A DNA stretch of 64,000 nt from Dehalococcoidia bacterium (GTDB lineage: Bacteria; Chloroflexota; Dehalococcoidia; DSTF01; JACRBR01). A program made the position numbers and the translations under genes. Below, one piece after another: positions 1 to 64,000 of this stretch. The notes beneath the pieces were generated by a model, which was given only the letters and a program-made list of their open reading frames with translations, searched no databases and had not been told where the DNA came from. Within the stretch, counting starts at the first letter, position 1; each line of letters opens with the position of its first letter. The DNA is taken from contig JAJTXQ010000049.1 of the NCBI GenBank assembly GCA_021462855.1, positions 1-64,000 on the forward strand, given 5' to 3'.

Positions 1-1000
<1,000 letters not shown>

Positions 1001-1090
1001 ACATGCACTTCCGGACGTGATTCGCGCATCCCATCGCAACGCGTTGGGCGCGTGGTACTGGCGTGTTTCCCTGTTCAAGACGTGCGACAC

Positions 1091-1165
1091 CGCGGGGTGG
1101 AGCAGTGGCAGCTCGTCGGGCTCATAACCCGAAGGTCGGAGGTTCGAATCCTTCCCCCGCTACCA
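1091..1165 (+). tRNA. initiator tRNA-fMet(CAT)
   Basis: A complete cloverleaf with anticodon CAT and an encoded CCA end. Three G:C pairs at the base of the anticodon stem (GGG/CCC) and an unpaired first acceptor position (C1 opposite T72) are the hallmarks of an initiator rather than an elongator tRNA. The acceptor and anticodon arms closely resemble the E. coli initiator. It lies between the 23S and 5S genes, so it is probably processed from the rRNA precursor. Confidence 0.95.
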
Positions 1166-1183
1166 TGTTTCGTCATGCCACGT

Positions 1184-1203
1184 CTGTGGCGCGAAAGCCA
1201 CAG
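1184..1203 (+). other. hairpin in the tRNA-5S spacer
   Basis: CTGTGGC and GCCACAG form a perfect 7-bp stem closed by GCGAAA between the initiator tRNA and 5S rRNA. It is probably an rRNA-precursor processing or spacing element. Nothing else is recognisable in the 1166-1230 spacer. Confidence 0.5.
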
Positions 1204-1230
1204 CACGCGGCATTTCACAACTGAATATTC

Positions 1231-1347
1231 TCTGGTGCTCAGAGCGAGGTGGACCCACCCGTTCCCATCCCGAACACGGCAGTGAAACGCCTCAGCGCCG
1301 ACGATACTGGGGGGGCAACCCTCTGTGGAAAATAGGCCAGTGCCAGG
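1231..1347 (+). rRNA. 5S ribosomal RNA
   Basis: About 117 nt with the conserved 5S core 'cccatcccgaacacgg' and 3' segment 'gtgccagg', which pairs with the 5' 'ctggtg' to form helix I. It follows 23S rRNA and the tRNA in the same orientation. End positions are accurate to a few bases. Confidence 0.93.
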
Positions 1348-1353
1348 GTTTAT

Positions 1354-1384
1354 GGACGCCCGACGCGACAAACGTCGGGCGTCC
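1354..1384 (+). terminator. rRNA operon terminator
   Basis: A perfect 12-bp GC-rich stem (GGACGCCCGACG / CGTCGGGCGTCC) with a 7-nt loop begins about seven bases after 5S rRNA. The T-tract is weak (ccattt). Its position just after the last rRNA gene makes it the likely operon terminator. The remaining 74 bases up to the next gene show nothing recognisable. Confidence 0.75.
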
Positions 1385-1458
1385 GCCATTTGCCCGTTGC
1401 TCTCTCCGATGGCGTGAGGCATGGCCGGCGGCCGCACGGCGCGCGGGCGCCTCGCGCG

Positions 1459-3582
1459 CTACGCCGGCCAGCGCTTGCTGACGATGACGTCGAGTCCGCC
1501 GGTGGCTTCCTGCACCTCAACGCGGGTGTCGGAGCCCTGGCGGCGGTAGACGAGCGTGACGTTGCCGCCGCCGACGCGCAGGCCTTCTACGCGCACGCTG
1601 TTGAGCCAGTGCGGCAGGGTCGGGTTGATGATGCGCAGCCGGCGCTCCGGCGCTTCGGCCTTCAGGCCGAGCATGGCCTGGGTGATGAGCGGAACTGTGC
1701 CGGCGGCCCACGACTGCGGACGGCAGGCTACGGGATACGGCACGGGCGGGCTATTCGGCGAACGGCGCTCGCCGCCGAACAGCTCGGGAAGACGGAAGTA
1801 GGCGAACGATGTCGCGGCGTCGAACATGGCCGTGGCGATGTCGAGGAGGTCGTTCTCGAACCCGTACATCTTGAACCCCATGGCGGCGATGCTGTTGTCG
1901 TGCGGCCATACGGTGCCGACGTGGTAGCCGAGCGGGTTGAAGCGCGGGTTGTCCTCGCTGAGCGTCCGGATGCCCCAGCCGGAGAACATGTCGTCGGCCA
2001 TGGCGCGGCCCACGACCTCGGCCGCGCGCGTGGCGTCGAGGATGCCGGACCAGAGGCAGTGCAGCGGGTTGCTGGTGACGGCCTCGGCGCGCGCGCCGGC
2101 GCCATCGAGCGCGACGGCGACGAAGCGCTGGCCGTCGATCCAGAAGTCCTCGTTGAAGCGGCGATGCAGGCGGCGCGCGTCGCGCCGCAGCTTGTCCGCG
2201 AGCTTCGCCTCGCCGATGCGGTCGAGCGCCGGTGCGAGCCGGGTGCGCGCGGCATAGGCGTAGCCCTGTACCTCGGCGAGCGCGATCGGCGCCTGCGCGA
2301 GTGTGCCGTCGGCGTGGACGATGGCGTCCCAGGAGTCCTTCCATCCCTGGTTGAGCAGGCCTTTTGCGGAGCGCTTTTCGTACGAGAGGTAGCCGCGGTC
2401 CTGCACGTCGCCGTAGCGTTCGATCCAGTCGATCGCGGCGGTGATCGCGGGCAGCAGCGTGCGGACCATGCGGACGTCGCCGGTCCACTCGAAGTACGCC
2501 GCGGCGAGCATGAGGAAGAGGGGCGTCGAGTCGATGCTGCCGTAGTACGGGCTGTACGGCAGCTCGCCCGACCGCGAGAGCTCGTCGAATCGCAGTTCGT
2601 GGAACACCTTGCCGGGCTCCTCGTCGCGGGCGTGGTCGACGTCGCGCCCCTGCCACTTGGCCATGAGGCGGAGGACGTTGCGCGCGATCGAGGGGCGATA
2701 GGCGAGCGTCTGCATCGCCATGATGCAGCTGTCGCGGCCGAATGGCGCATCGAACCACGGTGTGCCGGCGGCGGGGTAGCTCTCGCCCTCGGCGGTCTCG
2801 CTCCAGAGCATGCGGATGTCGTTGAGTGAGCGGGAGAGCACGCGGTTGAAGAACTCGTTGTCGGTGGTGATGCGGGTACAGCCCTCGTTCCAGCGTCGGT
2901 AGTCACCGCCGACGGTGGCGAGGCGGCCGCGGGCGGGGCGGCGCTTCGCGCCCTGGCCGTCGAGGTTGATTTCGATCCGCAACGTTGTCGCCTGGCGGGG
3001 GGGCAGGGTGACGCGGAACATCGCCGTGGCGTCATCGAGGTAGTCGGGTTTGCGGTCGAACTCGACGTGCGTGGCGCGCTCGCGCCCGTCGATGCCGCGG
3101 TAGGCGTAGCGGACCGCGCGTTCTTCGATGACGGCGGGTCGATGCTCGCCGTGGCGCTCGCGCTCGTAACCGCGCACGTCGAAGATGTCGGCGAAGTCGG
3201 CCCCGAGCTCGTAGAGCAGCGAGAGCGTCACGGGAAACGGGTTGAAGTTGACGAGGCGAAGCGTCTCCTCGATGAGGTCGGCGACGACGCGCGTGCGGCG
3301 GATCTCGACGGTGCCGCGGGCAATCGTACGGCCGGCGTCGCTCTGCAGCGTGGGGTTCGTCATCACCTGCTCCATCGCATAGCCGTGCTCGGCGGTGGAG
3401 AGCAGGACGACCGGGCGCACGCCGTTCAGTGTGAGCTGGTACGACGACAGGTGGCGCGTGTCGGCGTGGTAGATGCCGTAGCCGCGCGCGTTGCCCGGCG
3501 GGACGTTGCCGTCGGGGTCCGTGAGCAGGAAGTACGAGCGCTCGCGGACGACGAGCGCGTCGCGGATGTCCTCGATGCCCAT
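1459..3582 (-). CDS. glycogen-debranching-type enzyme (amylo-alpha-1,6-glucosidase family)
   Basis: The 707-residue protein has an N-terminal beta-rich domain of the GDE_N_bis type (about residues 10-230, opening with 'ERSYFLLTDPDGNVPPGN') and a C-terminal (alpha/alpha)6 barrel. The barrel carries family motifs 'FGRDS' near residue 270 and 'GWKDSWDA' near 415. Enzymes of this family hydrolyse alpha-1,6 branches or related glucosides in the cytoplasm; the substrate cannot be told from sequence. The chosen ATG is preceded by GAGGGCGAG. It lies downstream of, and in the same direction as, a glycosyltransferase (131-bp gap), suggesting a shared role in storage glucan or compatible-solute metabolism. 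No signal peptide is visible. Confidence 0.85.
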   Translation of the reverse strand: MGIEDIRDALVVRERSYFLLTDPDGNVPPGNARGYGIYHADTRHLSSYQLTLNGVRPVVLLSTAEHGYAMEQVMTNPTLQSDAGRTIARGTVEIRRTRVVADLIEETLRLVNFNPFPVTLSLLYELGADFADIFDVRGYERERHGEHRPAVIEERAVRYAYRGIDGRERATHVEFDRKPDYLDDATAMFRVTLPPRQATTLRIEINLDGQGAKRRPARGRLATVGGDYRRWNEGCTRITTDNEFFNRVLSRSLNDIRMLWSETAEGESYPAAGTPWFDAPFGRDSCIMAMQTLAYRPSIARNVLRLMAKWQGRDVDHARDEEPGKVFHELRFDELSRSGELPYSPYYGSIDSTPLFLMLAAAYFEWTGDVRMVRTLLPAITAAIDWIERYGDVQDRGYLSYEKRSAKGLLNQGWKDSWDAIVHADGTLAQAPIALAEVQGYAYAARTRLAPALDRIGEAKLADKLRRDARRLHRRFNEDFWIDGQRFVAVALDGAGARAEAVTSNPLHCLWSGILDATRAAEVVGRAMADDMFSGWGIRTLSEDNPRFNPLGYHVGTVWPHDNSIAAMGFKMYGFENDLLDIATAMFDAATSFAYFRLPELFGGERRSPNSPPVPYPVACRPQSWAAGTVPLITQAMLGLKAEAPERRLRIINPTLPHWLNSVRVEGLRVGGGNVTLVYRRQGSDTRVEVQEATGGLDVIVSKRWPA

Positions 3583-3713
3583 CGGCTCGCCCTCGGGAAG
3601 GGCGTCCCAATCGGCTTCGGTCGCTGGTCTCGGATCAGCGGCGATGGTCCTGGTGCCTCCTGCGGGATGTGCGCGGGGCGTCGCCTATACGGTACCCGCC
3701 GCGGGCGGCGGTG

Positions 3714-4826
3714 TCATGCGACGGCGAGCGGCTTGCCGGCGCCATCCCGTCGCTCGGCGGCGGGATCGAGCCGCGGCGTGCCGGCCTTCCGTCCGGCGCG
3801 CTCGATCACGCGCTCGTAGATGCGCAGGTAGCGCTCGGCCATCATCGCGGGCGCGAAGTTCTGGCGCACGTGCTCGCGGCAGCGCGCCGGGTCGATCGAG
3901 GGCACGGCGGACACGGCGTCGGCCATCTCGTCGGCGGAATCGACGACGAAGCCGGTCTCGCCGTGGACGATGAGCTCCTCGGCACTGCCGCGACGGAACG
4001 CGATCACGGGCGTGCCGCATGCCATCGACTCGGGCATGACGAGGCCGAACGGCTCGTCCCAAGTCAGGGGCATCAGCAGGCAGTACGCGTCGCGGTAGAG
4101 CGCGCGCTTCTGCTTGGCGTCGGCCTCGCCGACGAAGACGATCTGCTCTCCGTCGATGAGGTCGCGCACGACTTCCTCGAAGAAGCGGCGGTCGTAGTGG
4201 TCGACCTTTCCGGCCAGGATGAGCCGCCGGCCGAGCCGCCTGGCGACGTGGATCGCGATTTCTGGTCCCTTCTCCGGCGCGATGCGGCTGAGGAAGAGCA
4301 GGTCTTCGCCCTTGTCCCTTGCGAACGGGAACGTATCGACATCGATGGCGTTGTGCACGTAGCCGGCGTGCCAGCCGGGGCCCTCGATTGGCAGCGTGTT
4401 GCGCAGCTGCGTGCTGCCGATGGTGTTGTACGCGCCCTTGTAGCGATCCCAGATGAACTTGGTGTCGGGCGTGAGCATGCAGTGCATGGTCGAGAGGATC
4501 GGTGTGTCCACGAGGGCCGACATCGCCATCGCCGGTTCGCCGGCATGGTTGTGGATGATGTCTACCTCGCCCGCGAGGCCGAGCGCGGCGGCGATGTGCG
4601 CCCAGTCGTACGGCGCGCGGTCGCGCAGGTCATCGGCGCGGCGCAGGCTGCGCTCGAACGTGGAGGCGAGGCGCGCGCTGGTCGTGGAGTCTCCCGACGC
4701 GGCGAGGATCACGTCGTGGCCGCGGCGGACGAGCTCCTCGGTAAGTAGGCTGACGACGGCCTCCGTGCCGCCGTACGCCGGCGGCGGGACAGACTCCCAC
4801 AACGGCGCGATCTGCAGGATGCGCAT
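3714..4826 (-). CDS. GT4-family glycosyltransferase
   Basis: The 370-residue protein is a GT-B fold transferase. The N-terminal half opens with 'MRILQIAPLWESVPPPAYGG' (acceptor side). The C-terminal half has the nucleotide-sugar site, including 'EKGPEIAIHVARRLG' and the E-x7-E motif in 'EPFGLVMPE', followed by 'GTPVIAF' and 'GETGFVVD'. It should transfer a sugar with retention of configuration; donor and acceptor are unknown. A strong GAGGGGG ribosome site lies 3 nt before the ATG. It is the promoter-proximal gene of a likely two-gene unit with the debranching-type enzyme and is divergent from the DinB gene. The 196-bp divergent region shows no further recognisable element apart from the DinB -10 box. 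Confidence 0.88.
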   Translation of the reverse strand: MRILQIAPLWESVPPPAYGGTEAVVSLLTEELVRRGHDVILAASGDSTTSARLASTFERSLRRADDLRDRAPYDWAHIAAALGLAGEVDIIHNHAGEPAMAMSALVDTPILSTMHCMLTPDTKFIWDRYKGAYNTIGSTQLRNTLPIEGPGWHAGYVHNAIDVDTFPFARDKGEDLLFLSRIAPEKGPEIAIHVARRLGRRLILAGKVDHYDRRFFEEVVRDLIDGEQIVFVGEADAKQKRALYRDAYCLLMPLTWDEPFGLVMPESMACGTPVIAFRRGSAEELIVHGETGFVVDSADEMADAVSAVPSIDPARCREHVRQNFAPAMMAERYLRIYERVIERAGRKAGTPRLDPAAERRDGAGKPLAVA

Positions 4827-5010
4827 GTACCCCCTCTGTGGTCGGTTCGCCTGGGATGTGCGGGCCGTTCGCTTCGCCCGCTTTAGTCATACACCCGCCG
4901 GCGGCGTTCCGACAATGGGTTTTCGCGCGCCGGCGCCGGCGTGCACCGCATGCTGCACGGTCGATGGCACGACGTTTACGGATCTGCAACGCGCACGCGA
5001 TCGCTCGGGC

Positions 5011-5016
5011 TACACT
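5011..5016 (+). promoter_or_regulatory. -10 box of a leaderless gene (TACACT)
   Basis: TACACT is separated by only 6 nt from the ATG at 5023 and there is no Shine-Dalgarno sequence, so the transcript should begin at or next to the start codon. No -35 hexamer is evident. Confidence 0.55.
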
Positions 5017-5022
5017 GGCCGC

Positions 5023-6033
5023 ATGGAGCCCTACGTCCACGACGCGATGCTCGACATGCTGCATGCGCGCGATGCGCTGGACCGCGCGTTCGACGCCGTG
5101 GCCGCGGACCAGTGGGCAAGGTATGTGCCGTACGGCGGTCTCACGGTGCACGACGTGCTCGCGCACATGGCCGCGGCTGACCAGGTGTGGGCGCTGACGG
5201 CGCAGGGGCTCCTGCGGGGCGAGACCGCGCAGTCTCCGCCGCTCGGCGCGGGCGAGCGCGCGGCGGCCCGCGCGCGGGCGATCGAGCGGGGGCGCGGGCG
5301 GGCGCCGGCGGACCTGCGCGAGGAGATGGCGAGCCGGCGCGCGCTGTTGCTCGCGCTGTATGGCGAACTCGAGCCGCGTCACCTGGCGCTGGCGCTGCCG
5401 TCGTACGGCGAGCGCCACAACTCGGTGCGCGAGCGCATCTGGCGCGGCTACCACGACCGGCTCCACGCCGACGACGTCCGGCGGGCGCTGTCGGTGACGT
5501 GGCATCCGCAGCGGCTGACGTTCCGGCGCGAGATCGAGGACGCGGTGGAGGCACTCGACCCCGGCGAGACGTTGTATGTCGCCTACAGCGTCGACGCGAC
5601 GCGATGGGAGACGCCATCGCCGCTGCCGGGCTGGAGCTACCGGCAGCTGCTGGCGCACATCGCGACGGGTGACTGGGTGCTGCAGCAGCACCTCGCGCGC
5701 CTGATCGAGCGTGGTACGCCGGCAGAGTGGCCGGACATCGCCGCGGGCAACGCGGAACGCATCGAGGAGCGGCAGTTCAGCACGGACGGCAAACTGATCG
5801 ACGAGTACTTGTCGATGCGGCACGCGACGGTGCGCCTGCTGGCGCAGATGACGGAGCGGCATCTCGCGCAGCCGATCGAGTTGTGGTTCGAGCCGGACCG
5901 GCGCGAGCACACGGTGCTTGGCTACATCCGCGGCTTTCACCGGCACGAGGCCGCGCATCGCGAGCAGCTGCGCCCGGCGATGCGGTACGCGACGGCGCGG
6001 GGAGGTGCGCGCGATGCCGCTGTTCAGGCGTAA
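5023..6033 (+). CDS. double DinB-fold protein
   Basis: The 336-residue protein holds two DinB/maleylpyruvate-isomerase-like four-helix domains. Domain 1 (about 1-165) has the typical start 'LTVHDVLAHMAAADQVW' and an H-x3-H pair in 'YHDRLHADD'. Domain 2 (about 180-330) has 'WSYRQLLAHIATGDW' and the H-x3-H pair in 'FHRHEAAHREQL'. These histidines form the metal site in the superfamily, whose members include thiol-dependent transferases; the actual reaction is unknown. The reading frame is open upstream, but the ATG at 5023 lies 6 nt after TACACT and begins the conserved domain, so it is chosen. The 3' end overlaps the next gene by 20 bases. Confidence 0.82.
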   Translation: MEPYVHDAMLDMLHARDALDRAFDAVAADQWARYVPYGGLTVHDVLAHMAAADQVWALTAQGLLRGETAQSPPLGAGERAAARARAIERGRGRAPADLREEMASRRALLLALYGELEPRHLALALPSYGERHNSVRERIWRGYHDRLHADDVRRALSVTWHPQRLTFRREIEDAVEALDPGETLYVAYSVDATRWETPSPLPGWSYRQLLAHIATGDWVLQQHLARLIERGTPAEWPDIAAGNAERIEERQFSTDGKLIDEYLSMRHATVRLLAQMTERHLAQPIELWFEPDRREHTVLGYIRGFHRHEAAHREQLRPAMRYATARGGARDAAVQA

Positions 6034-6421
6034 GCCGCGGCCGTTGCCGCCGCCATCGCAGCCGCTGCCGGATGGCGAGGAGGTCGAGCGGGCGGTCCGC
6101 GCCACGTTGCTCTACGGCAAGCAAGACATCGACGGCGTGCTGCACATGACGAACCGGCGGCTCGTGTTCGAAGCGCACAAGGGTGACGCGAAGTGGATGA
6201 TCGTGCCGTACGCCGATGTGCGCGCAACGGGCCTGTATCCGGCGCCCGGGCTGGCGATGGGCGCGCCAAGCTCGCGCCGGCAGTGCCTGATGGTGCAGAC
6301 GGAGCAGGGCGAACAGGTCTGGTGGGACTTTGGCGAACGCGAGGAGCGCGAGTGGCTGCCGCTCGTGCAAGAGCGGGTCGCCGCCGCGCGGCCGGCGGCG
6401 GAGGACGGCGGGGAGGCTTAG
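6014..6421 (+). CDS. small conserved protein with PH/GRAM-like fold, unknown function
   Basis: The 135-residue protein has a basic, proline-rich N-terminus (RRKPRPLPPPSQPLP) followed by a beta-rich core ('RATLLYGKQDIDGVLHMTNR', 'RLVFEAHKGDAKWMIVPYAD') resembling GRAM/PH-like domains, which often bind lipids or partner proteins. No catalytic motif is visible. GGAGGTG at 6001-6007 precedes the ATG. The start lies inside the end of the double DinB gene, so the two are translationally coupled. Its stop overlaps the stop of the convergent MazG gene by 4 bases. The family call is tentative. Confidence 0.65.
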   Translation: MPLFRRKPRPLPPPSQPLPDGEEVERAVRATLLYGKQDIDGVLHMTNRRLVFEAHKGDAKWMIVPYADVRATGLYPAPGLAMGAPSSRRQCLMVQTEQGEQVWWDFGEREEREWLPLVQERVAAARPAAEDGGEA

Positions 6422-7767
6422 CGCGCGCGCTCGGCCGACTCGACGTGCGCGCGGAACCGCCGGACGGCGAGCCGCAGCGCCTCCTCGGCGTCGATCTCGT
6501 GCTCGCGGGCGAGCTCGACGATGCCGAACAGCAGGTCGCCGAGCGCTTCGGCGCTGGTCGCGCGGGCGATCGCGCCGGCGAGCGCGCGTTCGAGCGTGGC
6601 CGGCGTCGCAGGCGCGGGAGCGAGTCCCGCCTTCGCGGCGCGCGACTGCACGGATTGCGCTTGCGCGAGGGCGGGCATCGCCTTCGGCACCGCATCGAGG
6701 AGCGGAGCATCGCCGCGCTCCGCCTGCTTGAGCGTCTCCCAGTTGCGCAGCACCTCCTGCGCGCCGGAGACCTCGGTCTCGCCGAATACGTGCGGGTGGC
6801 GGCGGATGAGCTTTTCGGCGATCGCCCCGATCACGTCCTCGATGACGAACTCGCCGTTGTCCTCGGCGACCTGCGCGTGGAGCAGCACCTGCATCAACAG
6901 GTCGCCGAGCTCTTCCGCCATCCGCTTGGGCTCGCCGCCGTCGAGCGCGTCGAGCGCTTCGTACGCTTCCTCGAGCAGATAGCGCTTGAGCGTCTGGTGC
7001 GTCTGCTCGAGGTCCCACGGGCAGCCGCCGACGGGCGCGCGCAGCTGCGCGACGACGGCGCGCAACCCCTCGAACGAGCGCACGTCGTCGGTTCGGGCGA
7101 GGGGCGGGACGTAGAGCGTGGTGAGGTGGTCGAAGGTGGCGTCGCGGTCCATGCGCTCGACGGTGGTGTCGAGGACCGACGCACCGGCGACGACACGTAC
7201 GGCGTGGGCCGGCGGGTAGACCTCGAGCAGCGCGAGCTTGGCGTGTGACGCGGCGCGCGCGTCGTACACCTGCGCGATGATGGCCGGGCGCTGCGGGACG
7301 AGGAGCCGCGACCGCCCAACGAGCGAGAGCGCGTCGAGCACGAGCAGCCCGTCCTGCAGCGGGTCGAGTCCGAGGCGGGCGGCGACGTCGTCGAGGAAGC
7401 TGATGCCGGCGACGATGCGGACGTCGATGCCGGCGGCGGGCGCGCGGTCGAGCAGCGCGCGCACCGTCGCCTCACCGAACAGCGGGTGTCCGGGCACCGC
7501 GTAGACGGCGCCCGGGGCGCCGGCGGCTGCCTGGAGGACGCGTGCGACGATGGTCGCGTACACGTCATCGAACGAGGCGCCGGTGTCGTAGACATCGTCG
7601 AAGGAGTGGTAGCGCGGGCCGGGCGGCAGCGCCGGCACCGTCGGGTGGCGCGAGGTGCGGAGCCAGACTTCGGGCGCGCCGGCGAGCGCCGCGCGCGCTT
7701 CGAGCGTCAGGAGCGCAGGGTCGCCGGGACCGATGCCGACGATGGTCAGGAGGGATGCGGGCGCCAC
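6418..7767 (-). CDS. mazG: tetrapyrrole-methylase-like/MazG nucleotide pyrophosphohydrolase fusion
   Basis: The 449-residue protein has the YabN layout. An N-terminal SAM-dependent (tetrapyrrole) methylase-like domain occupies about 1-220 and includes 'VGIGPGDPALLTLEA'. A C-terminal MazG domain occupies about 230-440, with the start motif 'GGCPWDLEQTHQTLKRYL', metal-binding acidic residues in 'EEAYEALDALDGG' and 'EELGDLLMQVLLH', and a second weaker repeat. MazG hydrolyses NTPs to NMP and PPi and helps clear abnormal nucleotides; the methylase half has no settled role. The start is GTG, 6 nt after GATAAT, as in other leaderless genes here. The stop overlaps the convergent gene. Confidence 0.9.
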   Translation of the reverse strand: MAPASLLTIVGIGPGDPALLTLEARAALAGAPEVWLRTSRHPTVPALPPGPRYHSFDDVYDTGASFDDVYATIVARVLQAAAGAPGAVYAVPGHPLFGEATVRALLDRAPAAGIDVRIVAGISFLDDVAARLGLDPLQDGLLVLDALSLVGRSRLLVPQRPAIIAQVYDARAASHAKLALLEVYPPAHAVRVVAGASVLDTTVERMDRDATFDHLTTLYVPPLARTDDVRSFEGLRAVVAQLRAPVGGCPWDLEQTHQTLKRYLLEEAYEALDALDGGEPKRMAEELGDLLMQVLLHAQVAEDNGEFVIEDVIGAIAEKLIRRHPHVFGETEVSGAQEVLRNWETLKQAERGDAPLLDAVPKAMPALAQAQSVQSRAAKAGLAPAPATPATLERALAGAIARATSAEALGDLLFGIVELAREHEIDAEEALRLAVRRFRAHVESAERAR

Positions 7768-7773
7768 GCGGCC

Positions 7774-7779
7774 ATTATC
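7774..7779 (-). promoter_or_regulatory. -10 box of leaderless mazG (GATAAT)
   Basis: On the minus strand GATAAT is followed by 6 nt and then the GTG start of mazG. There is no ribosome binding site in between. Confidence 0.55.
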
Positions 7780-7896
7780 GCGGGCGGGCCCAGGGCGTGG
7801 TAGGTGCGCCGCCCCTGCGGGTGGCAGCGGCCGTGCGCCAGCGAGTACGATCAGCGGACGAGGTGGCTCCGGTGGCGGAAGAGAGCGGCGAAGGGC

Positions 7897-7925
7897 TTGA
7901 CAACGCGGATCCGCGCGAAGAGAAT
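7897..7925 (+). promoter_or_regulatory. promoter for the TIGR01906 membrane protein
   Basis: TTGACA (7897-7902), a 17-bp spacer and GAGAAT (7920-7925) form a sigma-70-type promoter. It would start transcription near 7932, upstream of the AGGGAG ribosome site and ATG at 7965. This supports the ATG over in-frame upstream GTG codons. Confidence 0.55.
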
Positions 7926-7964
7926 GCGGATGTCGCGGCGGCGGGGCGGCAGAGGGAGACCCAC

Positions 7965-8702
7965 ATGGGCTTTCTCCGCGTGCTCGCCACGATCCTCTTC
8001 GTGATCGCGTTGCCGGTCGCGCTCCTCACCACGAACATCCGCCTGCTTGCCAACTCGCCGCTGGTGTACGACTACGCCTTCGACCGCTACGACGCGGAGG
8101 CGGCGACCGGGCTCTCGCGCGCGGACCTCGACAGCACGGCGAAGGCGCTGCGCGGCTACTTCAACAACGGCGAGACGACCTTTTACCACACCGTGACCGA
8201 GGACGGGCTCGAGGCGCCGGTCTTCAACGCGCGCGAGACGCGGCACATGGAGGACGTGAAGTCGCTGATCGTGCGGGTGAACCGCGTGCAGGAGCTGACG
8301 TTCATCTACGTGCTCGGCTATGTCGTCGCGTTCTTCATCTGGGCGCGGGAGGGGAGCGTGCGGCAGCTGGCCGGCCAGTCGCTGGTCGGGCTGGGGTTGG
8401 GGCTGCTCGCCGTCGCGGGGGTCGGCGTGTTCGCGGCGTTCGGGTTCGACGCGGCGTGGGACCGGTTCCATGGCCTCGTGTTTACGAACGACCTGTGGCG
8501 GCTGGACCCGACGAGAGATCACTTGATCCAGATGTTCCCCGAGCCGTTCTGGCGCGATATGACGGTGCTGATGGGCGCGATGTGCGCCGCCGAGACGCTG
8601 ATCATCGGCGTCGTGTCGGCGGTGTACCTCGCCGGCTCGCGGCGCGAGCGCACGCGCCTGCCCGGCGCGATCGACGTGAAGGCGACGACGCAAGCGGCGT
8701 AG
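7965..8702 (+). CDS. TIGR01906 / DUF1461 family integral membrane protein
   Basis: The 245-residue protein has one N-terminal transmembrane helix ('FLRVLATILFVIALPVALLT') and an external loop with the family-typical 'SPLVYDYAF'. A segment around 'FNARETRHMEDVK' follows, then three further membrane helices (about 105-125, 130-155, 200-225). This matches the DUF1461/TIGR01906 family, whose function is unknown. The ATG is preceded by AGGGAG and by a sigma-70-type promoter. An upstream GTG at 7872 is in frame and cannot be excluded. It stands alone, divergent from mazG. Confidence 0.82.
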   Translation: MGFLRVLATILFVIALPVALLTTNIRLLANSPLVYDYAFDRYDAEAATGLSRADLDSTAKALRGYFNNGETTFYHTVTEDGLEAPVFNARETRHMEDVKSLIVRVNRVQELTFIYVLGYVVAFFIWAREGSVRQLAGQSLVGLGLGLLAVAGVGVFAAFGFDAAWDRFHGLVFTNDLWRLDPTRDHLIQMFPEPFWRDMTVLMGAMCAAETLIIGVVSAVYLAGSRRERTRLPGAIDVKATTQAA

Positions 8703-8781
8703 CACCGCGCGCGGCAGCCATCAACACCGCCAGTCCACCAGCGCAACGTCTACCGTGGCTTGACCGCGTCCGCGCTTCGCG

Positions 8782-8997
8782 TCAGTGGTGGTACACGGCG
8801 GGGATGTAGCGGAACGGGACGGGGTCGCGCGGGGCCCCGTCTTCGATCCGGTCGAGCTCATAGACGAGCCACGTGCGCGCCTCGGCGAGCCAGGCGAGCG
8901 GCGCGTTGAGCTCGGCAAGGCCGCGGCGCGCGGCCTCGCGCCTCAACTCCTCGAGCGTGCGATCGAGTTCGGCGGAGAGATCTGTGAGGCTGTGCAT
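8782..8997 (-). CDS. small coiled-coil protein, unknown function
   Basis: The 71-residue protein begins 'MHSLTDLSAELDRTLEELRR' and is predicted to be largely helical and amphipathic at the N-terminus. A tryptophan-containing middle follows ('LAWLAEARTWLVYELDRIED'). An excellent ribosome site (AAGGAGG) lies about 8 nt before the ATG, which is why this short frame is accepted inside a longer open frame. I do not recognise the family. It is divergent from selA. Confidence 0.6.
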   Translation of the reverse strand: MHSLTDLSAELDRTLEELRREAARRGLAELNAPLAWLAEARTWLVYELDRIEDGAPRDPVPFRYIPAVYHH

Positions 8998-9105
8998 GCG
9001 GGGCGCCTCCTTGCGGTGCTCGCGCTGCCACCATGTGCGCGAGAGGGGGCGATTATACGCGCGCGCGAGCGGTCTATTCCAGAGCCGGCCGCCCGGATCC
9101 GGTGT

Positions 9106-9111
9106 TAAGAT
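9106..9111 (+). promoter_or_regulatory. -10 box of leaderless selA (TAAGAT)
   Basis: TAAGAT is followed by 7 nt and the ATG at 9119, without a Shine-Dalgarno sequence. Confidence 0.5.
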
Positions 9112-9118
9112 TGCGCAT

Positions 9119-10471
9119 ATGGGGAACCCGTACCGCGCGCTGCCGTCGGTCGATGCGTTGCTCGCGGAACCCTCACTTAAGCGGCTGAACAACCGCGAGC
9201 TCGCGGCCGGCATCGCCCGCGAGGCGATCGAAGCGGCGCGCCTGGCGATCGCGGACGGCGGCGAGCAGCCGTCGCGTGCGTCGATCGCGGCCGATGCAGC
9301 CCGGCGGGCGGAACGCGCGCTGGAGGCGCCGCTGCGGCCGCTGATCAACGCGACGGGCGTCATCCTGCACACGAACCTGGGGCGCGCGCCACTCGCCGAG
9401 GAGGCGATCGAGGCGATGGCCGGGGTCTCGCGCGGATACTCGAACCTGGAGTACGACGCCGGGACGGGCCGGCGCGGGTCGCGGCACGACATCCTGGAGC
9501 CGTTGCTGTGCCGGCTGACCGGCGCGGAGGCGGCGATGGCGGTGAACAATAACGCGGCGGCCGTGCTGCTGGCGCTGAGCGCGCTCGCTGCGAACCGCGA
9601 GGTGGTGATCTCGCGCGGGCAGCTCGTGGAGATCGGCGGCGGGTTCCGCGTGCCCGACGTGATGCGCCAGTCGCGCGCGCGACTCGTGGAGGTGGGCACG
9701 ACGAACCGCACCCGCGCCGCGGACTACGCGGCGGCGATCACCGCGAAGACAGCTGCGTTGATGCGGGTGCACCCGAGCAATTTCCGCATCAGCGGCTTCG
9801 CCGAGTCGGTGGAGGTCGGCGAGATGGGCGCACTGGCGCGCGGGCACGGCGTGCTGCTGATCGACGACGTCGGCAGCGGCTGCCTGCTCGACACGGCGCG
9901 CTACGGTCTGCCTCCGGAGCCGACGCCGCAGGCGTCGATCGCCGCCGGCGCGCACGTCGTGCTGTTTTCGGGCGACAAGCTGCTCGGCGGTCCGCAGGGC
10001 GGGCTGGTCGCCGGCGCTCGGGGCGCCATCGAGCGGATGAGGCGGCATCCGCTGGCGCGCGCGGTGCGCCTCGACAAGGCGAGCATCGCCGGCCTCGCGG
10101 CAACACTGCGGCTGTATGCCGACGGCCGCGCGGAGGAGCGCGTGCCGGTGTGGCGCATGATCGCGATGCCGCTGGCGGAGCTCGAAGCGCGCGCCCGCGC
10201 GATCGCGTCGGCGATTGGCGGCGCGGAGGTGCGCGCGGGGAGTTCGATGATTGGCGGCGGGTCGTTGCCGGAGGCGGGCCTGCGGGCGGCGCTCGTCGCG
10301 CTGCCCGGCGCGCGCGCGGCGAGCGGCGTCGCGGCGCGGCTGCGGGCACGTGGCGTGGTGCCGCGGATCGAGGACGGGCGCGTGCTGATCGACCCGCGCA
10401 CGATCGCGCCCGGCGACGACGCGCGCGTCGCGGCGGCGTGCCGGGAAGCGCTCGGCGCGGGCATGGGCTAG
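9119..10471 (+). CDS. selA: L-seryl-tRNA(Sec) selenium transferase
   Basis: The 450-residue, PLP-dependent enzyme converts seryl-tRNA(Sec) to selenocysteyl-tRNA(Sec) using selenophosphate. It has the full family layout: N-terminal tRNA-binding segment with 'LPSVDALLAEPSLKRL', 'NATGVILHTNLGRAPL', 'NNNAAAVLLALSALA', and the PLP lysine Lys287 in 'SGDKLLGGPQGG'. Length is normal (E. coli about 463). No selB, selD or tRNA-Sec is in the window, which is unusual because selB is commonly adjacent. The gene is followed 42 bp later by a PRC-barrel protein. A SelA-like paralogue with another role is possible but the N-terminus is canonical. Confidence 0.9.
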   Translation: MGNPYRALPSVDALLAEPSLKRLNNRELAAGIAREAIEAARLAIADGGEQPSRASIAADAARRAERALEAPLRPLINATGVILHTNLGRAPLAEEAIEAMAGVSRGYSNLEYDAGTGRRGSRHDILEPLLCRLTGAEAAMAVNNNAAAVLLALSALAANREVVISRGQLVEIGGGFRVPDVMRQSRARLVEVGTTNRTRAADYAAAITAKTAALMRVHPSNFRISGFAESVEVGEMGALARGHGVLLIDDVGSGCLLDTARYGLPPEPTPQASIAAGAHVVLFSGDKLLGGPQGGLVAGARGAIERMRRHPLARAVRLDKASIAGLAATLRLYADGRAEERVPVWRMIAMPLAELEARARAIASAIGGAEVRAGSSMIGGGSLPEAGLRAALVALPGARAASGVAARLRARGVVPRIEDGRVLIDPRTIAPGDDARVAAACREALGAGMG

Positions 10472-10513
10472 CATGATGAGCCGCGCCGGCGCGGGCGCGG
10501 CATGGGAGCGCGG

Positions 10514-11182
10514 ATGAACGTCGAAGACCTGCGGCTGGACGCCGACGTCGTATCGAGCGACGGGCACAAGCTCGGCACGCTCAGCAGATTCGTGTTCCAC
10601 AAGGACACGCTGATGCTGACGCACATCGTCGTCGATACGGGGATATTCCGGCGCGAGGAGGCGCTCTGGAAGGGCGGCTGGGGCATGTCGAACGACCGCA
10701 TGCTGCCCATCGGCGTCATCGATCGCGAGGACTCGGACAAGATCCACATCTCGATGACGGCAGAGGAGTTCCGCGACCTTTCGGTCGACTTCGCCGAGGA
10801 GTACTTCACGCGGGCGCCCGATGTGAAGCCCGGGTGGCTGGATGCGTCGGACCTGGCGCGGCTGGCGATGTCGATCCCGGGCGAACCCGGCCCGTACCTG
10901 ATGCAGCAGAAGACGGCGCTGGCGCCGGACGAGGTCGACGTGCCTGCCGGTGCGGCGGTGTGGCGCCTGCGCCCGCACCAGAAGATCGGCGAGGTCGAGC
11001 GCGTGATCTACGACGAGGCGACGCGCAAGATCACCGGGCTGGTGATCAGGCGCGGGTTCTTGTTCACGAAGGAACGCATCCTCCCGGCGTCGTGCATCGT
11101 CGAGGTCGTCGCCGGCGTCGTGCGCGTGGAGGTCGATGACGCGCATCTCGACGCGCTGATCGAGTTCCACGCCGCGGACTGA
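10514..11182 (+). CDS. PRC-barrel domain protein
   Basis: The 222-residue protein carries two PRC-barrel-like beta domains. The first (about 1-75) includes 'DVVSSDGHKLGTLSRFVFH'. The second (about 140-215) includes 'GAAVWRLRPHQKIGEVERV' and 'KITGLVIRRGFLF'. Such domains occur in RimM and in small proteins of unknown role that bind RNA or membrane-complex partners. The ATG at 10514 is chosen because GGGAG lies 6 nt upstream; an in-frame ATG at 10502 is the alternative. Its TGA shares one base with the folP start (TGATG), so the two are translationally coupled. TAGCAT near 10469 could serve as a local -10 box. Confidence 0.8.
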   Translation: MNVEDLRLDADVVSSDGHKLGTLSRFVFHKDTLMLTHIVVDTGIFRREEALWKGGWGMSNDRMLPIGVIDREDSDKIHISMTAEEFRDLSVDFAEEYFTRAPDVKPGWLDASDLARLAMSIPGEPGPYLMQQKTALAPDEVDVPAGAAVWRLRPHQKIGEVERVIYDEATRKITGLVIRRGFLFTKERILPASCIVEVVAGVVRVEVDDAHLDALIEFHAAD

Positions 11183-12156
11183 TGCCGCCCGCGCCCGCTC
11201 CGAACGCCCGCGCGCCGCTGATCGTCCGGGGGCGCGTGCTGGCGCTCGGCGCGCGCACGTACGTGATGGCGATCCTCAATCTGACCGTGGACTCGTTCTC
11301 CGGCGACGGCACGGGCGGTGACATCGACGCTGCGGTGCGGCGCGCGGTCGACGCCCAGCGCGAAGGCGCGGATATCGTCGATGCCGGCGCGGAGAGCGCG
11401 CGCGCCGACGTGCCGGTGCGCGAGGAGGGCGAGGAGGCGGAGTTCGTCGCGCGGGTGGTCGAGCGGATCGCGAGCGAGACGGACGTCGTGATCTCGGCCG
11501 ACACGTACAAACCGGCGGTGGCGCGTGCGGCGGTCGAGGCCGGGGCGCACCTCATCAACGACATCGGCGGGTTCAAGTACGGCGTGGGGACGGCCGAGGT
11601 TGCGGCGGCGTCGGGCGCGGCGCTCGTCATCAACTACACGTACGAACGCCCGAAGGTGCGCCCGGCCGAGCCGCCGGACTACGATGACCTGATCGGCGCG
11701 CACCTGGCGTTCCTGCGCGAGCGCGTGGCAATGGCGCGCGAGTCCGGCGTGCCCGGCGACCGCCTGGTCGTCGACCCGGGGATCGCGTTCGGCAAATCAC
11801 ACGACGAGGACCTGGAGGTCCTGCGGCGGCTGGACGAGTTCACGGCGCTGGGGCTGCCGCTGCTCGTCGCGGCGTCGCGCAAGCACTTCATGGGCAGCGT
11901 GACGGGGTTGCCGCCGGATGAGCGCGACGAGGCGACGGCCGCTGTCACGGCGCTGAGCATCGCGAGCGGCGCCGACATCGTGCGGGCGCACGACGTGCGC
12001 ACGACGGTGCGTGCGGCGCGCATCGCCGACGCGATCGCGCGGGGGCGCGCAGGCGACTTCGCGCCGTCGCGCGAGTCGTGGCCGTGGGCGGCGGGCGCGT
12101 CGCCGATCGCGGGCACGACGATCGTGCCGCAGGCGCGCGAGCCTGGCGGTCAGTAG
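11182..12156 (+). CDS. folP: dihydropteroate synthase (divergent loop 2)
   Basis: The 324-residue protein is a TIM-barrel DHPS of folate synthesis, joining dihydropterin pyrophosphate and p-aminobenzoate. Signatures are 'AILNLTVDSFSGDG' (family ILNxTPDSFSDGG), 'INDIGGF', 'DPGIAFGKSHDEDLEVLRRL', 'SRKHFMG' and the terminal 'RAHDVRTTVRAARI'. The usual ESTRPG loop reads ESARAD here, so Thr and Pro of this substrate-binding loop are replaced. It overlaps the PRC-barrel gene by one base. The product is probably a functional DHPS, but a DHPS-like paralogue without synthase activity cannot be excluded. Confidence 0.82.
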   Translation: MPPAPAPNARAPLIVRGRVLALGARTYVMAILNLTVDSFSGDGTGGDIDAAVRRAVDAQREGADIVDAGAESARADVPVREEGEEAEFVARVVERIASETDVVISADTYKPAVARAAVEAGAHLINDIGGFKYGVGTAEVAAASGAALVINYTYERPKVRPAEPPDYDDLIGAHLAFLRERVAMARESGVPGDRLVVDPGIAFGKSHDEDLEVLRRLDEFTALGLPLLVAASRKHFMGSVTGLPPDERDEATAAVTALSIASGADIVRAHDVRTTVRAARIADAIARGRAGDFAPSRESWPWAAGASPIAGTTIVPQAREPGGQ

Positions 12157-12158
12157 CT

Positions 12159-12917
12159 TCAGTAGCTGTGGAAGTCGCCCTCGTCGTTGCGCAGGTGGTG
12201 GGTGTCATTGAGCCGGTACAGCGCCCGGATGCCGTCGCCGGCCGCGACGATGTTGATCGACGCGTGCGCCGGGCGGAAGAACATATCGTAGCGTGAACCG
12301 ATGATGTGGCCGACGTAGGCGTTGATGACGCCGCCGTGGCAGGCGACGACGACGCGCTCGTTCGGGTGCGCCATGATGATGCCCTCGACGACATTGATCA
12401 CCCGGTTGCGGAAGTCCGCGCTCGACTCGGAGAGCGGGTACACGTCCCACGACTTCTCGTAGATCATGCGATGGCGCGTGCCCATGATGGCAAGCTGCCC
12501 GATCGTGTCGGCGGGCGTGGCATTCGGTTCGACATCGCGGAAGACCTCGACTTCGCGCAGTTCCTGCACGACGACCGGGTCGAGGCGATGGTGACGCGCG
12601 ACTTCCTGCCCCGTGACGAGCGCGCGCTGTAACGGGGAAGCGTACACCGCATCGATGCGCTCGGTGGACAGCGCCATGCCGACGAGGCGCGCCTGGTTCA
12701 GCCCCTTCTCGCTGAGCGGCGGGTCGACGAGTTCGCCCGCCGGCAGGTTCTGCCTCCACGTCTGCTGCCCGTGGCGGACGAAGATGATCTCCGTCACGTC
12801 CTCGGCGTTGGAGAGGAAGGCGACGTCGAACGGGCTGCGCTGCGCGAGCGCGCGCTGCTCGGCGCGGCGCATCGCGTCTTCGTTCGTCCGCTGTTCGGCT
12901 TCGTGCTGTGTGCCCAT
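12159..12917 (-). CDS. histidine phosphatase superfamily protein
   Basis: The 252-residue protein has the phosphoglycerate-mutase-like RHG motif at residues 48-50 ('IIFVRHGQQTW'), 'PLSEKGLNQARLVG', 'VYASPLQRALVTGQEV' and the second catalytic histidine in 'VVVACHGGVINAYVG'. These enzymes use a phosphohistidine intermediate; the substrate is not predictable. The ATG has GGAGAGGAG upstream, so longer N-terminal versions are rejected. It is convergent with folP, with stops 3 bp apart. Confidence 0.85.
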   Translation of the reverse strand: MGTQHEAEQRTNEDAMRRAEQRALAQRSPFDVAFLSNAEDVTEIIFVRHGQQTWRQNLPAGELVDPPLSEKGLNQARLVGMALSTERIDAVYASPLQRALVTGQEVARHHRLDPVVVQELREVEVFRDVEPNATPADTIGQLAIMGTRHRMIYEKSWDVYPLSESSADFRNRVINVVEGIIMAHPNERVVVACHGGVINAYVGHIIGSRYDMFFRPAHASINIVAAGDGIRALYRLNDTHHLRNDEGDFHSY

Positions 12918-12962
12918 CGTCTCCTCTCCCGTGCGACAGGATACCGTGCGCCGGCGAAGTCG

Positions 12963-12991
12963 AAGGGGCATGGGTCCGGCCCATGCCCCTT
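12963..12991 (-). terminator. terminator after the acyl-CoA dehydrogenase gene
   Basis: A perfect 12-bp stem (AAGGGGCATGGG / CCCATGCCCCTT) with a 5-nt loop lies between the acyl-CoA dehydrogenase stop and the phosphatase start. There is no long T-tract. Confidence 0.65.
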
Positions 12992-13013
12992 GCATGCGTG
13001 CGGCTGGCGCGGC

Positions 13014-14252
13014 CTACGTGATGTGCAGGCCCGAGATCGCGCGGGCGATGACGATGCGCTGCACCTCCGACGTGCCTTCGAAGATGGTCATGATCTTTGC
13101 GTCGCGCGCCCAGCGCTCGACCGGCGTCTCGCGGACGTAGCCCATGCCGCCGAGGATCTGGATCGCCTGCTCGGTGACGCGGACGGCGGTTTCGCCCGCC
13201 TTGAGCTTCGACATCGACCCTTCGGCCGAGGTGAACGGGTGGCGCGTGCGGCCCATCCACGCCGCGCGCCAGACGAGCAGCCGCGAGGAGTCGATGTCGA
13301 CCTTCATGTCGGCGAGAGTGAATGACACCGCCTGGTTCATGATGATCGGCTTGTTGAACTGCACGCGCTCCTTGGCGTACTGCAGCGCGTACTCGTACGC
13401 CGCGCGGGCGATGCCGACGGCCATCGCGCCGACAGCCGGGCGCGTCGTCTCGAACGTCGAGAGGGCGGCCTGCACGCCGGTGCTGCGGCCCTCGCGGGCG
13501 CGCGCCATGCGCTCGTCGAGCTTCTGCTTGCCGCCGAGGAGCTGCCGGCCCGGCACCTTCACGTCGTCGAGGAAGACTTCGGCGGTGTGCGACGCGCGGA
13601 TGCCGTGCTTCTTGAACTTCGCGCCCTGGCGCAGGCCGGGCGTGTTCGGGCCGATGACGAACGACGCCTGGCCGCGCGTGCCAAGCGCCGGGTCGACGGA
13701 GGCGACGACCACGTGCACATCGGCGAGGCCGCCGTTGCTGATCCACGTCTTCTGGCCGTTGATCGTCCACTCGTCTTTTGCCTCGTCGTAGACGGCGCGG
13801 GTCTTGAGCGCCGAGACGTCGGAGCCGGCGTCGGGCTCGGAGACGGCGAAGGCCGCGAGCGCGGGCTTTTCGACCGTGCCGAAGCACTGCGGGATCCACT
13901 CGCCCATCTGCTCGGGCGTGCCGTTGCCGACGATGGCCGCGACGCCGAGCGACGTGCCGAGGATCGCCATGCCGATGCCGGCGTCACCCCAGAACATCTC
14001 CTCGATGCAGACGGGCAGGAGCAGGCCGGTCGAATCGTTGGTGGTGGCGGCGAGGAACTGCGGGCCGTAGAGGCCGATCTTCGCGGCTTCCTGGATGATC
14101 GGCCAGGGGGTCTCCTCGCGTTCGTCCCACTCGTGGGCCGCGGGGCGGATCACGTCTTCGGCGAACTCGTGGACCCACTTCTGCATCTGGATCTGCTCTT
14201 CATTCAGGTCCAGCGAGAATACGGTCGTCGGCAGTTCGGTTGTTGCCACCAT
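13014..14252 (-). CDS. acyl-CoA dehydrogenase
   Basis: The 412-residue flavoprotein oxidises acyl-CoA to trans-2-enoyl-CoA in beta-oxidation. It contains the N-terminal helical domain ('LNEEQIQMQKWVHEFAEDVI'), the FAD-binding signature 'AFAVSEPDAGSDVSALKTRA', 'WTINGQKTWISNGG', 'QAIQILGGMGYVRE', and the catalytic Glu392 in 'IFEGTSEVQR'. GGAGGT is 7 nt before the ATG, so the long open upstream frame is rejected. Chain-length specificity is not apparent. The 250-bp region upstream (14253-14502) holds no gene I can support. Confidence 0.93.
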   Translation of the reverse strand: MVATTELPTTVFSLDLNEEQIQMQKWVHEFAEDVIRPAAHEWDEREETPWPIIQEAAKIGLYGPQFLAATTNDSTGLLLPVCIEEMFWGDAGIGMAILGTSLGVAAIVGNGTPEQMGEWIPQCFGTVEKPALAAFAVSEPDAGSDVSALKTRAVYDEAKDEWTINGQKTWISNGGLADVHVVVASVDPALGTRGQASFVIGPNTPGLRQGAKFKKHGIRASHTAEVFLDDVKVPGRQLLGGKQKLDERMARAREGRSTGVQAALSTFETTRPAVGAMAVGIARAAYEYALQYAKERVQFNKPIIMNQAVSFTLADMKVDIDSSRLLVWRAAWMGRTRHPFTSAEGSMSKLKAGETAVRVTEQAIQILGGMGYVRETPVERWARDAKIMTIFEGTSEVQRIVIARAISGLHIT

Positions 14253-14502
14253 GGCTGTTACCTCCGGTCTCCGTCGATGGGATCGCATGCGGCCCGGTTC
14301 AGTCTGCCGGATCGGAAGGCGTTTGCGCGAGTGCCATGGCGACCGACTTTGACGGAAACACAGGAAGTTGCGTTCAGCGATCGCCGCGGCCAGATTCGGA
14401 TTGTCGGCGTGGCGCGAGCGGGCGGCGGGCGACAGCCGTTCTGCGTGCCGTTTTCGCAGTACGCGTGGGGCGTGCGGCGGCGCGGCGGGGGACCGGCCGC
14501 CC

Positions 14503-15402
14503 TTACCGCTCCGGCGTGCGCTGGATGAAGTCGACGATGACGCCGGCGAGCTCTTCGCCGCGGTCTTCCTGCAGGAAGTGACCGCCGCCTTTGATCGTCG
14601 TGTGCGGCTGTCCCTGCGTGCCGGGCACCGAGGCCTGGAACGCGCGGTCGGCGCCGCGGGTGATCGGGTCTTCGTCGCTGAAGGCGCAGAGGAATGGCTT
14701 CGTCCAGGCGCGCAGGACATCCCACGCTTCGCGGTTCGCCGCCGACGCGGGGTCGTCGGGGCGCGTCGGGACGAGCAGCGGGAACTTCCGCGCGCCGGCC
14801 TTGTACCTGTCGTCGGGGAACGGCGCGTCGTAGGCGGCGACGACCTCCGGCGGCACGTCGGTGCGGCAGCCGCCCTTGACGATGTTGCCGATGTGCAGCT
14901 GCGGCGCCTTCTGCGAGAACTCCTGCCAGCGCAGGAATGCCTCGCCCGGCGGGTTGTCTCCGGTCGGCAGGAACGTGTTGGCGGCGACGATGCGCGAGAA
15001 TCGCTCGGGGTGCTCGGCGGCGACGCGGAGTCCGATCAGGCCGCCCCAGTCCTGGCCGACGAGCGTGACGCGCCGCAGGTCGAGTTTCTCGATGAGCGCG
15101 GCGATGGCGCCGACGTGGAACTGGTAGGTGTAGTCATCCTGGTCCACGGGCTTGTCGCTGCGGCCGAAGCCGAACAGGTCCGGCGCGACGGCGCGCAGTC
15201 CGGCGGCCGTGACGACCGGGATCATCTTGCGGTACAGGTAGCTCCACGAGGGCTCGCCGTGCAGCATCAACACGACCTCCGCGTCGCGCGGGCCTTCATC
15301 GAGATAGTGCATGCGCATGCCGGCGACCTCGGCGTACTGGGGTGCGAACGGGTAGCCGGGCAGGCCGTTGAACCGCTCGTCCGGCGTTCGGAGCGCTTCC
15401 AT
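14503..15402 (-). CDS. dhmA: haloalkane dehalogenase (HLD-I type)
   Basis: The 299-residue alpha/beta hydrolase has the nucleophile Asp118 with halide-binding Trp119 in 'GQDWGG', the oxyanion motif 'HGEPSWSYLYR' (residues 48-58) and a cap-domain Trp159 in 'FLRWQEF'. The acid lies in 'FSDEDPITRG' (Asp243 or Asp245) and the catalytic base is His275 in 'GGGHFLQED'. This set is typical of subfamily I haloalkane dehalogenases, which hydrolyse carbon-halogen bonds to alcohol and halide. A GGAGG site precedes the ATG. Epoxide hydrolase is unlikely because the halide Trp follows the nucleophile. It lies upstream of the acyl-CoA dehydrogenase on the same strand. Confidence 0.85.
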   Translation of the reverse strand: MEALRTPDERFNGLPGYPFAPQYAEVAGMRMHYLDEGPRDAEVVLMLHGEPSWSYLYRKMIPVVTAAGLRAVAPDLFGFGRSDKPVDQDDYTYQFHVGAIAALIEKLDLRRVTLVGQDWGGLIGLRVAAEHPERFSRIVAANTFLPTGDNPPGEAFLRWQEFSQKAPQLHIGNIVKGGCRTDVPPEVVAAYDAPFPDDRYKAGARKFPLLVPTRPDDPASAANREAWDVLRAWTKPFLCAFSDEDPITRGADRAFQASVPGTQGQPHTTIKGGGHFLQEDRGEELAGVIVDFIQRTPER

Positions 15403-15514
15403 CGTTTGTCCTCCTTCGACAGGGCGTCACGGTAGCGCGCCGGCGAGGGTGGCGCACGTGGCTACCCCCTGTGCGGCGGCTGGGGTATCGTCACCGTGCG
15501 TAAAGGAGCGATGC

Positions 15515-16048
15515 ATGACGCTGGTGGAGTTCATCAAGGCGGAGCTGCGCCGCCTGCATGCGATGCTGGACGCGGCGACGAAGGACCTGACGCCGGAGCA
15601 GTGGCACACCGTCCCGGGCGGAAACCCGGCGGCCAACCACATCGCGTTCGAGATGTGGCACTACGCGCGGACCGAGGACAACATCGTGCGGTTCATCCTG
15701 CAGAACCGCCGGCCAACGGTGTGGATGGAGGGCGGCTGGGCGGAACGGCTCGGGCTGCCGGCGGGGGCGCAGGGCACCGGCATGACGGCGGCCGACGCGC
15801 AGGCGATGCGCATCGACGACATCGACGCGTTCCGGCAGTACGTCCGCGACGTGTACGCGAGCACCGATGAGTGGCTCGCGAACCCGGACGAATCGACGTT
15901 CAGCGCGCCGGTCCAGGTGAAGCCGCTCGGCGAGATGCCGGCGATCCGTGCGCTCGGGCAGGTGTGCATGACGCACGGGTTCACGCACCTGGGCGAGATC
16001 GAGTTGATGCGGACGCTGATGGGGCTGCGGCCGGCGATCGGCGTGTAG
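15515..16048 (+). CDS. DinB-fold protein
   Basis: The 177-residue single-domain DinB protein has the metal-site histidine region 'NHIAFEMWHYARTEDN' and the H-x3-H pair in 'THGFTHLGEIELM'. Function in the family ranges from thiol transferases to uncharacterised stress proteins. AAAGGAG at 15502-15508 precedes the ATG, and TATCGT at 15486-15491 may be the -10 box. It lies 21 bp upstream of an LLM-class oxidoreductase on the same strand, so the two probably form an operon. Confidence 0.8.
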   Translation: MTLVEFIKAELRRLHAMLDAATKDLTPEQWHTVPGGNPAANHIAFEMWHYARTEDNIVRFILQNRRPTVWMEGGWAERLGLPAGAQGTGMTAADAQAMRIDDIDAFRQYVRDVYASTDEWLANPDESTFSAPVQVKPLGEMPAIRALGQVCMTHGFTHLGEIELMRTLMGLRPAIGV

Positions 16049-16069
16049 CGAGCGGGAAGGAGCGACGGG

Positions 16070-17065
16070 ATGGCGCGCAGGTTGTGCATCGGCGTGAACT
16101 GGCAGGGGGAGTTTGACCGCGAGCAGGTGTTCGAGCGGCTGAAGATCGCTGATGACGCGGGCGTCGACAGCGTATTCGTCGCCGAGGCGTGGGGGCGCGA
16201 CGCGTTCACGCTGCTCACGCAGATGGCCGAGCGCACGAAGCGCATTAAGCTCGGGACGGGCATCGTCAACTACTACTCGCGGACGCCGGCAGCGCTCGCG
16301 CAGCACTTCGCGACGCTGGATGAGCTGAGCGAGGGGCGGATGATCATCGGGCTCGGAGCATCGAGCGCGAACGTGATCGAGCATTTCCACGGCGTGAAGT
16401 TCGAGCCGACGCTCGCGCGGATGCGGGAGACGGTGCAGATCATCAACATGCTGATAGCCGGGCGCGAGCTGGTGCACCACGGCAAGGTGTTCAGCATGGA
16501 GCGCGGGTTCACGCTGCGTTTCCGGCCGGTGCGCGAGCACATCCCGGTGTACGTGGCGTCGTTCCGGCCGAAGGCGACGAAGACGGTGGCCGAAGTCGCC
16601 GACGGCTGGATGCCGACGATGATCCCGATCCAGCAGGCGAAGGCGCAGGTCGACCGATTCCTGGGCTACGTGCGAGACGCCGGGCGCGACCCGTCGGAGC
16701 AGACGGTGCGGTTCCTCGGCGTGACGGTGGCGAAGAACAAAGAGAAGGCGATGCAGGCGTCGAAGGCCGGCACGGCCTTCTACATCGCACGGATGGGCGA
16801 CTTCTACTACAAGCAGTTGTGCGACATGGGCATGGCCGACGAGGCGAACGCGATCCGCATGGCGTGGAAGGAAGGCGGCTCAGGCGCCGGCATCGCCGCG
16901 GTGAGCGATGAGCTGTCGAACTCGCTCGGCTTCGTCGGCGATGTCGAGGAGTGCCGCGACCGCCTCGCCGAGGAGGCGGCGGCCGGCATCAACCTGCACA
17001 GCGTCGGGGTCTCCGGCTACGATGCGCTGGAGGAAGGGCGGATCTACGAGCGGCTGATGGCGTAG
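16070..17065 (+). CDS. LLM-class (luciferase-like) flavin or F420-dependent oxidoreductase
   Basis: The 331-residue TIM barrel belongs to the bacterial luciferase-like family. Visible motifs are 'ADDAGVDSVFVAEAWGRDAF', 'TKRIKLGTGIVNYYSRTPAA', 'ATLDELSEGRMIIGLGAS', 'VYVASFRPKATKTVAEVADG' and the C-terminal 'VGDVEECRDRLAEEAAAG'. These residues form the F420 or FMN pocket; the methylenetetrahydromethanopterin-reductase-like arrangement favours F420, but this is not certain. AAGGAG precedes the ATG. It is probably co-transcribed with the DinB gene, and its stop is 1 bp from the convergent LapA-like gene. Confidence 0.85.
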   Translation: MARRLCIGVNWQGEFDREQVFERLKIADDAGVDSVFVAEAWGRDAFTLLTQMAERTKRIKLGTGIVNYYSRTPAALAQHFATLDELSEGRMIIGLGASSANVIEHFHGVKFEPTLARMRETVQIINMLIAGRELVHHGKVFSMERGFTLRFRPVREHIPVYVASFRPKATKTVAEVADGWMPTMIPIQQAKAQVDRFLGYVRDAGRDPSEQTVRFLGVTVAKNKEKAMQASKAGTAFYIARMGDFYYKQLCDMGMADEANAIRMAWKEGGSGAGIAAVSDELSNSLGFVGDVEECRDRLAEEAAAGINLHSVGVSGYDALEEGRIYERLMA

Positions 17066-17066
17066 G

Positions 17067-17369
17067 TCAGCGGCGGCGCGCGGCCTCGTAGAGCTGGCGC
17101 TCGCGGCGGCGCTGCGCCCACCCGCGGAAGGTGGAGAACAGCCACGTCGCGAGGGCGCCGAAGACGGAGCTCGCGAGCAGCGCGAATACGATCCGCGTCT
17201 TCCAGTCGAACCACAGGAAGTGGATCTCGGTCTTCTGCAGGTTTTGCAGCAGGAAGAGCACCAGCAGCCCCAGCACGAGCGCGCCGAGGATGGCGCGCAG
17301 CGACGGCAGGGGCGATTCCTGGACCTCGTACGTCTGTCCTTCCTGTGGCGTGCGGTCGTCTCTCGACAT
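17067..17369 (-). CDS. LapA-domain small membrane protein
   Basis: The 100-residue protein has a short charged N-terminus, two transmembrane helices ('LRAILGALVLGLLVLFLLQN' and 'IVFALLASSVFGALATWLFS') joined by 'LQKTEIHFLWFDWKTR', and a basic tail. This is the LapA (DUF1049) layout, linked in E. coli to envelope/LPS assembly. Its ATG overlaps the stop of the upstream DUF255 gene by one base (TGATG), indicating translational coupling. Confidence 0.78.
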   Translation of the reverse strand: MSRDDRTPQEGQTYEVQESPLPSLRAILGALVLGLLVLFLLQNLQKTEIHFLWFDWKTRIVFALLASSVFGALATWLFSTFRGWAQRRRERQLYEAARRR

Positions 17370-19216
17370 CAGTCCGACTCCCTCTCGCTGCGCGGGCCCA
17401 TGAGCGGCTCGCGGTGCCGTGTTGCATCGTACGCCTGCCGGGTCTTTTCCACCATTGACAGCAGGTCTTGCGGCGTGGTGACGGGGGCGCTGCAGAGCGT
17501 GCCGTAGCAGGCGTAGGCCGCGGGCGCCGGGTGCGCGGGCAGCGCCTCGGCGGCGAGCGCGGCGTTGTCGGCCGGGTCGATGATACGCACGGTGCGCGAC
17601 GGAACGGGAAGCGCGAGCGCGGCGGCGCGCAGCGCGTGCGCCGCAGCATCGGCGGGCGGCGCGACGATCTTCACCTCGGCGCCCGGGTTGAGGTACAGGT
17701 CTGTGGCACGGGCGTAGCCGGCGGCGAAGTAGCCCTGCGACTCGACGATCTCCGCGTAGCGCGCGAGCGTGCGGCGGGCGACGTCGTCGTATCGTTGCTC
17801 GTGGAGGAGGCGGGCGAGGCGCAGGAACACCTCGGCGGCGACGGCGTTCTCCTTCACGGGCGCCTGTTGCGCGGCGAGGCGGCCGAGCGCATCGTGGCCG
17901 CGCGGGGTGTCGTAGAAGCCGCCGGCGCCCGACGCCAGATGCGCAAGCATGAGCTCGGCGAGCGAGCGCGCGCGATCGAGATCCTGCGGGCGCGAGGCGA
18001 CTTCGTGCGCGTCGAGGCAGGCGAGCGCCGTCCATGCCTGGTCGCCGAGCAGGCCCGCGACCTGCGGCCCTGCGGCGGACAGATAGCGGTACATGCCGCG
18101 GCCGGCGTCGTGCAGCGTGCCGAACAGGTGGTCCAGCGCCCGAAGCGCGCGGTCGCGCAGTTCCGGACGCCCGCGCGTCCAGGATGCGTCGAGGTACGCG
18201 GAGATCATCATCGCGTTCCAGCTGGTGTACACCGTGCGGTCGACGTACGGCGCCTCGCGCTTGCGCCGCTCTGCGGCGGGCAGCGGGTAGAACTCTTCGT
18301 CCGCATCCTGGGAGCCGTAGAACGCGCCCGTCGCGCCGTCGCTGAGCCAGCGGTCGACGTACTCGACCGTGAAGTCGATGTACCGCCGATGCGTGTCGTC
18401 GCCGGTGACGCGGTAGAGCTTGCACAGGTTGCGCAACAGCAGCGCGTTGTCCTCGAGCATCTTCTCGTAGTGCGGGACGCTCCAGTCGCGCTTGGTGGAG
18501 TAGCGATAGAAGCCGCCCCACTCCTGGTCGTAGGTGCCGCCGCGCGTCATGTAGTCGAGCGTCTTGCGCGCCATGTGGAGCGCATCGCGGTCACCGTCGC
18601 GCAGGCATGCGTGGAGGAGCAGGTCGATGGCGTCGGTGTGCGGGAACTTCGGCTCGGCGCCGAAGCCCCCGTACACCGGGTCGTAGGCGTCGGTGACGGA
18701 GTCGAGCGCGTCGCGGAGGATCTGGCCGGTGAGCTCGTGCTCGGCGGTTTCGGAGCGCGCGCCGGCCAGCGCGCGCTCCCGTCCCGCAAGGATCTCGGCG
18801 ATCTTCGCCTCGATCGACTCCTTGTTGTCGCGGTAGTAGGCGCTGACCTGCTGCAGCACGTCACGCATCTGGTCGGGCGGCACGTAGGTCATGCCGGCGA
18901 GCACCTCGCCCGCGGGCGTGAGGAACGCCGTGGTGGGCCAGCCGCCCATGTTGTAGCGGGCGTTGATGTCGGGCCGCTGGTCGTTGTCGACGCGCACGGC
19001 GACGAAGCGGTCGTTGACCAGGTCGATGACCTGCTCGTCGGAGTACGACGTCTCGTCCATCACGTGGCACCAGTGGCACCACACGGCGGAGATGCCGAGC
19101 AGGAGCGGCTTGTCCTGGCGGCGCGCGCGGTCGAACGCGTCCTCGCCCCACGGCTGCCAGGCGATCTCGTGAGCGCGGTTGGCGCGCGGGGAGAAGTGGA
19201 ACGTGGTCTCGCTCAT
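17369..19216 (-). CDS. thioredoxin-domain DUF255 protein (SPATA20/YyaL family)
   Basis: The 615-residue protein has an N-terminal thioredoxin-like domain with the CxxC site in 'VWCHWCHVMDETSYSD'. A large (alpha/alpha)6 toroid resembling N-acylglucosamine epimerase follows ('KFPHTDAIDLLLHACLRDGD', 'GTYDQEWGGFYRYSTKRDW', 'KMLEDNALLL'). The function of the family is unknown. The ATG at 19216 follows AAAGG; an in-frame GTG at 19231 is the alternative start. It is the first gene of a two-gene unit with the LapA-like gene. Confidence 0.88.
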   Translation of the reverse strand: MSETTFHFSPRANRAHEIAWQPWGEDAFDRARRQDKPLLLGISAVWCHWCHVMDETSYSDEQVIDLVNDRFVAVRVDNDQRPDINARYNMGGWPTTAFLTPAGEVLAGMTYVPPDQMRDVLQQVSAYYRDNKESIEAKIAEILAGRERALAGARSETAEHELTGQILRDALDSVTDAYDPVYGGFGAEPKFPHTDAIDLLLHACLRDGDRDALHMARKTLDYMTRGGTYDQEWGGFYRYSTKRDWSVPHYEKMLEDNALLLRNLCKLYRVTGDDTHRRYIDFTVEYVDRWLSDGATGAFYGSQDADEEFYPLPAAERRKREAPYVDRTVYTSWNAMMISAYLDASWTRGRPELRDRALRALDHLFGTLHDAGRGMYRYLSAAGPQVAGLLGDQAWTALACLDAHEVASRPQDLDRARSLAELMLAHLASGAGGFYDTPRGHDALGRLAAQQAPVKENAVAAEVFLRLARLLHEQRYDDVARRTLARYAEIVESQGYFAAGYARATDLYLNPGAEVKIVAPPADAAAHALRAAALALPVPSRTVRIIDPADNAALAAEALPAHPAPAAYACYGTLCSAPVTTPQDLLSMVEKTRQAYDATRHREPLMGPRSERESD

Positions 19217-19286
19217 GATCCGGCCTTTCACGCGCGAGCGTTTCGATGATCGTATCGCACCGCGGCGGCCGCCACACGCCGGACGC

Positions 19287-19320
19287 GATGCGGGGGCGCG
19301 AAGCGACGCGCCCCCGCATC
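19287..19320 (-). terminator. terminator after the His-rich membrane protein gene
   Basis: GATGCGGGGGCGCG and CGCGCCCCCGCATC form a perfect 14-bp stem with loop AAGCGA just after the stop of the His-rich membrane protein and before the DUF255 gene. Confidence 0.7.
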
Positions 19321-19338
19321 AACGGCGCGTTGCTGTCG

Positions 19339-20457
19339 CTACTGGAGCAGCGCGAGCACCATCGGCCGGTTGGAGGAGGTGGCGATCTGGCCGGCGGGGT
19401 TGTGCGCCGTCCAGACGTGGATCATCTCGCGCGACTCGTGGAGGACGGTGCCGGCTGGGCAGGCGCCGTCGACCGGCTGGCCAGCGGGTTGCTTCGTCGC
19501 GATGTCCCAGCAGCCGCTGTGCGTGTGCCACGTCGTCAGCTCGCCGCAGGGCTGTGGGCCGGAGGCGCCGCGCTCAGCCATATACAGCGCGCCGGCGAGG
19601 CGCATGGCGCCGTCGAGGCGGCGCACGTAGACGAGCGATTCGGGGCGGCCGAGGTCCCACGTGACGCCGTCGCGCTTGTACGCGGGGTTGCCGAAGTGCT
19701 GCACCCACTTCACGTCGGGCGTGTCGTTGCGGTATCCCTCGGCCTCGGCGACAGCGAAGTCCTCGAAGCGCTGCGTGGCGGCGCGCACGTCGGCGACGAG
19801 GCGCTCGCCGCATGCCGCCTGCTCTGCGCTGGCGGCGGAAGGCACGCCGTGCGTGTGCGCGTCCGTCTCGGGCGCGGCGGCGGGCATTGCCGGCGTGTGC
19901 GCGGCCGCGGCCGTGTGCGGGAGGCCGGCGGCAGGCGGAACGGCGTCGTGCGTTGCCGTGGACATCGCGGGCTCGGTCGCGTGTGATGCCGCGGCCTCGG
20001 TGTGCGAGGCGGGCGCTGCGGCCGGTTCGCCGACCTGCGTTGCGGGCCCCGGCACGTGATCGCCGGCCGGTGGAGCGGCATCGTGCGTGCCGGGCGCGGC
20101 GGCATGCTCGCCGGCGTGGTCGTGGCCGGCCTCGGAGATCGAGAGCGAGAACAGCACCGCGACGATGGCGGCGAGGCCGGCCGCCTGCGCCGTTGCGAGG
20201 CGCAGCCAGCGGCTTCCGAGCACGCCGCGCGCGCCGGCCATGCCCCACGCCACGTACAGCGCGACGATGATGCCGCCGCACGTCATCGCCACGCCCAGCG
20301 CGAGCAGCGCGTGGCCGGGGTTGCCGAGCGTGAAGATGCCTTCGCGGGCGGCGAGTGTCTCGTCCCGTGCGTGCAGGTACGCGTCGGTGGCGAGCCCGGC
20401 GAGCATCGCCGCGACGCCCGCGGCACCGACGATGAGCGAGCCGATCAGTCTCTTCAT
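19339..20457 (-). CDS. four-helix membrane protein with His-rich linker and WHxH/HVW domain, unknown function
   Basis: The 372-residue protein has an N-terminal membrane region with about three to four helices (residues 1-110). A roughly 100-residue linker of Ala, Pro and many His follows, for example 'AGHDHAGEHAAAPGTHD' and 'TDAHTHG'. The C-terminal domain (about 220-372) has conserved-looking 'PESLVYVRRLDGAMRLAGAL', 'TTWHTHSGCWD' and 'EMIHVW'. I recognise the C-terminal pattern (PESLVY, WHxH, HVW) from uncharacterised bacterial proteins. The histidines suggest metal binding, but that is inference. The ATG is preceded by GGGAGGACG. It is a single gene with its own terminator. Confidence 0.7.
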   Translation of the reverse strand: MKRLIGSLIVGAAGVAAMLAGLATDAYLHARDETLAAREGIFTLGNPGHALLALGVAMTCGGIIVALYVAWGMAGARGVLGSRWLRLATAQAAGLAAIVAVLFSLSISEAGHDHAGEHAAAPGTHDAAPPAGDHVPGPATQVGEPAAAPASHTEAAASHATEPAMSTATHDAVPPAAGLPHTAAAAHTPAMPAAAPETDAHTHGVPSAASAEQAACGERLVADVRAATQRFEDFAVAEAEGYRNDTPDVKWVQHFGNPAYKRDGVTWDLGRPESLVYVRRLDGAMRLAGALYMAERGASGPQPCGELTTWHTHSGCWDIATKQPAGQPVDGACPAGTVLHESREMIHVWTAHNPAGQIATSSNRPMVLALLQ

Positions 20458-20555
20458 GGTCGTCCTCCCTTGTCCACAGCATCGAGGACGAGCAGCGGAT
20501 CTGCATCCACGGGGCGTAAGCGGCGTGTAAATCGTACGGAAAGCCTCGGTGCGGG

Positions 20556-22133
20556 CTACCAGCCGGCAGCGCTGCCCTCGCCGCGGGAGTCGGAGCCGCC
20601 GATGAGGGCGCCGGAGTCGGGGTCGACGACGATCGCCTGGGCGCGGCCCATGGGGGCGGCCTGGCGGTCGACCGGCTTGACGTCGTGGCCGCGGCGGCGG
20701 AGGTCGTCCCGCGTGGCGGCGGGGAAGCCGGGCTCGACGAGCAGGCCGTCGGGCGCGTCGCCCCAGCGCGGCGCGTCGACCGCGGCCTGCGGGTCGAGGC
20801 CGAAGTCGATGATGCCGGTGATCACCTGGAGGTTGGTCTGCACCTGGAAGTCGGCGCCGGGCGCGTTGCCGGCGAGGAACAGCGCGCCGTCGCGGAAGAC
20901 GAGGTACGTGTTCAGCGTGTGCATGGTGCGCTTGCCGCCGGCGAGCGCGTTGGGGTGCGCCGGGTCGAGCGAGAAGCCGTTCATGCGGTTGTTCATGATG
21001 ATGCCGAGGTCATCGATGGCGACGGCGGAGCCCCACGGCGCGAAGATGCTCTGGATGAACGAGCAGGCGTTGCCCGCGCCGTCGACGACGACGAAGGACG
21101 TCGTGTCGGCCGACGGCGCGGGCACGCTGGATCGGCGCGCGAGCGCCGGGTCGATGAGCGCGCGCCGCGCGGCGGCGTGGTCCTTCGTGAGCAGCGCCCG
21201 CGGGTCGAAGCCGGTGGCGGCGGGGTCGCCGGCGTGCCGCTGGCGGTCCTCGAACGCGAGCTTCTTCGCTTCGACCATGTGGTGCACGGCATCGGCGGAG
21301 AGGTGGCCCCACGCGGCGAGGTCGCAACCCTCGATGATGTTCAGCTCTTCGAGCAGGATCATGCCCTGCGAGTTCGGCGGCGTCTCGTGCACGGTGAAGC
21401 CGCGATATTCAACCGACAGCGGCTCGAACACGCCGGCGCGATGCTCCGCGAGGTCGCGCGCGGTCATCGTGCCGCCGGCTTCGGCGACGGCGGCGGCGAC
21501 CCGTGCGCCGATGGCGCCTTCGTAGAACGCGGCGCGGCCGCCGGCGGCGATGGCGCCGAGCGTGGCCGCGAGCGCGGGCTGGCGCAGCGTGGCGCCCATG
21601 CGCGGCGGCTCGCCGGCGGGATACAGCATGCGGGCGAGGCCGCCGTACTTCGCGAACAGCCCCCGGGACGCGCGCAGGACGAGCTCGAGCTCGCGCGACA
21701 CGGGGACGCCGTCGTGCGCGTAGCCGATCGCCGGCGCGAGCAACTCCGCGAGCGGGCGCGTGCACCAGCGCGTCGCGATCTCCTGCCACGCGTCGACGAG
21801 GCCGGGGACGGCGACGGCGAGGCCGCCGTGGCGCGGCATCGCGCCGGCGTAACGCGCGAGCGTGGCGGCGGCGGGCGCTTTTCCGCCGGAGCAGATCGCC
21901 GAGACGCGGGCATCGGCGCGTGAAAAGACGAGGACGTAGGCGTCGCCGCCGAGGTGACTGCGCGCGGGCTTGACGACGGGCAGCACCGCCGACATCGCGA
22001 GCGCGGCGTCGAACGCATTGCCGCCGCGTCGCAGCACATCGACGCCGGCCTGCGTGACGAGGGGGTGCTCCGATGCCGCCATGCCGTGCATGGCGAGCGC
22101 GGGCCCGCGGACGTCCGGGCGAGTGTCAGGCAT
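20556..22133 (-). CDS. ggt: gamma-glutamyltransferase family protein
   Basis: The 525-residue Ntn hydrolase has the large-subunit motifs 'ASEHPLVTQAGVDVLRRGGN' and 'PPNSQGMILLEEL'. The autoprocessing threonine is Thr344 in 'ADTTSFVVVDGAGN', followed by the small subunit ('MNNRMNGFSLDP', 'QTNLQVITGIIDFG', 'ERG'-type 'FPAATRDDLRRRGHDV'). GGT cleaves gamma-glutamyl bonds of glutathione; related members act on other gamma-glutamyl or acyl compounds. No signal peptide is visible, unlike periplasmic GGTs. It overlaps the NUDIX gene by 8 bases. Confidence 0.87.
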   Translation of the reverse strand: MPDTRPDVRGPALAMHGMAASEHPLVTQAGVDVLRRGGNAFDAALAMSAVLPVVKPARSHLGGDAYVLVFSRADARVSAICSGGKAPAAATLARYAGAMPRHGGLAVAVPGLVDAWQEIATRWCTRPLAELLAPAIGYAHDGVPVSRELELVLRASRGLFAKYGGLARMLYPAGEPPRMGATLRQPALAATLGAIAAGGRAAFYEGAIGARVAAAVAEAGGTMTARDLAEHRAGVFEPLSVEYRGFTVHETPPNSQGMILLEELNIIEGCDLAAWGHLSADAVHHMVEAKKLAFEDRQRHAGDPAATGFDPRALLTKDHAAARRALIDPALARRSSVPAPSADTTSFVVVDGAGNACSFIQSIFAPWGSAVAIDDLGIIMNNRMNGFSLDPAHPNALAGGKRTMHTLNTYLVFRDGALFLAGNAPGADFQVQTNLQVITGIIDFGLDPQAAVDAPRWGDAPDGLLVEPGFPAATRDDLRRRGHDVKPVDRQAAPMGRAQAIVVDPDSGALIGGSDSRGEGSAAGW

Positions 22134-22581
22134 CGGCGCGCTCCGATGCGGCGGCGTCGAGCGCGCCGCGGGCGCGTTCGACCATGCGCTGCTCGTCGCG
22201 GAACGCGAGCATGCGCAGCGCTTCGCCTACCGGCACGAAGCGCGCTTCGAGCACCTCGTGGTCGTGATCGTCGGTGGAGCCGGACTGATAGGCGAGCAGG
22301 AACACGTGCACGCGCTTGCGGACGCGCGCCGGTTCCGCGTCGTAGCGGGAGACATACGTGTAGTCGATGGCGCCGAGCGGCCCGACGACGGTCGCTTCGA
22401 CGCCCGTCTCCTCGCGCACCTCGCGCACGGCGGTTGTCTCGGGCGCCTCGCCGTCCTCGATCCAGCCCTTCGGCAGCTGCCAGCGGCCCTCGTGCGTGCG
22501 GATGATCGCGACCTCGAACGCATCGTCCGCGCCGATGCGGTAGACGACGCCGCCAGCGGAGGTCTCGCTACGCGTCTTCAC
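22126..22581 (-). CDS. NUDIX hydrolase
   Basis: The 151-residue protein contains an intact NUDIX box 'GWIEDGEAPETTAVREVREE' followed by TGV, with the glutamates that bind metal. It hydrolyses a nucleoside diphosphate linked to another group; the substrate cannot be read from sequence. It overlaps the upstream Lon-like gene by 14 bases and the downstream ggt by 8, so the three form a tightly coupled operon. Confidence 0.9.
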   Translation of the reverse strand: MKTRSETSAGGVVYRIGADDAFEVAIIRTHEGRWQLPKGWIEDGEAPETTAVREVREETGVEATVVGPLGAIDYTYVSRYDAEPARVRKRVHVFLLAYQSGSTDDHDHEVLEARFVPVGEALRMLAFRDEQRMVERARGALDAAASERADA

Positions 22582-25069
22582 TGCGCCGCCGTGCCGGGCG
22601 ATCGCGACCCGCCGGCCGGCCTACGGGCGCGGGCGAGACGGACGTCGGCGCCACGCCATCGCGGGAGGCGGCGCGGTTGACCTCGATCGCACGCTGCGTC
22701 AAGGCCGCGAGCGCGTCGGTGACCTTGCGGAAGAACGTGCCTTCAGCGTATGAGCCGTCCTTGCGCGCGCGGCCGGCGGCCATGCCGGTGAGCACCTCGA
22801 CGCCTTCTTCGATCTTCGACACGGCGTAGATGTGGAACGCGCCGTCCCTGACGGCGTCGATCACGTCCTGCTTGAGCATGAGGTTGTGCAGGTTGTCGCG
22901 GGGGATCATCACGCCCTGGTCACCGGTGAGGCCGCGCGCCTTGCAGACGGCGAAGAACCCTTCGATCTTCTCGTTGACGCCGCCGATCGCCTGGACTTCG
23001 CCGAGCTGGTTGACGGAGCCGGTGACGGCGATGCCCTGGCGCAGCGGCACATCGGCGATGGCGCTGAGCAGCACGTAGAGCTCGGTCGAAGAGGCGCTGT
23101 CGCCGTCCACCTCGTCGTACACCTGCTCGAAGGTGATGCTGGCGGAGAACGAAAGGGGCTGCCGGTGCGCGAACTTGCCGTTGATGTACCCGTTGAGGAT
23201 GAGGAATCCCTTGCTGTGCGAGGGGCCTGACTTCTGGATCTCGCGCTCGATGTTCTGCACCTGGCCGCGGCCGAGGCTGACGCGCGCGGTGATCCGCGCC
23301 GGCCTGCCGAACGCGTAGTCGCCGACGTCGTACACCGACAGCCCGTTGACCTGTCCGACGACTTCGCCGGAGAGGTCGACCTTGATCGTGCCGTTCTCGA
23401 TCAACTCCTGCACGCGATCCTCGATCAGGTTCGACCGGTACGCCTTCGCGTCGATCGCTTTCTCGACGTAGCCGGCGGTGACGACGGCGCTGCCGGCGTC
23501 GCACGCCCAGTAGTCGGCTTCCACGAGCACATCGACGACGTTCATCATCTGCAGCGACAGCTTCTCCTGGTCGCCGGCCATGCGCGAGCTGTGCTCGACG
23601 ATGCGGGCGACGGCATCGCGGTCGAACGGGCGCATGCCGAGCTCCTGCACCTGCCGCGCGATGAACCGCGCGTAGATGTTGACGTGCTCGGACACACGCT
23701 CCACGTCGGTGGTGAAGTCCGCGCGGGCCTTGAAGAGCTTGCGAAAGTCCTCGTCGACAAGCTGGAGCACCTGGAAGACGTGGGGTGTGCCGATCATCGC
23801 CACCTTGACGTTGAGGGGAATCGGCTCCGGCGTCAGCGTCGCCGTTGGGACGATGCTGACCTGCTCGCCCATGTTCTCGAGGCGGATCTGACGGGTGCGG
23901 AGGGCGCGCTTCAGCGTCTCCCAGACGAGCGGCTGCGTCAGCGCATCGAGCGCGTTGATGATGAGGAAGCCGCCGTTCGCGCGGTGCAGCGCGCCGGGCT
24001 TGATCATCGTGTGGTCGGTGACCATCGATCCGAATGCGGAGCGGTAGTCGATGCGCCCGAAGACGTGGTAGTACGACGGATGTTCTTCGAACACCACCGG
24101 CGCGTGGCCGGCGGCGTCGTGGGTGACGATGACGTTGACCTCGTACCGCGTGAAGATGCCATCGAGCCGCGGGACGGGGATGCCGCCGACCGTTTGCGGC
24201 TGCTCCTCCTGGCCGCGGAACGCGGGGAGGTTCGCGACCATGTCATCGCCGAGCTGCTTGATGAAGCCGACGACCTCGGGCTCGTCGGAGAAGTCGCGCA
24301 GGAGTTCATCGAGCAGCGGCTGGGCGATGACGATCATCAGCCGGCGATCGAGCTCGGCGGCCTGTTGCGCGGCCGTGCGGTCGAGCCGCCGCACCTGCGG
24401 GAGCATCTGCGCGATGATGGAGTCGAGTTCGGCGGTGTGCTCCTGGATCTCGCGCTTGCGCTCGTCGGGGAGCAGCTCGTACTGCTCGCGGGTGATCGGC
24501 TTGCCTTCGATGAGCGGGACGGTGGAGATGCCCATCGGCGTCATGTTGACGGCGAGCGAGCGCGCGGCGGCCTCGCGCTGAAGCACGCCGAACAGCTGGT
24601 CGCGCTGCGCGGCGAGTTCGCGGTTGAGCTGGTCGCGCCGCTGCGCGTATTCGTCGCTCTCGAACGCTTTCGGCACCTCGCGCCGGACGGTTTCGATCAG
24701 CTCATCGACGGCGTGGCTGAGCTCGTGACCGCGCCCGGGCGGCAGGCTGACCGCGTTCGGGCGCGTCGGCTCGGCGAAATTGAAGACGTAGCACCAGTCG
24801 CGCGGCGCCGGGCGCGTCTTCGCGATGCGCGTCACCTGCGCCCGCACCTCGGTCGAGCGGCCGGTGCCGGGCGGCCCGGACAAGAAGACGTTGAAGCCTT
24901 CGGCCTCGATGTCGAGGCCGAAGGAGAGCGCGCTGACCGCGCGGTCCTGGCCGACGGTGCCCTCGAGCGGTGCGATGTCCGCGGTCGTCTTGAACTTGAG
25001 CGTGCGCGGGTCGCAGGTGCGGCGCAGCTTCTGCGCGGGCACGCGGAGGGAACGAAGCGTGGCGCTCAT
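22568..25069 (-). CDS. LonB-like ATP-dependent protease
   Basis: The 833-residue protein combines an AAA+ module with a C-terminal Lon protease domain. The Walker A is in 'VFLSGPPGTGRST' near residue 60. A helical insertion lies at about 130-270, and the Lon domain has the catalytic Ser in 'DGDSASSTE' near 655 and Lys in 'GGVNEKIEG' near 699. This is the soluble Lon-related family (AAA_32 plus Lon_C), not classical Lon, because the N-terminal substrate domain is absent. It probably degrades damaged or regulatory proteins. The ATG at 25069 has AAGGAG 5 nt upstream. TAGCAT just upstream is a plausible -10 box, which argues against the in-frame ATG at 25090. Confidence 0.9.
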   Translation of the reverse strand: MSATLRSLRVPAQKLRRTCDPRTLKFKTTADIAPLEGTVGQDRAVSALSFGLDIEAEGFNVFLSGPPGTGRSTEVRAQVTRIAKTRPAPRDWCYVFNFAEPTRPNAVSLPPGRGHELSHAVDELIETVRREVPKAFESDEYAQRRDQLNRELAAQRDQLFGVLQREAAARSLAVNMTPMGISTVPLIEGKPITREQYELLPDERKREIQEHTAELDSIIAQMLPQVRRLDRTAAQQAAELDRRLMIVIAQPLLDELLRDFSDEPEVVGFIKQLGDDMVANLPAFRGQEEQPQTVGGIPVPRLDGIFTRYEVNVIVTHDAAGHAPVVFEEHPSYYHVFGRIDYRSAFGSMVTDHTMIKPGALHRANGGFLIINALDALTQPLVWETLKRALRTRQIRLENMGEQVSIVPTATLTPEPIPLNVKVAMIGTPHVFQVLQLVDEDFRKLFKARADFTTDVERVSEHVNIYARFIARQVQELGMRPFDRDAVARIVEHSSRMAGDQEKLSLQMMNVVDVLVEADYWACDAGSAVVTAGYVEKAIDAKAYRSNLIEDRVQELIENGTIKVDLSGEVVGQVNGLSVYDVGDYAFGRPARITARVSLGRGQVQNIEREIQKSGPSHSKGFLILNGYINGKFAHRQPLSFSASITFEQVYDEVDGDSASSTELYVLLSAIADVPLRQGIAVTGSVNQLGEVQAIGGVNEKIEGFFAVCKARGLTGDQGVMIPRDNLHNLMLKQDVIDAVRDGAFHIYAVSKIEEGVEVLTGMAAGRARKDGSYAEGTFFRKVTDALAALTQRAIEVNRAASRDGVAPTSVSPAPVGRPAGRDRPARRRSEDA

Positions 25070-25117
25070 CGCGGCTCCTTCGGTGGCCATGCTACAGGAG
25101 CCGGCGATAACACGGGA

Positions 25118-25666
25118 TTACGCGGGCGCCGCGCGCCGGAATGCGCCCGCGGCGACGCACAGGGCGCCCGCCGCGCCGGCAAACATCGCGAGCGCGACGG
25201 TTGCGGCGGGCGCCGGCGCGCCGGGGCCGAAGCCGAGCGCCGCGATGACGTCGGCGCCGGCGGGGCGGACGCCGTCCGCGCGGAGCACGTACGCGTTCTG
25301 CGCCGTGTGCGACGGCGCCTGCGCGCGGACGACGATGTAGCCGGGGATGTCGCCGATGGCGAACGGGAAGAGGTCAGCCGCCACGCTGATCGGAAAGCTC
25401 CACGTGCCATCGCGGAGCACCGTCACCGTGCGCTCACGGTGGAATGGGCCCGGGTAGCCCAGGGGTTCCGTCGTCGTGAACCCGAGCGTGATAGTCACGG
25501 TCTCGCCGGGCGCCCAGCCGCGCTGTCCGACGATCTGGAAACGCGCGCCGACCTCGCCCTCTTGCGGGTCGATGAGCGGGTCGCGTGGCTCCTGGGCGAA
25601 GGCGAGCTTCGGGAACTGCGCGCACAGCAAGGCGCACGCCATGGCGAGCAGCAGACCGATCCGCAT
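25118..25666 (-). CDS. exported protein with C-terminal membrane anchor, unknown function
   Basis: The 182-residue protein has a signal peptide ('MRIGLLLAMACALLCAQFPK' then 'LAFAQ'). A beta-rich extracytoplasmic domain follows with 'ARFQIVGQRGWAPGETVTIT', resembling Ig/IPT-like folds, and there is a C-terminal hydrophobic helix ('TVALAMFAGAAGALCVAAG') followed by basic residues. The chosen ATG has GGGAGG upstream; TAGCAT near 25700 may be the -10 box. The family is not recognised. Confidence 0.68.
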   Translation of the reverse strand: MRIGLLLAMACALLCAQFPKLAFAQEPRDPLIDPQEGEVGARFQIVGQRGWAPGETVTITLGFTTTEPLGYPGPFHRERTVTVLRDGTWSFPISVAADLFPFAIGDIPGYIVVRAQAPSHTAQNAYVLRADGVRPAGADVIAALGFGPGAPAPAATVALAMFAGAAGALCVAAGAFRRAAPA

Positions 25667-25737
25667 CTCCAGCCCCTCCCTGAGCCCCCGCCGGAGGCGC
25701 ATGCTAGCACGCGATCGGGGAGAGGTGAAGCGGCCGG

Positions 25738-26499
25738 TTAGCGGAAGAGCACGACACGCCGGAAGCGTTCGGTGTAGCGGCCGTCCTCGCCGCGCCAGCG
25801 CTCGCGGACGAAGCGGAGAAAGTCACTGTTCGGGTCGTCGGCGCCGAGGCCCTGGCTGATGTGCGCGTTCAGCGCGTGGATCTTCTGCTCGACGACGGCG
25901 CTGATGTCGACCTCGTAGTTCGCCTTCTCGGACCCCCAGATGAAGATCTCCTTCACGTTGTGGGTCTCGAGGCCTTCATCCAGGTGCTCCGGGAAGTTGA
26001 GGCGGTCGCGTGCGGCCGGGTAGATGGCATCGACGGCGACCTGGCCGACGCAGCGGTGGTCGGAGTGGTTGACGAAGCTGTTGCGGACGATGAACGCCTC
26101 GGGGTCGTGCGTGAAGACGGCGTACGGCTTCAGCATGCGGATATGGCGGACGACGTCGCCGAGGAGGTCGCGGGGGTACGTGAGTTCGCCGTCGACATGG
26201 TCGAGGAAAAAGACGCCGCTGGCGCCGGCACGATGGGCCGCCTCGCGCTGCTCGTCGCGGCGGATGCGGATGAGCTCGGCGGGGTCCATGCCGGGGTCGG
26301 CGGTGCCCTTCGAGCCATCGGTGCAGATCAGGTAGTGGAACGTCCAGCCCTGGCGGGACCAGAGGAAACTGGTGCCGGCGGCGCCGAAGTCCGCATCATC
26401 GGGGTGGGCGGCGATGGCGAGGGCGACCTTGTTGTCGGTCTCGGGGCCGGTGTCGGGCAGGCGTTCGAGTGAGCTGAGGGTCTCGAGGTTCGAACTCAT
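25738..26499 (-). CDS. PIG-L family deacetylase
   Basis: The 253-residue zinc-dependent deacetylase has the metal motif AHPDD at residues 31-35 ('LAIAAHPDDADF') and the second metal region 'RNSFVNHSDHRCVGQVAV'. PIG-L/MshB/BshB enzymes remove an N-acetyl group from glucosamine conjugates or similar substrates; the specific substrate is unknown. The ATG lies 7 nt after TACGCT without a ribosome site, so it is probably leaderless. Confidence 0.9.
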   Translation of the reverse strand: MSSNLETLSSLERLPDTGPETDNKVALAIAAHPDDADFGAAGTSFLWSRQGWTFHYLICTDGSKGTADPGMDPAELIRIRRDEQREAAHRAGASGVFFLDHVDGELTYPRDLLGDVVRHIRMLKPYAVFTHDPEAFIVRNSFVNHSDHRCVGQVAVDAIYPAARDRLNFPEHLDEGLETHNVKEIFIWGSEKANYEVDISAVVEQKIHALNAHISQGLGADDPNSDFLRFVRERWRGEDGRYTERFRRVVLFR

Positions 26500-26506
26500 G
26501 GCGGTA

Positions 26507-26512
26507 AGCGTA
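26507..26512 (-). promoter_or_regulatory. -10 box (TACGCT) of the leaderless PIG-L gene
   Basis: TACGCT, within the 10-mer CCGGTACGCT, is 7 nt before the ATG at 26499. The same 10-mer precedes cinA and uvrD. Confidence 0.55.
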
Positions 26513-26584
26513 CCGGGGCGCCGGGGGCGGCGGTAGAGCGGCGCCGCGGCGTAGGCCGGGTCAGCCGCTCGTCAATCTGGACGG

Positions 26585-26614
26585 TTGACGGGCCGCCGTG
26601 AGCGGGCGTATCGT
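26585..26614 (+). promoter_or_regulatory. promoter of the WGEN-repeat protein gene
   Basis: TTGACG (26585-26590), an 18-bp spacer and TATCGT (26609-26614) form a sigma-70-type promoter with a start near 26621. This places the first in-frame TTG (26620) at or before the transcript start and favours TTG 26647. Confidence 0.55.
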
Positions 26615-26646
26615 CGGGGTTGTCCCGCCGGGGAAGGGGCAGTCCA

Positions 26647-27822
26647 TTGCGGACGCTATCCCACGCACTGCTGCTGGCCGTGTTCCTGGGCGCAGTCGCC
26701 GCCGCGGCCGCGGCGTTCGCCGAGAACGTCGACCCGGGCGGCACGGACGCTCAGTACGCCTGGGGCGAGAATGTCGGCTGGATCAACGCCGAACCCCAGG
26801 GCGAGGGCGGCTCGGGCGTGCAGGTCAGCGGAAGCGCCGTCACTGGCTGGATGTGGGGCGAGAACATCGGCTGGATCAATATGTCCTGCACGAACCGCGG
26901 GACATGTGGCACCACCGCCTACGGCGTGACAAACGACGGTACGGGCAAGCTCGCCGGGTACGCCTGGGGCGAGAACGTCGGCTGGATCAGCTTCTCGTGC
27001 GAGAACACGAGCGCCTGCGGCGCCTCGCCGTACGGCGTGCAGATCGATGGCGCCACGGGCCTGTGGAGCGGGCACGCGTGGGGCGAGAACATCGGCTGGA
27101 TCAGCTTCACCAACGTGCCCGCGGCACAGCGTGTCACGACGGACGACGGCGACGGCGTCGCGGGGTCTGCCGATAACTGCGACTTCGACTCCAACGTCTC
27201 GCAGACCAACACCGACGCGGCGCCGCTGCCGAACCCGACGCCGGTCGTGCCCGACACCACCGTGCCGAAATCCGACGCGTTCGGCGACGCGTGCGACGCG
27301 GACGATGACAACGACGCCGTGCTCGACACGGACGAACCCGCAGGATGCAACGGGAGCGCCGCGCTCAACCCGCTTGGCGCCGATAGCGACGGCGACCGCG
27401 TGCGCGACGGCGCCGAGTGCGCGATGGGCTCCGCCCCTTCGAATCCGGCGAGCCGGCCGCCGATCCCCTCATTCGCCAACGACACCGATCACGACACGCT
27501 GAGCGACGTCTTCGAGGGCACGATCGGTTCGAACCCGAACGACCCGGACTCCGACGACGACGGCATCAACGACGCCATCGAATACAAGGGTCACTCGACG
27601 AGTCCGACGAGCGTCGACTCCGACGGCGACGGTTGCTACGACGACTCGGAGGTCGCCTCGGTGAACTCGGACAAGCTGGTCAACGGGATCGACCTGTATG
27701 TGACCTCGATCGGGATCGGCTCGCCGGGAAACGCCACGGTCGATGCGAACAAGGACCGTTCCGTCAACGTGGCCGACCTGTACATCGTGGCGACCAATTT
27801 CACAACGATCGCGTGCCCGTAG
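26647..27822 (+). CDS. secreted WGEN-repeat protein with calcium-binding and dockerin-like repeats
   Basis: The 391-residue protein has a signal peptide (residues 1-25, cleavage after AFA). Four repeats centred on WGENxGWIN/S follow at about 39-47, 70-78, 107-115 and 145-153, spaced 31-38 residues apart, with paired cysteines between the later ones. Residues about 160-320 are Asp-rich DxDxDG-type (thrombospondin-3-like) calcium repeats. The end carries two dockerin-like motifs ('NSDKLVNGIDLYV' and 'DANKDRSVNVADLYIVATNF'). It is probably a calcium-stabilised cell-surface or secreted adhesion protein; the partner is unknown. The start is TTG with GGGGAAGGGG 7 nt upstream. It is convergent with cinA (1-bp gap). 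Confidence 0.78.
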   Translation: MRTLSHALLLAVFLGAVAAAAAAFAENVDPGGTDAQYAWGENVGWINAEPQGEGGSGVQVSGSAVTGWMWGENIGWINMSCTNRGTCGTTAYGVTNDGTGKLAGYAWGENVGWISFSCENTSACGASPYGVQIDGATGLWSGHAWGENIGWISFTNVPAAQRVTTDDGDGVAGSADNCDFDSNVSQTNTDAAPLPNPTPVVPDTTVPKSDAFGDACDADDDNDAVLDTDEPAGCNGSAALNPLGADSDGDRVRDGAECAMGSAPSNPASRPPIPSFANDTDHDTLSDVFEGTIGSNPNDPDSDDDGINDAIEYKGHSTSPTSVDSDGDGCYDDSEVASVNSDKLVNGIDLYVTSIGIGSPGNATVDANKDRSVNVADLYIVATNFTTIACP

Positions 27823-27823
27823 G

Positions 27824-29074
27824 CTAGACCAACCCGTTCCCGTGGTGTGAAAGAAGCGACTGGCGCAGGAGCACGAGCGCCGTGGTGACGGCGCGGCGTT
27901 TCACCGCGGCGCGTCCCTGGGGGAACGTGTAGCTCACCGACTGCGGGGGCGCCCACATGGCATCGATGGCGATGTGCACGGTGCCGGCGGGTTTGCCTTC
28001 CTGTTCGTCGGGGCCGGCGACGCCGGTGATGCCGACGCCGACGCTGGCCTCGAGCCGCTCGCGCGCGGCGCGCGCCATCTCGCGCGCGCACTCGGCGCTG
28101 ATCACGCCGTGCTGCTCGATGACGTCGCCCCGCACGCCCCACGCGATCTTCATCTCGGTGCGATACGACACGAGCCCGCCGCGGAAGTAGCCCGACGCGC
28201 CCGGCACGTCGGTGATCGTGCTTGCCAGCAGGCCGCCGGTGCACGATTCCATCGTCGCCAGCGAGATGCCGCGCTGTCGCATCATGTCGCCGACGACGCT
28301 TTCGAACGTGTCGTCGTCAGCCCCCCAGACCGCGGCGCCGAGGATCGCCCGCGCCTGCTCTTCGGCGGGGCGGAGCAGGCGCCATGCCGCTTGCTCGTCG
28401 GCCGCTTTCGCGGCGAGGCGCACCTGCACGCCATCGACGCGCGCGTAGATGCCGATGCTCGGGTTGGTGGATTTGAGCATCGGCGACATCATCTCATCGA
28501 CCGTGCCTTCGCCGACGCCAGCGGTCTTGAGCGTGCGCGTCACGAGGACGCTGCCGGGGTTACGGCGGCGCAGTTCCGGCTCGACCTCCTTCTCCCACAT
28601 GCGGGTCATCTCCGTCGGCGGGCCCGGCATGGCGACGATGATCTTGCCGTCGCGCTCGGCCCACCAGCCGGGCGCGGTGCCGCGCGGGTTCGGGATGGCG
28701 CGCGCCGACGGGATGAGCCAGGACTGCTTCACATTGCTCTCGGGCATCTTGAAGCCGCGGCCTTCGAAGAAGGCGCGCAGGTTGCGCTCGAGGTCCGCGT
28801 CGACGCGCGGCTCCTCGCCGAGGACGGCGCAGATCGCTTCGCGTGTCAGGTCGTCCTCGGTCGGGCCGAGTCCGCCGGTGCAGATGACGAGGTCCGAGCG
28901 TTCGCGTGCGCGGCCGATCGTCTCGGTGAGGCGGTCCAGGTTGTCGCCGACGACGGCCTTGAAGTAGAGGTCGATGCCGAGCGCGGGCAGCCGCGATGCG
29001 ATGAACGCGGCGTTCGTGTCGACGATCTCGCCGAGCAGGATCTCGGTGCCGATGGAGAGGATCTCGGCCTTCAC
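27824..29074 (-). CDS. cinA: CinA-like protein (nicotinamide-nucleotide amidase / pyrophosphatase)
   Basis: The 416-residue protein has an N-terminal MoaB/MoeA-like (COG1058) domain ('AEILSIGTEILLGEIVDTNA', 'VICTGGLGPTEDDLTREAI'). The C-terminal PncC amidase domain carries 'MESCTGGLLASTITDVPG', 'YFRGGLVSYRTEMK' and 'GVGITGVAGPDEQEGKPAGT'. It recycles pyridine nucleotides by deamidating NMN and may hydrolyse ADP-ribose-type compounds. The start is GTG 6 nt after TACGCT with no ribosome site, so the gene is probably leaderless. It diverges from the PfkB gene across a 60-bp region. Confidence 0.92.
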   Translation of the reverse strand: MKAEILSIGTEILLGEIVDTNAAFIASRLPALGIDLYFKAVVGDNLDRLTETIGRARERSDLVICTGGLGPTEDDLTREAICAVLGEEPRVDADLERNLRAFFEGRGFKMPESNVKQSWLIPSARAIPNPRGTAPGWWAERDGKIIVAMPGPPTEMTRMWEKEVEPELRRRNPGSVLVTRTLKTAGVGEGTVDEMMSPMLKSTNPSIGIYARVDGVQVRLAAKAADEQAAWRLLRPAEEQARAILGAAVWGADDDTFESVVGDMMRQRGISLATMESCTGGLLASTITDVPGASGYFRGGLVSYRTEMKIAWGVRGDVIEQHGVISAECAREMARAARERLEASVGVGITGVAGPDEQEGKPAGTVHIAIDAMWAPPQSVSYTFPQGRAAVKRRAVTTALVLLRQSLLSHHGNGLV

Positions 29075-29080
29075 GGGTCG

Positions 29081-29086
29081 AGCGTA
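29081..29086 (-). promoter_or_regulatory. -10 box (TACGCT) of leaderless cinA
   Basis: TACGCT, preceded by CCGG, lies 6 nt before the GTG start at 29074 on the minus strand. Confidence 0.55.
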
Positions 29087-29120
29087 CCGGCGCCGCGCGC
29101 GCACGGCAACGGGCCGGTGC

Positions 29121-29126
29121 TAGACT
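29121..29126 (+). promoter_or_regulatory. -10 box (TAGACT) of the leaderless PfkB kinase gene
   Basis: TAGACT is followed by 8 nt and the ATG at 29135, without a Shine-Dalgarno sequence. It sits back to back with the cinA -10 box, about 34 bp away. Confidence 0.55.
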
Positions 29127-29134
29127 GCCGCGCG

Positions 29135-29971
29135 ATGGCTCCCGCCGAGCTCCGTGTCGCGGTCATTGGCCATGTCGAGCATGTGACGATCGCGCGCGTG
29201 CCGTCGTTGCCCGCGCCGGGCGAGATCGTGCATCTCGATGCGCCGGATGTGATCGCGGGCGGCGGCGGCGGCATTGCGTTCCATCAGCTGGCGCGCAGTC
29301 CGGGCGACGTGCACCTGTACACCGCGTTCGGCAACGACGAGGCGGCGCGCAGGGTGGAGGCGGACGTGCGCACGACCGGCGCGCACGTCCACGCCGGGCG
29401 CCGCGACGCGCCGCAGACGCGCGACCTGGCGCTGATCACGCCGGCGGGAGAGCGGACGATCTTCGTCATCGGCCGGCCGCTGCACCCGCGGCGCGATGAC
29501 CCGCTGCCGTGGGGCGAACTTGACCGTTGCGATGCGGCGTACTTCACCGGCGACGACCCGGCGACGATCGAGGCGGCACGCCAGGCGCGCGTGCTCGTCG
29601 TGACGGCGCGGCGCGCCGACGCGCTCGCGCGCTCGGGGGTGCGCGCCGACGTGGTCGTGGGCAGCCGCAATGATCCGCGCGAGGCGCGCACGCTCGCGGC
29701 GTGCGACCCGCGCCCGCACGCGCTCGTGATGACCGAGGGCCCGGACGGCGGCACGGGGGAGACAGCCGACGGCGTGATGCGCTTCCGCGCGGCGGCGCCG
29801 CCACCGGCGATCGCCGGGTCGTACGGCGCCGGTGATTCGTTCGCCGCGGCGCTGACGTGGTACCTGGCGAAGGGCTTGCCGATCGCGCACGCGTGCGAGC
29901 GCGCCAGCGTCCACGCGGCGGCGGGGCTCGGCGGCATCAACCCACTCGAACGGCAGACCGCGCTCGCGTGA
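29135..29971 (+). CDS. PfkB-family carbohydrate kinase
   Basis: The 278-residue ribokinase-like protein has the N-terminal 'GHVEHVTIARVPSLPAPGEI', a Gly-rich substrate loop 'VIAGGGGGIAFHQLA', and the catalytic/anion-hole signature 'GSYGAGDSFAAALTWYLAKG' near the C-terminus (Asp in GAGD is the base). It should phosphorylate a sugar or nucleoside; the substrate is unknown. It is slightly shorter than typical ribokinases (about 300). Its stop abuts the stop of the convergent helicase gene. Confidence 0.87.
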   Translation: MAPAELRVAVIGHVEHVTIARVPSLPAPGEIVHLDAPDVIAGGGGGIAFHQLARSPGDVHLYTAFGNDEAARRVEADVRTTGAHVHAGRRDAPQTRDLALITPAGERTIFVIGRPLHPRRDDPLPWGELDRCDAAYFTGDDPATIEAARQARVLVVTARRADALARSGVRADVVVGSRNDPREARTLAACDPRPHALVMTEGPDGGTGETADGVMRFRAAAPPPAIAGSYGAGDSFAAALTWYLAKGLPIAHACERASVHAAAGLGGINPLERQTALA

Positions 29972-32218
29972 CTACAGGCGCTCGAGCGGCGCGATTGACA
30001 GCGACAGCGTCTTCAGGCCGACGCCCTTGAACGAGACGGTGACCTCCTGGTCGCCGCCGCTGGTCTTGCACCCCACGACGACGCCCTCGCCGAATTTCGG
30101 ATGGCGCACGCGCTCGCCGCCGTGGAACGCGTCGGAGCCGGGTACTTCGGGGCGGTCGTCGCGAGGCGCCGGCGCGCGGTAGCGCATCGGTTCCTGCGGC
30201 TCGCTTGCATCTGCGCGCGCGCTGACGAGCGATGGCGGGATGTCGCGGAGGAAGCGGGACGCGGGGTTGTGCTGCGATGCGCCGCCGCCGTAGCGCCGGA
30301 ACGCGCGCAGCAGGTAGAGCCGCTCCTTCGCGCGCGTCATGCCGACGTAGCAGAGACGGCGCTCCTCCTCCATCTGCGCGGGCGTGTCGAAGGAGCGGAC
30401 GTGCGGCAGGACGCCGTCCTCCATCGCGATCATGAACACGACGGGGAATTCGAGCCCCTTGGCGGAGTGCAGGGTGATGAGCGTGGCGCGGCCGGCGGCG
30501 TCGTCGCCTTCGGCCATCTCGTCGGCGTCGGAGACGAGCGCGGCGTTTTCGAGGAATGCTGCGAGCCCTTCGCCGCCCGCGAGGCCGTCGAACTCAGCGG
30601 CGTAGGCGGCGAGCTCCTGGACGTTTGCCCAGCGCGCTTCCGCCTCGGACTGCTGGTCTTCGCCTGCGCCGCGGCCGGGCTCGTCGAACAGGTAGCGGCG
30701 GTACTGCGTGCGGTCGAGCAGGCCGCCGACCAGCACGGACAGCGGGTTGTCCGGTGCGAGAGCGATCAACTCGTCGATGATGCCGAGGAAGCCGCGGAGC
30801 GCCGTCGCCTGCCGTGCTGCGAGCGGGTGGCGCGGCATGCGGGCGATCTCCGGCGTGATGTTGCCATCCTGCTGCGCGGCGAGCACCTGCAACGCGGCGT
30901 ACAGCGGCAGGCCGAGCGTTGCCGCCCAGCGCTGGAACTGCTCCATCGTCTTTTCGCCGACGCCGCGGCCGGGCACGTTCGCCACGCGGGTGAAGGCGAC
31001 GGCATCGAACGGGTTGTGCACCAGCCGCAGGTAGGCGAGCACGTCCTTGATCTCGCGCCGCTCGTAGAACCGCGTGCCGCCGACGAGCTGGTACGGGATG
31101 CCCGCGCCGATCAGCGCCTCTTCGAGGGCGCGGGACTGCGCGTTCGTGCGGTACATCACCGCGATGTCCTGGAGGCGCATGCCGTGCTTCGTCAGCGACG
31201 CGACCTCCGCCGCGACGAACTGCGCCTCGTCGCGCTCGTCGTACGCCTCGAACATGACGATCGGCTCGCCCTCGCCGCGGTCGGTCCAGAGCGCCTTCTC
31301 CTTGCGCTGCTCATTGCCGGAGATCACGGCGTGGGCGGCGTCGAGGATGGTCTGCGTGGAGCGGTAGTTCTGTTCGAGGAGCACGATCTGCGCGCCGGGA
31401 AAGTCGCGCTCGAAGTCGAGGATGTTGCGGATGTCGGCGGAGCGCCACGAGTAGATCGACTGGTCGGGGTCGCCGACGACGCAGATGTTGCCGAACTTCG
31501 CGGCGAGCAGGCGGGCGAGCTGGTACTGCGCGATGTTCGTGTCCTGGAACTCGTCGACGAGGACGTGGAGGAAGCGGTCCTGGTACTTCTCGCGCGTGGG
31601 CGCGTGGTCCCGCAACAGGTTCACCGTCCGGACGATCAGGTCATCGAAGTCGAGCGCGTTGTTGGCGGCGAGCACCTGCTCGTAGCGCTCGTAGGAGCGA
31701 GCGACGACCTCGGTGAAGTACTCGTGCGTCGTCGAGGCGAAGTCGTACGCCGAGATGAGTTCGCTCTTGGCGCGCGAGATGGCGCTGAGGATGGCGCGCT
31801 CGGGGACCTGGCGCGTGTTGATGTTCATGTCTTCGGCGACGCGCTTGATGACGGCGACCTGGTCGGCGTCGTCGTAGATCGTGAACGAGCGGTCGATGCC
31901 GGCGTGCTGGCCATCGGTGCGAAGGAAGCGGGCGCAGATCGCGTGGAAGGTGCCAAGCACGACGTCGCGCGCGACGTCGCCGAGGCGCGCCTCGACGCGC
32001 TGGCGCATCTCGCGCGCGGCCTTGTTCGTGAACGTGACGGCGAGGATCCGCCACGGGGCGACGTCGTCGTGCCCAACGAGGTAGGCGATGCGATGGGTGA
32101 TCACGCGCGTCTTGCCGGAGCCGGGGCCGGCGAGGATCAGCAGCGGGCCCTGCGTTGACGTGACGGCCTGGCGCTGGGGTTCGTTCAGGTCGCTGAGCAC
32201 GTGCTCGATGGATGTCAT
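29972..32218 (-). CDS. pcrA: UvrD/PcrA-family DNA helicase
   Basis: The 748-residue superfamily 1A helicase unwinds DNA 3' to 5' in repair and replication. It shows motif Ia/Walker A 'LAGPGSGKTRVITHRIAYLV', 'AVTFTNKAAREMRQRVEARL', Walker B 'LVDEFQDTN', 'GDPDQSIYSWRSA', 'LEQNYRS', 'VMYRTNAQSRALEEAL', 'TLHSAKGLEFPVVFM' and 'YVGMTRAKERLYLL'. The tail has a Tudor-like RNA-polymerase-binding element ('GERVRHPKFGEGVVVG'), typical of PcrA. The ATG is 8 nt after TACGCT and appears leaderless. Confidence 0.94.
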   Translation of the reverse strand: MTSIEHVLSDLNEPQRQAVTSTQGPLLILAGPGSGKTRVITHRIAYLVGHDDVAPWRILAVTFTNKAAREMRQRVEARLGDVARDVVLGTFHAICARFLRTDGQHAGIDRSFTIYDDADQVAVIKRVAEDMNINTRQVPERAILSAISRAKSELISAYDFASTTHEYFTEVVARSYERYEQVLAANNALDFDDLIVRTVNLLRDHAPTREKYQDRFLHVLVDEFQDTNIAQYQLARLLAAKFGNICVVGDPDQSIYSWRSADIRNILDFERDFPGAQIVLLEQNYRSTQTILDAAHAVISGNEQRKEKALWTDRGEGEPIVMFEAYDERDEAQFVAAEVASLTKHGMRLQDIAVMYRTNAQSRALEEALIGAGIPYQLVGGTRFYERREIKDVLAYLRLVHNPFDAVAFTRVANVPGRGVGEKTMEQFQRWAATLGLPLYAALQVLAAQQDGNITPEIARMPRHPLAARQATALRGFLGIIDELIALAPDNPLSVLVGGLLDRTQYRRYLFDEPGRGAGEDQQSEAEARWANVQELAAYAAEFDGLAGGEGLAAFLENAALVSDADEMAEGDDAAGRATLITLHSAKGLEFPVVFMIAMEDGVLPHVRSFDTPAQMEEERRLCYVGMTRAKERLYLLRAFRRYGGGASQHNPASRFLRDIPPSLVSARADASEPQEPMRYRAPAPRDDRPEVPGSDAFHGGERVRHPKFGEGVVVGCKTSGGDQEVTVSFKGVGLKTLSLSIAPLERL

Positions 32219-32226
32219 GGCGCCCC

Positions 32227-32232
32227 AGCGTA
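32227..32232 (-). promoter_or_regulatory. -10 box (TACGCT) of leaderless pcrA
   Basis: TACGCT, preceded by CCGG, is 8 nt before the ATG at 32218. No -35 or ribosome site is evident. Confidence 0.55.
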
Positions 32233-32285
32233 CCGGAGCGCGCCCCGCGGCCGCAGGGACACGCGACCGCGCCGACGCGTTGGTA

Positions 32286-32291
32286 TATAAT
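32286..32291 (+). promoter_or_regulatory. -10 box TATAAT for the zinc-ribbon membrane protein gene
   Basis: A consensus TATAAT stands out in GC-rich DNA 31 nt before the ATG at 32323. No convincing -35 hexamer is seen. Confidence 0.55.
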
Positions 32292-32322
32292 CCGCGCGTG
32301 TGACGGGGCCGAGGAGGTCGGC

Positions 32323-32919
32323 ATGGTGCTCGCGGTGTGGGACGGTGACGCGTGGAAAGATCTCGCGATCGTCGGCGGCATCATCGCCGGCGCGTACCTC
32401 GTCGTGTTGTGGATCTCGGCGCTGGTGTGGGCCTACCGCGATGCCGCGGCGCGCTCGCGCGACCCGCTCATCCAGGCGCTGGCTGCGCTGCTCGTCGCGC
32501 TCTTTAACCTGCCCGGGCTCCTGGTGTATCTCATCGTGCGGCCGAGCGAGACGTTGGCCGAGCGCTACGATCGCCAACTCGAGGCGCAGGCGCTGATGAA
32601 CGAAATCAAGGAGCAGCCGGCGTGCCCGGAGTGCCGCCGCCGGATCGCCGAGGACTTCGTGACGTGCCCGTATTGCCGCGCCGCGTTGCGCACGCCGTGC
32701 GAGTCATGCGACAAGCCGCTCGCGCCGAGCTGGATCGCTTGTCCGTGGTGCGGCGCCGGGCGTTCGGCGCCGGCATCGCGTGCGGAGCAGGCGCCGCGCG
32801 CCGAGCCGGCGCCTGCTCCGGAGCCGAAGCCGCGCCGCGCGAGCACGGCGACGTATACGCCGCCCGCCAAGCCGCAACCGGCGCCTGCGGCCGATGCGAC
32901 GGCGGAGCCCGGCTCCTGA
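32323..32919 (+). CDS. double zinc-ribbon membrane protein
   Basis: The 198-residue protein has two N-terminal transmembrane helices ('DLAIVGGIIAGAYLVVLWIS' and 'LAALLVALFNLPGLLVYLIV'). A cytoplasmic pair of zinc ribbons follows at about 103-150 (CPEC...CPYC and CESC...CPWC), then a Pro/Ala-rich tail. GAGGAGG lies 5 nt before the ATG. The role is unknown. It is convergent with ilvA (2-bp gap). Confidence 0.8.
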   Translation: MVLAVWDGDAWKDLAIVGGIIAGAYLVVLWISALVWAYRDAAARSRDPLIQALAALLVALFNLPGLLVYLIVRPSETLAERYDRQLEAQALMNEIKEQPACPECRRRIAEDFVTCPYCRAALRTPCESCDKPLAPSWIACPWCGAGRSAPASRAEQAPRAEPAPAPEPKPRRASTATYTPPAKPQPAPAADATAEPGS

Positions 32920-32921
32920 CG

Positions 32922-34169
32922 CTACGCCCGTTTCCAGGCTGAAGGCACGTACTCCGGCTCGCCCGCGCCGCCATGCGTGAAGCCGTGCGCCCCGAGTGCG
33001 GCGCGAACGGTGGCCGCGTGCTCGCGGTCGCGCACCTCGAGCAGGAGCGCCACGTGGACGCGGCCGACCGGGAGCGCCATCCCGAAACGCTGGTGCGAGA
33101 CGCTGAGGATATTCGCGCCGGCTTCGGCGATGATCTCGCTCAGGCGCGCGAGCTGGCCGGGCTTGTCATCGAGCCCGATGGTGAGACTGTAGTAGCGGCC
33201 GGCCGTCGTCAGCCCGTGCTCGACCACGCGCGCGATCATGTTGATGTCGGCGTTGCCGCCGGAGAGGATTGCGCACACGCGTTCGCCGCGCGCCGCCACC
33301 CGGCCGGACATCAGCGCGGCGACACTCGCGGCGCCGGCGCCTTCGACGACGAGCTTCGAGCGTTCGAGCAGCAGCACCATCGCCTCGGCGACGTCGTCTT
33401 CGCCGACGAGCACGATGTCGTCGACATGGCGTTGGAGCAAATCGTGCGTGAGCGCGCTCGGCCCGGCGACGGCGATGCCTTCGGCGATGGTCGGCGCGGG
33501 GTCGATGCTCAGCGCGTGGCCGGCGGCGCGCGAGCGAGCGGCGCCCGGAGCGGCTTCGACCTGCACGCCGATGACGCGGGCGCCGGGCGCCGTCGCCTTC
33601 ACGGCGATCGCGACGCCGGCGGCGAGGCCGCCGCCGCCGACCGGCACGGCGACGAGCGAAACGCCGGCGAACTCCTCCGCGATCTCGATGCCGACGGCGC
33701 CCTGGCCGGCGATGATCAGCGGGTCGTCATACGCGGGGATGACCGTGTTGCCGTGGGCGCCGGCGAAGCGCTCGCATTCGCGTTGCGCGTCCTCGTACGA
33801 GTCGCCGTGAAGCAGGACCTCGGCGCCATAGCCGCGCGTTGCCTCGACCTTGGCGAGCGGCGTGGTGCGCGGCATGACGATCGTCGCGCGGACGCCGTGC
33901 TCGCGGGCGGCGACGGCGACACCCTGCGCGTGGTTTCCTGCGCTCGCCGCGATCACACCACGCGCGCGCTCGTGCGCCGAAAGCGCGGCGATGCGGTTGG
34001 CGGCGCCGCGGATCTTGAACGAGCCGGTTCGCTGCAGGTTCTCGCACTTGAGCCGCACATCGGCGCCGGCCATCGCGCTGAGCGCGCTCGATGGGAGCAA
34101 TGGCGTGCGTCGCGCGAGGCCGGACGAGCGCTCGCGCGCCGCGCGGACATCGTCGAACGTGACGCTCAC
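32922..34169 (-). CDS. ilvA: threonine ammonia-lyase
   Basis: The 415-residue PLP enzyme deaminates threonine to 2-oxobutanoate for isoleucine synthesis or threonine breakdown. It has the PLP lysine in 'RTGSFKIRGAANRIAAL', 'ASAGNHAQGVAVAA', the Gly-rich phosphate loop 'VPVGGGGLAAGVAIAVK' and 'ILSGGNADIN'. One C-terminal ACT domain (about 335-405) fits a feedback-regulated short form. The start is GTG, one base after the ogt stop (TAG C GTG), a coupled arrangement; an in-frame TTG at 34193 is the alternative. Confidence 0.9.
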   Translation of the reverse strand: MSVTFDDVRAARERSSGLARRTPLLPSSALSAMAGADVRLKCENLQRTGSFKIRGAANRIAALSAHERARGVIAASAGNHAQGVAVAAREHGVRATIVMPRTTPLAKVEATRGYGAEVLLHGDSYEDAQRECERFAGAHGNTVIPAYDDPLIIAGQGAVGIEIAEEFAGVSLVAVPVGGGGLAAGVAIAVKATAPGARVIGVQVEAAPGAARSRAAGHALSIDPAPTIAEGIAVAGPSALTHDLLQRHVDDIVLVGEDDVAEAMVLLLERSKLVVEGAGAASVAALMSGRVAARGERVCAILSGGNADINMIARVVEHGLTTAGRYYSLTIGLDDKPGQLARLSEIIAEAGANILSVSHQRFGMALPVGRVHVALLLEVRDREHAATVRAALGAHGFTHGGAGEPEYVPSAWKRA

Positions 34170-34170
34170 G

Positions 34171-34707
34171 CTATCGGGCGGGCGCGCCTTCAAGCGCGAG
34201 GAGGCGGCGCTTCATGGCGAGCCCGCCGCCAAACCCCGTCAGCGCGCCGTCGCTGCCGACGATGCGATGGCAGGGGATGACGATCGGGATCGGGTTCGTG
34301 CGCATGGTGTTGCCGACGGCGCGGAATGCGCGCGGCCGGCCGACGCGGCGGGCGATCTCGGCGTACGACGCGACTTCGCCCCGGGGCACGCACGCCGTCT
34401 CGAGCAGCACCTCGCGGCGGAACGGCGTCACCCACGACAGGTCGACCTCGAGGTCAAACGTCGTCCGCGTGCCGTCGATGTAGTCGGCGATCTGGCGCGC
34501 CAGTGGCGCTGCCTTCGCGTCATCGCGCACGAGGTCGAATGCGCCGTGCAACTCGCGCTGCACCTCCTCGGCGTCGCGCTCGATGCGGCGCGGATTGGCG
34601 CTGAGCTTGACCGCGACGAGCCGGCGGCCGTTGCCGGCGACGAGCATCGGGCCGAGCGCCGTCTCCGCGCAGGTGTACCAGGCGACCGGACGCGTGCGGT
34701 CAGTCAT
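34171..34707 (-). CDS. ogt: methylated-DNA--protein-cysteine methyltransferase
   Basis: The 178-residue suicide repair protein removes alkyl groups from O6-alkylguanine. The acceptor is Cys146 in 'PIVIPCHRIVGSDGALTGFG', preceded by the helix-turn-helix segment 'RGEVASYAEIARRVGRPRAF' and the Asn hinge ('VGNTMRTNP'). Its ATG overlaps the stop of the MBL gene by 8 bases and its stop is next to ilvA, giving an MBL-ogt-ilvA operon. Confidence 0.93.
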   Translation of the reverse strand: MTDRTRPVAWYTCAETALGPMLVAGNGRRLVAVKLSANPRRIERDAEEVQRELHGAFDLVRDDAKAAPLARQIADYIDGTRTTFDLEVDLSWVTPFRREVLLETACVPRGEVASYAEIARRVGRPRAFRAVGNTMRTNPIPIVIPCHRIVGSDGALTGFGGGLAMKRRLLALEGAPAR

Positions 34708-35716
34708 TGCCCACCTTCTTGTAGTACTGCTTGCCATCCTGCATGAACTTCGCGAGCCGATCCTCGATGACGAGGTAGTCGAGGTGCGAGAGCGTCTCGC
34801 CAATGGCGGCGCGCTGCATCCAGTAGGAGAACGTGTCGAAGGTCCCGGTCGCCCATTTCACCTTCGCCGCGACGTCGTACGCGGTGCGGGGGCTGCGGCC
34901 GATGACGGCCATCATCTCCTCGAGGCGCTCGTCGTGGTGGAGTTGGATGGCGCGGAGGCGTCCGTGCAGGTCCTGGAACGTGTACTCGTGCGCGGGGAGC
35001 ACGGTCTTCATGTCGAGCGCTTTCAACCGCTCGAGCGAGGCGATGTAATCGCCGAGCGGGTTTCCCTGCTGCTGCGGGTGCAGGCTGATGTTCGGCGAGA
35101 TGGTCGGCAGCACGTGGTCGCCGGTAAGGATGAACTGCTTCTCGCGCTCGACGAAGCAGATGTGTCCCGGCGAGTGTCCCGGCGTCCACCAGACCTCGAA
35201 GTTGAAGCGGCCGATCTCGAGCCGCTCGCCGCCCCAGACGACTTCATCGGGTTCGACGGGGTCGACGAACGCGCGCACGGACATCGCCGATTCCTTCAGG
35301 TCCTGCGTTGCATTCGTCGGGACGCCGTGCATCTCGAGCCACTCGCCCATCGTGGCCAGGAGCTGCGACGGGTTGCGGTACCGCGAGTGGATGAGGTCGC
35401 GCTCTCGCTGGTGGATGACGACGGTCGCGCCGCTCTTCTCCTTCACGCGGCCGGCGAGGCCGTAGTGGTCCGGGTGAATGTGCGTGACGAGCAGCATCTT
35501 CAGCTTGTCGAACGGCACGCCGGCGTCGTGCAGCTGCTGCTCGAGGGCGTCCCACGCCTCGGGCACGTTCCAGCCGGAGTCGACGAGCGTCCAGCCGTCG
35601 CGTCCTTCGATGAGGTAGGGGAGCACCCAGCCGAGCGGGTTGTTCGGGATTGGCACCTTGAGCTGCAGGAGCCCGTCCATGATCTGCAGCGGGTGCTTCG
35701 TCTCGACGGTGGTCAT
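34700..35716 (-). CDS. metallo-beta-lactamase-fold hydrolase
   Basis: The 338-residue protein has the dinuclear metal motif HxHxDH at residues 79-84 ('VTHIHPDHYGLAG'), 'TPGHSPGHICF', 'FILTGDHVLPTISPNI' and a C-terminal helical extension. It resembles LACTB2/RNase-Z-like thioester or phosphodiester hydrolases; the substrate is unknown. AGAAAGG lies upstream of the ATG. It is the first gene of the MBL-ogt-ilvA unit. Confidence 0.88.
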   Translation of the reverse strand: MTTVETKHPLQIMDGLLQLKVPIPNNPLGWVLPYLIEGRDGWTLVDSGWNVPEAWDALEQQLHDAGVPFDKLKMLLVTHIHPDHYGLAGRVKEKSGATVVIHQRERDLIHSRYRNPSQLLATMGEWLEMHGVPTNATQDLKESAMSVRAFVDPVEPDEVVWGGERLEIGRFNFEVWWTPGHSPGHICFVEREKQFILTGDHVLPTISPNISLHPQQQGNPLGDYIASLERLKALDMKTVLPAHEYTFQDLHGRLRAIQLHHDERLEEMMAVIGRSPRTAYDVAAKVKWATGTFDTFSYWMQRAAIGETLSHLDYLVIEDRLAKFMQDGKQYYKKVGND

Positions 35717-35764
35717 CGCTTGTGCCTTTCTCTCGGCGGGGGTCGATGCCTGCCGGACAGCGGA

Positions 35765-35786
35765 AAGGGCAGGGTGCCCTGCCCTT
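35765..35786 (-). terminator. terminator of the small coiled-coil gene
   Basis: AAGGGCAGGG and CCCTGCCCTT form a near-perfect palindrome (10 bp, effective loop 4 nt) downstream of the coiled-coil protein gene on the minus strand and upstream of the MBL gene. Confidence 0.6.
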
Positions 35787-35822
35787 GGATATCGTACGTC
35801 AACGCTCGCGCGAGCGGGTAGC

Positions 35823-36098
35823 TCAGCCGCTCCAGGATGACGGCTGATCGTGCTGTGTCGCCGGCCCGGACATCCACTGCGGCGCCTGGCCGGGGGCGTG
35901 GTGCCGCGGCGGGTCAAGCGCGAACTGGGCTTCCGAGAGTGCGCGTTCGGCTTCGACGAGCGCGTCGTAGTGCGGGATCAGTGGCTGCAGTTGGGCGATC
36001 AGTCCCTCGATCCGCACGCGCTCGGCTTCGAGGTTGGCGAGGGTGATCTTCACCTGTTCCGTGCGTTGTTCGAGTTGAGAGAGGAACGAGTCGGTCAT
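35823..36098 (-). CDS. small coiled-coil protein, unknown function
   Basis: The 91-residue protein has a heptad-like helical N-terminal half ('LSQLEQRTEQVKITLANLEA', 'ALVEAERALSEAQFAL') and a Pro/Gln/Ser-rich tail. GAAGGAGA lies 11 nt before the ATG, and the frame ends before a hairpin terminator. It is divergent from the universal stress protein gene. The family is not recognised. Confidence 0.55.
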   Translation of the reverse strand: MTDSFLSQLEQRTEQVKITLANLEAERVRIEGLIAQLQPLIPHYDALVEAERALSEAQFALDPPRHHAPGQAPQWMSGPATQHDQPSSWSG

Positions 36099-36256
36099 GC
36101 CCGGGTCTGTCTCCTTCGTCCATGCGTCGATGCCTCGGCTCCACAGTGTCCCGCCGGCGGCGCGCGCACTCAAGTGCGGAGCGAACGAACTCTGTCAAGC
36201 GAACGGCGACTGCTGCGCGCGCGCGCCTGCTGGTAGCATGCGTGCAGGAGCGGAAC

Positions 36257-36883
36257 ATGGACTTTGCTGTCTTCGCGCTGGTCTGGGCGGGCATCGTCAT
36301 CGTCTCGATGGTGATCGTGAGTTACCTCGCGGTCCGCTGGGGCCGGGAGCCGTTTGGCTGGGCGCTGCTTACGGCGGTGCTCGGGCCGATCGCTATCGTC
36401 GGGTTGCTGGGCACGCGGCAGTCGGATGTGCAGAGGCCGAAGGGCTTCGAGCGCGTGGACGGCGGTGGGCGGGGGCAGGGCACGTCGTGCATCGTCGCGG
36501 CGGTCGACGCCTCAGCTGCGGCGGAGCGCGTCGCGCGATACATCACGGAGATGCATGCCCGGGGTACGGACGTGCAACTGCTCGCGGTGCTGCCACATGA
36601 GTTCCGCGCGCGGACGACTTCGACGCAGGAGACCGAGCATACGGCAGCGGTCGAGTCGATGACTGGCGCCGCACGCAGGATCCTCGATGAGGCCGGGGTG
36701 CAGCACCGCGTGACCGTCGGCTACGGCAGCCCGGGCGCCGAGATCGTGCGGTTCGGCGAGGAGGAGCAGGCCGACCTCATCGTCATCGGCAGGCGCGGGG
36801 CCGGGCTGTCGAAGGCGCTGCTGGGGTCGGTATCGGATCACGTCGTGAAGCACGCGACGCGGCCCGTCGTCGTGGTGGATTAG
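36257..36883 (+). CDS. membrane-anchored universal stress protein
   Basis: The 208-residue protein has two N-terminal transmembrane helices ('FALVWAGIVIVSMVIVSYLA' and 'WALLTAVLGPIAIVGLLG') joined to a UspA domain (about 75-208). The ATP-binding pattern G-x2-G-x9-G-S is intact in 'GRRGAGLSKALLGSVSDHV', so it probably binds ATP. CAGGAG precedes the ATG, and TAGCAT at 36234-36239 is the likely -10 box. The membrane anchor is uncommon among UspA proteins. Its stop is 13 bp from the convergent gmd stop. Confidence 0.85.
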   Translation: MDFAVFALVWAGIVIVSMVIVSYLAVRWGREPFGWALLTAVLGPIAIVGLLGTRQSDVQRPKGFERVDGGGRGQGTSCIVAAVDASAAAERVARYITEMHARGTDVQLLAVLPHEFRARTTSTQETEHTAAVESMTGAARRILDEAGVQHRVTVGYGSPGAEIVRFGEEEQADLIVIGRRGAGLSKALLGSVSDHVVKHATRPVVVVD

Positions 36884-36884
36884 C

Positions 36885-36910
36885 CGGCGTCCACGCTCAG
36901 GCGGACGCCG
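36885..36910. terminator. bidirectional hairpin between convergent genes
   Basis: CGGCGTCC and GGACGCCG form an 8-bp stem with a 10-nt loop between the stress-protein stop and the gmd stop, overlapping the last codons of gmd. It may terminate transcription from both sides. Confidence 0.45.
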
Positions 36911-37904
36911 CCGACAGCTTCGACTCCTGCGCGAGGTCGGCGTCGACCATCATCTCGACCAGTTGCCGGAACGAGACGTCGGGCTTCCAGCCAAGCTCCT
37001 TCTTCGCCTTTGACGCATCGGCGATCAGCAGGTCGACCTCGGCCGGGCGGATGAACTGCGGGTCGGTGCGGACGTGGTCCTCCCAGTTCAGGCCGAGGCG
37101 GCCGAACGCGAGGCGGGCGAAGTCCTTCACCTGGTGCGTCTCGCCGGTGCCGATGACGTAGTCGTCGGGCTTCTTCGCCTTGAGCATCAGGTGCATCGCG
37201 CGGACGTAGTCGCCGGCATAGCCCCAGTCCCGCCGCGGCTCGATGTCGCCGAGCAGGAGCTCCTTCTGCAGGCCGAGCTTGATGCGGGCGGCGGCGAGCG
37301 TGATCTTGCGCGACACGAACTCGGGTCCGCGCTTCGGTGACTCGTGGTTGAAGAGGATGCCGCTGCAGGCGTGGATCCCGTAGCTCTCGCGGTAGTTCAC
37401 CGTGATGTAGTGGGCGTACGCCTTCGCGACGCCGTACGGGCTTCGGGGATGGAACGGCGTCGTCTCGCTCTGCGGCGTCTCGCGCACCTTGCCGAACATC
37501 TCGCTGCTCGACGCCTGGTAGAACCGAATGCCGGCGCCCGACTTCGACCGCGACGACGACGCGCCGGTGGTGAGGCGGATCGCCTCGAGCATGCGCAGCG
37601 CGCCGAGGCCCGTGATCTCGCCGGTAAGCTCCGGCTGGTTCCAGCTGAGCATGACGAAGCTGATCGCGGCAAGGTTGTACACCTCGTCGGGCTTCACCTT
37701 CTGGACGGCGTTCATGAGGGACGCCTGGTCAAGCAGGTCGCCCTCGACGATGCGGACGTCCGGGAGCGTGCGTTCGATGATCTGCAGCTTGGGGTTCGCC
37801 TGGCCGCGGATCAGCCCGTAGACCTCGTAGCCCTGCGCGAGCAGGTGCTCGGACAGATAGAAGCCGTCCTGGCCGGTGATTCCCGTGATCAGCGCTCGTG
37901 GCAT
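36897..37904 (-). CDS. gmd: GDP-mannose 4,6-dehydratase
   Basis: The 335-residue short-chain-dehydrogenase-like enzyme makes GDP-4-keto-6-deoxymannose, the precursor of GDP-fucose and GDP-rhamnose for surface glycans. It has the NADP-binding '[20 protein letters not shown]', 'YNLAAISFV', '[11 protein letters not shown]', the catalytic YxxxK in '[11 protein letters not shown]', and '[16 protein letters not shown]'. Start ATG 37904 is chosen because GGGAGG lies 9 nt upstream; the in-frame ATG at 37913 abuts that site. No other nucleotide-sugar gene is adjacent. Confidence 0.92.
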
Positions 37905-37950
37905 CGACTTCATCCTCCCGCGTGCTGGCAGGAAGGATACCGGATGCCTG

Positions 37951-38349
37951 TTATCGCATGCCGGTGACGCGCTCGGGCCGGATGCGGATGACGACCCGGA
38001 CATCGCCGGGCAGGTGGTTGGGGTACTTGTCCTGCCCGAGGTACTTCTTCGCGAGCTTGTCGATCCCCTCGGAGCCGCCCTTTGGAGTGATCTCGGTCAC
38101 CCTGCCGCGGATTTCGATGTACTCGTACGGGTTCGCGGCGTCCTGGACGCTGACGGCGACGGTGGGGTTGCGCTTGAGGTTGCGCACCTTGAGCCGCTTC
38201 TCCTCGCTGTTGACGATGACGTCATTGCCGTCGAGATCGATCCAGACGGGCGACACGGCGGGCGAGCCGTCCTTGTTCACGGTGGCGATGTGGGCGAAGT
38301 TCTTGCCGGTGAGCAACTTCTGCTGCTCCGGCGTGAGCGTGATGGTCAT
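37951..38349 (-). CDS. PPOX-class (F420- or FMN-dependent) oxidoreductase
   Basis: The 132-residue split-barrel flavoprotein has the family patterns '[20 protein letters not shown]', '[16 protein letters not shown]' and '[11 protein letters not shown]'. Many such proteins use F420 and reduce small heterocycles or biliverdin; the cofactor is uncertain. AAAGGA precedes the ATG. It lies 46 bp upstream of gmd on the same strand. Confidence 0.85.
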
Positions 38350-38446
38350 GACCGGTGTCCTTTCGCAGCGGCAACCGGAAGCACCGCTGACAGCCCATTG
38401 TGGCGAAACGGGCATCGCACGGCCGTGCGTGGGCGCTGACCGCGCG

Positions 38447-39127
38447 TTACGCCGGCGTCCAGAAGTTGGTGTCCGGCGGCGGCTTCTCATCGCGGCCGGC
38501 GCCCGGCTTGGCGCCGCCGGGGATGATCGACGGGTCGATGGCGGCGCGCGTCGGGTCCTGGAAGTCCTCGAACGTCACCTCTCCGCTCGTGGTGTCGAGC
38601 ACGGCAAACGACAGGCGGAACGCGTTGCGCGGGTCGCGAGCCTCGCCGGCCGAGCCGGGGTTGATGACGAGGGCGCGGCCGACCCGCTCCGCCATCTGGT
38701 AATGCGTATGGCCGAGGATGATGTAGTCGGCATCGATCTCCGCAAGGCGGGAGAGGCTGCGGCTGTTGGGGTAGATGTACTCGTTGTGGGGCTCGAACGG
38801 GCTGCCGTGCACCATGAGCAGGCGCTTGCCGCCGACCGTCGTCTCGACGCGCGTGCCCTGCTCGCCCATGTACGCGAGCTCGTCGCGGCGCACCCAATCG
38901 GCGGCGCGGGCGCGCTCGCCCCACTTGCCGAGCAGCACCTCCTCGTGGTTGCCGAGGATGTAGCGCGCGCCGCGCTCCCGCAGGAGCGCGACCACCTCGT
39001 TGGAGAAGCGGAACTGGTACACGGCGTCGCCGGCGCACAGCAGCTCGTCGACGCCGCCCATGCGGTCGAGCGCGATGCGCAACGCCTCGTGGTTGCAGTG
39101 CACGTCGGCGACGATGCCTATGCGCAT
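38447..39127 (-). CDS. YfcE/MJ0936-type metallophosphoesterase
   Basis: The 226-residue calcineurin-like phosphoesterase has 'GIVADVHCNHEAL' (DxH), 'LCAGDAV' (GD), 'ILGNHEEVLL' (GNHE) and 'IILGHTHYQM' (GHTH), giving the complete dimetal site. The substrate is unknown. Its ATG begins 4 bases after the MATE stop, so the pair is coupled. Confidence 0.9.
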   Translation of the reverse strand: MRIGIVADVHCNHEALRIALDRMGGVDELLCAGDAVYQFRFSNEVVALLRERGARYILGNHEEVLLGKWGERARAADWVRRDELAYMGEQGTRVETTVGGKRLLMVHGSPFEPHNEYIYPNSRSLSRLAEIDADYIILGHTHYQMAERVGRALVINPGSAGEARDPRNAFRLSFAVLDTTSGEVTFEDFQDPTRAAIDPSIIPGGAKPGAGRDEKPPPDTNFWTPA

Positions 39128-39131
39128 GCGC

Positions 39132-40514
39132 TCAAACCCTCATCGTCTTCCACTTGCCGGTGCGGAACCGCAGCAGCACGAGCGCGGCGCGCACCCAGTT
39201 CTCGCTGAGCGCGGCCAGCCACGCGAACGGGGCGCTGAGGCCGAACCCGATCACCAGCAGGGCGGCGAGCGGCACACGGATGCCCCACGCGGTGAACGTG
39301 AACGTGCCGAGCACGAAGCGCACGTCGCCGGCGCCGCGCAGGGCGCCCGACAGCGAGCCGTGGATCGCCAGCGCGGGCAGCGCGAAGGCGAACACCCGGA
39401 GCAGCTTCGTGCCCGTGTCGACGACCTCCTGGTCGCTGACGAAGGCGCGGACGATCAGCGGCGCAAAGGCGAACTGCGCGGCGGCCATCGCCGTCAGGGC
39501 GCAGATGGCGAAGAAGTGTGTGCGTTTGGCGACGGCCTCGGCGGTATCGGGGTCGCCGGCGCCGAGGTAGCGGCCAACGAGCGCCGTCGCCGATGTCCCG
39601 AGCGCGAACGCCGGGAGGAGCGCGATCTCGACCGAGCGCATGGCGAGCGAGTGCGCGGCGAGCTGGTCGGTGCCGAGTCGGGCGATGATCCGCGTGTAGA
39701 CGAGGAACGCGAACATGAACTGCGTCTCTTCGAGCCCGACGGGCAGGCCGATGCGGAAGAGGCGGGCGTAGTCCTCCCGGGCGCCGTTCAGCAAGCGGAG
39801 CGGCGCGATGCGCAGCGGCGCGCGCGGGCTCGCGGCGATGGCCAGCGCGATGAGCCCGCCCGCCACCGACGCCGACGCGTAGCCGATGCCGGAGGCCTGC
39901 ACGCCCAGGTCGGCGACCACGCCGCTGATCAGCAGGAACGTCACGAGCGCGTTGACGGCGTTGACGACGATCAGGATGAGCATGGTGATCCACGTGTTGC
40001 CCATGCCACGGAAGGCGCCGCTGACGGTGTAGAGCGCCGTGAGCATGGGAAAAGCGATGGCGCCCGCGCGGAGGTAGTTGACGCCGAGCGGCACGACCTC
40101 CGGGCGGGCGCCCATGAGGCGCATGATCTGCGGCGCGAATGCGAAGATGAGCGCCGTGCAGGCGAACCCCCACAGCAGTCCGGCGACGAGCGCCGCGTGC
40201 ACGCCGTGCTGGGCGCGCGCCGTGTCCCCGGCGCCCGCGTCGCGCGCGATGACGGCGGTCGCGCCGACCTCGATGGCGAGGGCGCCGGCCAGCGGCACCC
40301 AGAACATCAGCGCGCCGATGCCGATCGCCGCGACGCCGTCCGCGCCGACGTAGTGGCCGACGAGCGCGGCGTCGACGGCGCTGAGCACCGAGATCGACAT
40401 GCGCTCGACGACGACCGGCCAGGCGAGCCGGAGAATGGTGCCGGACACGCCGCGCGAACGGAGATGCGCCGCGATGCCGGCATCGGACGGTACTACTTCG
40501 GTGCCGGTCGACAA
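39132..40514 (-). CDS. MATE-family efflux transporter
   Basis: The 460-residue protein has twelve predicted transmembrane helices in two related halves, with 'AWPVVVERMSISVLSAVDAA' at the start of the first half and 'GLPVGLEETQFMFAFLVYTR' starting the second. It should export cationic drugs or metabolites in exchange for H+ or Na+. The start is TTG with GAGG about 10 nt upstream; TACGCT at 40545-40550 is a likely -10 box, giving a short leader. It is followed directly by the phosphoesterase gene. Confidence 0.9.
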   Translation of the reverse strand: MSTGTEVVPSDAGIAAHLRSRGVSGTILRLAWPVVVERMSISVLSAVDAALVGHYVGADGVAAIGIGALMFWVPLAGALAIEVGATAVIARDAGAGDTARAQHGVHAALVAGLLWGFACTALIFAFAPQIMRLMGARPEVVPLGVNYLRAGAIAFPMLTALYTVSGAFRGMGNTWITMLILIVVNAVNALVTFLLISGVVADLGVQASGIGYASASVAGGLIALAIAASPRAPLRIAPLRLLNGAREDYARLFRIGLPVGLEETQFMFAFLVYTRIIARLGTDQLAAHSLAMRSVEIALLPAFALGTSATALVGRYLGAGDPDTAEAVAKRTHFFAICALTAMAAAQFAFAPLIVRAFVSDQEVVDTGTKLLRVFAFALPALAIHGSLSGALRGAGDVRFVLGTFTFTAWGIRVPLAALLVIGFGLSAPFAWLAALSENWVRAALVLLRFRTGKWKTMRV

Positions 40515-40574
40515 GCGATACCTCGACGCGCTGCGGGACGGTGCAGCGTAGCACGGCGCGGTGGCCGCGCTGTG

Positions 40575-41624
40575 TCAGGGCGCGGAAGGCGTGTCGCCTG
40601 GTTCAGGGGTTGGCGTGTCGCTGGGCGCGGGCGACCGCGTGTCGCTGGGTGCGGGGGACGGCGTGTCGCTGGGCGCCGGAGTTGGGGTGTCGCTCGGCGC
40701 GGGCGAAGGCGTGTCACTGGGCGCCGGCGACGCGGTGGCGCTCGGCGGGACAGGGGTCCCGGTTGGCCGCGGTGTATTGGTAGCGGTCCTGGTCGACGTC
40801 TCGGTTGGGTTTTCCGTCGGGGTGTCGGCGGGCAGCGCGGTGTCGACAGGGAGCGCGGCGAGTGCGTCGGGCGAGGGCAGCGGGACGTCGGGTGGGAGCG
40901 GCGCTTCGGCGAGCCGCGGGTCCACGGGGCGAGCCGTTGGGTTGAACACGCGTGGCACGCGGCGCGGCGTGAGCTTGATCTTCTGTGGCTTGCCGGGGCC
41001 GTAGTTACCGGACACGAGCGTTTCGCCTTCGGCCGGAATGCCGCTGCGGCCGGCCACGTCGTCGAACGTGATCGGGACCGACTGCGTCGAGTACGCGCCG
41101 TCCTGGGTGATCTGCACCTGGAAGTGCAGGTGCGCGCCGGGCCCGGTGTCGCCAGCGCCGCACGTGACGCCGGTCTCGCCGGAGATGGCGATGGGCTCGC
41201 CGCGCGCGATCACCTGGCCGGGCTCAACCTCGATCGAGTGGTAGGCGAGATGCAGGTACAGGCCCGACGTGCCGTCGCCGTGGTCGATGACGACGTAGTT
41301 GGCGGACGCCGAGAAGCGGGGGTCGCAGCCGCCGCTGTTCGAGTCTTCGCGCACCATGGTGACGCGGCCGCCGCGCGCAGCGACGACCGTCTCGTAGTTC
41401 AAGCCGAAGTCGAAGGCGTAGGCGGCGGCGCCGTTGTGGGTGAGCGGCGTCTCCTCGCCCTGTGTGACATCCTGCAGCTCGCCGCCGGGCCAGGGGAGCA
41501 GATAGCCTGGCGGCGCCGGGTACTGCGGGCGGTCGGTGGGCCGCTCGTCGCCACCAATGGGTGGCACGATGGCGGCGAGCAGCATGACGGTCGCGGTGAT
41601 CGCGGAGATGGCGAGGGACAACAA
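40575..41624 (-). CDS. exported M23-type metallopeptidase with Pro/Ser/Thr-rich tail
   Basis: The 349-residue protein has an N-terminal signal or anchor helix ('LAISAITATVMLLAAIVPPI'). An LytM/M23 domain (about 45-185) retains the metal pattern H-x7-D in 'THNGAAAYAFDFG' and HxH in 'GPGAHLHFQ', so it is likely an active cell-wall endopeptidase. After residue about 230 it becomes a Pro/Ser/Thr/Asp-rich tail ending in six 8-residue repeats. The start is TTG, with GAGG about 11 nt upstream. It is divergent from a second M23-like gene. Confidence 0.8.
   Translation of the reverse strand: MLSLAISAITATVMLLAAIVPPIGGDERPTDRPQYPAPPGYLLPWPGGELQDVTQGEETPLTHNGAAAYAFDFGLNYETVVAARGGRVTMVREDSNSGGCDPRFSASANYVVIDHGDGTSGLYLHLAYHSIEVEPGQVIARGEPIAISGETGVTCGAGDTGPGAHLHFQVQITQDGAYSTQSVPITFDDVAGRSGIPAEGETLVSGNYGPGKPQKIKLTPRRVPRVFNPTARPVDPRLAEAPLPPDVPLPSPDALAALPVDTALPADTPTENPTETSTRTATNTPRPTGTPVPPSATASPAPSDTPSPAPSDTPTPAPSDTPSPAPSDTRSPAPSDTPTPEPGDTPSAP
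40590..40733 (-). repeat. six tandem 24-bp coding repeats
   Basis: Six consecutive 8-residue units of the form xxPAPSDT (last one degenerate, PTPEPGDT) are encoded near the 3' end of the M23 gene. They look like an expandable wall-spanning linker and vary mostly at the first residue. Confidence 0.85.
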
Positions 41625-41733
41625 CAGGCAACCTCAACTTGAGCGGGATTCGGTGCGGGTACGTTGTCACGGATTCGTGCCGGGCGGGGTAATAGGAGTT
41701 TACCCCCGGATTGCCCGGTCATGTGGGGTAGCG

Positions 41734-42684
41734 ATGCGTGGCGGGGCGCATAAACGGTCAAGGAGACATAACGTCGTACTCATTGCCGCGGCGGCTGCCG
41801 TGATTCTTTCCATAACAGCATGCGGGGAAGCAGGAAGGGGATTGCCTCCGGACCCGACGGCGACGGCGCCGGGCGCGACGCCGACTGCAGGACGGCCGAC
41901 GTTCGCCCCGCCCGCCACCGTCGCGCCGACGCCGGAGCCGGCCGATACGGCATTGCCGTTCGGGTTCCCGCTGGATGCCGCGCAGCTGACCGATGCCGTT
42001 TCCGGGCCACCGGGCGCGCGCGCCATCGCCACCGGGCAGGGACCGCCGGTCGCCGCATACAGCCGCCGCGACCAGCCGTCGGGCGAGGCTGCCCGGGCGA
42101 ACGCGTCGGGGGGGAACTGCCGGGTGCACGCGGAGTACGAGGGCGCGCCGGCCGTCGACTGGTACGTGCCGGCCGGGACGCCTGTGCACGCGACGATGGA
42201 CGGCGAAGCGGAGCTATACGTGAACACGCTGGCCAACGCGTTCGACGCGTACGGCGTCTCGCGGGAGCCGTACCTCGGCGACCCAGACCGCGGCCGTGCG
42301 CCGCTGCAGCCGTTTCCCGGCCCCGGCGGCGGCATGGGCGTGTACATCCGCGTCACCGGCGCGGCGTATCGCACCGACTACGGGCACCTCGACCTGGCGC
42401 GCACGCTCGCGGCGCTGGCCCCGGCCGACGGGCTGGCGTTCGTCCCGCCGTACACGCCGGCGTTCGACTACGCGAGTGCCTTCGCGCCGCTGCGCGCATC
42501 GGGCGCGGCCGATCAGATCGCGACGTTCCGCGTGCGGCGCGGCGACGTCATCGGCTACACGGGCGACGCGGGGTACTCGGAGGCGCCGCACCTGCACTAC
42601 GCCATCGCGCGGCGGTCCGACGGCGCGAAGCTGTGCCCGACGTCGGAGGCCGGGTTCGCGGATGGCGGCTGGCTCGAGCGTTAG
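41734..42684 (+). CDS. lipoprotein with degenerate M23-like domain
   Basis: The 316-residue protein begins with a lipoprotein signal (basic N-terminus, hydrophobic 'VVLIAAAAAVILS', lipobox ITAC with Cys near residue 30). A Pro/Thr-rich spacer and an M23-like domain follow (about 125-310) containing 'AVDWYVPAGTPVHATMDGEA', 'YGHLDLA' and 'PHLHYAIARR'. The Asp and HxH ligands are present, but the usual first histidine four residues before that Asp is not evident, so activity is doubtful. The ATG at 41734 is chosen by position after a GGGGTA site; the start is uncertain. It is convergent with the DUF952 gene (4-bp overlap). Confidence 0.75.
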   Translation: MRGGAHKRSRRHNVVLIAAAAAVILSITACGEAGRGLPPDPTATAPGATPTAGRPTFAPPATVAPTPEPADTALPFGFPLDAAQLTDAVSGPPGARAIATGQGPPVAAYSRRDQPSGEAARANASGGNCRVHAEYEGAPAVDWYVPAGTPVHATMDGEAELYVNTLANAFDAYGVSREPYLGDPDRGRAPLQPFPGPGGGMGVYIRVTGAAYRTDYGHLDLARTLAALAPADGLAFVPPYTPAFDYASAFAPLRASGAADQIATFRVRRGDVIGYTGDAGYSEAPHLHYAIARRSDGAKLCPTSEAGFADGGWLER

Positions 42685-43049
42685 CCGGCCTTCGGCGGGC
42701 CGGGCGTGAACCGCGGCGGCAGAAACGAGCCGTCGGCTTCGCGGAGGACGGGGATGACGGCGGTAATCGCGTCGCGGTTCAGCGGGCCGTAGATGTGCGG
42801 GTAGATGCGCGAGCCGTCCTCGTACCTCACCTCCGCGTGCACCTTCGATACGTCGATCACGAGCGCGATGTACATGTTGCGGTCGTCGCGATAATGACGG
42901 TTGGCCGTGTCGGCGAGGTTCTGCGCGCCGTCGGTACAGTGGATGAATCCGTCGGCGGCGAATGCGGCAGGCAGGTAGTCGGCGCCCGGAGCGCACGAGC
43001 GAAAGTAGTCCGCGCGCACGAGGTGGAATGTGAGCGGGCCGCCGGTCAC
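42681..43049 (-). CDS. DUF952 family protein
   Basis: The 122-residue protein has the DUF952 hallmarks 'DGFIHCTDGAQNLADTANRH' and 'RIYPHIYGPLNRDAI'. The fold is related to ADP-ribosyltransferase/KptA-like proteins, and the function is unknown. Its start overlaps the MoxR stop by 4 bases (ATGA), so it is translated with MoxR. Confidence 0.85.
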   Translation of the reverse strand: MTGGPLTFHLVRADYFRSCAPGADYLPAAFAADGFIHCTDGAQNLADTANRHYRDDRNMYIALVIDVSKVHAEVRYEDGSRIYPHIYGPLNRDAITAVIPVLREADGSFLPPRFTPGPPKAG

Positions 43050-44038
43050 GGCACCTCGACGCCGGCGAGGACGCGGCGCACGATTTCGTCGGACGTGACG
43101 TTTTCGGCCTCGGCCTCGTACGTGATGACGATGCGGTGGCGCAGCACGTCGGGCGCGACGGACTTGATGTCATCGGGTTCGACGAACCCGCGTCCGTTCA
43201 CGAATGCGTGCGCGCGCGCCGCTTGCGCGAGGTAGATGCTGGCCCGCGGCGACGCGCCGAACTCGATGAGCGGGCGCAGTCCATGGAGCCGATACGCCTC
43301 CGGTTCGCGGGTGGCGTAGACGAGGTGGACGATGTAATCGCGCAGCCGGTCGTCCATGTGCACGTCGCGCAATGCGGAGGACGCCATGGTCACGGCTTGC
43401 GGGCCGGCGACCACAGCGACAGGCACGGCGCTGTTCGGCGCGACGTAGCGGTCGAGGATGCGCTTCTCCTCCTCGCGCGTGGGGTAGGTGACATGCACCT
43501 TGAGCATGAAGCGGTCGAGTTGCGCCTCCGGGAGGGCGTATGTGCCTTCGTGCTCGATCGGGTTCTGCGTGGCGAGCACGAGGAATGGCTCTTCGAGCGG
43601 GAACGTGGTGCCGCCGATGCTCACCTGCCGCTCCTGCATTGCCTCGAGCAGCGCCGACTGCACTTTTGCTGGCGCGCGGTTGATCTCGTCGGCGAGGACG
43701 ATGTTGGCGAAGATGGGCCCCTTGCGGACGTGGAACTGGCCGTCCTGCGGGCTGTACATCGTCGTGCCGGTGATGTCGGCGGGGAGCAGGTCCGGGGTGA
43801 ACTGGATGCGCACAAACGAGGCGTCGACCGCCCGGGCCAGGGTGCTGACGGTGAGGGTCTTGGCGAGGCCCGGCACACCCTCGATAAGGATGTGGCCCCG
43901 GCAGAGCATGGCGATGAGCAGCCGCTCCACCAGCAGATCCTGGCCGACGATGACCTTCGCCACCTCGTCCTTGACGGCGGTGATGAAGGCGCCCTGGCCC
44001 CGCACCCGTTCGTTCAGCGCCGCGATGTCCGTCGCCAT
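43046..44038 (-). CDS. MoxR-family AAA+ ATPase
   Basis: The 330-residue ATPase has Walker A 'IEGVPGLAKTLTVSTLARA', Walker B 'NIVLADEINRAPAKVQSALL', sensor 1 'VLATQNPIEHEGTYALPEAQ' and a C-terminal lid. MoxR proteins act as chaperones with von Willebrand factor A proteins; here the usual DUF58/VWA partner is absent and a DUF952 gene follows instead. AGGAG lies 5 nt before the ATG. Confidence 0.92.
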   Translation of the reverse strand: MATDIAALNERVRGQGAFITAVKDEVAKVIVGQDLLVERLLIAMLCRGHILIEGVPGLAKTLTVSTLARAVDASFVRIQFTPDLLPADITGTTMYSPQDGQFHVRKGPIFANIVLADEINRAPAKVQSALLEAMQERQVSIGGTTFPLEEPFLVLATQNPIEHEGTYALPEAQLDRFMLKVHVTYPTREEEKRILDRYVAPNSAVPVAVVAGPQAVTMASSALRDVHMDDRLRDYIVHLVYATREPEAYRLHGLRPLIEFGASPRASIYLAQAARAHAFVNGRGFVEPDDIKSVAPDVLRHRIVITYEAEAENVTSDEIVRRVLAGVEVP

Positions 44039-44168
44039 GCACGCTCCTGGCCTCGTGCGACAGTCTACCCGGAGCGGCGGCGGGAATCGCGGTGGAACCA
44101 ACGCGGCCGCCGGCGCGTCAGATCCAGGGAGCATTGACGCGACGGGTCAGGTCGTGCCATTCGGCACA

Positions 44169-44198
44169 TTGTGAGGCTGATCGGCGCCGCCGAATAAT
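44169..44198 (+). promoter_or_regulatory. promoter of the small anchored protein / DsbA / VKOR operon
   Basis: TTGTGA (44169-44174), an 18-bp spacer and AATAAT (44193-44198) resemble a sigma-70 promoter. The start site would fall within a few bases of the ATG at 44208. The rest of 44039-44168 shows nothing clear. Confidence 0.45.
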
Positions 44199-44207
44199 GA
44201 AGGTGAG

Positions 44208-44543
44208 ATGGGCAACCTGATGCGGGTGATGTTACGCCACCGCGCCGTCGTGACGGTCGCGCTGGTGTCCGTGCTGCTCACGAACCTCCTGGTCATCGGG
44301 CGTGTGAGCCCGGCGGACCCGACAAAGGGCGACCTGCCGCTCGCCGCGCGCTGCCAGGGCGGTGGCCCCGGCTGTGCCGAGCAGCCGATGCTGCCCGCTC
44401 CGGTCGGCGGCATGCCGCAGTTCGACACGCCTCCGGCACCCGCGTTCGGCGCGCTCGTGATGATCCCCCCGGCGCCGCCTTCGGCGCCCGGCGACCCGCC
44501 GCCCGCTTCGATCGAACGTCCTCCCGCACTGAGCGTCGCGTAG
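44208..44543 (+). CDS. small membrane-anchored Pro-rich protein, unknown function
   Basis: The 111-residue protein has one N-terminal helix ('AVVTVALVSVLLTNLLVIG') and an extracytoplasmic Pro/Ala-rich tail with two cysteines ('RCQGGGPGCAEQ'). AAGGTGAG is just before the ATG. It precedes the DsbA-like gene by 59 bp on the same strand, so it may be an oxidation substrate or partner of that system. The family is not recognised. Confidence 0.55.
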   Translation: MGNLMRVMLRHRAVVTVALVSVLLTNLLVIGRVSPADPTKGDLPLAARCQGGGPGCAEQPMLPAPVGGMPQFDTPPAPAFGALVMIPPAPPSAPGDPPPASIERPPALSVA

Positions 44544-44602
44544 GCCGCGCCGCGGCATACCCGCGGCCATCCACGAGACATTCAGCACACGGAGGATGGA
44601 TC

Positions 44603-45313
44603 ATGTCCGCATCTACCACTCGCCCGCGCCGGGCCGTGAAGGCCCGCAAGGTCCCCGCGCGCGGCAACCGCTGGCTCATGCCGGCGCTCATCGCCGGCGC
44701 GCTCGGCGTCGTCGCGCTGTTCATCGGCATCCAGACCTTTGGCGGGTCCGACAGCAAGATCCCGGCGCGCGTCGCTACCGGCGAGGGCCGGGTGCTCGGC
44801 GACGCGAACGCGCCGGTCACCGTGATCGAATACGCCGACTTCCAGTGCCCGGTGTGCAAGCGCGCCGAGAGCTCCATCATCTCGAAGATGGAGGAGGAGT
44901 ACGTCACGTCGGGCAAGGTGAAGATCGAGTTCCGCATGTTCCCGTTCATCGGCCAGGAGTCGTTCGATGCCGCGCAGGCGGCCGAGGCGGCGCGGGAGCA
45001 GGGCAAGTTCTGGGAGTACCACAGTGCGCTGTTCAATGCGCAGGGGCGTGAGAACGGCGGCGCGTACACGTACGACAAGCTCGTCGAACTGGCGAGGGAG
45101 GTTGGCCTCGACGTCGCGAAGTTCGAGGCGACGCTGAGCGCCAACACGTACCTCGAGGCGATCCAGAAGGAGGCCGACGAGGCGCGGGACGCCGGCGTGA
45201 CTTCGACGCCGACGTTCTTCGTGAACGGCACCAAGATCGTCGGCGCGCAGCCGTACGGCACGTTCCAGGAAGCGATCGATGCCGAGCTGGCAAAGGTGAA
45301 CGACCCACAATGA
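44603..45313 (+). CDS. membrane-anchored DsbA-like thiol-disulfide oxidoreductase
   Basis: The 236-residue protein has an N-terminal anchor (about 24-45) and a DsbA-type thioredoxin domain. The active site is CPVC at residues 82-85 ('IEYADFQCPVCKRAE') and the cis-proline loop is in 'GVTSTPTFFVNG'. It should introduce disulfides into exported proteins. GGAGG precedes the ATG. Its stop overlaps the VKOR start by 4 bases (ATGA), which couples the oxidant to its recycling enzyme. Confidence 0.92.
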   Translation: MSASTTRPRRAVKARKVPARGNRWLMPALIAGALGVVALFIGIQTFGGSDSKIPARVATGEGRVLGDANAPVTVIEYADFQCPVCKRAESSIISKMEEEYVTSGKVKIEFRMFPFIGQESFDAAQAAEAAREQGKFWEYHSALFNAQGRENGGAYTYDKLVELAREVGLDVAKFEATLSANTYLEAIQKEADEARDAGVTSTPTFFVNGTKIVGAQPYGTFQEAIDAELAKVNDPQ

Positions 45314-45774
45314 ACGCGGGATTCGTCCGCGCGCTGCTCCCGCTCGCGGGCGTCCTGTCCGCCGTCGGTCTGGGCGTGGCGATGTACCTGACGGTGACGC
45401 ACTACGGCGACCAGCCGATCGCCTGCAGCGGGCTGGGCGACTGCGACTACGTGAACAGCACGGAGTACGCGAAGCTGGCGGGCATCCCGGTGGCGCTGCT
45501 CGGCGCGGGCGCGTACGCGACGATGCTGCTGCTCATCGGCGCCGCCTGGCTGCGGCGCGCGGCGACGGCGCTGGCGCTCGCCTGGGCGACCGGGCTGGCG
45601 GCATTCGCGTTCTCGGCGTACCTGACGTACGTCGAGCTGTACGTCATCGACGCGATCTGCGTGTACTGCGTTGTCTCGGCGAGCGTCATGACCGCGCTGT
45701 TCGTCGTGCTGTCCGCGGCCGTGATCGCAGCAAAGGATGACATCTTCGGCGTGGCTGATCTGGCGCTCGACTGA
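45310..45774 (+). CDS. vitamin K epoxide reductase (VKOR) family protein
   Basis: The 154-residue protein has four transmembrane helices. The loop cysteine pair is Cys39/Cys45 ('ACSGLGDCDYVNSTEYAK') and the active CxxC is Cys117/Cys120 ('ICVYC'). It reoxidises the DsbA-like partner using quinone, the bacterial alternative to DsbB. A hairpin terminator follows 25 bp after the stop. Confidence 0.93.
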   Translation: MNAGFVRALLPLAGVLSAVGLGVAMYLTVTHYGDQPIACSGLGDCDYVNSTEYAKLAGIPVALLGAGAYATMLLLIGAAWLRRAATALALAWATGLAAFAFSAYLTYVELYVIDAICVYCVVSASVMTALFVVLSAAVIAAKDDIFGVADLALD

Positions 45775-45798
45775 GCCACCGCAGCCGGAGGCGCAGCA

Positions 45799-45828
45799 GC
45801 GGACGCGCGGCGCAGGTCGCGCGTCCGC
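45799..45828 (+). terminator. terminator of the DsbA/VKOR operon
   Basis: GCGGACGCGCG and CGCGCGTCCGC form a perfect 11-bp stem with an 8-nt loop 25 bp after the VKOR stop. No T-tract follows. Confidence 0.65.
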
Positions 45829-45867
45829 CGCGTCTCGCGCGTTTGCGAGGGGGCTCGCGTGAGCATG

Positions 45868-45873
45868 TATACT
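45868..45873 (+). promoter_or_regulatory. -10 box (TATACT) of the GNAT leader transcript
   Basis: TATACT lies 29 nt before the leader-peptide GTG and would place the transcript start near 45880, just before GGGAGGAG. A -35 is not clear (TTTGCG with a 20-bp spacer is the best). CTCCCG/CGGGAG (45872-45889) is a 6-bp inverted repeat that could mask the ribosome site if transcription began further upstream. Confidence 0.6.
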
Positions 45874-45896
45874 CCCGTCAATTCGGGAGGAGCGGT

Positions 45897-45995
45897 GTGC
45901 GCATCATGGGTATCGCTTCAGCATCACCGGCGACCGCACGGCCGCGGGCCACGCGTTGCGATGCGCCGGACATGACGCCTGTCTGCGCCGACTGA
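45897..45995 (+). CDS. regulatory leader peptide (32 aa) of the GNAT operon
   Basis: A short frame starts with GTG 6 nt after the ribosome site core GGAGG (45886-45890) and ends with TGA at 45993-45995. The peptide starts MRIMGIASASPATA, contains Arg-Pro-Arg-Ala-Thr-Arg at residues 15-20, and ends DMTPVCAD. Its last codons lie in the 5' arm of the first leader hairpin (45977-45989), so ribosome position would control folding. The R-P-R triplet matches the +x+ pattern at which macrolide-bound ribosomes stall in known resistance leaders. An alternative start is the ATG at 45906. Coding status is inferred from signal placement, not homology. Confidence 0.6.
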   Translation: MRIMGIASASPATARPRATRCDAPDMTPVCAD

Positions 45996-46052
45996 TCCGG
46001 GGGACAGCACAGGCGCAGACAGGCCCGCTGGCGACGGCGGGCCTGTTCAGTT
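45977..46052 (+). promoter_or_regulatory. transcription attenuator: antiterminator and terminator hairpins
   Basis: Hairpin I pairs GCCTGTCTGCGCC (45977-45989) with GGCGCAGACAGGC (46012-46024), 13 perfect pairs. Hairpin II pairs ACAGGCCCGC (46019-46028) with GCGGGCCTGT (46037-46046), 10 perfect pairs, followed by TTCAGTTCTC. The six bases 46019-46024 belong to both, so only one can form. A ribosome at the leader stop would block hairpin I and allow the terminator-like hairpin II. A ribosome stalled upstream would leave hairpin I free and permit readthrough into the acetyltransferase genes. Confidence 0.7.
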
Positions 46053-46071
46053 CTCGAAGGGAGGAGCGCTG

Positions 46072-46626
46072 ATGATCGAAGGCACCCTGGTCAACTTGCG
46101 GGCGATGGAGATGGACGACCTCGAGCGCAACGAGGCCTGGTTCAACGACATCGAAGTCACGCGATACCTCGGCCGGGGATACGGGATCTCGCGCGCCGCG
46201 GAGGAGGCCTGGATGCGCCAGCGAGCGGGCAGGCCGGTGGCGTTCGATAACGCGGCATTCGCCATCGTCATGAAGGATGGGCGCCACATCGGCAACGCGG
46301 AGCTGTTCGGCGCGTCGGTGGAGGACCGGACGGCGGAGGTCGGCATCACGATCGGCGACCGGTCGTGCTGGTCGCAGGGCTACGGCTCGGACGCGCTGGT
46401 GACGCTGCTGCGCTTCGGCTTCGACGAGATGAACCTGAACCGGGCAGAACTCAACGTGCTCGCGGCGAACGACCACGCGATCCGCTGTTACGAGCGATGC
46501 GGATTCGTCACCGAGGGGCGCAAGCGGCAGGAGGCGTACCGCCATGGCGCGCACCAGGACGTGCTGATCATGAGCGTGCTGCGGGACGAGTTCTACGCGC
46601 GGCACGGCGCGACCGCGGACCGATGA
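46072..46626 (+). CDS. GNAT acetyltransferase (first of tandem pair)
   Basis: The 184-residue RimJ/AAC(6')-like N-acetyltransferase has the acetyl-CoA site 'SCWSQGYGSDALVTLLRFGF' (Q/RxxGxG/A type) and 'NDHAIRCYERCGFVTEGRKR'. GNATs acetylate protein N-termini, amines or antibiotics. The attenuator upstream suggests induction when ribosomes stall, which would fit a drug-modifying role, but that is inference. AAGGGAGGAG precedes the ATG. It overlaps the second GNAT by 4 bases (ATGA). Confidence 0.88.
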   Translation: MIEGTLVNLRAMEMDDLERNEAWFNDIEVTRYLGRGYGISRAAEEAWMRQRAGRPVAFDNAAFAIVMKDGRHIGNAELFGASVEDRTAEVGITIGDRSCWSQGYGSDALVTLLRFGFDEMNLNRAELNVLAANDHAIRCYERCGFVTEGRKRQEAYRHGAHQDVLIMSVLRDEFYARHGATADR

Positions 46627-47171
46627 TCGAAGGAACGCTCATCAACCTGCGGCCGCTGGAGTCCGGCGACATCGACCGCGTCTACGCCTGGATCAACGAC
46701 CGCGAGGTGACGCGGCACCTGAACATGCGCTACCCGATCTCGCGCCTGGCGGAGGAGAACTGGCTGGGCGAGCGCGCGGCGACGCCGCTCTCGTACGCGA
46801 ACACGTGGTTCGCGATCGAGACGAAGGACGGCACGCACATCGGCAACGTGAACTTCCACGAGGTGCACCCGGAGAACCGGAAGGGGCACCTCGGCATCAT
46901 GATCGGCGACCGTTCGTACTGGTCGCGGGGCTACGGCGCCGATGCGCTCGTGACCTTCCTCCGGTTCGCGTTCGATGAGATGGACCTGCGGCGCGCCGAC
47001 CTGACCGTCGATGCGGACAACGCGCGGGCGATCGCGTGCTACCGGAAGGTGGGGTTCGTCGAGGAAGGGCGTCTGCGGCAGGCGCGGTACGCCCGCGGGC
47101 GCTACGTCGACCAGTTGTGGATGGGCATCCTGCGCGCCGAGTTCGAGGCGCTGCACGGCCGGGGCGCTTGA
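46623..47171 (+). CDS. GNAT acetyltransferase (second of tandem pair)
   Basis: The 182-residue paralogue of the preceding gene shares the start 'MIEGTLxNLR', 'NDxEVTR', 'KDGxHIGN', 'IGDRS' and 'FDEMxLxRA', and is about half identical by eye. The acetyl-CoA loop is 'SYWSRGYGADALVTFLRFAF', followed by 'NARAIACYRKVGFVEEGRLR'. The ATG overlaps the first gene's stop (ATGA). Both are therefore controlled by the same leader and translated together. Substrate is unknown; divergence in the N-terminal acceptor region suggests different specificities. Confidence 0.88.
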   Translation: MIEGTLINLRPLESGDIDRVYAWINDREVTRHLNMRYPISRLAEENWLGERAATPLSYANTWFAIETKDGTHIGNVNFHEVHPENRKGHLGIMIGDRSYWSRGYGADALVTFLRFAFDEMDLRRADLTVDADNARAIACYRKVGFVEEGRLRQARYARGRYVDQLWMGILRAEFEALHGRGA

Positions 47172-47197
47172 CAAACATTTGTTCTAGCAGGTAGGCT
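47168..47197 (+). promoter_or_regulatory. promoter of the radical SAM gene
   Basis: TTGACA (47168-47173), an 18-bp spacer and TAGGCT (47192-47197) form a sigma-70 promoter; transcription would start near 47204. Two SOS-like boxes overlap the spacer and the start region. Confidence 0.65.
47173..47184 (+). promoter_or_regulatory. SOS (LexA) box 1, AAACATTTGTTC
   Basis: It matches the GAAC-N4-GTTC LexA operator except for A at the first position. It overlaps the -35 end and spacer, a position that would block RNA polymerase. The lexA gene of this window carries a box with the same deviation. Confidence 0.55.
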
Positions 47198-47208
47198 GAA
47201 GCCGGTTA

Positions 47209-47220
47209 GAACAAATGTGC
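47209..47220 (+). promoter_or_regulatory. SOS (LexA) box 2, GAACAAATGTGC
   Basis: It matches GAAC-N4-GTTC with one mismatch (GTGC). Together with box 1 it forms 12-bp perfect inverted arms (47175-47186 and 47207-47218) around the -10 box and start site. Confidence 0.5.
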
Positions 47221-47230
47221 GAGGCGCACC

Positions 47231-48124
47231 ATGCCGGACGTGATCTTCGAGGAAATCGAGTGCAAGAGCGCCATCACCCGCGTGAGCGCCGGGCTGAACA
47301 TCGGCTTCCGCTGGATGCTGAACCCGTATCGCGGCTGCCAGCACGCGTGCGCGTACTGCTTCGCGCGCGGGTCGAACGAGCGCCCGGGATACGGGACGGG
47401 GCGCGACTTCGAGACGCGCATCATCGTGAAGGTGAACGCGCCGGAGGTGCTGCGCCGCGATCTTGACCGGGAGGGCTGGCGGCGGGAGCTGATCGGCATC
47501 GGCGCGGCGTGCGACCCGTACCAGCCGGCGGAGCTCAAGTACTCGCTCACGCACCGCATCCTGAAGGCGCTTCGCGACTATGCGAACCCCGTAATGCTCG
47601 TCACCAAGTCACCGCACGTGGCCCGCGACGCGGACGTGCTGGAGTCGCTGGCGGCGGTCGCGGACGTCACCGTCAGCTTCGGCATCGCCACGCTCGACGA
47701 GGACGTGTGGCGGCGCACGGAGCCCGCGACGGCGCCGCCGGCGAAGCGCCTCCATGCGATGCGCCTGCTGGCGGAGCGCGGCGTGCGGTGCGGCGTGCTG
47801 CTCGCGCCGATCCGGCCGGGGCTAACCGACGAGCCGCGGTCGCTCGAGGACGTCGTCGAGGCATCGCGGGAGCACGGCGCGTCGTTCGTGCACGACAACG
47901 TGCTGTATCTGAGGCCGGGGACGAAGGAATGGTCCCTGCCGGCCCTGCGCGAGGCGTATCCGCATCTGTCTGAACGCTACGCGCGGTACTACCGCGGCGC
48001 CCATGCGCCGAGGACGTACACCCAGGATGTCCACCGGACGGTCGAGGAGTTGCGCCGGAAGTACGACATGGCGCCGCCCGGGCGCGCGCTACCTTCGGCC
48101 GGGCAACTGCAGCTCGCGATTTGA
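47231..48124 (+). CDS. Rv2578c/SplB-like radical SAM protein
   Basis: The 297-residue protein has the [4Fe-4S] cluster motif CxxxCxxC at Cys36, Cys40 and Cys43 ('NPYRGCQHACAYCFARG'), followed by 'IGIGAACDPYQPAE', 'VMLVTKSPHVARDADVLESL' and 'RCGVLLAPIRPGLTD'. It belongs to the radical SAM group that includes spore photoproduct lyase and mycobacterial Rv2578c, which is reported in the mycobacterial LexA regulon. The SOS-like boxes in its promoter point to a DNA-damage role. The reaction is unknown. GCGAGG lies near the ATG. Confidence 0.87.
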   Translation: MPDVIFEEIECKSAITRVSAGLNIGFRWMLNPYRGCQHACAYCFARGSNERPGYGTGRDFETRIIVKVNAPEVLRRDLDREGWRRELIGIGAACDPYQPAELKYSLTHRILKALRDYANPVMLVTKSPHVARDADVLESLAAVADVTVSFGIATLDEDVWRRTEPATAPPAKRLHAMRLLAERGVRCGVLLAPIRPGLTDEPRSLEDVVEASREHGASFVHDNVLYLRPGTKEWSLPALREAYPHLSERYARYYRGAHAPRTYTQDVHRTVEELRRKYDMAPPGRALPSAGQLQLAI

Positions 48125-48133
48125 TGCGATCAT

Positions 48134-48166
48134 CGGGCCTCGCCGCAGCGGGGGCGGCGGGGCCCG
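48134..48166 (+). terminator. terminator of the radical SAM gene
   Basis: CGGGCCTCGCCGC (48134-48146) pairs with GCGGCGGGGCCCG (48154-48166) over 13 positions, with one T-G pair, and a 7-nt loop. It begins 10 bp after the stop codon. Confidence 0.65.
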
Positions 48167-48271
48167 TGGTTGATCTCCCGTGGGTGCAGGCACCCTCCGT
48201 TAACGCTGATTTAATGAGATATCGATACGGGTTGATGAAGCCGCAACCGATGCTCCTGTAGGGTAAGGCGT

Positions 48272-48292
48272 AGAGGCCGGGAACAGGCCTCT
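48272..48292 (+). other. hairpin in the leader of the 110-aa protein gene
   Basis: AGAGGCC and GGCCTCT form a 7-bp stem with a 7-nt loop, 27 nt before the ATG at 48320. The preceding stretch 48196-48240 is unusually AT-rich for this genome and probably contains the promoter, but no clear -35/-10 pair can be assigned. Confidence 0.4.
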
Positions 48293-48319
48293 GGCTCCTC
48301 TCTGAAAGCACAATTGCAT

Positions 48320-48652
48320 ATGACCCTCGCCAGCAACGTCACCGCCGTCGCCGCGTACGCGCCGCCCGTTTCGGCGCCGCCGCGGCAGAGCATCGTGCTG
48401 TTCACGCTCGACGGCCGGCCGATCAGCGGCGGCATCGCCGAGTTCGCGGGCAGCGCCTCGTTGTGGTCGGCGACGATCCGCGTGCTCGACCGGCCGGGGA
48501 GCGTCGCGAGGCACTTCTTCGCCGACGGCGTCCGCGACGTGATCGTGCGACTCGCCGATGGGCGCACCGTGCGGGCGCGCCTGACCGGCACCCGGTTCCT
48601 GGCGTCGTCGGAGCGCGTGTGCACGCTCGCCGGCGCCGAGCGCATCTCCTGA
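48320..48652 (+). CDS. small protein of unknown function, beta-rich
   Basis: The 110-residue protein has alternating hydrophobic strands ('QSIVLFTLDGRPISGGIAEF', 'RDVIVRLADGRTVRARLTGT'), suggesting a small beta-barrel or PilZ-like fold. There is no signal peptide or catalytic motif. The ATG lacks a good ribosome site; an in-frame TTG at 48314 is possible. The structured, AT-rich upstream region suggests dedicated regulation. Confidence 0.55.
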   Translation: MTLASNVTAVAAYAPPVSAPPRQSIVLFTLDGRPISGGIAEFAGSASLWSATIRVLDRPGSVARHFFADGVRDVIVRLADGRTVRARLTGTRFLASSERVCTLAGAERIS

Positions 48653-48703
48653 CGCCCACGCCGGCTCGGCATAACGCGAACCCCGCCTGGCCGCCGCTTC
48701 GCC

Positions 48704-48709
48704 TACAAT
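48704..48709 (+). promoter_or_regulatory. -10 box (TACAAT) of leaderless holA
   Basis: TACAAT is followed by 7 nt and the ATG at 48717, with no ribosome site between them. Confidence 0.6.
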
Positions 48710-48716
48710 CACCGCG

Positions 48717-49760
48717 ATGATCTACCTGTTTCACGGCGCCGACGACTACAGCATGCGCGAGGCGGTGCGCGACATCCGCCACCGGCTGAACGGCGGCGCC
48801 GGCGCGGATGACGGGAACACGACGGTCCTCGACGGGCGCGCGCTCTCGCCCGATGAGCTGATCGCGCACGCGACGGCCGTGCCGTTCCTCGCGGAGTACC
48901 GGCTGGTGATCGTCGACGGGCTGGTTGGGGCCGCCGGCCAGGCAAAGGGCGGGCGTCGGAAGAAGGGGTCCGCCGACGACCCGCTCGAACCGTGGCGGCA
49001 GGCCGCGGCGCGGCTCGGCAACCCGGCGACGATGCCGGAGACCACGACGCTGATCCTGCTGGAGGGAGTGCTGCGGAGAGACAACCCGGCATTCACCGTG
49101 TTCGCGCCGATCGCGCAGACCCGCGAGTTCAGCCCGCTCGCCTCCGGCGACGTGGCGGCGTGGATCGAGACGGCGACGCGGCGGCTCGACGTGCAGCTGG
49201 CGCCGCGCGCGATCGCGGCACTGGCGCAGATGGTCGGGCCGGACCTCTGGACGCTGGACTCGGAGATCAAGAAGCTCGGGGCGTACGCGGACGGCGAGGT
49301 CATCGACGAGGAGATGGTCGAACGGGTGGCAAGCGTTGCCCGGGAGGCGCGGATCTGGGACCTCACCGACGGGATCGTCGAAGGCGACGCCGGCAAGGCG
49401 CTCACGGCGATGCGCCGGCTGATGGCCGACGGCGAAGCGCCGCAGCTGATGCTGTTCATGATCGCGCGGCAGTTCCGCCAGCTGATCATCGCGAAGGACA
49501 TGCGTGACGCGCGCGCGCGTCCGGAGGAGATCATCAGCGCGTCGGGCATCAACAAGTACCGGTTGAACGCGACGCTTGCGGTCGCCTCGCGCTACTCGTG
49601 GCCGCAGTTGCACGAGGCGTATCGCCGCATCCTGGAGGCCGACCTCGACGTGAAACGGGGGCTGCAGACCGACGAAGCGTCGCTGCAGGTGCTGATCCAC
49701 GAACTGGCGATGCTGGCGCCAGCGGCGCGTGCGGGGCGGCCGGCCGCGCCACGGCGCTGA
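48717..49760 (+). CDS. holA: DNA polymerase III delta subunit
   Basis: The 347-residue clamp-loader subunit opens the beta sliding clamp. It shows the delta-family start 'MIYLFHGADDYSMREAVRDI', 'EYRLVIVDGLVG', 'LAQMVGPDLWTLDSEIKKLG', 'WDLTDGIVEGDAGKALTAMR' and the C-terminal 'MIARQFRQLIIAKDMRDARA' helical domain. Length is normal. It is transcribed alone, and its stop is 4 bp from the convergent ABC ATPase gene. Confidence 0.9.
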   Translation: MIYLFHGADDYSMREAVRDIRHRLNGGAGADDGNTTVLDGRALSPDELIAHATAVPFLAEYRLVIVDGLVGAAGQAKGGRRKKGSADDPLEPWRQAAARLGNPATMPETTTLILLEGVLRRDNPAFTVFAPIAQTREFSPLASGDVAAWIETATRRLDVQLAPRAIAALAQMVGPDLWTLDSEIKKLGAYADGEVIDEEMVERVASVAREARIWDLTDGIVEGDAGKALTAMRRLMADGEAPQLMLFMIARQFRQLIIAKDMRDARARPEEIISASGINKYRLNATLAVASRYSWPQLHEAYRRILEADLDVKRGLQTDEASLQVLIHELAMLAPAARAGRPAAPRR

Positions 49761-49764
49761 CCCG

Positions 49765-50787
49765 TCAGCCGGCGTAGTACATCGGATTGAAGCAGGCCGC
49801 GGCGCTGCCGGACGGCTGGCCGGCGAGCTGCGGCCAGGGGTCGGCGCGGCACGCGGTGACGGCCTTCGAGCAGCGCGGCAGAAACGCGCACAAGCCGGTG
49901 AGCGACGCGAGGTCGGGCGGCGCGCCGCGGATCGCCGCGAGCGGCACGTCGCCGGCATCGATGCGCGGCCGCGCGGCGAGCAGCGCGGCTGTGTACGGAT
50001 GTGACGGCCGCGAGAAGACGGTCGTCGCGTCGCCGGACTCGACGATGCGCCCGGCATACATCACCGCGACGCGGTCGGCGAGCCGCGCGACCACGCCCAG
50101 GTCGTGCGTGATGAGCAGCATGGCGGCGCCGCTGCCGCGCTTCAGCTCCTGCAGTTCGCGCAGGATGCCCGCCTGCACCGTGACATCGAGATGCGACGTG
50201 GGCTCGTCGGCGATGATGAGCCTCGGCTGGAGCGCCGTGGCGATGGCGATCATGACGCGCTGCGCCATGCCGCCGGAGAGCTGGAACGGGTAGAGCGACA
50301 GGAGGCGCTCCGGTGCGGGCAGCCCCTGCCGCCGCAGCGCGGTTTCGGCGAGGTCGCGCGCCTCGCGTTTCGACACGGACCGGTGCGCCCGGACGATCTC
50401 CTCGACCTGCGTGCCGACGCTGAGGACGGGGTTCAGCCCGGCCGCGGCGTCCTGAAAGATCATCGAGATGTCGCGGCCGCGGATGCGGCGGAGATCGTCC
50501 GGCGAGAGCGCGCGCAGGTCGCGGCCGGCGAACAGGACGCCGCCGGCGTCGATGTTGCCGGGCCGCGACACGAGCCCGAGGATGGCGAGCCCCAGCGTGG
50601 TCTTGCCGCAGCCGCTTTCGCCGACGACGGCGAGCGTCTCACCGGCGCTGAGCGAGAGGTCCACGCCGCCGACGGCGCGGGAGGCGCGCCCGCGCTCTCG
50701 GTAGACGACGTGCAGGCCTTCGACCTGCAGGAGGGGTGGCGGCGGTGTCACGGGTGTCACGGATGTCACCGGGTGGCGTGGTGGCAC
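49765..50787 (-). CDS. ABC transporter ATPase, oligopeptide/dipeptide (OppD/DppD) type
   Basis: The 340-residue protein has Walker A 'VVGESGCGKTTLGLAI', the Q-loop 'SMIFQDAAAGLNPV', signature 'QLSGGMAQRVMIAIAT', Walker B 'LIIADEPTSHLDV', the H-loop 'LLITHDLGV', and the oligopeptide-type C-terminal Cys-rich tail ('LCAFLPRCSKAVTACRADPW'), which often binds an Fe-S cluster. No permease or binding protein is nearby, so it is an orphan ATPase here. The start is one of several GTG codons in a short repeat; TATACT at 50820-50825 is the likely -10 box. Confidence 0.88.
   Translation of the reverse strand: MPPRHPVTSVTPVTPPPPLLQVEGLHVVYRERGRASRAVGGVDLSLSAGETLAVVGESGCGKTTLGLAILGLVSRPGNIDAGGVLFAGRDLRALSPDDLRRIRGRDISMIFQDAAAGLNPVLSVGTQVEEIVRAHRSVSKREARDLAETALRRQGLPAPERLLSLYPFQLSGGMAQRVMIAIATALQPRLIIADEPTSHLDVTVQAGILRELQELKRGSGAAMLLITHDLGVVARLADRVAVMYAGRIVESGDATTVFSRPSHPYTAALLAARPRIDAGDVPLAAIRGAPPDLASLTGLCAFLPRCSKAVTACRADPWPQLAGQPSGSAAACFNPMYYAG
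50745..50771 (-). repeat. three 9-bp tandem repeats at the ABC ATPase start
   Basis: GTGTCACGG twice and ATGTCACCG once, read on the plus strand. They encode a VT(S/P) repeat and supply several possible GTG starts, so the exact start codon is uncertain. Confidence 0.6.
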
Positions 50788-50845
50788 AGGCCGGCCGCTG
50801 GATCGTGCGTGTCGGGAGAAGTATAGGCCCGGCCAGGGAAAGGGA

Positions 50846-50871
50846 GCGGCGGTAGCCGTGGCTACCGCCGC
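50846..50871 (-). terminator. terminator of lexA
   Basis: GCGGCGGTAGCC and GGCTACCGCCGC form a 12-bp palindrome (effective loop 4 nt) 24 bp after the lexA stop. Confidence 0.65.
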
Positions 50872-50895
50872 GAGGAGTCGCTCGCGCGGTGGATG

Positions 50896-51528
50896 TCAGT
50901 CGCGGCGGCCGATCGTTGCCAGCACGCGGCCCTGGATTTTCACGTTCTTCGGTTCGGTGAAGATCGGCTTCATCGTGCTGTTTGCCGGCTGCAGGCGGAT
51001 GCGGTCGCCTTCGCGGTAGAACTTCTTCAGCGTGGCCTCGTTCTCGCGTTCGAGCCAGGCCGCGACCATGTCACCGTCGTCGGCGGTGTCCGTCTGTTCG
51101 AGGATGACGATGTCGCCATCGTTCACGAGCGCGTCGATCATCGATGTGCCGCGGACCTTGAGGGCGAAGATATTCTCCTTGCCGCGCGTAAGGTCCTCGG
51201 TCGCTTCGAAGACGTTGTCGTAGTCGATGGTGTCGGGGGCCGGCACGGGGATCGGCTGGCCGGCGGCGATGGTGCCGATGATCGGCACGGGGACGGTGCG
51301 GCTGCGGCGGGCGCCGCGGTCAAGCAGTTCGATGGCGCGCGAGACCTCGCGGTCGCGGCGGATGTACCCCATGCGTTCGAGCGCCTTGAGGTTGTAGTCG
51401 ACGACGGACGTCGAGCTGATGTCGCAGCCGACCTGGATGTCGCGGATGCTCGGCGGGTAGTCATGCTCGTCGATGAACTCCCGCATGAACTTGAGGATGC
51501 CCTGCTGCTTGGGCGAGAGTCCCTTCAT
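50896..51528 (-). CDS. lexA: SOS repressor LexA
   Basis: The 210-residue repressor has an N-terminal winged helix ('KQQGILKFMREFIDEHDYPP', 'SSTSVVDYNLKALERMGYI') and a C-terminal S24 self-cleavage domain. The scissile pair is Ala89-Gly90 ('GTIAAGQPI'), the nucleophile is Ser129 ('VRGTSMIDALVNDGDIV') and the base is near Lys168. RecA-stimulated self-cleavage would release SOS genes. AAGGAG precedes the ATG. An AAAC-N4-GTTC box in its own leader indicates autoregulation. Confidence 0.95.
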   Translation of the reverse strand: MKGLSPKQQGILKFMREFIDEHDYPPSIRDIQVGCDISSTSVVDYNLKALERMGYIRRDREVSRAIELLDRGARRSRTVPVPIIGTIAAGQPIPVPAPDTIDYDNVFEATEDLTRGKENIFALKVRGTSMIDALVNDGDIVILEQTDTADDGDMVAAWLERENEATLKKFYREGDRIRLQPANSTMKPIFTEPKNVKIQGRVLATIGRRD

Positions 51529-51599
51529 GCGCTGCTCCTTCCGCTGCCCCGGATTGCCTGGCGCCGACGGCTGATCATAAGCCTGCAACCATCTGTTTC

Positions 51600-51611
51600 A
51601 AACGCCTGTTC
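51600..51611 (-). promoter_or_regulatory. SOS (LexA) box in the lexA leader
   Basis: AAACGCCTGTTC (plus-strand reading) matches GAAC-N4-GTTC except for the first base, as does the box at the radical SAM gene. It lies just downstream of the predicted start of the lexA transcript. Confidence 0.55.
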
Positions 51612-51623
51612 TAGTCCGTGGCA

Positions 51624-51653
51624 AGGGTAGGCCAATCAGAACATCCTTGTCAA
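51624..51653 (-). promoter_or_regulatory. lexA promoter
   Basis: On the minus strand TTGACA (51653-51648), an 18-bp spacer and TACCCT (51629-51624) give a start near 51617. The promoter overlaps the 3' end of the upstream lipoprotein gene. Confidence 0.6.
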
Positions 51654-51976
51654 GGCCCCTGCGGGTCGTTTGGGCCAGCGGGCTGGCAGTTGAGGCTGGC
51701 GATGTCCTCGCGGCCGTGGAGGCGGCGGAGCAGCGTCTCGCAGAGGTCGATGCGGCGCGTATGGACGGTGCCGCGCAGGACGGGCGGCCATGACTCCTGG
51801 AGCAGGAGGTCGGCATCCGGGTCGAACTCGTGGACGATGTCGGTGACGGCGCGCAGTGATTCGTCGGTGTAGCGTTCGTTGAACGTCACCGTGATGTCGT
51901 ACGCGGGCACGCGGCCACCGTCGTCGCAGGCAGCGACAGCGACCGTGAGCAACGCGGCGACGGCGAGGATGCGCAC
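51650..51976 (-). CDS. small lipoprotein, unknown function
   Basis: The 108-residue protein has a lipoprotein signal peptide ('[17 protein letters not shown]', lipobox VAAC). A short domain follows ('[20 protein letters not shown]', '[20 protein letters not shown]') with two further cysteines near the C-terminus. The start is GTG, and a longer open frame continues upstream. The gene lies between lexA and the divergent ribosomal operon promoter. The family is not recognised. Confidence 0.6.
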
Positions 51977-52055
51977 GGACGCAGCATGCCGTGACGGCGC
52001 GCGCGCGGGCAAGCGCGGGCGCGTTGACGCGAACGTGGCCCGAATCTGGGCGTGC

Positions 52056-52084
52056 TTGACACCCTGGGGGGCCGTTGATAGTAT
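52056..52084 (+). promoter_or_regulatory. promoter of the str-S10-spc ribosomal operon
   Basis: TTGACA (52056-52061), a 17-bp spacer and TAGTAT (52079-52084) form the best sigma-70 promoter in the window, as expected for ribosomal protein genes. Transcription would start near 52091. Confidence 0.8.
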
Positions 52085-52313
52085 GCGGCGTCGCGTCGGG
52101 CGAAGGCGTACCGGCGCGCTTGCCAGATCACCGTACAGGTCGGAAGACCCCAAAGTGACAACGGCCGGCATCAGTGGTCACGGGCCTGCGCAACGGGCGG
52201 AGTGGCTACGCCGGACTGGCTCAGGAATAAGGCTTGCCGGCCTTTTGTGTGTCCCGCGCCGGGACCCGCAGATCAGCCGCCTGTCGACCAGGGTAGAACG
52301 CAGGGAGCGTACG
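52085..52313 (+). promoter_or_regulatory. structured leader of the ribosomal operon
   Basis: About 220 nt of untranslated leader precede rpsL. GGCCGGCA (52163-52170) can pair with TGCCGGCC (52235-52242), which is followed directly by TTTTGTGT, a terminator-like arrangement. AAGGC/GCCTT (52229-52244) is a competing local hairpin. GTCCCG/CGGGAC (52251-52265) forms a further 6-bp hairpin. These features suggest attenuation or autogenous control, but no known r-protein binding motif is recognised. 51977-52055 holds nothing else clear. Confidence 0.45.
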
Positions 52314-52724
52314 TTGCCGACGATCAGTCAACTCGTGCGTCATGGCCGCAAGAAGGCCGTGAAGAAGACCAAGGCGCCAGCGCTGCGGTTTACCTACAAC
52401 TCCATCAAGCACCGTACGGTGCGCGGGAAGGGGTCGCCGCAGAAGCGCGGCGTGTGCACGCAGGTGCGCACCATGACGCCGAAGAAGCCGAACTCGGCGC
52501 TGCGGAAGATCGCGCGCGTGCGGCTCACCAACCACATCGAGGTGACGGCGTACATCCCGGGTGAGGGGCACTCGCTGCAGGAGCACTCGGTGGTGCTCAT
52601 CCGCGGCGGGCGCGTGAAGGATCTGCCCGGTGTGCGCTACCACATCATCCGCGGCGCGCTCGATGCGCAGGGCGTCGCGAACCGCAAGCGCGGGCGCAGC
52701 AAGTACGGCACGCGGAAGTCGTAA
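52314..52724 (+). CDS. rpsL: 30S ribosomal protein S12
   Basis: The 136-residue S12 lies at the decoding centre. It shows '[20 protein letters not shown]', the conserved '[18 protein letters not shown]' and '[20 protein letters not shown]'. Lysines in PKKPNS and GRVKDLPG are the positions altered in streptomycin resistance elsewhere; both are wild type here. The start is TTG, 6 nt after AGGGAG; the frame is open upstream but the conserved N-terminus fixes this start. Confidence 0.96.
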
Positions 52725-52736
52725 GAGAGAGCAGAG

Positions 52737-53207
52737 ATGCCGAGACGAGCCAAGATCGCAAAGCGCGAGATCCTGCCCGACGGCCGCTACAGCAACCGCA
52801 CGGTGACGATGTTCGTCAACAAGCTGATGGAGCGCGGCAAGAAGAGCACGGCCGAGCGCATCATGTACGACGCGCTGGACCGCATCGAGCAGCAGACGCG
52901 CAAGAACCCGATGGAGACGTTCGAGATCGCGCTGCGCAACTCGACGCCGACGATCGAGGTGAAACCGCGGCGCGTCGGCGGCGCGACGTACCAGGTGCCG
53001 GTCGACATCCGCGCGGAGCGGCGCATGGCGCTGGCGATCCGCTGGCTGCTGAAGTCGGCGCGCTCGCGCGGCGGCAAGTCGATGGCGGAGCGGCTGGCGG
53101 CGGAGCTGATGGACGCTTCGACGGGACAGGGCGCGACCATTAAAAAGAAGGAGGACACCCACCGTATGGCCGAGGCCAACCGGGCCTTCGTCCACTATCG
53201 GTGGTAA
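52737..53207 (+). CDS. rpsG: 30S ribosomal protein S7
   Basis: The 156-residue S7 nucleates assembly of the 30S head. It begins '[20 protein letters not shown]' and contains '[20 protein letters not shown]', '[20 protein letters not shown]' and '[12 protein letters not shown]'. Length is typical. It follows rpsL by 12 bp. Confidence 0.97.
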
Positions 53208-53333
53208 CGCTCCACTGACATCCGCCTCGAGCGGATGCGCCGCCGGCGACAGGTTCGTCCGGCGGCTCGTTTTGCCAGCGACGATCGCACGGCGAGCGGG
53301 CGCGGCAGGGAGACCAGACAACAGACGGAGACC

Positions 53334-55448
53334 ATGACCAGGGCGATACCAATCGAACGGATCAGGAACATCGGCATCATTGCCCACATCGACGCGGGCA
53401 AGACGACCGTGTCCGAACGCATCCTCTACTACACCGGGCGCACCTACAAGATCGGCGAGGTGCACGAGGGCACGGCGGTGATGGACTGGATGGACCAGGA
53501 GCGCGAGCGCGGCATCACGATCACCGCGGCGGCGACGACGGCGGAGTGGAAGGACCACCAGATCAACCTGATCGATACGCCGGGCCACGTCGACTTCACG
53601 GTCGAGGTGGAACGCAGCCTGCGCGTGCTCGACGGCGGCGTCGTCGTGTTCGACGCGGTTGCCGGTGTCGAGCCGCAGTCGGAGACGGTGTGGCGCCAGG
53701 CGGACAAGTACAAGGTCCCGCGCATCTGCTTCGTCAACAAGATGGACCGCATGGGCGCCGACTTCTGGCGCACGGTCGAGATGATCGTCGAGCGTCTCGG
53801 GGCGAAGCCGATCCCGATCCAGATCCCGATCGGCGCCGAAGCCGGCTTCGAAGGCGTCATCGACCTCATCGAAATGCGGGCGTGGCGGTTCACGGGCGAG
53901 CGCGATGATGCGCCGATCGAGGCCGAGATCCCGGAGAGCCATCGCGCTAAGGCGGCCGAGTGGCGCGAGAAGATGATCGAGTCGATCGGCGAGGTCGACG
54001 AGCAGACGATGATCAGCTACATCGAGGGTCACCAGCTGACGAACCACGAGATCTACGCGGCGCTGCGCCGCGTGGCGATCGATTCGCCGCAGAATCCTGA
54101 CCACCCGACGACGACGCCCGTCCTGTGCGGCAGCGCGCTCAAGAACAAGGGCGTGCAGCTGCTGCTCGACGCCGTCGTCGAGTTCCTGCCGTCGCCGGAC
54201 GACGTCCCGCCGGTCATCGGCATCGACCCGAAGACGAAGGCGGACGTCGAGCGGAAGCCGCTCGACACGGAGCCGTTCAGCGCGCTGGCGTTCAAGATCG
54301 TCAGTGACCCGCACATGGGCCGGCTGGCGTACTTCCGCGTGTACTCGGGCAAGCTGGCCTCCGGGTCGAGCGTGTTCAACTCGACGCGCGGGAAGAACGA
54401 GCGCGTCAGCCGCATCATGCTGATGCACGCGAACCACCGCGAGGACGTGGCGGAGGTCGGCGCCGGCGGCATCGCCGCGATGGGGCTGAAACTGACGACG
54501 ACGGGTGACACGCTGTGCGACTCGGCGCACCCGGTGATCCTGGAAGCGATCACGTTCCCGGAGCCGGTGATCCACATCGCCGTCGAGCCGAAGACGAAGG
54601 ACGACCAGGACCGCATGGGTGACGCGCTGGCCAAGCTGGCCGAAGAGGACCCGAGCTTCCGGATGAAGTTCGACCAGGAGACGGGCCAGACGATCATCTC
54701 GGGCATGGGCGAGTTGCACCTCGACGTGATCGTGGACCGCATGAAGCGCGAGTTCCGCGTCGACGCGAACGTCGGCCGGCCGGAGGTGGCGTACAAGGAG
54801 ACGATCCAGGCGGCCGCGAAGGCCGAGGGCCGGTTCGTGCGCCAGACGGGCGGCCGCGGCCAGTTCGGCGTGGCGCGCGTGGAGGTCGAGCCGCTCGAGC
54901 GCGGCGCGGGCTTCGAGTTCGTCGACAAGGTCGTCGGCGGCGAGGTGCCGCGCGAGTTCATCGGCCCGATCGAGGCGGGAGTGCGCAGCGCGCTGGAGAG
55001 CGGCGTCGTCGCCGGCTACCCGGTGATCGATGTGCGCGTGACGCTGACGGGCGGCGACTACCACCCGGTGGACTCGTCGGAGATGGCGTTCAAGACGGCG
55101 GGGTCGATGGCGTTCCAGGCGGCGACGGAGAAGGCGGGCCCGGTGCTGCTCGAGCCGGTGATGAAGCTCGAGATCAGCACGCCGGAGGAGTTCTACGGCG
55201 ATGTGCTCGGCGACATCAGCGCGCGGCGCGGGAGCATCACCGAGTACGACCAGCGCGGGAACCTCAAGGTGATCCGCGCGCTCGTGCCGCTGGCCGAGAC
55301 GTTTGGCTATGCGACGGAACTGCGGTCGCTGACGCAGGGGCGCGCGAGTTACAGCATGGAGTTCGACCACTACGAGGACGTGCCTCGCGGAGTGGCGGAG
55401 AAGATCCTCGGGACGCGGACGAAGCGGGCGGTGCGCGCGGGCGTGTAG
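53334..55448 (+). CDS. fusA: elongation factor G
   Basis: The 704-residue translocation GTPase has G1 '[20 protein letters not shown]', G2 '[15 protein letters not shown]', G3 '[10 protein letters not shown]', G4 '[11 protein letters not shown]' and the C-terminal domains IV-V ('[15 protein letters not shown]', 'SRRG'-type '[13 protein letters not shown]'). GGAG precedes the ATG; the upstream open frame is not conserved. It lies 126 bp after rpsG. The tuf gene that often follows is absent. Confidence 0.97.
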
Positions 55449-55481
55449 CCCGGGCGCAGGCCGCGCGGAAGAAGGCGACGT

Positions 55482-55790
55482 ATGGCAAGGCAGAAGATCC
55501 GCATCAGGCTCAAGGCGTTCGACCACCGCATCCTCGACCAGTCTGCGGAGCAGATTGTCGAGGCGGCGGAGCGCACGGGCGCATCGGTCGCGGGGCCGAT
55601 CCCGCTGCCGACGGAGATCAAGAAGTTCTGCGTGATCCGGTCGCCGTTCATCGACAAGGATTCGCAGGAGCAGTTCGAGATCCGCACGCACAAGCGGCTG
55701 ATCGACATCCTGGAGCCGACGTCGAAGACGGTGGACACGCTGACGCGGCTGCAGTTGCCGTCGGGCGTGGACATCGAAGTCAAGCTGTAG
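55482..55790 (+). CDS. rpsJ: 30S ribosomal protein S10
   Basis: The 102-residue S10 (also the NusE elongation factor) contains '[20 protein letters not shown]', '[19 protein letters not shown]' and '[15 protein letters not shown]'. It follows fusA by 33 bp and opens the S10 section without a separate clear promoter. Confidence 0.97.
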
Positions 55791-55800
55791 GGGACGGGCG

Positions 55801-56442
55801 ATGTCACTCGAAGGGCTGCTCGGCAAGAAGCTGGGCATGACGCAGGTGTTTGACAAGAACGGGACGGTGCACGCCGTCACGGTGATCGAGGCTGGGCCGG
55901 TGACGGTCACCCAGGTGAAGACCGAGGCGAAGGACGGCTACGCGGCGGTGCAGGTGGGATACGGCGACAAGCGCCGCAGCAACAAGCCGATGCGCGGGCA
56001 CCTGAAGAAGCTCGGCGACTTCCGCGTGCTGCGCGAGTTCGCTCCGCGCGGCGATGGCGAGGTGAACGCCGGCGACCGGATCGGCATCGAGCTGTTCGAC
56101 GAGGGCGACCTGGTCGACGTGACGTCGGTGTCGCGCGGGCGCGGGTTCGCCGGCGGCGTGCGGCGCCACGGCTTCCACGGCGGGCCGAAGACGCACGGCC
56201 AGTCGGACCGCCACCGCGCGCCGGGGTCGATCGGTTCTGGCACGACGCCCGGGCGCGTGTACAAGGGCCAGCGGATGGCCGGGCACATGGGCGCGGAGCA
56301 GGTGACGGTGAAGAACCTGCGCATCATCGCGCGCGACGAGGGCAAGGGGCTGCTGCTCGTCGCCGGCTCGGTGCCGGGCGCGACGAACGCGACCGTGCGG
56401 GTGACGCACGCCAAGAGCCATAGCGCGAAGAAGAAGAAGTAG
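55801..56442 (+). CDS. rplC: 50S ribosomal protein L3
   Basis: The 213-residue L3 starts '[20 protein letters not shown]' and has the peptidyl-transferase-reaching loop '[20 protein letters not shown]' and '[20 protein letters not shown]'. It lies 10 bp after rpsJ and ends in a basic Lys tail. Confidence 0.97.
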
Positions 56443-56446
56443 AGCG

Positions 56447-57106
56447 ATGAAACTGACGGTACACGACATCGCGGGGAAGGAAGTCGACACGATCGAGGTC
56501 GATGACGCCGTGTTCGGGATCGAGCCGAACGCGCCGGTGGTGCACCAGGCGCTGGTGGCATCGCTGGCGAACCGGCGCATGGGCAACGCGTCGACGAAGA
56601 CGCGGGGCGAGGTCGCCGGTTCGACGGTGAAGATCCGCCGGCAGAAGGGCACCGGCGCATCGCGCCAGGGCTCGAAGCGCGCGCCGCACCACCGCCACGG
56701 CGGCATCGTGTTCGGGCCGCGGCCGCGCAGCTACGACAAGGACCTGCCGAAGCGCATGCGCCGGCTGGCGATCCGCTCGGTGCTGTCGTCGAAGGCGGCG
56801 GATGGTTCGCTGCGCGTGGTGCAGGCGCTCGGCTTCGACAAGCCCAGCACGAAGTCGATGGCCGGCGTGCTGAAGGCGCTTGGCTTCGACCGCTCGTGCC
56901 TCGTCGTCACGGGCGGGGCGGACGAGCACGTGAAGGCGAGCGCGCGGAACATCGAGAAGGTGAACACGCTGCCGGCGGCGTACCTGAACGTCGCCGACAT
57001 GCTGGCGGCGCAGGGGTTGCTGATGACGGTGGACGCGGTGCGCGGCGCCGAGGCGCTGTGGGGCGGCGAGCGCGCGCGCATGCGCCGCGTGAAGGCGGAG
57101 GCGTAG
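56447..57106 (+). CDS. rplD: 50S ribosomal protein L4
   Basis: The 219-residue L4 has the exit-tunnel loop region '[20 protein letters not shown]' and '[20 protein letters not shown]', and the C-terminal '[19 protein letters not shown]'. L4 regulates the S10 operon in E. coli; no equivalent site is visible here. It is 4 bp after rplC. Confidence 0.95.
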
Positions 57107-57108
57107 GG

Positions 57109-57405
57109 ATGCCGAAGCAACTGCAAGCGCACGGGATCATCATGCGGCCGTTGATCACCGAGAAGGCGCAGATCCTGACGGGCCAGAACAAGTACGTGTT
57201 CGAGGTCGACAAGCGGGCGAACAAGCTGCAGATCAAGGAAGCGGTCGAGCTGGCGTTCAACGTGCGGGTCGAGACCGTGAACACGAGCATGATGAAGGGC
57301 AAGGCGAAGCGGTACGGCCGTCGCGAGTCGAAGATGCCTGACTGGAAGAAGGCGATCGTCACGCTCGCGCCGGGCCAGAAGATCGAACTGTTCGAGGGCG
57401 TGTAG
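57109..57405 (+). CDS. rplW: 50S ribosomal protein L23
   Basis: The 98-residue L23 lies by the tunnel exit, where trigger factor and SRP dock. It contains '[20 protein letters not shown]', '[20 protein letters not shown]' and '[20 protein letters not shown]'. The start ATG is 2 bp after the rplD stop. Confidence 0.96.
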
Positions 57406-57407
57406 CG

Positions 57408-58235
<828 letters not shown>

Positions 58236-58238
58236 GCG

Positions 58239-58544
58239 ATGTCTCGCTCGATCAAGAAGGGGCCGTTCATCGACCCCAAGCTGCTGAAGAAGGTCGAAGA
58301 GGTGAAGCGCACGAACGCGCGGACGGTGATCCGGACGTGGTCGCGGGCCTCGACGATCATGCCGGACATGGTGGGCATGACGATCGGCGTGCACGACGGC
58401 CGCCGGCATGTGCCGATCTTCGTGTCCGAGAACATGGTGGGCCACAAGCTCGGCGAGTTCGCGCTGACGCGGCACTTCCGCGGGCACACGAGCAAGTCGG
58501 AGAAGTCGACGCAGCGCGCCGGCGGCGGCGGCGGCAAGGGATAG
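58239..58544 (+). CDS. rpsS: 30S ribosomal protein S19
   Basis: The 101-residue S19 has '[20 protein letters not shown]', '[20 protein letters not shown]', '[20 protein letters not shown]' and '[12 protein letters not shown]'. A Gly-rich tail (AGGGGGKG) follows. It is 3 bp after rplB. Confidence 0.97.
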
Positions 58545-58548
58545 CGAG

Positions 58549-58884
58549 ATGGAAGTCAGCGCAACGGCCAAGTACCTGCCGGTGTCGGCGCGCAAGGTGC
58601 GCCTGGTGCTCGACCAGGTCCGCGGCAAGCCGGTCGAGGAAGCGATGATGATGCTTCGCTTCCTGCCGACGCCGCACGCGCGGCTGGTCGAGAAGGTGGT
58701 GAAGTCGGCGGCGTCGAACGCGGAGAACAACTTCGCGCTCGATGTGGCGGACCTGCGCATCAAGCGCGCGTTCGCGGGCGAGGCGCGGACGCTGAAGCGC
58801 TTCAAGGCGAAGGCGCGCGGGCGCGGGGCGCCGATCCTGCGCCGGACGAGCCACATCACCGTCGTGGTGGAAGAGGAGCAATAG
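58549..58884 (+). CDS. rplV: 50S ribosomal protein L22
   Basis: The 111-residue L22 lines the exit tunnel. It contains '[20 protein letters not shown]' and the tunnel hairpin near '[20 protein letters not shown]'. It follows rpsS by 4 bp. Confidence 0.97.
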
Positions 58885-58885
58885 C

Positions 58886-59665
58886 GTGGGACACAAAGTA
58901 CACCCGACGGGGTTCCGCGTCGGCGTCATCTACGACTGGCAGAGCAAGTGGTACGCCGGCAAGAACTACAAGGCGCAGCTGCACGAGGACATCGCGATCC
59001 GCAAGCGGATCATGGGGCCGGGCAGCGGGCCGGACGCCGGGATCTCGAAGGTCGAGATCGACCGGAACGCGAACCAGATGACGGTGACGATCCACACGGC
59101 GAAGCCGGGCATCGTCATCGGCCGGAACGGCGCGAACGTGGACCAATTGCGCAACGACCTGGAGAAGACGACCGGACGGCGCGTGCGCGTCAACATCAAC
59201 GAGATCCGCACGCCGGAGCTCGATGCGTATCTCGTGGCGCGGAGCATCGCCGACCAGCTGCAGCGGCGCGTGGCGTTTCGCCGCGCGATCAAGCAGTCGG
59301 TGCAGCGCACGATGCAACGCGGCGCGAAGGGGATCAAGGTGGTGGCCGCGGGCCGGCTCGGCGGGGCGGAGATGTCGCGCCGGGAGTCGGAGAAGCAGGG
59401 GCGCATCCCGCTGCACACGCTGCGCGCGGACATCGACTTCGGCATCGCCGAGGCGCACACGACGTTCGGGCGCATCGGCGTGAAGGTGTGGATCTACAAG
59501 GGCGACATCATGCCGGTGGTGAAGCGGCCGCAGGTGGAGCGCCCGGCGGAGGCCGTCGCGAGCGACGCCGCGCCCGCAGTTGCGCCGGCGGCGGCGCCGG
59601 CGCCGACGGTCGCGGCGACACCGGCGGCACCCGCGACCGACGCGCCGGCAGGGACGAGCGAGTAA
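58886..59665 (+). CDS. rpsC: 30S ribosomal protein S3 with Ala/Pro-rich tail
   Basis: The 259-residue S3 has the N-domain '[20 protein letters not shown]', the KH motif '[19 protein letters not shown]' and the C-domain '[20 protein letters not shown]'. After about residue 215 it continues in a low-complexity Ala/Pro/Val/Thr tail of roughly 40 residues that most S3 proteins lack. The start is GTG, 1 bp after the rplV stop. Confidence 0.96.
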
Positions 59666-59671
59666 ACGACC

Positions 59672-60091
59672 ATGCTGCAACCGAAACGCACGAAATTCCG
59701 CAAGCAGCACCGTGGGCGCCGCCGTGGCATCGCCAACAGCGGCAACGAGGTGAGCTTCGGCGAGTTTGGCCTGCAGGCGCTCGGCGCGGCGTGGATCGAC
59801 AGCCGCCAGATCGAGGCGGCGCGGCGCGCGATCACGCACGAGTTGAAGCGTGGCGGCAAGGTGTGGATCCGCATCTTTCCGGACAAGCCGGTGACGGCGA
59901 AGCCGGCCGAGACGCGCATGGGCAGCGGCAAGGGCGCGCCCGACCACTGGGTCGCCGTCGTGAAGCCGGGGCGCATGCTGTTCGAGATCGCCGGCGTGAA
60001 GGAGCCGCTCGCGCGCGAGGCGCTGCGCCTGGCCTCGCACAAGCTGCCGATCGACACGCGTGTCGTCGTCAAGGAGCACGAGGGAGTCTGA
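59672..60091 (+). CDS. rplP: 50S ribosomal protein L16
   Basis: The 139-residue L16 has '[20 protein letters not shown]', '[20 protein letters not shown]', '[20 protein letters not shown]' and '[18 protein letters not shown]', the last near the peptidyl transferase centre. Its TGA shares one base with the rpmC start (TGATG). Confidence 0.97.
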
Positions 60092-60333
60092 TGGCAGGAC
60101 GCAAGAAGCGGGAGCGCGCCGACGGCCTGCGCGGGCTGTCCGACGAGGACCTGGCGAAGGAGCTGGCGGAGACGTACCGGCGGCTGTTCACGCTGCGGCT
60201 GCAGCTGAGCACGCGCCAGCAGGCGAACACGTCGGAGCGGGCGAAGGTGCAGCGCCAGATCGCGCGGATCCGCACGCTGCAGCGCGAGCGCGAGCTCGCG
60301 GCGGCGTACGCGGACGCGGGGCGCGGGCGGTAA
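60091..60333 (+). CDS. rpmC: 50S ribosomal protein L29
   Basis: The 80-residue helical hairpin L29 has 'LRGLSDEDLAKELAETYRRL', 'FTLRLQLSTRQQANTSE' and 'RQIARIRTLQRERELA'. A short basic N-terminal extension makes it slightly longer than usual. The ATG overlaps the rplP stop by one base; a long open frame upstream is only rpsC/rplP shadow. Confidence 0.93.
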   Translation: MAGRKKRERADGLRGLSDEDLAKELAETYRRLFTLRLQLSTRQQANTSERAKVQRQIARIRTLQRERELAAAYADAGRGR

Positions 60334-60345
60334 CGGAGGCCATAC

Positions 60346-60747
60346 ATGGCAACGACAGAGAAGCTGCAGGTCGGCGTAGTCGTGTCCAACAAGATGGACA
60401 AGACGGTCGTCGTGCGCATTGACCGCTCGAAGCGGCACCGGTTGTACAAGAAGACGCTGCGCGTCACGCGGCGCTACAAGGCGCACGACGAGAACAACGA
60501 GTGCCGCCTCGGCGACGTCGTGCGCATCTCCGAGACGCGGCCGCTGTCGCGCGAGAAGCGCTGGCGCGTCGTGGAGATCATCCAGAAGGGCGACGTCGCG
60601 GAGGTGGCGCCGCGCGAGATCGGCGCGCGCATCCTCGAGGAGACGCGCGAAGCGGCGGCGGCCGAGGCAGCGGCGCGCGCGGCGGCAGCCGCTCCGGCGC
60701 GGCAGGAGGAGACGCCGGCGGCGTCCAATGAGGAGGCCGAGGCGTGA
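60346..60747 (+). CDS. rpsQ: 30S ribosomal protein S17 with extended C-terminus
   Basis: The 133-residue S17 has the OB-fold core '[20 protein letters not shown]', '[20 protein letters not shown]' and '[20 protein letters not shown]' within about 90 residues. A further roughly 40-residue Ala/Glu-rich tail follows, which typical S17 (about 85 residues) lacks. Its stop overlaps the rplN start by 4 bases. Confidence 0.95.
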
Positions 60748-61112
60748 TCCAGCAGTATTCGCGGCTCAAGGTCGCGGACAACTCCGGCGCGCGCGAGCTG
60801 ATGTGCGTGACGGTGCTCGGCGGCACGCGACGCCGCTACGCGAGCATCGGCGACATCATCGTCTGCTCGGTGAAGCAGGCAGCGCCGGGCGGCGGCGTGA
60901 AGAAGGGCGACGTCGTAAAGGCGGTCGTCGTGCGGGTGGCGAAGACGTACGGCCGGCCGGACGGCTCGTTCATCCGCTTCGATGAGAACGCGGCGGTGGT
61001 GCTCACGGACAAACAGAACCCGAAGGGCACGCGCATCTTCGGCCCGGTGGCGCGCGAGCTGCGCGACCGGAACTTCATGAAGATCGTGTCGCTCGCGCCG
61101 GAGGTGGTGTGA
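60744..61112 (+). CDS. rplN: 50S ribosomal protein L14
   Basis: The 122-residue L14 contains '[20 protein letters not shown]', '[20 protein letters not shown]', '[20 protein letters not shown]' and '[20 protein letters not shown]'. The start is GTG in a GTGA overlap with rpsQ. Confidence 0.98.
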
Positions 61113-61465
61113 TGCGGAAGATCAAGCGCGATGACACGGTGATCGTGCTCGCCGGCAAGGACCGCGGCAAGACGGGCGTCGTGCGGCAGGTGGTCGGCGG
61201 CGGCGACCTGGTGAAGGTGAAGGGGCACCGGCCCAAGTTCAAGGAAGACAAGGTATTTGTCACCGGCATCAACATGGTGAAGCGGCACCGCAAGACGCAG
61301 CCGAACGTCGCGCAGACGGGCATCATCGAGAAGGAGATGCCGCTGCCGCTGTCGAAGGTGATGCTGGTCTGCAAGAGCTGCAACAAGCCGGCGCGTGTCG
61401 GCTTCGCCGTGCGCGGCGATGGCAAGCACCGCGTGTGCCGGAACTGCGGACAGGACATCGACTAG
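61112..61465 (+). CDS. rplX: 50S ribosomal protein L24 with four-cysteine zinc knuckle
   Basis: The 117-residue L24 has the KOW motif 'DDTVIVLAGKDRGKTGVVRQ' and 'VTGINMVKRHRKTQPNVAQT'. The C-terminal half carries two CxxC pairs ('CKSCNKPARV' and 'CRNCGQ'), a zinc-binding form. The ATG overlaps the rplN stop (TGATG); GTG at 61109 is an in-frame alternative. Confidence 0.95.
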   Translation: MRKIKRDDTVIVLAGKDRGKTGVVRQVVGGGDLVKVKGHRPKFKEDKVFVTGINMVKRHRKTQPNVAQTGIIEKEMPLPLSKVMLVCKSCNKPARVGFAVRGDGKHRVCRNCGQDID

Positions 61466-62017
61466 ATGGAAACGAGACTGAGGGAACGCTACAAGACCCA
61501 GGTGGTGCCGGAACTCATGCGCGAGTTCAAGTACGCGAACGTCATGCAGGTGCCGCATGTCGAGAAGGTGACCGTGAACATCGGCCTGGGGGAGGCGCGG
61601 GAGAACGCGCGCGCGGTCGAGACGGCGACGGCGGACATCGCGACGATCACCGGGCAGAAGCCGGTGGTGACGAAGGCGAAGAAGGCGATCGCGAACTTCA
61701 AGATCCGCGAGAACATGCCGGTCGGCGTGGCGGTGACGCTGCGCGGCGACCGCATGTACGAATTCCTGGACCGGCTGCTGAACGTGGCGCTGCCGCGCAT
61801 CCGCGACTTCCACGGCGTACCGGTCAAGGCGTTCGATGGCCGCGGCAACTTCAGCCTGGGCCTGCGCGAGCAGTTGATCTTCCCGGAGATCGACTACGAC
61901 AAGGTCGACCGCATCCGCGGGATGCAGGTGAACATCGCGACATCCGCACGGACGGACGAAGAGGGGCGGCGCCTGCTCGAGATGCTGGGCATGCCGTTCG
62001 CAAAGGATCGGACGTAG
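61466..62017 (+). CDS. rplE: 50S ribosomal protein L5
   Basis: The 183-residue L5 binds 5S rRNA. It contains '[20 protein letters not shown]', '[20 protein letters not shown]', '[20 protein letters not shown]' and '[19 protein letters not shown]'. It starts on the base after the rplX stop. Confidence 0.97.
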
Positions 62018-62020
62018 GCC

Positions 62021-62206
62021 ATGGCGAAGATCTCGATGATGGTGCGGGCGTCGCGCGAACCGAAGTTTTCGACGCGGCAGAAGAACCGCTGCAAGCTGTG
62101 CGGCCGGCCGCGCGCGTTCATCCGGCACTTCGCGCTCTGCCGCATCTGTTTCCGGCAGCTGGCGCTGAAGGGGCAGTTGCCGGGCGTGAAGAAGTCGAGC
62201 TGGTAA
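62021..62206 (+). CDS. rpsN: 30S ribosomal protein S14, zinc-type
   Basis: The 61-residue short S14 has four cysteines in '[20 protein letters not shown]' plus the following 'CFRQLA', the zinc-binding (type Z) form. It begins 3 bp after rplE. Zinc-type L24 and S14 are adjacent here, pointing to a zinc-replete ribosome. Confidence 0.97.
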
Positions 62207-62285
62207 GAGGACACGACGCCGCCACGCGCGGCGCATCTCCCGAAGCTGGCGGCGCCAGAGCGCGGGAGCGAAGGAGGCGGAAGCC

Positions 62286-62684
62286 TTGAACATGACGGAC
62301 CCTATCGCGGATATGTTGACGCGCATTCGCAACGCCGTGACGGCGAAGCACGAATACGTCAACATCCCGGCTTCGAAGATGAAGGTGGCGATCGCGGATG
62401 TGCTCAAGAACGAGGGCTTCATCCGCGGCTACGACATGCAGGACGACGGTGCGCGAAAGCTGCTGCGCGTGCAACTGAACTACACGGGCAAGAAAGAGCC
62501 CGTGCTGAGCGGGCTGCAGCGCGTGAGCAAGCCGGGCCTGCGGGTTTACGTGCAGAAGCGGGAGATCCCGCGCGTGTACGGCGGCCTCGGCATCGCCATC
62601 CTTTCGACGCCGCAGGGGATCATGAGCGGCCAGGACGCGTGGCGCCGGAGCATCGGCGGCGAAGTCATCTGTTACGTGTGGTAG
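62286..62684 (+). CDS. rpsH: 30S ribosomal protein S8
   Basis: The 132-residue S8 has '[20 protein letters not shown]', '[20 protein letters not shown]' and '[20 protein letters not shown]'. TTG at 62286 is preferred as start because AAGGAGG lies at an optimal distance and the N-terminus then matches MSMxDPIAD of other S8 proteins; ATG 62292 is the alternative. The 79-bp gap after rpsN holds only the ribosome site. Confidence 0.95.
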
Positions 62685-62688
62685 CGAT

Positions 62689-63234
62689 ATGTCACGAATA
62701 GGCAAACTCCCGGTACCCATTGCGAAGAACGTGCAGGTCGAAGTGCAGGGATCGACCGTGAAGGTGAAGGGCCCGAACGGCGAGTTGACGCGCGAGTTCC
62801 CGCAGGGCGTGTCGTTTTCGGTCGATGACGGCAAGATCACCGTCGCGCGCGAGAACGACGAAAAGAAGACGCGCGCGTTGCACGGCCTGTCGCGGTCGTT
62901 GCTGGCGAACATGGTGACCGGCGTCTCGGAGGGTTTCACGAAGACGCTGGAGCTGCAGGGCGTCGGCTACCGCGCGACGCAGGCGGGCGAGAAGGTGACG
63001 CTGGCGGTCGGGTACTCGCACCCGGTCGAGGTCGCGCCGCCGGCCGGCATCAAGCTCGAAGTCGACGGCACGACGAAGGTGCACGTGAAGGGCATCGACA
63101 AGGAGCTCGTCGGGCAGGTGGCAGCGAACATCCGCAAAGTGCGGAAGCCGGAGCCATACAAGGGCAAGGGCATCCGCTACCTGGGCGAGAAGGTGCGACG
63201 GAAGGCCGGCAAGGCCGGCAAGGCAGGCAAGTAA
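62689..63234 (+). CDS. rplF: 50S ribosomal protein L6
   Basis: The 181-residue L6 begins '[20 protein letters not shown]', continues '[18 protein letters not shown]', and has '[20 protein letters not shown]' and '[20 protein letters not shown]'. It ends in a Lys/Gly/Ala repeat tail. It starts 4 bp after rpsH. Confidence 0.97.
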
Positions 63235-63597
63235 ATGAAGAAGACGAAGACGCCGCGCGCGGCGCGCGTCCGGCGGCACGCGCGGGTGCGCAAGACGGTG
63301 AGCGGCACGGCCGCGCGGCCGCGGCTCGCGGTCTTCCGCAGCCTGACGCACATCTACGCGCAGGTGATCGACGACGGGCAGGGGCGGACGCTCGCCGCCG
63401 CGTCGGACCTGGAGGCGGCGCTGAAGGCGACGCCGGGGAACAAGACGGCGCGCGCGAAGGCGGTCGGCGAGGCGGTGGCGAAGAAGGCGATGGACGCCGG
63501 CGTAACGCAGGTGGTGTTCGACCGCGGCGGCAACCGCTTCCACGGCCGTGTGAAGGCGCTCGCCGACGGCGCGCGAGAGGCGGGATTGCAGTTCTGA
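63235..63597 (+). CDS. rplR: 50S ribosomal protein L18
   Basis: The 120-residue L18 binds 5S rRNA. It has '[20 protein letters not shown]', '[20 protein letters not shown]' and '[20 protein letters not shown]'. The ATG directly follows the rplF stop. Confidence 0.97.
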
Positions 63598-63628
63598 GCC
63601 CGGTGCGCCGGGCCCGAAGGGACCACGT

Positions 63629-64000
63629 ATGTCGAGAATGATCACCATCACCGAGAAGATCGAGCCGCGCGACCTGGAGTTGCAGGAGCGCGTGGTGTTC
63701 ATCAACCGCGTGTCGAAGGTGGTGAAGGGCGGCCGCCGCTTCAGCTTCAGCGCGGTGGTCGTGGTCGGCGACGGCCACGGGCACGTTGGCGCGGGCATGG
63801 GCAAGGCGAACGAAGTGCCGGAGGCGATCCGCAAGGGCGCCGCGGTGGCGCGCAAGAGCCTGATCCGCGTGCCGATGCACAACACGACGATCGCGCACCC
63901 GAGGCTCGCGGTGTTCGGCGCCGCGAAGGTGATGATGAAGCCGGCATCGCCGGGCACGGGCGTGATCGCCGGCGGCGGCGTGCGCGCGGTGATGGAAGCG
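63629..64000 (+). CDS. rpsE: 30S ribosomal protein S5 (3' end outside window)
   Basis: The first 124 codons of S5 are present. '[20 protein letters not shown]' and '[20 protein letters not shown]' form the double-stranded RNA-binding domain, followed by '[13 protein letters not shown]' and the start of the C-domain. AAGGGA upstream of the ATG serves as ribosome site. The gene runs off the window and is not truncated biologically as far as can be seen. Confidence 0.96.

Follow-up and report, generated by a model that had tools for sequence, protein, structure and literature searches.

The stretch analysed (the window) comprised 64,000 nt of a 3.0-Mb draft genome (G000) of a Dehalococcoidia bacterium. 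It opens inside a 23S rRNA gene, which is followed by a tRNA gene and a 5S rRNA gene (1-1348). Two tandem genes for GNAT acetyltransferases, overlapping by ATGA (46623-46626), are preceded by a leader region at 45868-46071 (Table 1). A DsbA-like thioredoxin gene and a VKOR gene (44603-45774), likely a pair for disulfide-bond formation, lie immediately upstream of the leader.

On the other side of the operon, two inverted copies of AGAACAAATGT (47175-47185, minus strand; 47208-47218, plus strand) flank the -10 region of an Rv2578c-like radical SAM gene at 47231. Two matches to AGAACAAATGT were found in none of 100 shuffles of the window. We take GAACAAATGTTT to resemble a LexA (SOS) box of the Gram-positive type, and the radical SAM gene may therefore be controlled by a repressor.

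Table 1. Features of the leader and the acetyltransferase operon in the window
Feature	Position	Strand	Basis or remark
-10 promoter element TATACT	45868-45873	+	Read from sequence; recurs in relatives
Shine-Dalgarno-like site of the uORF, GGGAGGAG	45885-45892	+	Sequence
Putative regulatory uORF, 32 codons	45897-45995	+	GTG start 45897; TGA stop 45993-45995; peptide MRIMGIASASPATARPRATRCDAPDMTPVCAD
Predicted antiterminator 5' arm, within the uORF end	45977-45989	+	Inverted repeat; partner-specific pairing
Predicted antiterminator 3' arm	46012-46024	+	Inverted repeat
Terminator 5' arm	46019-46028	+	Inverted repeat; covariation
Terminator 3' arm	46037-46046	+	Inverted repeat; covariation
Weak T-rich terminator tail	46045-46055	+	T at 3 of 9 positions; at 6 of 9 in several relatives
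GNAT acetyltransferase 1	46072-46626	+	Acetyltransf_3; SpeG-like predicted fold
GNAT acetyltransferase 2	46623-47171	+	Start overlaps GNAT 1 stop

The -10 box, the ribosome site, the 32-codon frame and the two hairpins were all found where the original prediction had placed them. The antiterminator arms form a perfect 13-bp inverted repeat and the terminator arms a perfect 10-bp one, with six bases (46019-46024) common to both. A 13-bp repeat was reached in none of 400 dinucleotide shuffles of the leader region (maximum 11, median 7). The uORF could also start at an in-frame ATG (45906). No convincing -35 element was seen at the locus, the best candidate being TTGCGA, 19 nt upstream. TATACT stood at a nearly equal distance from the uORF start in four relatives (G001, G002, G003 and G005). 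The T tract of the window copy is poor (TTCAGTTCT), and a simple terminator scan missed this terminator. The -10 element, the frame, the terminator and the antiterminator all recur in relatives, so the arrangement is more than chance.

Both GNAT proteins belong to Pfam Acetyltransf_3. The best fold matches of the AlphaFold model (mean pLDDT 89) were SpeG spermidine N-acetyltransferases, the top few with TM scores by query length of 0.80-0.83 at about 25% identity. Two chains labelled as aminoglycoside acetyltransferases, elsewhere described as putative acetyltransferases of Bacillus cereus, stood with SpeG entries at the head of the profile search. The NCBIfam SpeG model, the cut-off of which is 218 bits, scored the GNATs at 45-55, and none of the NCBIfam AAC(6') models scored above 47 bits, their cut-offs being 250 or higher. 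Sequence and predicted fold point first to polyamine acetyltransferases of the SpeG type. Antibiotic modification is at most a candidate activity of the two GNATs.

The GNAT gene was present in all eight genomes of the family, mostly as a tandem pair, and 17 of the 18 genomes in the order had it. A close relative is the Dehalococcoidia metagenome assembly JADMII010000007.1. By profile search, 78 of 393 Dehalococcoidia genomes carried a strong homologue. Upstream regions were taken from 69 further GNAT genes, and one layout (promoter, uORF, stop, terminator, GNAT) was found in 32 GNAT upstream regions from six families: the window copy and 31 relatives at the same place. Thirteen of these leaders came from the order, seven from family f61, eight from f36 and four from f5; one f5 member (G059) has an enzyme that groups with the f36 enzymes in the tree. 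The 32 leaders were initially chosen by eye, and a detection rule was written later.

In the 32 leaders, the uORF was 26-42 codons long, and the distance from its stop to the terminator was 19-35 nt (median 24, SD 3.8; 29 nt in G017). The 5' arm of the terminator bore GGCCC or a near variant. Most uORF starts had either a Shine-Dalgarno-like site or an ATG 12-16 nt past the start of the -10 hexamer. The latter spacing, with no ribosome site, was seen in about 19 leaders, as would be expected of leaderless messages. The occurrence of two modes of initiation at the same place indirectly suggested translation of the uORF. Three genomes of genus g5, which belongs to the family of the window genome, lacked the uORF: G006 retained only the promoter, G007 the promoter and the terminator, and G004 nothing clear.

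The original prediction had called for covariation in both stems, and an alignment of 20 leaders was used for the terminator. Its stem was paired in 90.5% of the cells versus 84.7% in shuffles, none of 500 being as high. The covariation score was 0.334 versus 0.216, and sliding the partner destroyed the signal. Two inner pairs showed three or four pair types. An intrinsic terminator between the promoter and the first structural gene, as in known attenuators, was seen to covary across relatives.

For the antiterminator, column-wise covariation was not significant in the MAFFT alignment, which visibly misplaced the arms. Because of this misplacement, an alignment-free swap test was adopted for the 32 leaders. 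The end of each uORF paired with its own terminator arm at -23.6 kcal/mol, versus -19.3 kcal/mol with the arms of swapped species; none of 20,000 permutations matched this (z -7.5). The effect persisted when near-duplicates were removed, inside the order and inside f61 (p 0.009). In families f36 and f5, the antiterminator did not rise above the control. Covariation thus held for the terminator and failed as a column count for the antiterminator, the pairing of which was nevertheless specific to its partner. The mutually exclusive hairpins claimed from the single sequence appear to be conserved across the class as a geometry.

The same pairing was made from different sequences in three genomes: GCCTGTCTGCGCC/GGCGCAGACAGGC in G000, GGGCC + GGAGTTCC with GGAACT + GGCCC in G013, and GGGCC + CTTTCG with CGAAAG + GGCCC in G003. 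The antiterminator core usually lay about 30 to 10 nt ahead of the end of the stop codon. The predicted antiterminator shares an arm with the terminator and has its 5' arm within the last codons of the frame, both of which are features of attenuators.

Tested against dinucleotide shuffles for duplex energy, 15 of the 32 leaders fell individually below 0.05. On the nascent RNA, the uORF was predicted to hold the terminator arm with a probability above 0.9 in 29 leaders, versus 12.4 expected from shuffled uORF ends. With no ribosome, the antiterminator was predicted to form in 29 of 32, falling below 0.5 in G015, G283 and G059. Equilibrium folding of the whole leader favored the terminator in most sequences, which suggested that the switch must be co-transcriptional.

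The fixed rule (a terminator, a uORF stop 15-40 nt before it, the pairing and a promoter), written after the leaders had been seen, found 25 of the 32 leaders and none of 50 other GNAT upstream regions. Among 139 long ORFs of the window it was positive for one, this uORF. A scan of 1.18 Mb (39%) of the own genome gave -38.2 kcal/mol at this locus and three chance-level matches at -18.2, two of them at the same site; no comparable second site was found in that portion. With covariance model R1, applied to 20 genomes to look for a wider regulon, matches below 1e-6 were solely ahead of this GNAT family. An Rfam search of the window gave no leader family above the gathering score, only rRNA and tRNA, and PADLOC gave no match.

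The weak R1 matches (12 inspected) looked mostly like ordinary terminators after genes. A weak match of the covariance model (L180, G017:C52:32892-32988) is a T-box-like leader (GGTGGTACCGCGG ... terminator). At another of these matches, L179 (G005:C217:3258-3351, minus strand), a GGCCCG terminator with a long run of T comes immediately after a promoter-like TTGACA...GATAGCGT. It precedes a purA-like gene with no evident uORF and is possibly a separate attenuator.

All 32 leader-bearing rows of an 89-protein GNAT tree fell in a single clade of 62 rows (support 97/92), together with 25 genes with no attenuator and five second genes of pairs. Since the clade holds attenuator-free genes as well, repeated loss and several gains are each possible. 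The leader was absent from homologous GNATs in eight inspected genomes of other Chloroflexota classes. By eye, the homologues lacking the leader at L183, L187 and L189-L191 lie just downstream of what appears to be the end of a MeaB/ArgK-type GTPase gene (C-terminal part), which places the enzyme family in another operon context. Taken together, the comparison of sequences gave good support to the attenuator as an evolved regulatory element.

What the uORF senses was addressed with the peptides. The original prediction had a macrolide-bound ribosome stalling at Arg-Pro-Arg (residues 15-17), that is, a drug-specific arrest peptide. The last codon of this motif is followed about 30 nt later by the antiterminator arm, which a stall would leave free; hflXr of Listeria is controlled through an RLR uORF (PMC6310831), and R-x-R occurs also in G005 and G002. 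On the other hand, Arg-Pro-Arg was not conserved among the leaders, and [RK]x[RK] was present in 8 of 32 versus 7.3 expected by shuffling, which is the level of chance. The peptides drifted with no alignable motif, and replacement codon changes equalled or exceeded silent ones in most close pairs (five compared, of equal frame length). The proposed macrolide stall thus did not hold up, and we regard it as very unlikely. A conserved Arg-Cys motif, at first suspected within the order, could not be followed into other families. Attenuation of the trp/his type, which has the same hairpin geometry, would call for repeated control codons, but no amino acid was consistently repeated in the 32 leaders. 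The enriched residues (A, P, S and T) are in keeping with a GC-rich open frame under weak constraint. The earlier view that the leader is no simple amino-acid sensor was borne out, and this is the least probable of the readings considered.

Slightly harder to credit than a macrolide stall is a sensor in which ornithine, polyamines or a related compound slows translation of the uORF. It would match the enzyme, the best fold and most of the best sequence matches of which are SpeG spermidine N-acetyltransferases, and leader-controlled polyamine genes such as Salmonella speF are known. Known arrest peptides of the metabolite type, however, require conserved residues, and the leader peptides have no residue in common; moreover, a ribosome stalled at the stop codon would cover the arm, so that the operon would be turned off. 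A terminator that is leaky and unregulated, next to a reading frame that arose by chance, would fit the weak terminator of the window and the long open frames that GC-rich DNA yields. This is very improbable, given the nearly fixed distance from stop to terminator in 32 leaders, the partner-specific arms, and the absence of the pattern from the 50 other GNAT upstream regions and the control ORFs.

We consider it quite probable, then, that the SpeG-like GNAT operon has in this region a ribosome-mediated transcription attenuator of its own, the hairpins of which are presumably switched by ribosome occupancy. RNA polymerase would transcribe the uORF with a ribosome following behind. A ribosome reaching the stop would cover the antiterminator 5' arm in the last codons; with this arm masked, the terminator about 24 nt past the stop would fold and transcription would end. 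A ribosome with the usual bacterial footprint, standing at the stop, would cover much of the core and leave a terminator at least 19 nt downstream free. If the ribosome were stalled or slowed earlier, or the uORF were not translated, the free 5' arm would capture the 5' arm of the terminator, and polymerase would read into both acetyltransferase genes. Loss of uORF translation should therefore switch the operon on, as expected from the antiterminator being predicted in most leaders in the absence of a ribosome.

Length, stop position and RNA pairing are conserved, unlike the codons and the peptide, and for this reason a general failure to complete translation is the most likely signal. The uORF would then most likely report completion of translation in general rather than one drug or amino acid. 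Ribosome-targeting drugs, starvation and other translation stress are candidate signals. More tentatively, the leaders may form a class-wide attenuator family, mostly with leaderless uORFs, that senses peptide-independent translation to the stop and couples general translation stress to the acetylation of polyamines or related compounds.

The layout is deeply conserved and follows a measurable geometric rule, with the stop about 24 nt before the terminator and the arm under the terminating ribosome. Being apparently independent of the peptide, it would offer a clean natural example of a sensor of translation in general. Should translation inhibition prove to be the inducer, the GNATs would belong to the response to translation stress of a large group that is mostly uncultured. 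In the open literature that was searched, no paper was found on attenuators in Dehalococcoidia, and none evidently tied a SpeG-like acetyltransferase to leader translation. The leader seems to be a real control element that had not been reported before, of a general type that is familiar.

By its sequence, the leader has the structure of ribosome-mediated attenuators and lacks the marks of macrolide arrest or of amino-acid attenuation. As in the trp and his attenuators, the terminator and the antiterminator share an arm, and the 5' arm is inside the leader frame; unlike them, it has no repeated control codons and no demonstrated protector hairpin. hflXr/rli80 of Listeria likewise combines a short uORF with a terminator and an antiterminator, but that uORF has 14 codons and an RLR arrest motif (PMC6310831), whereas those described here have 26-42 codons and no conserved motif.

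Compared by description, the leader resembles that of lmrC of Streptomyces lincolnensis, in which translation of uORF2 is needed for the premature terminator, control is transcriptional, and drug-stalled ribosomes favor the antiterminator (PMC8546547). Removal of the uORF start there resulted in constitutive expression (PMC8546547). lmrC controls an ABC-F protein and not GNATs, and its uORF2 partly overlaps the terminator, whereas the stop here lies about 24 nt before it. The uORFs of the actinobacterial whiB7 leader and of toiL in E. coli sense several classes of ribosome inhibitors and not one drug (PMC12121999). toiL frees a ribosome-binding site and thereby prevents Rho-dependent termination (PMC12121999), whereas the output here would be an intrinsic terminator. 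By analogy with toiL and whiB7, several ribosome-directed drugs could induce the present leader.
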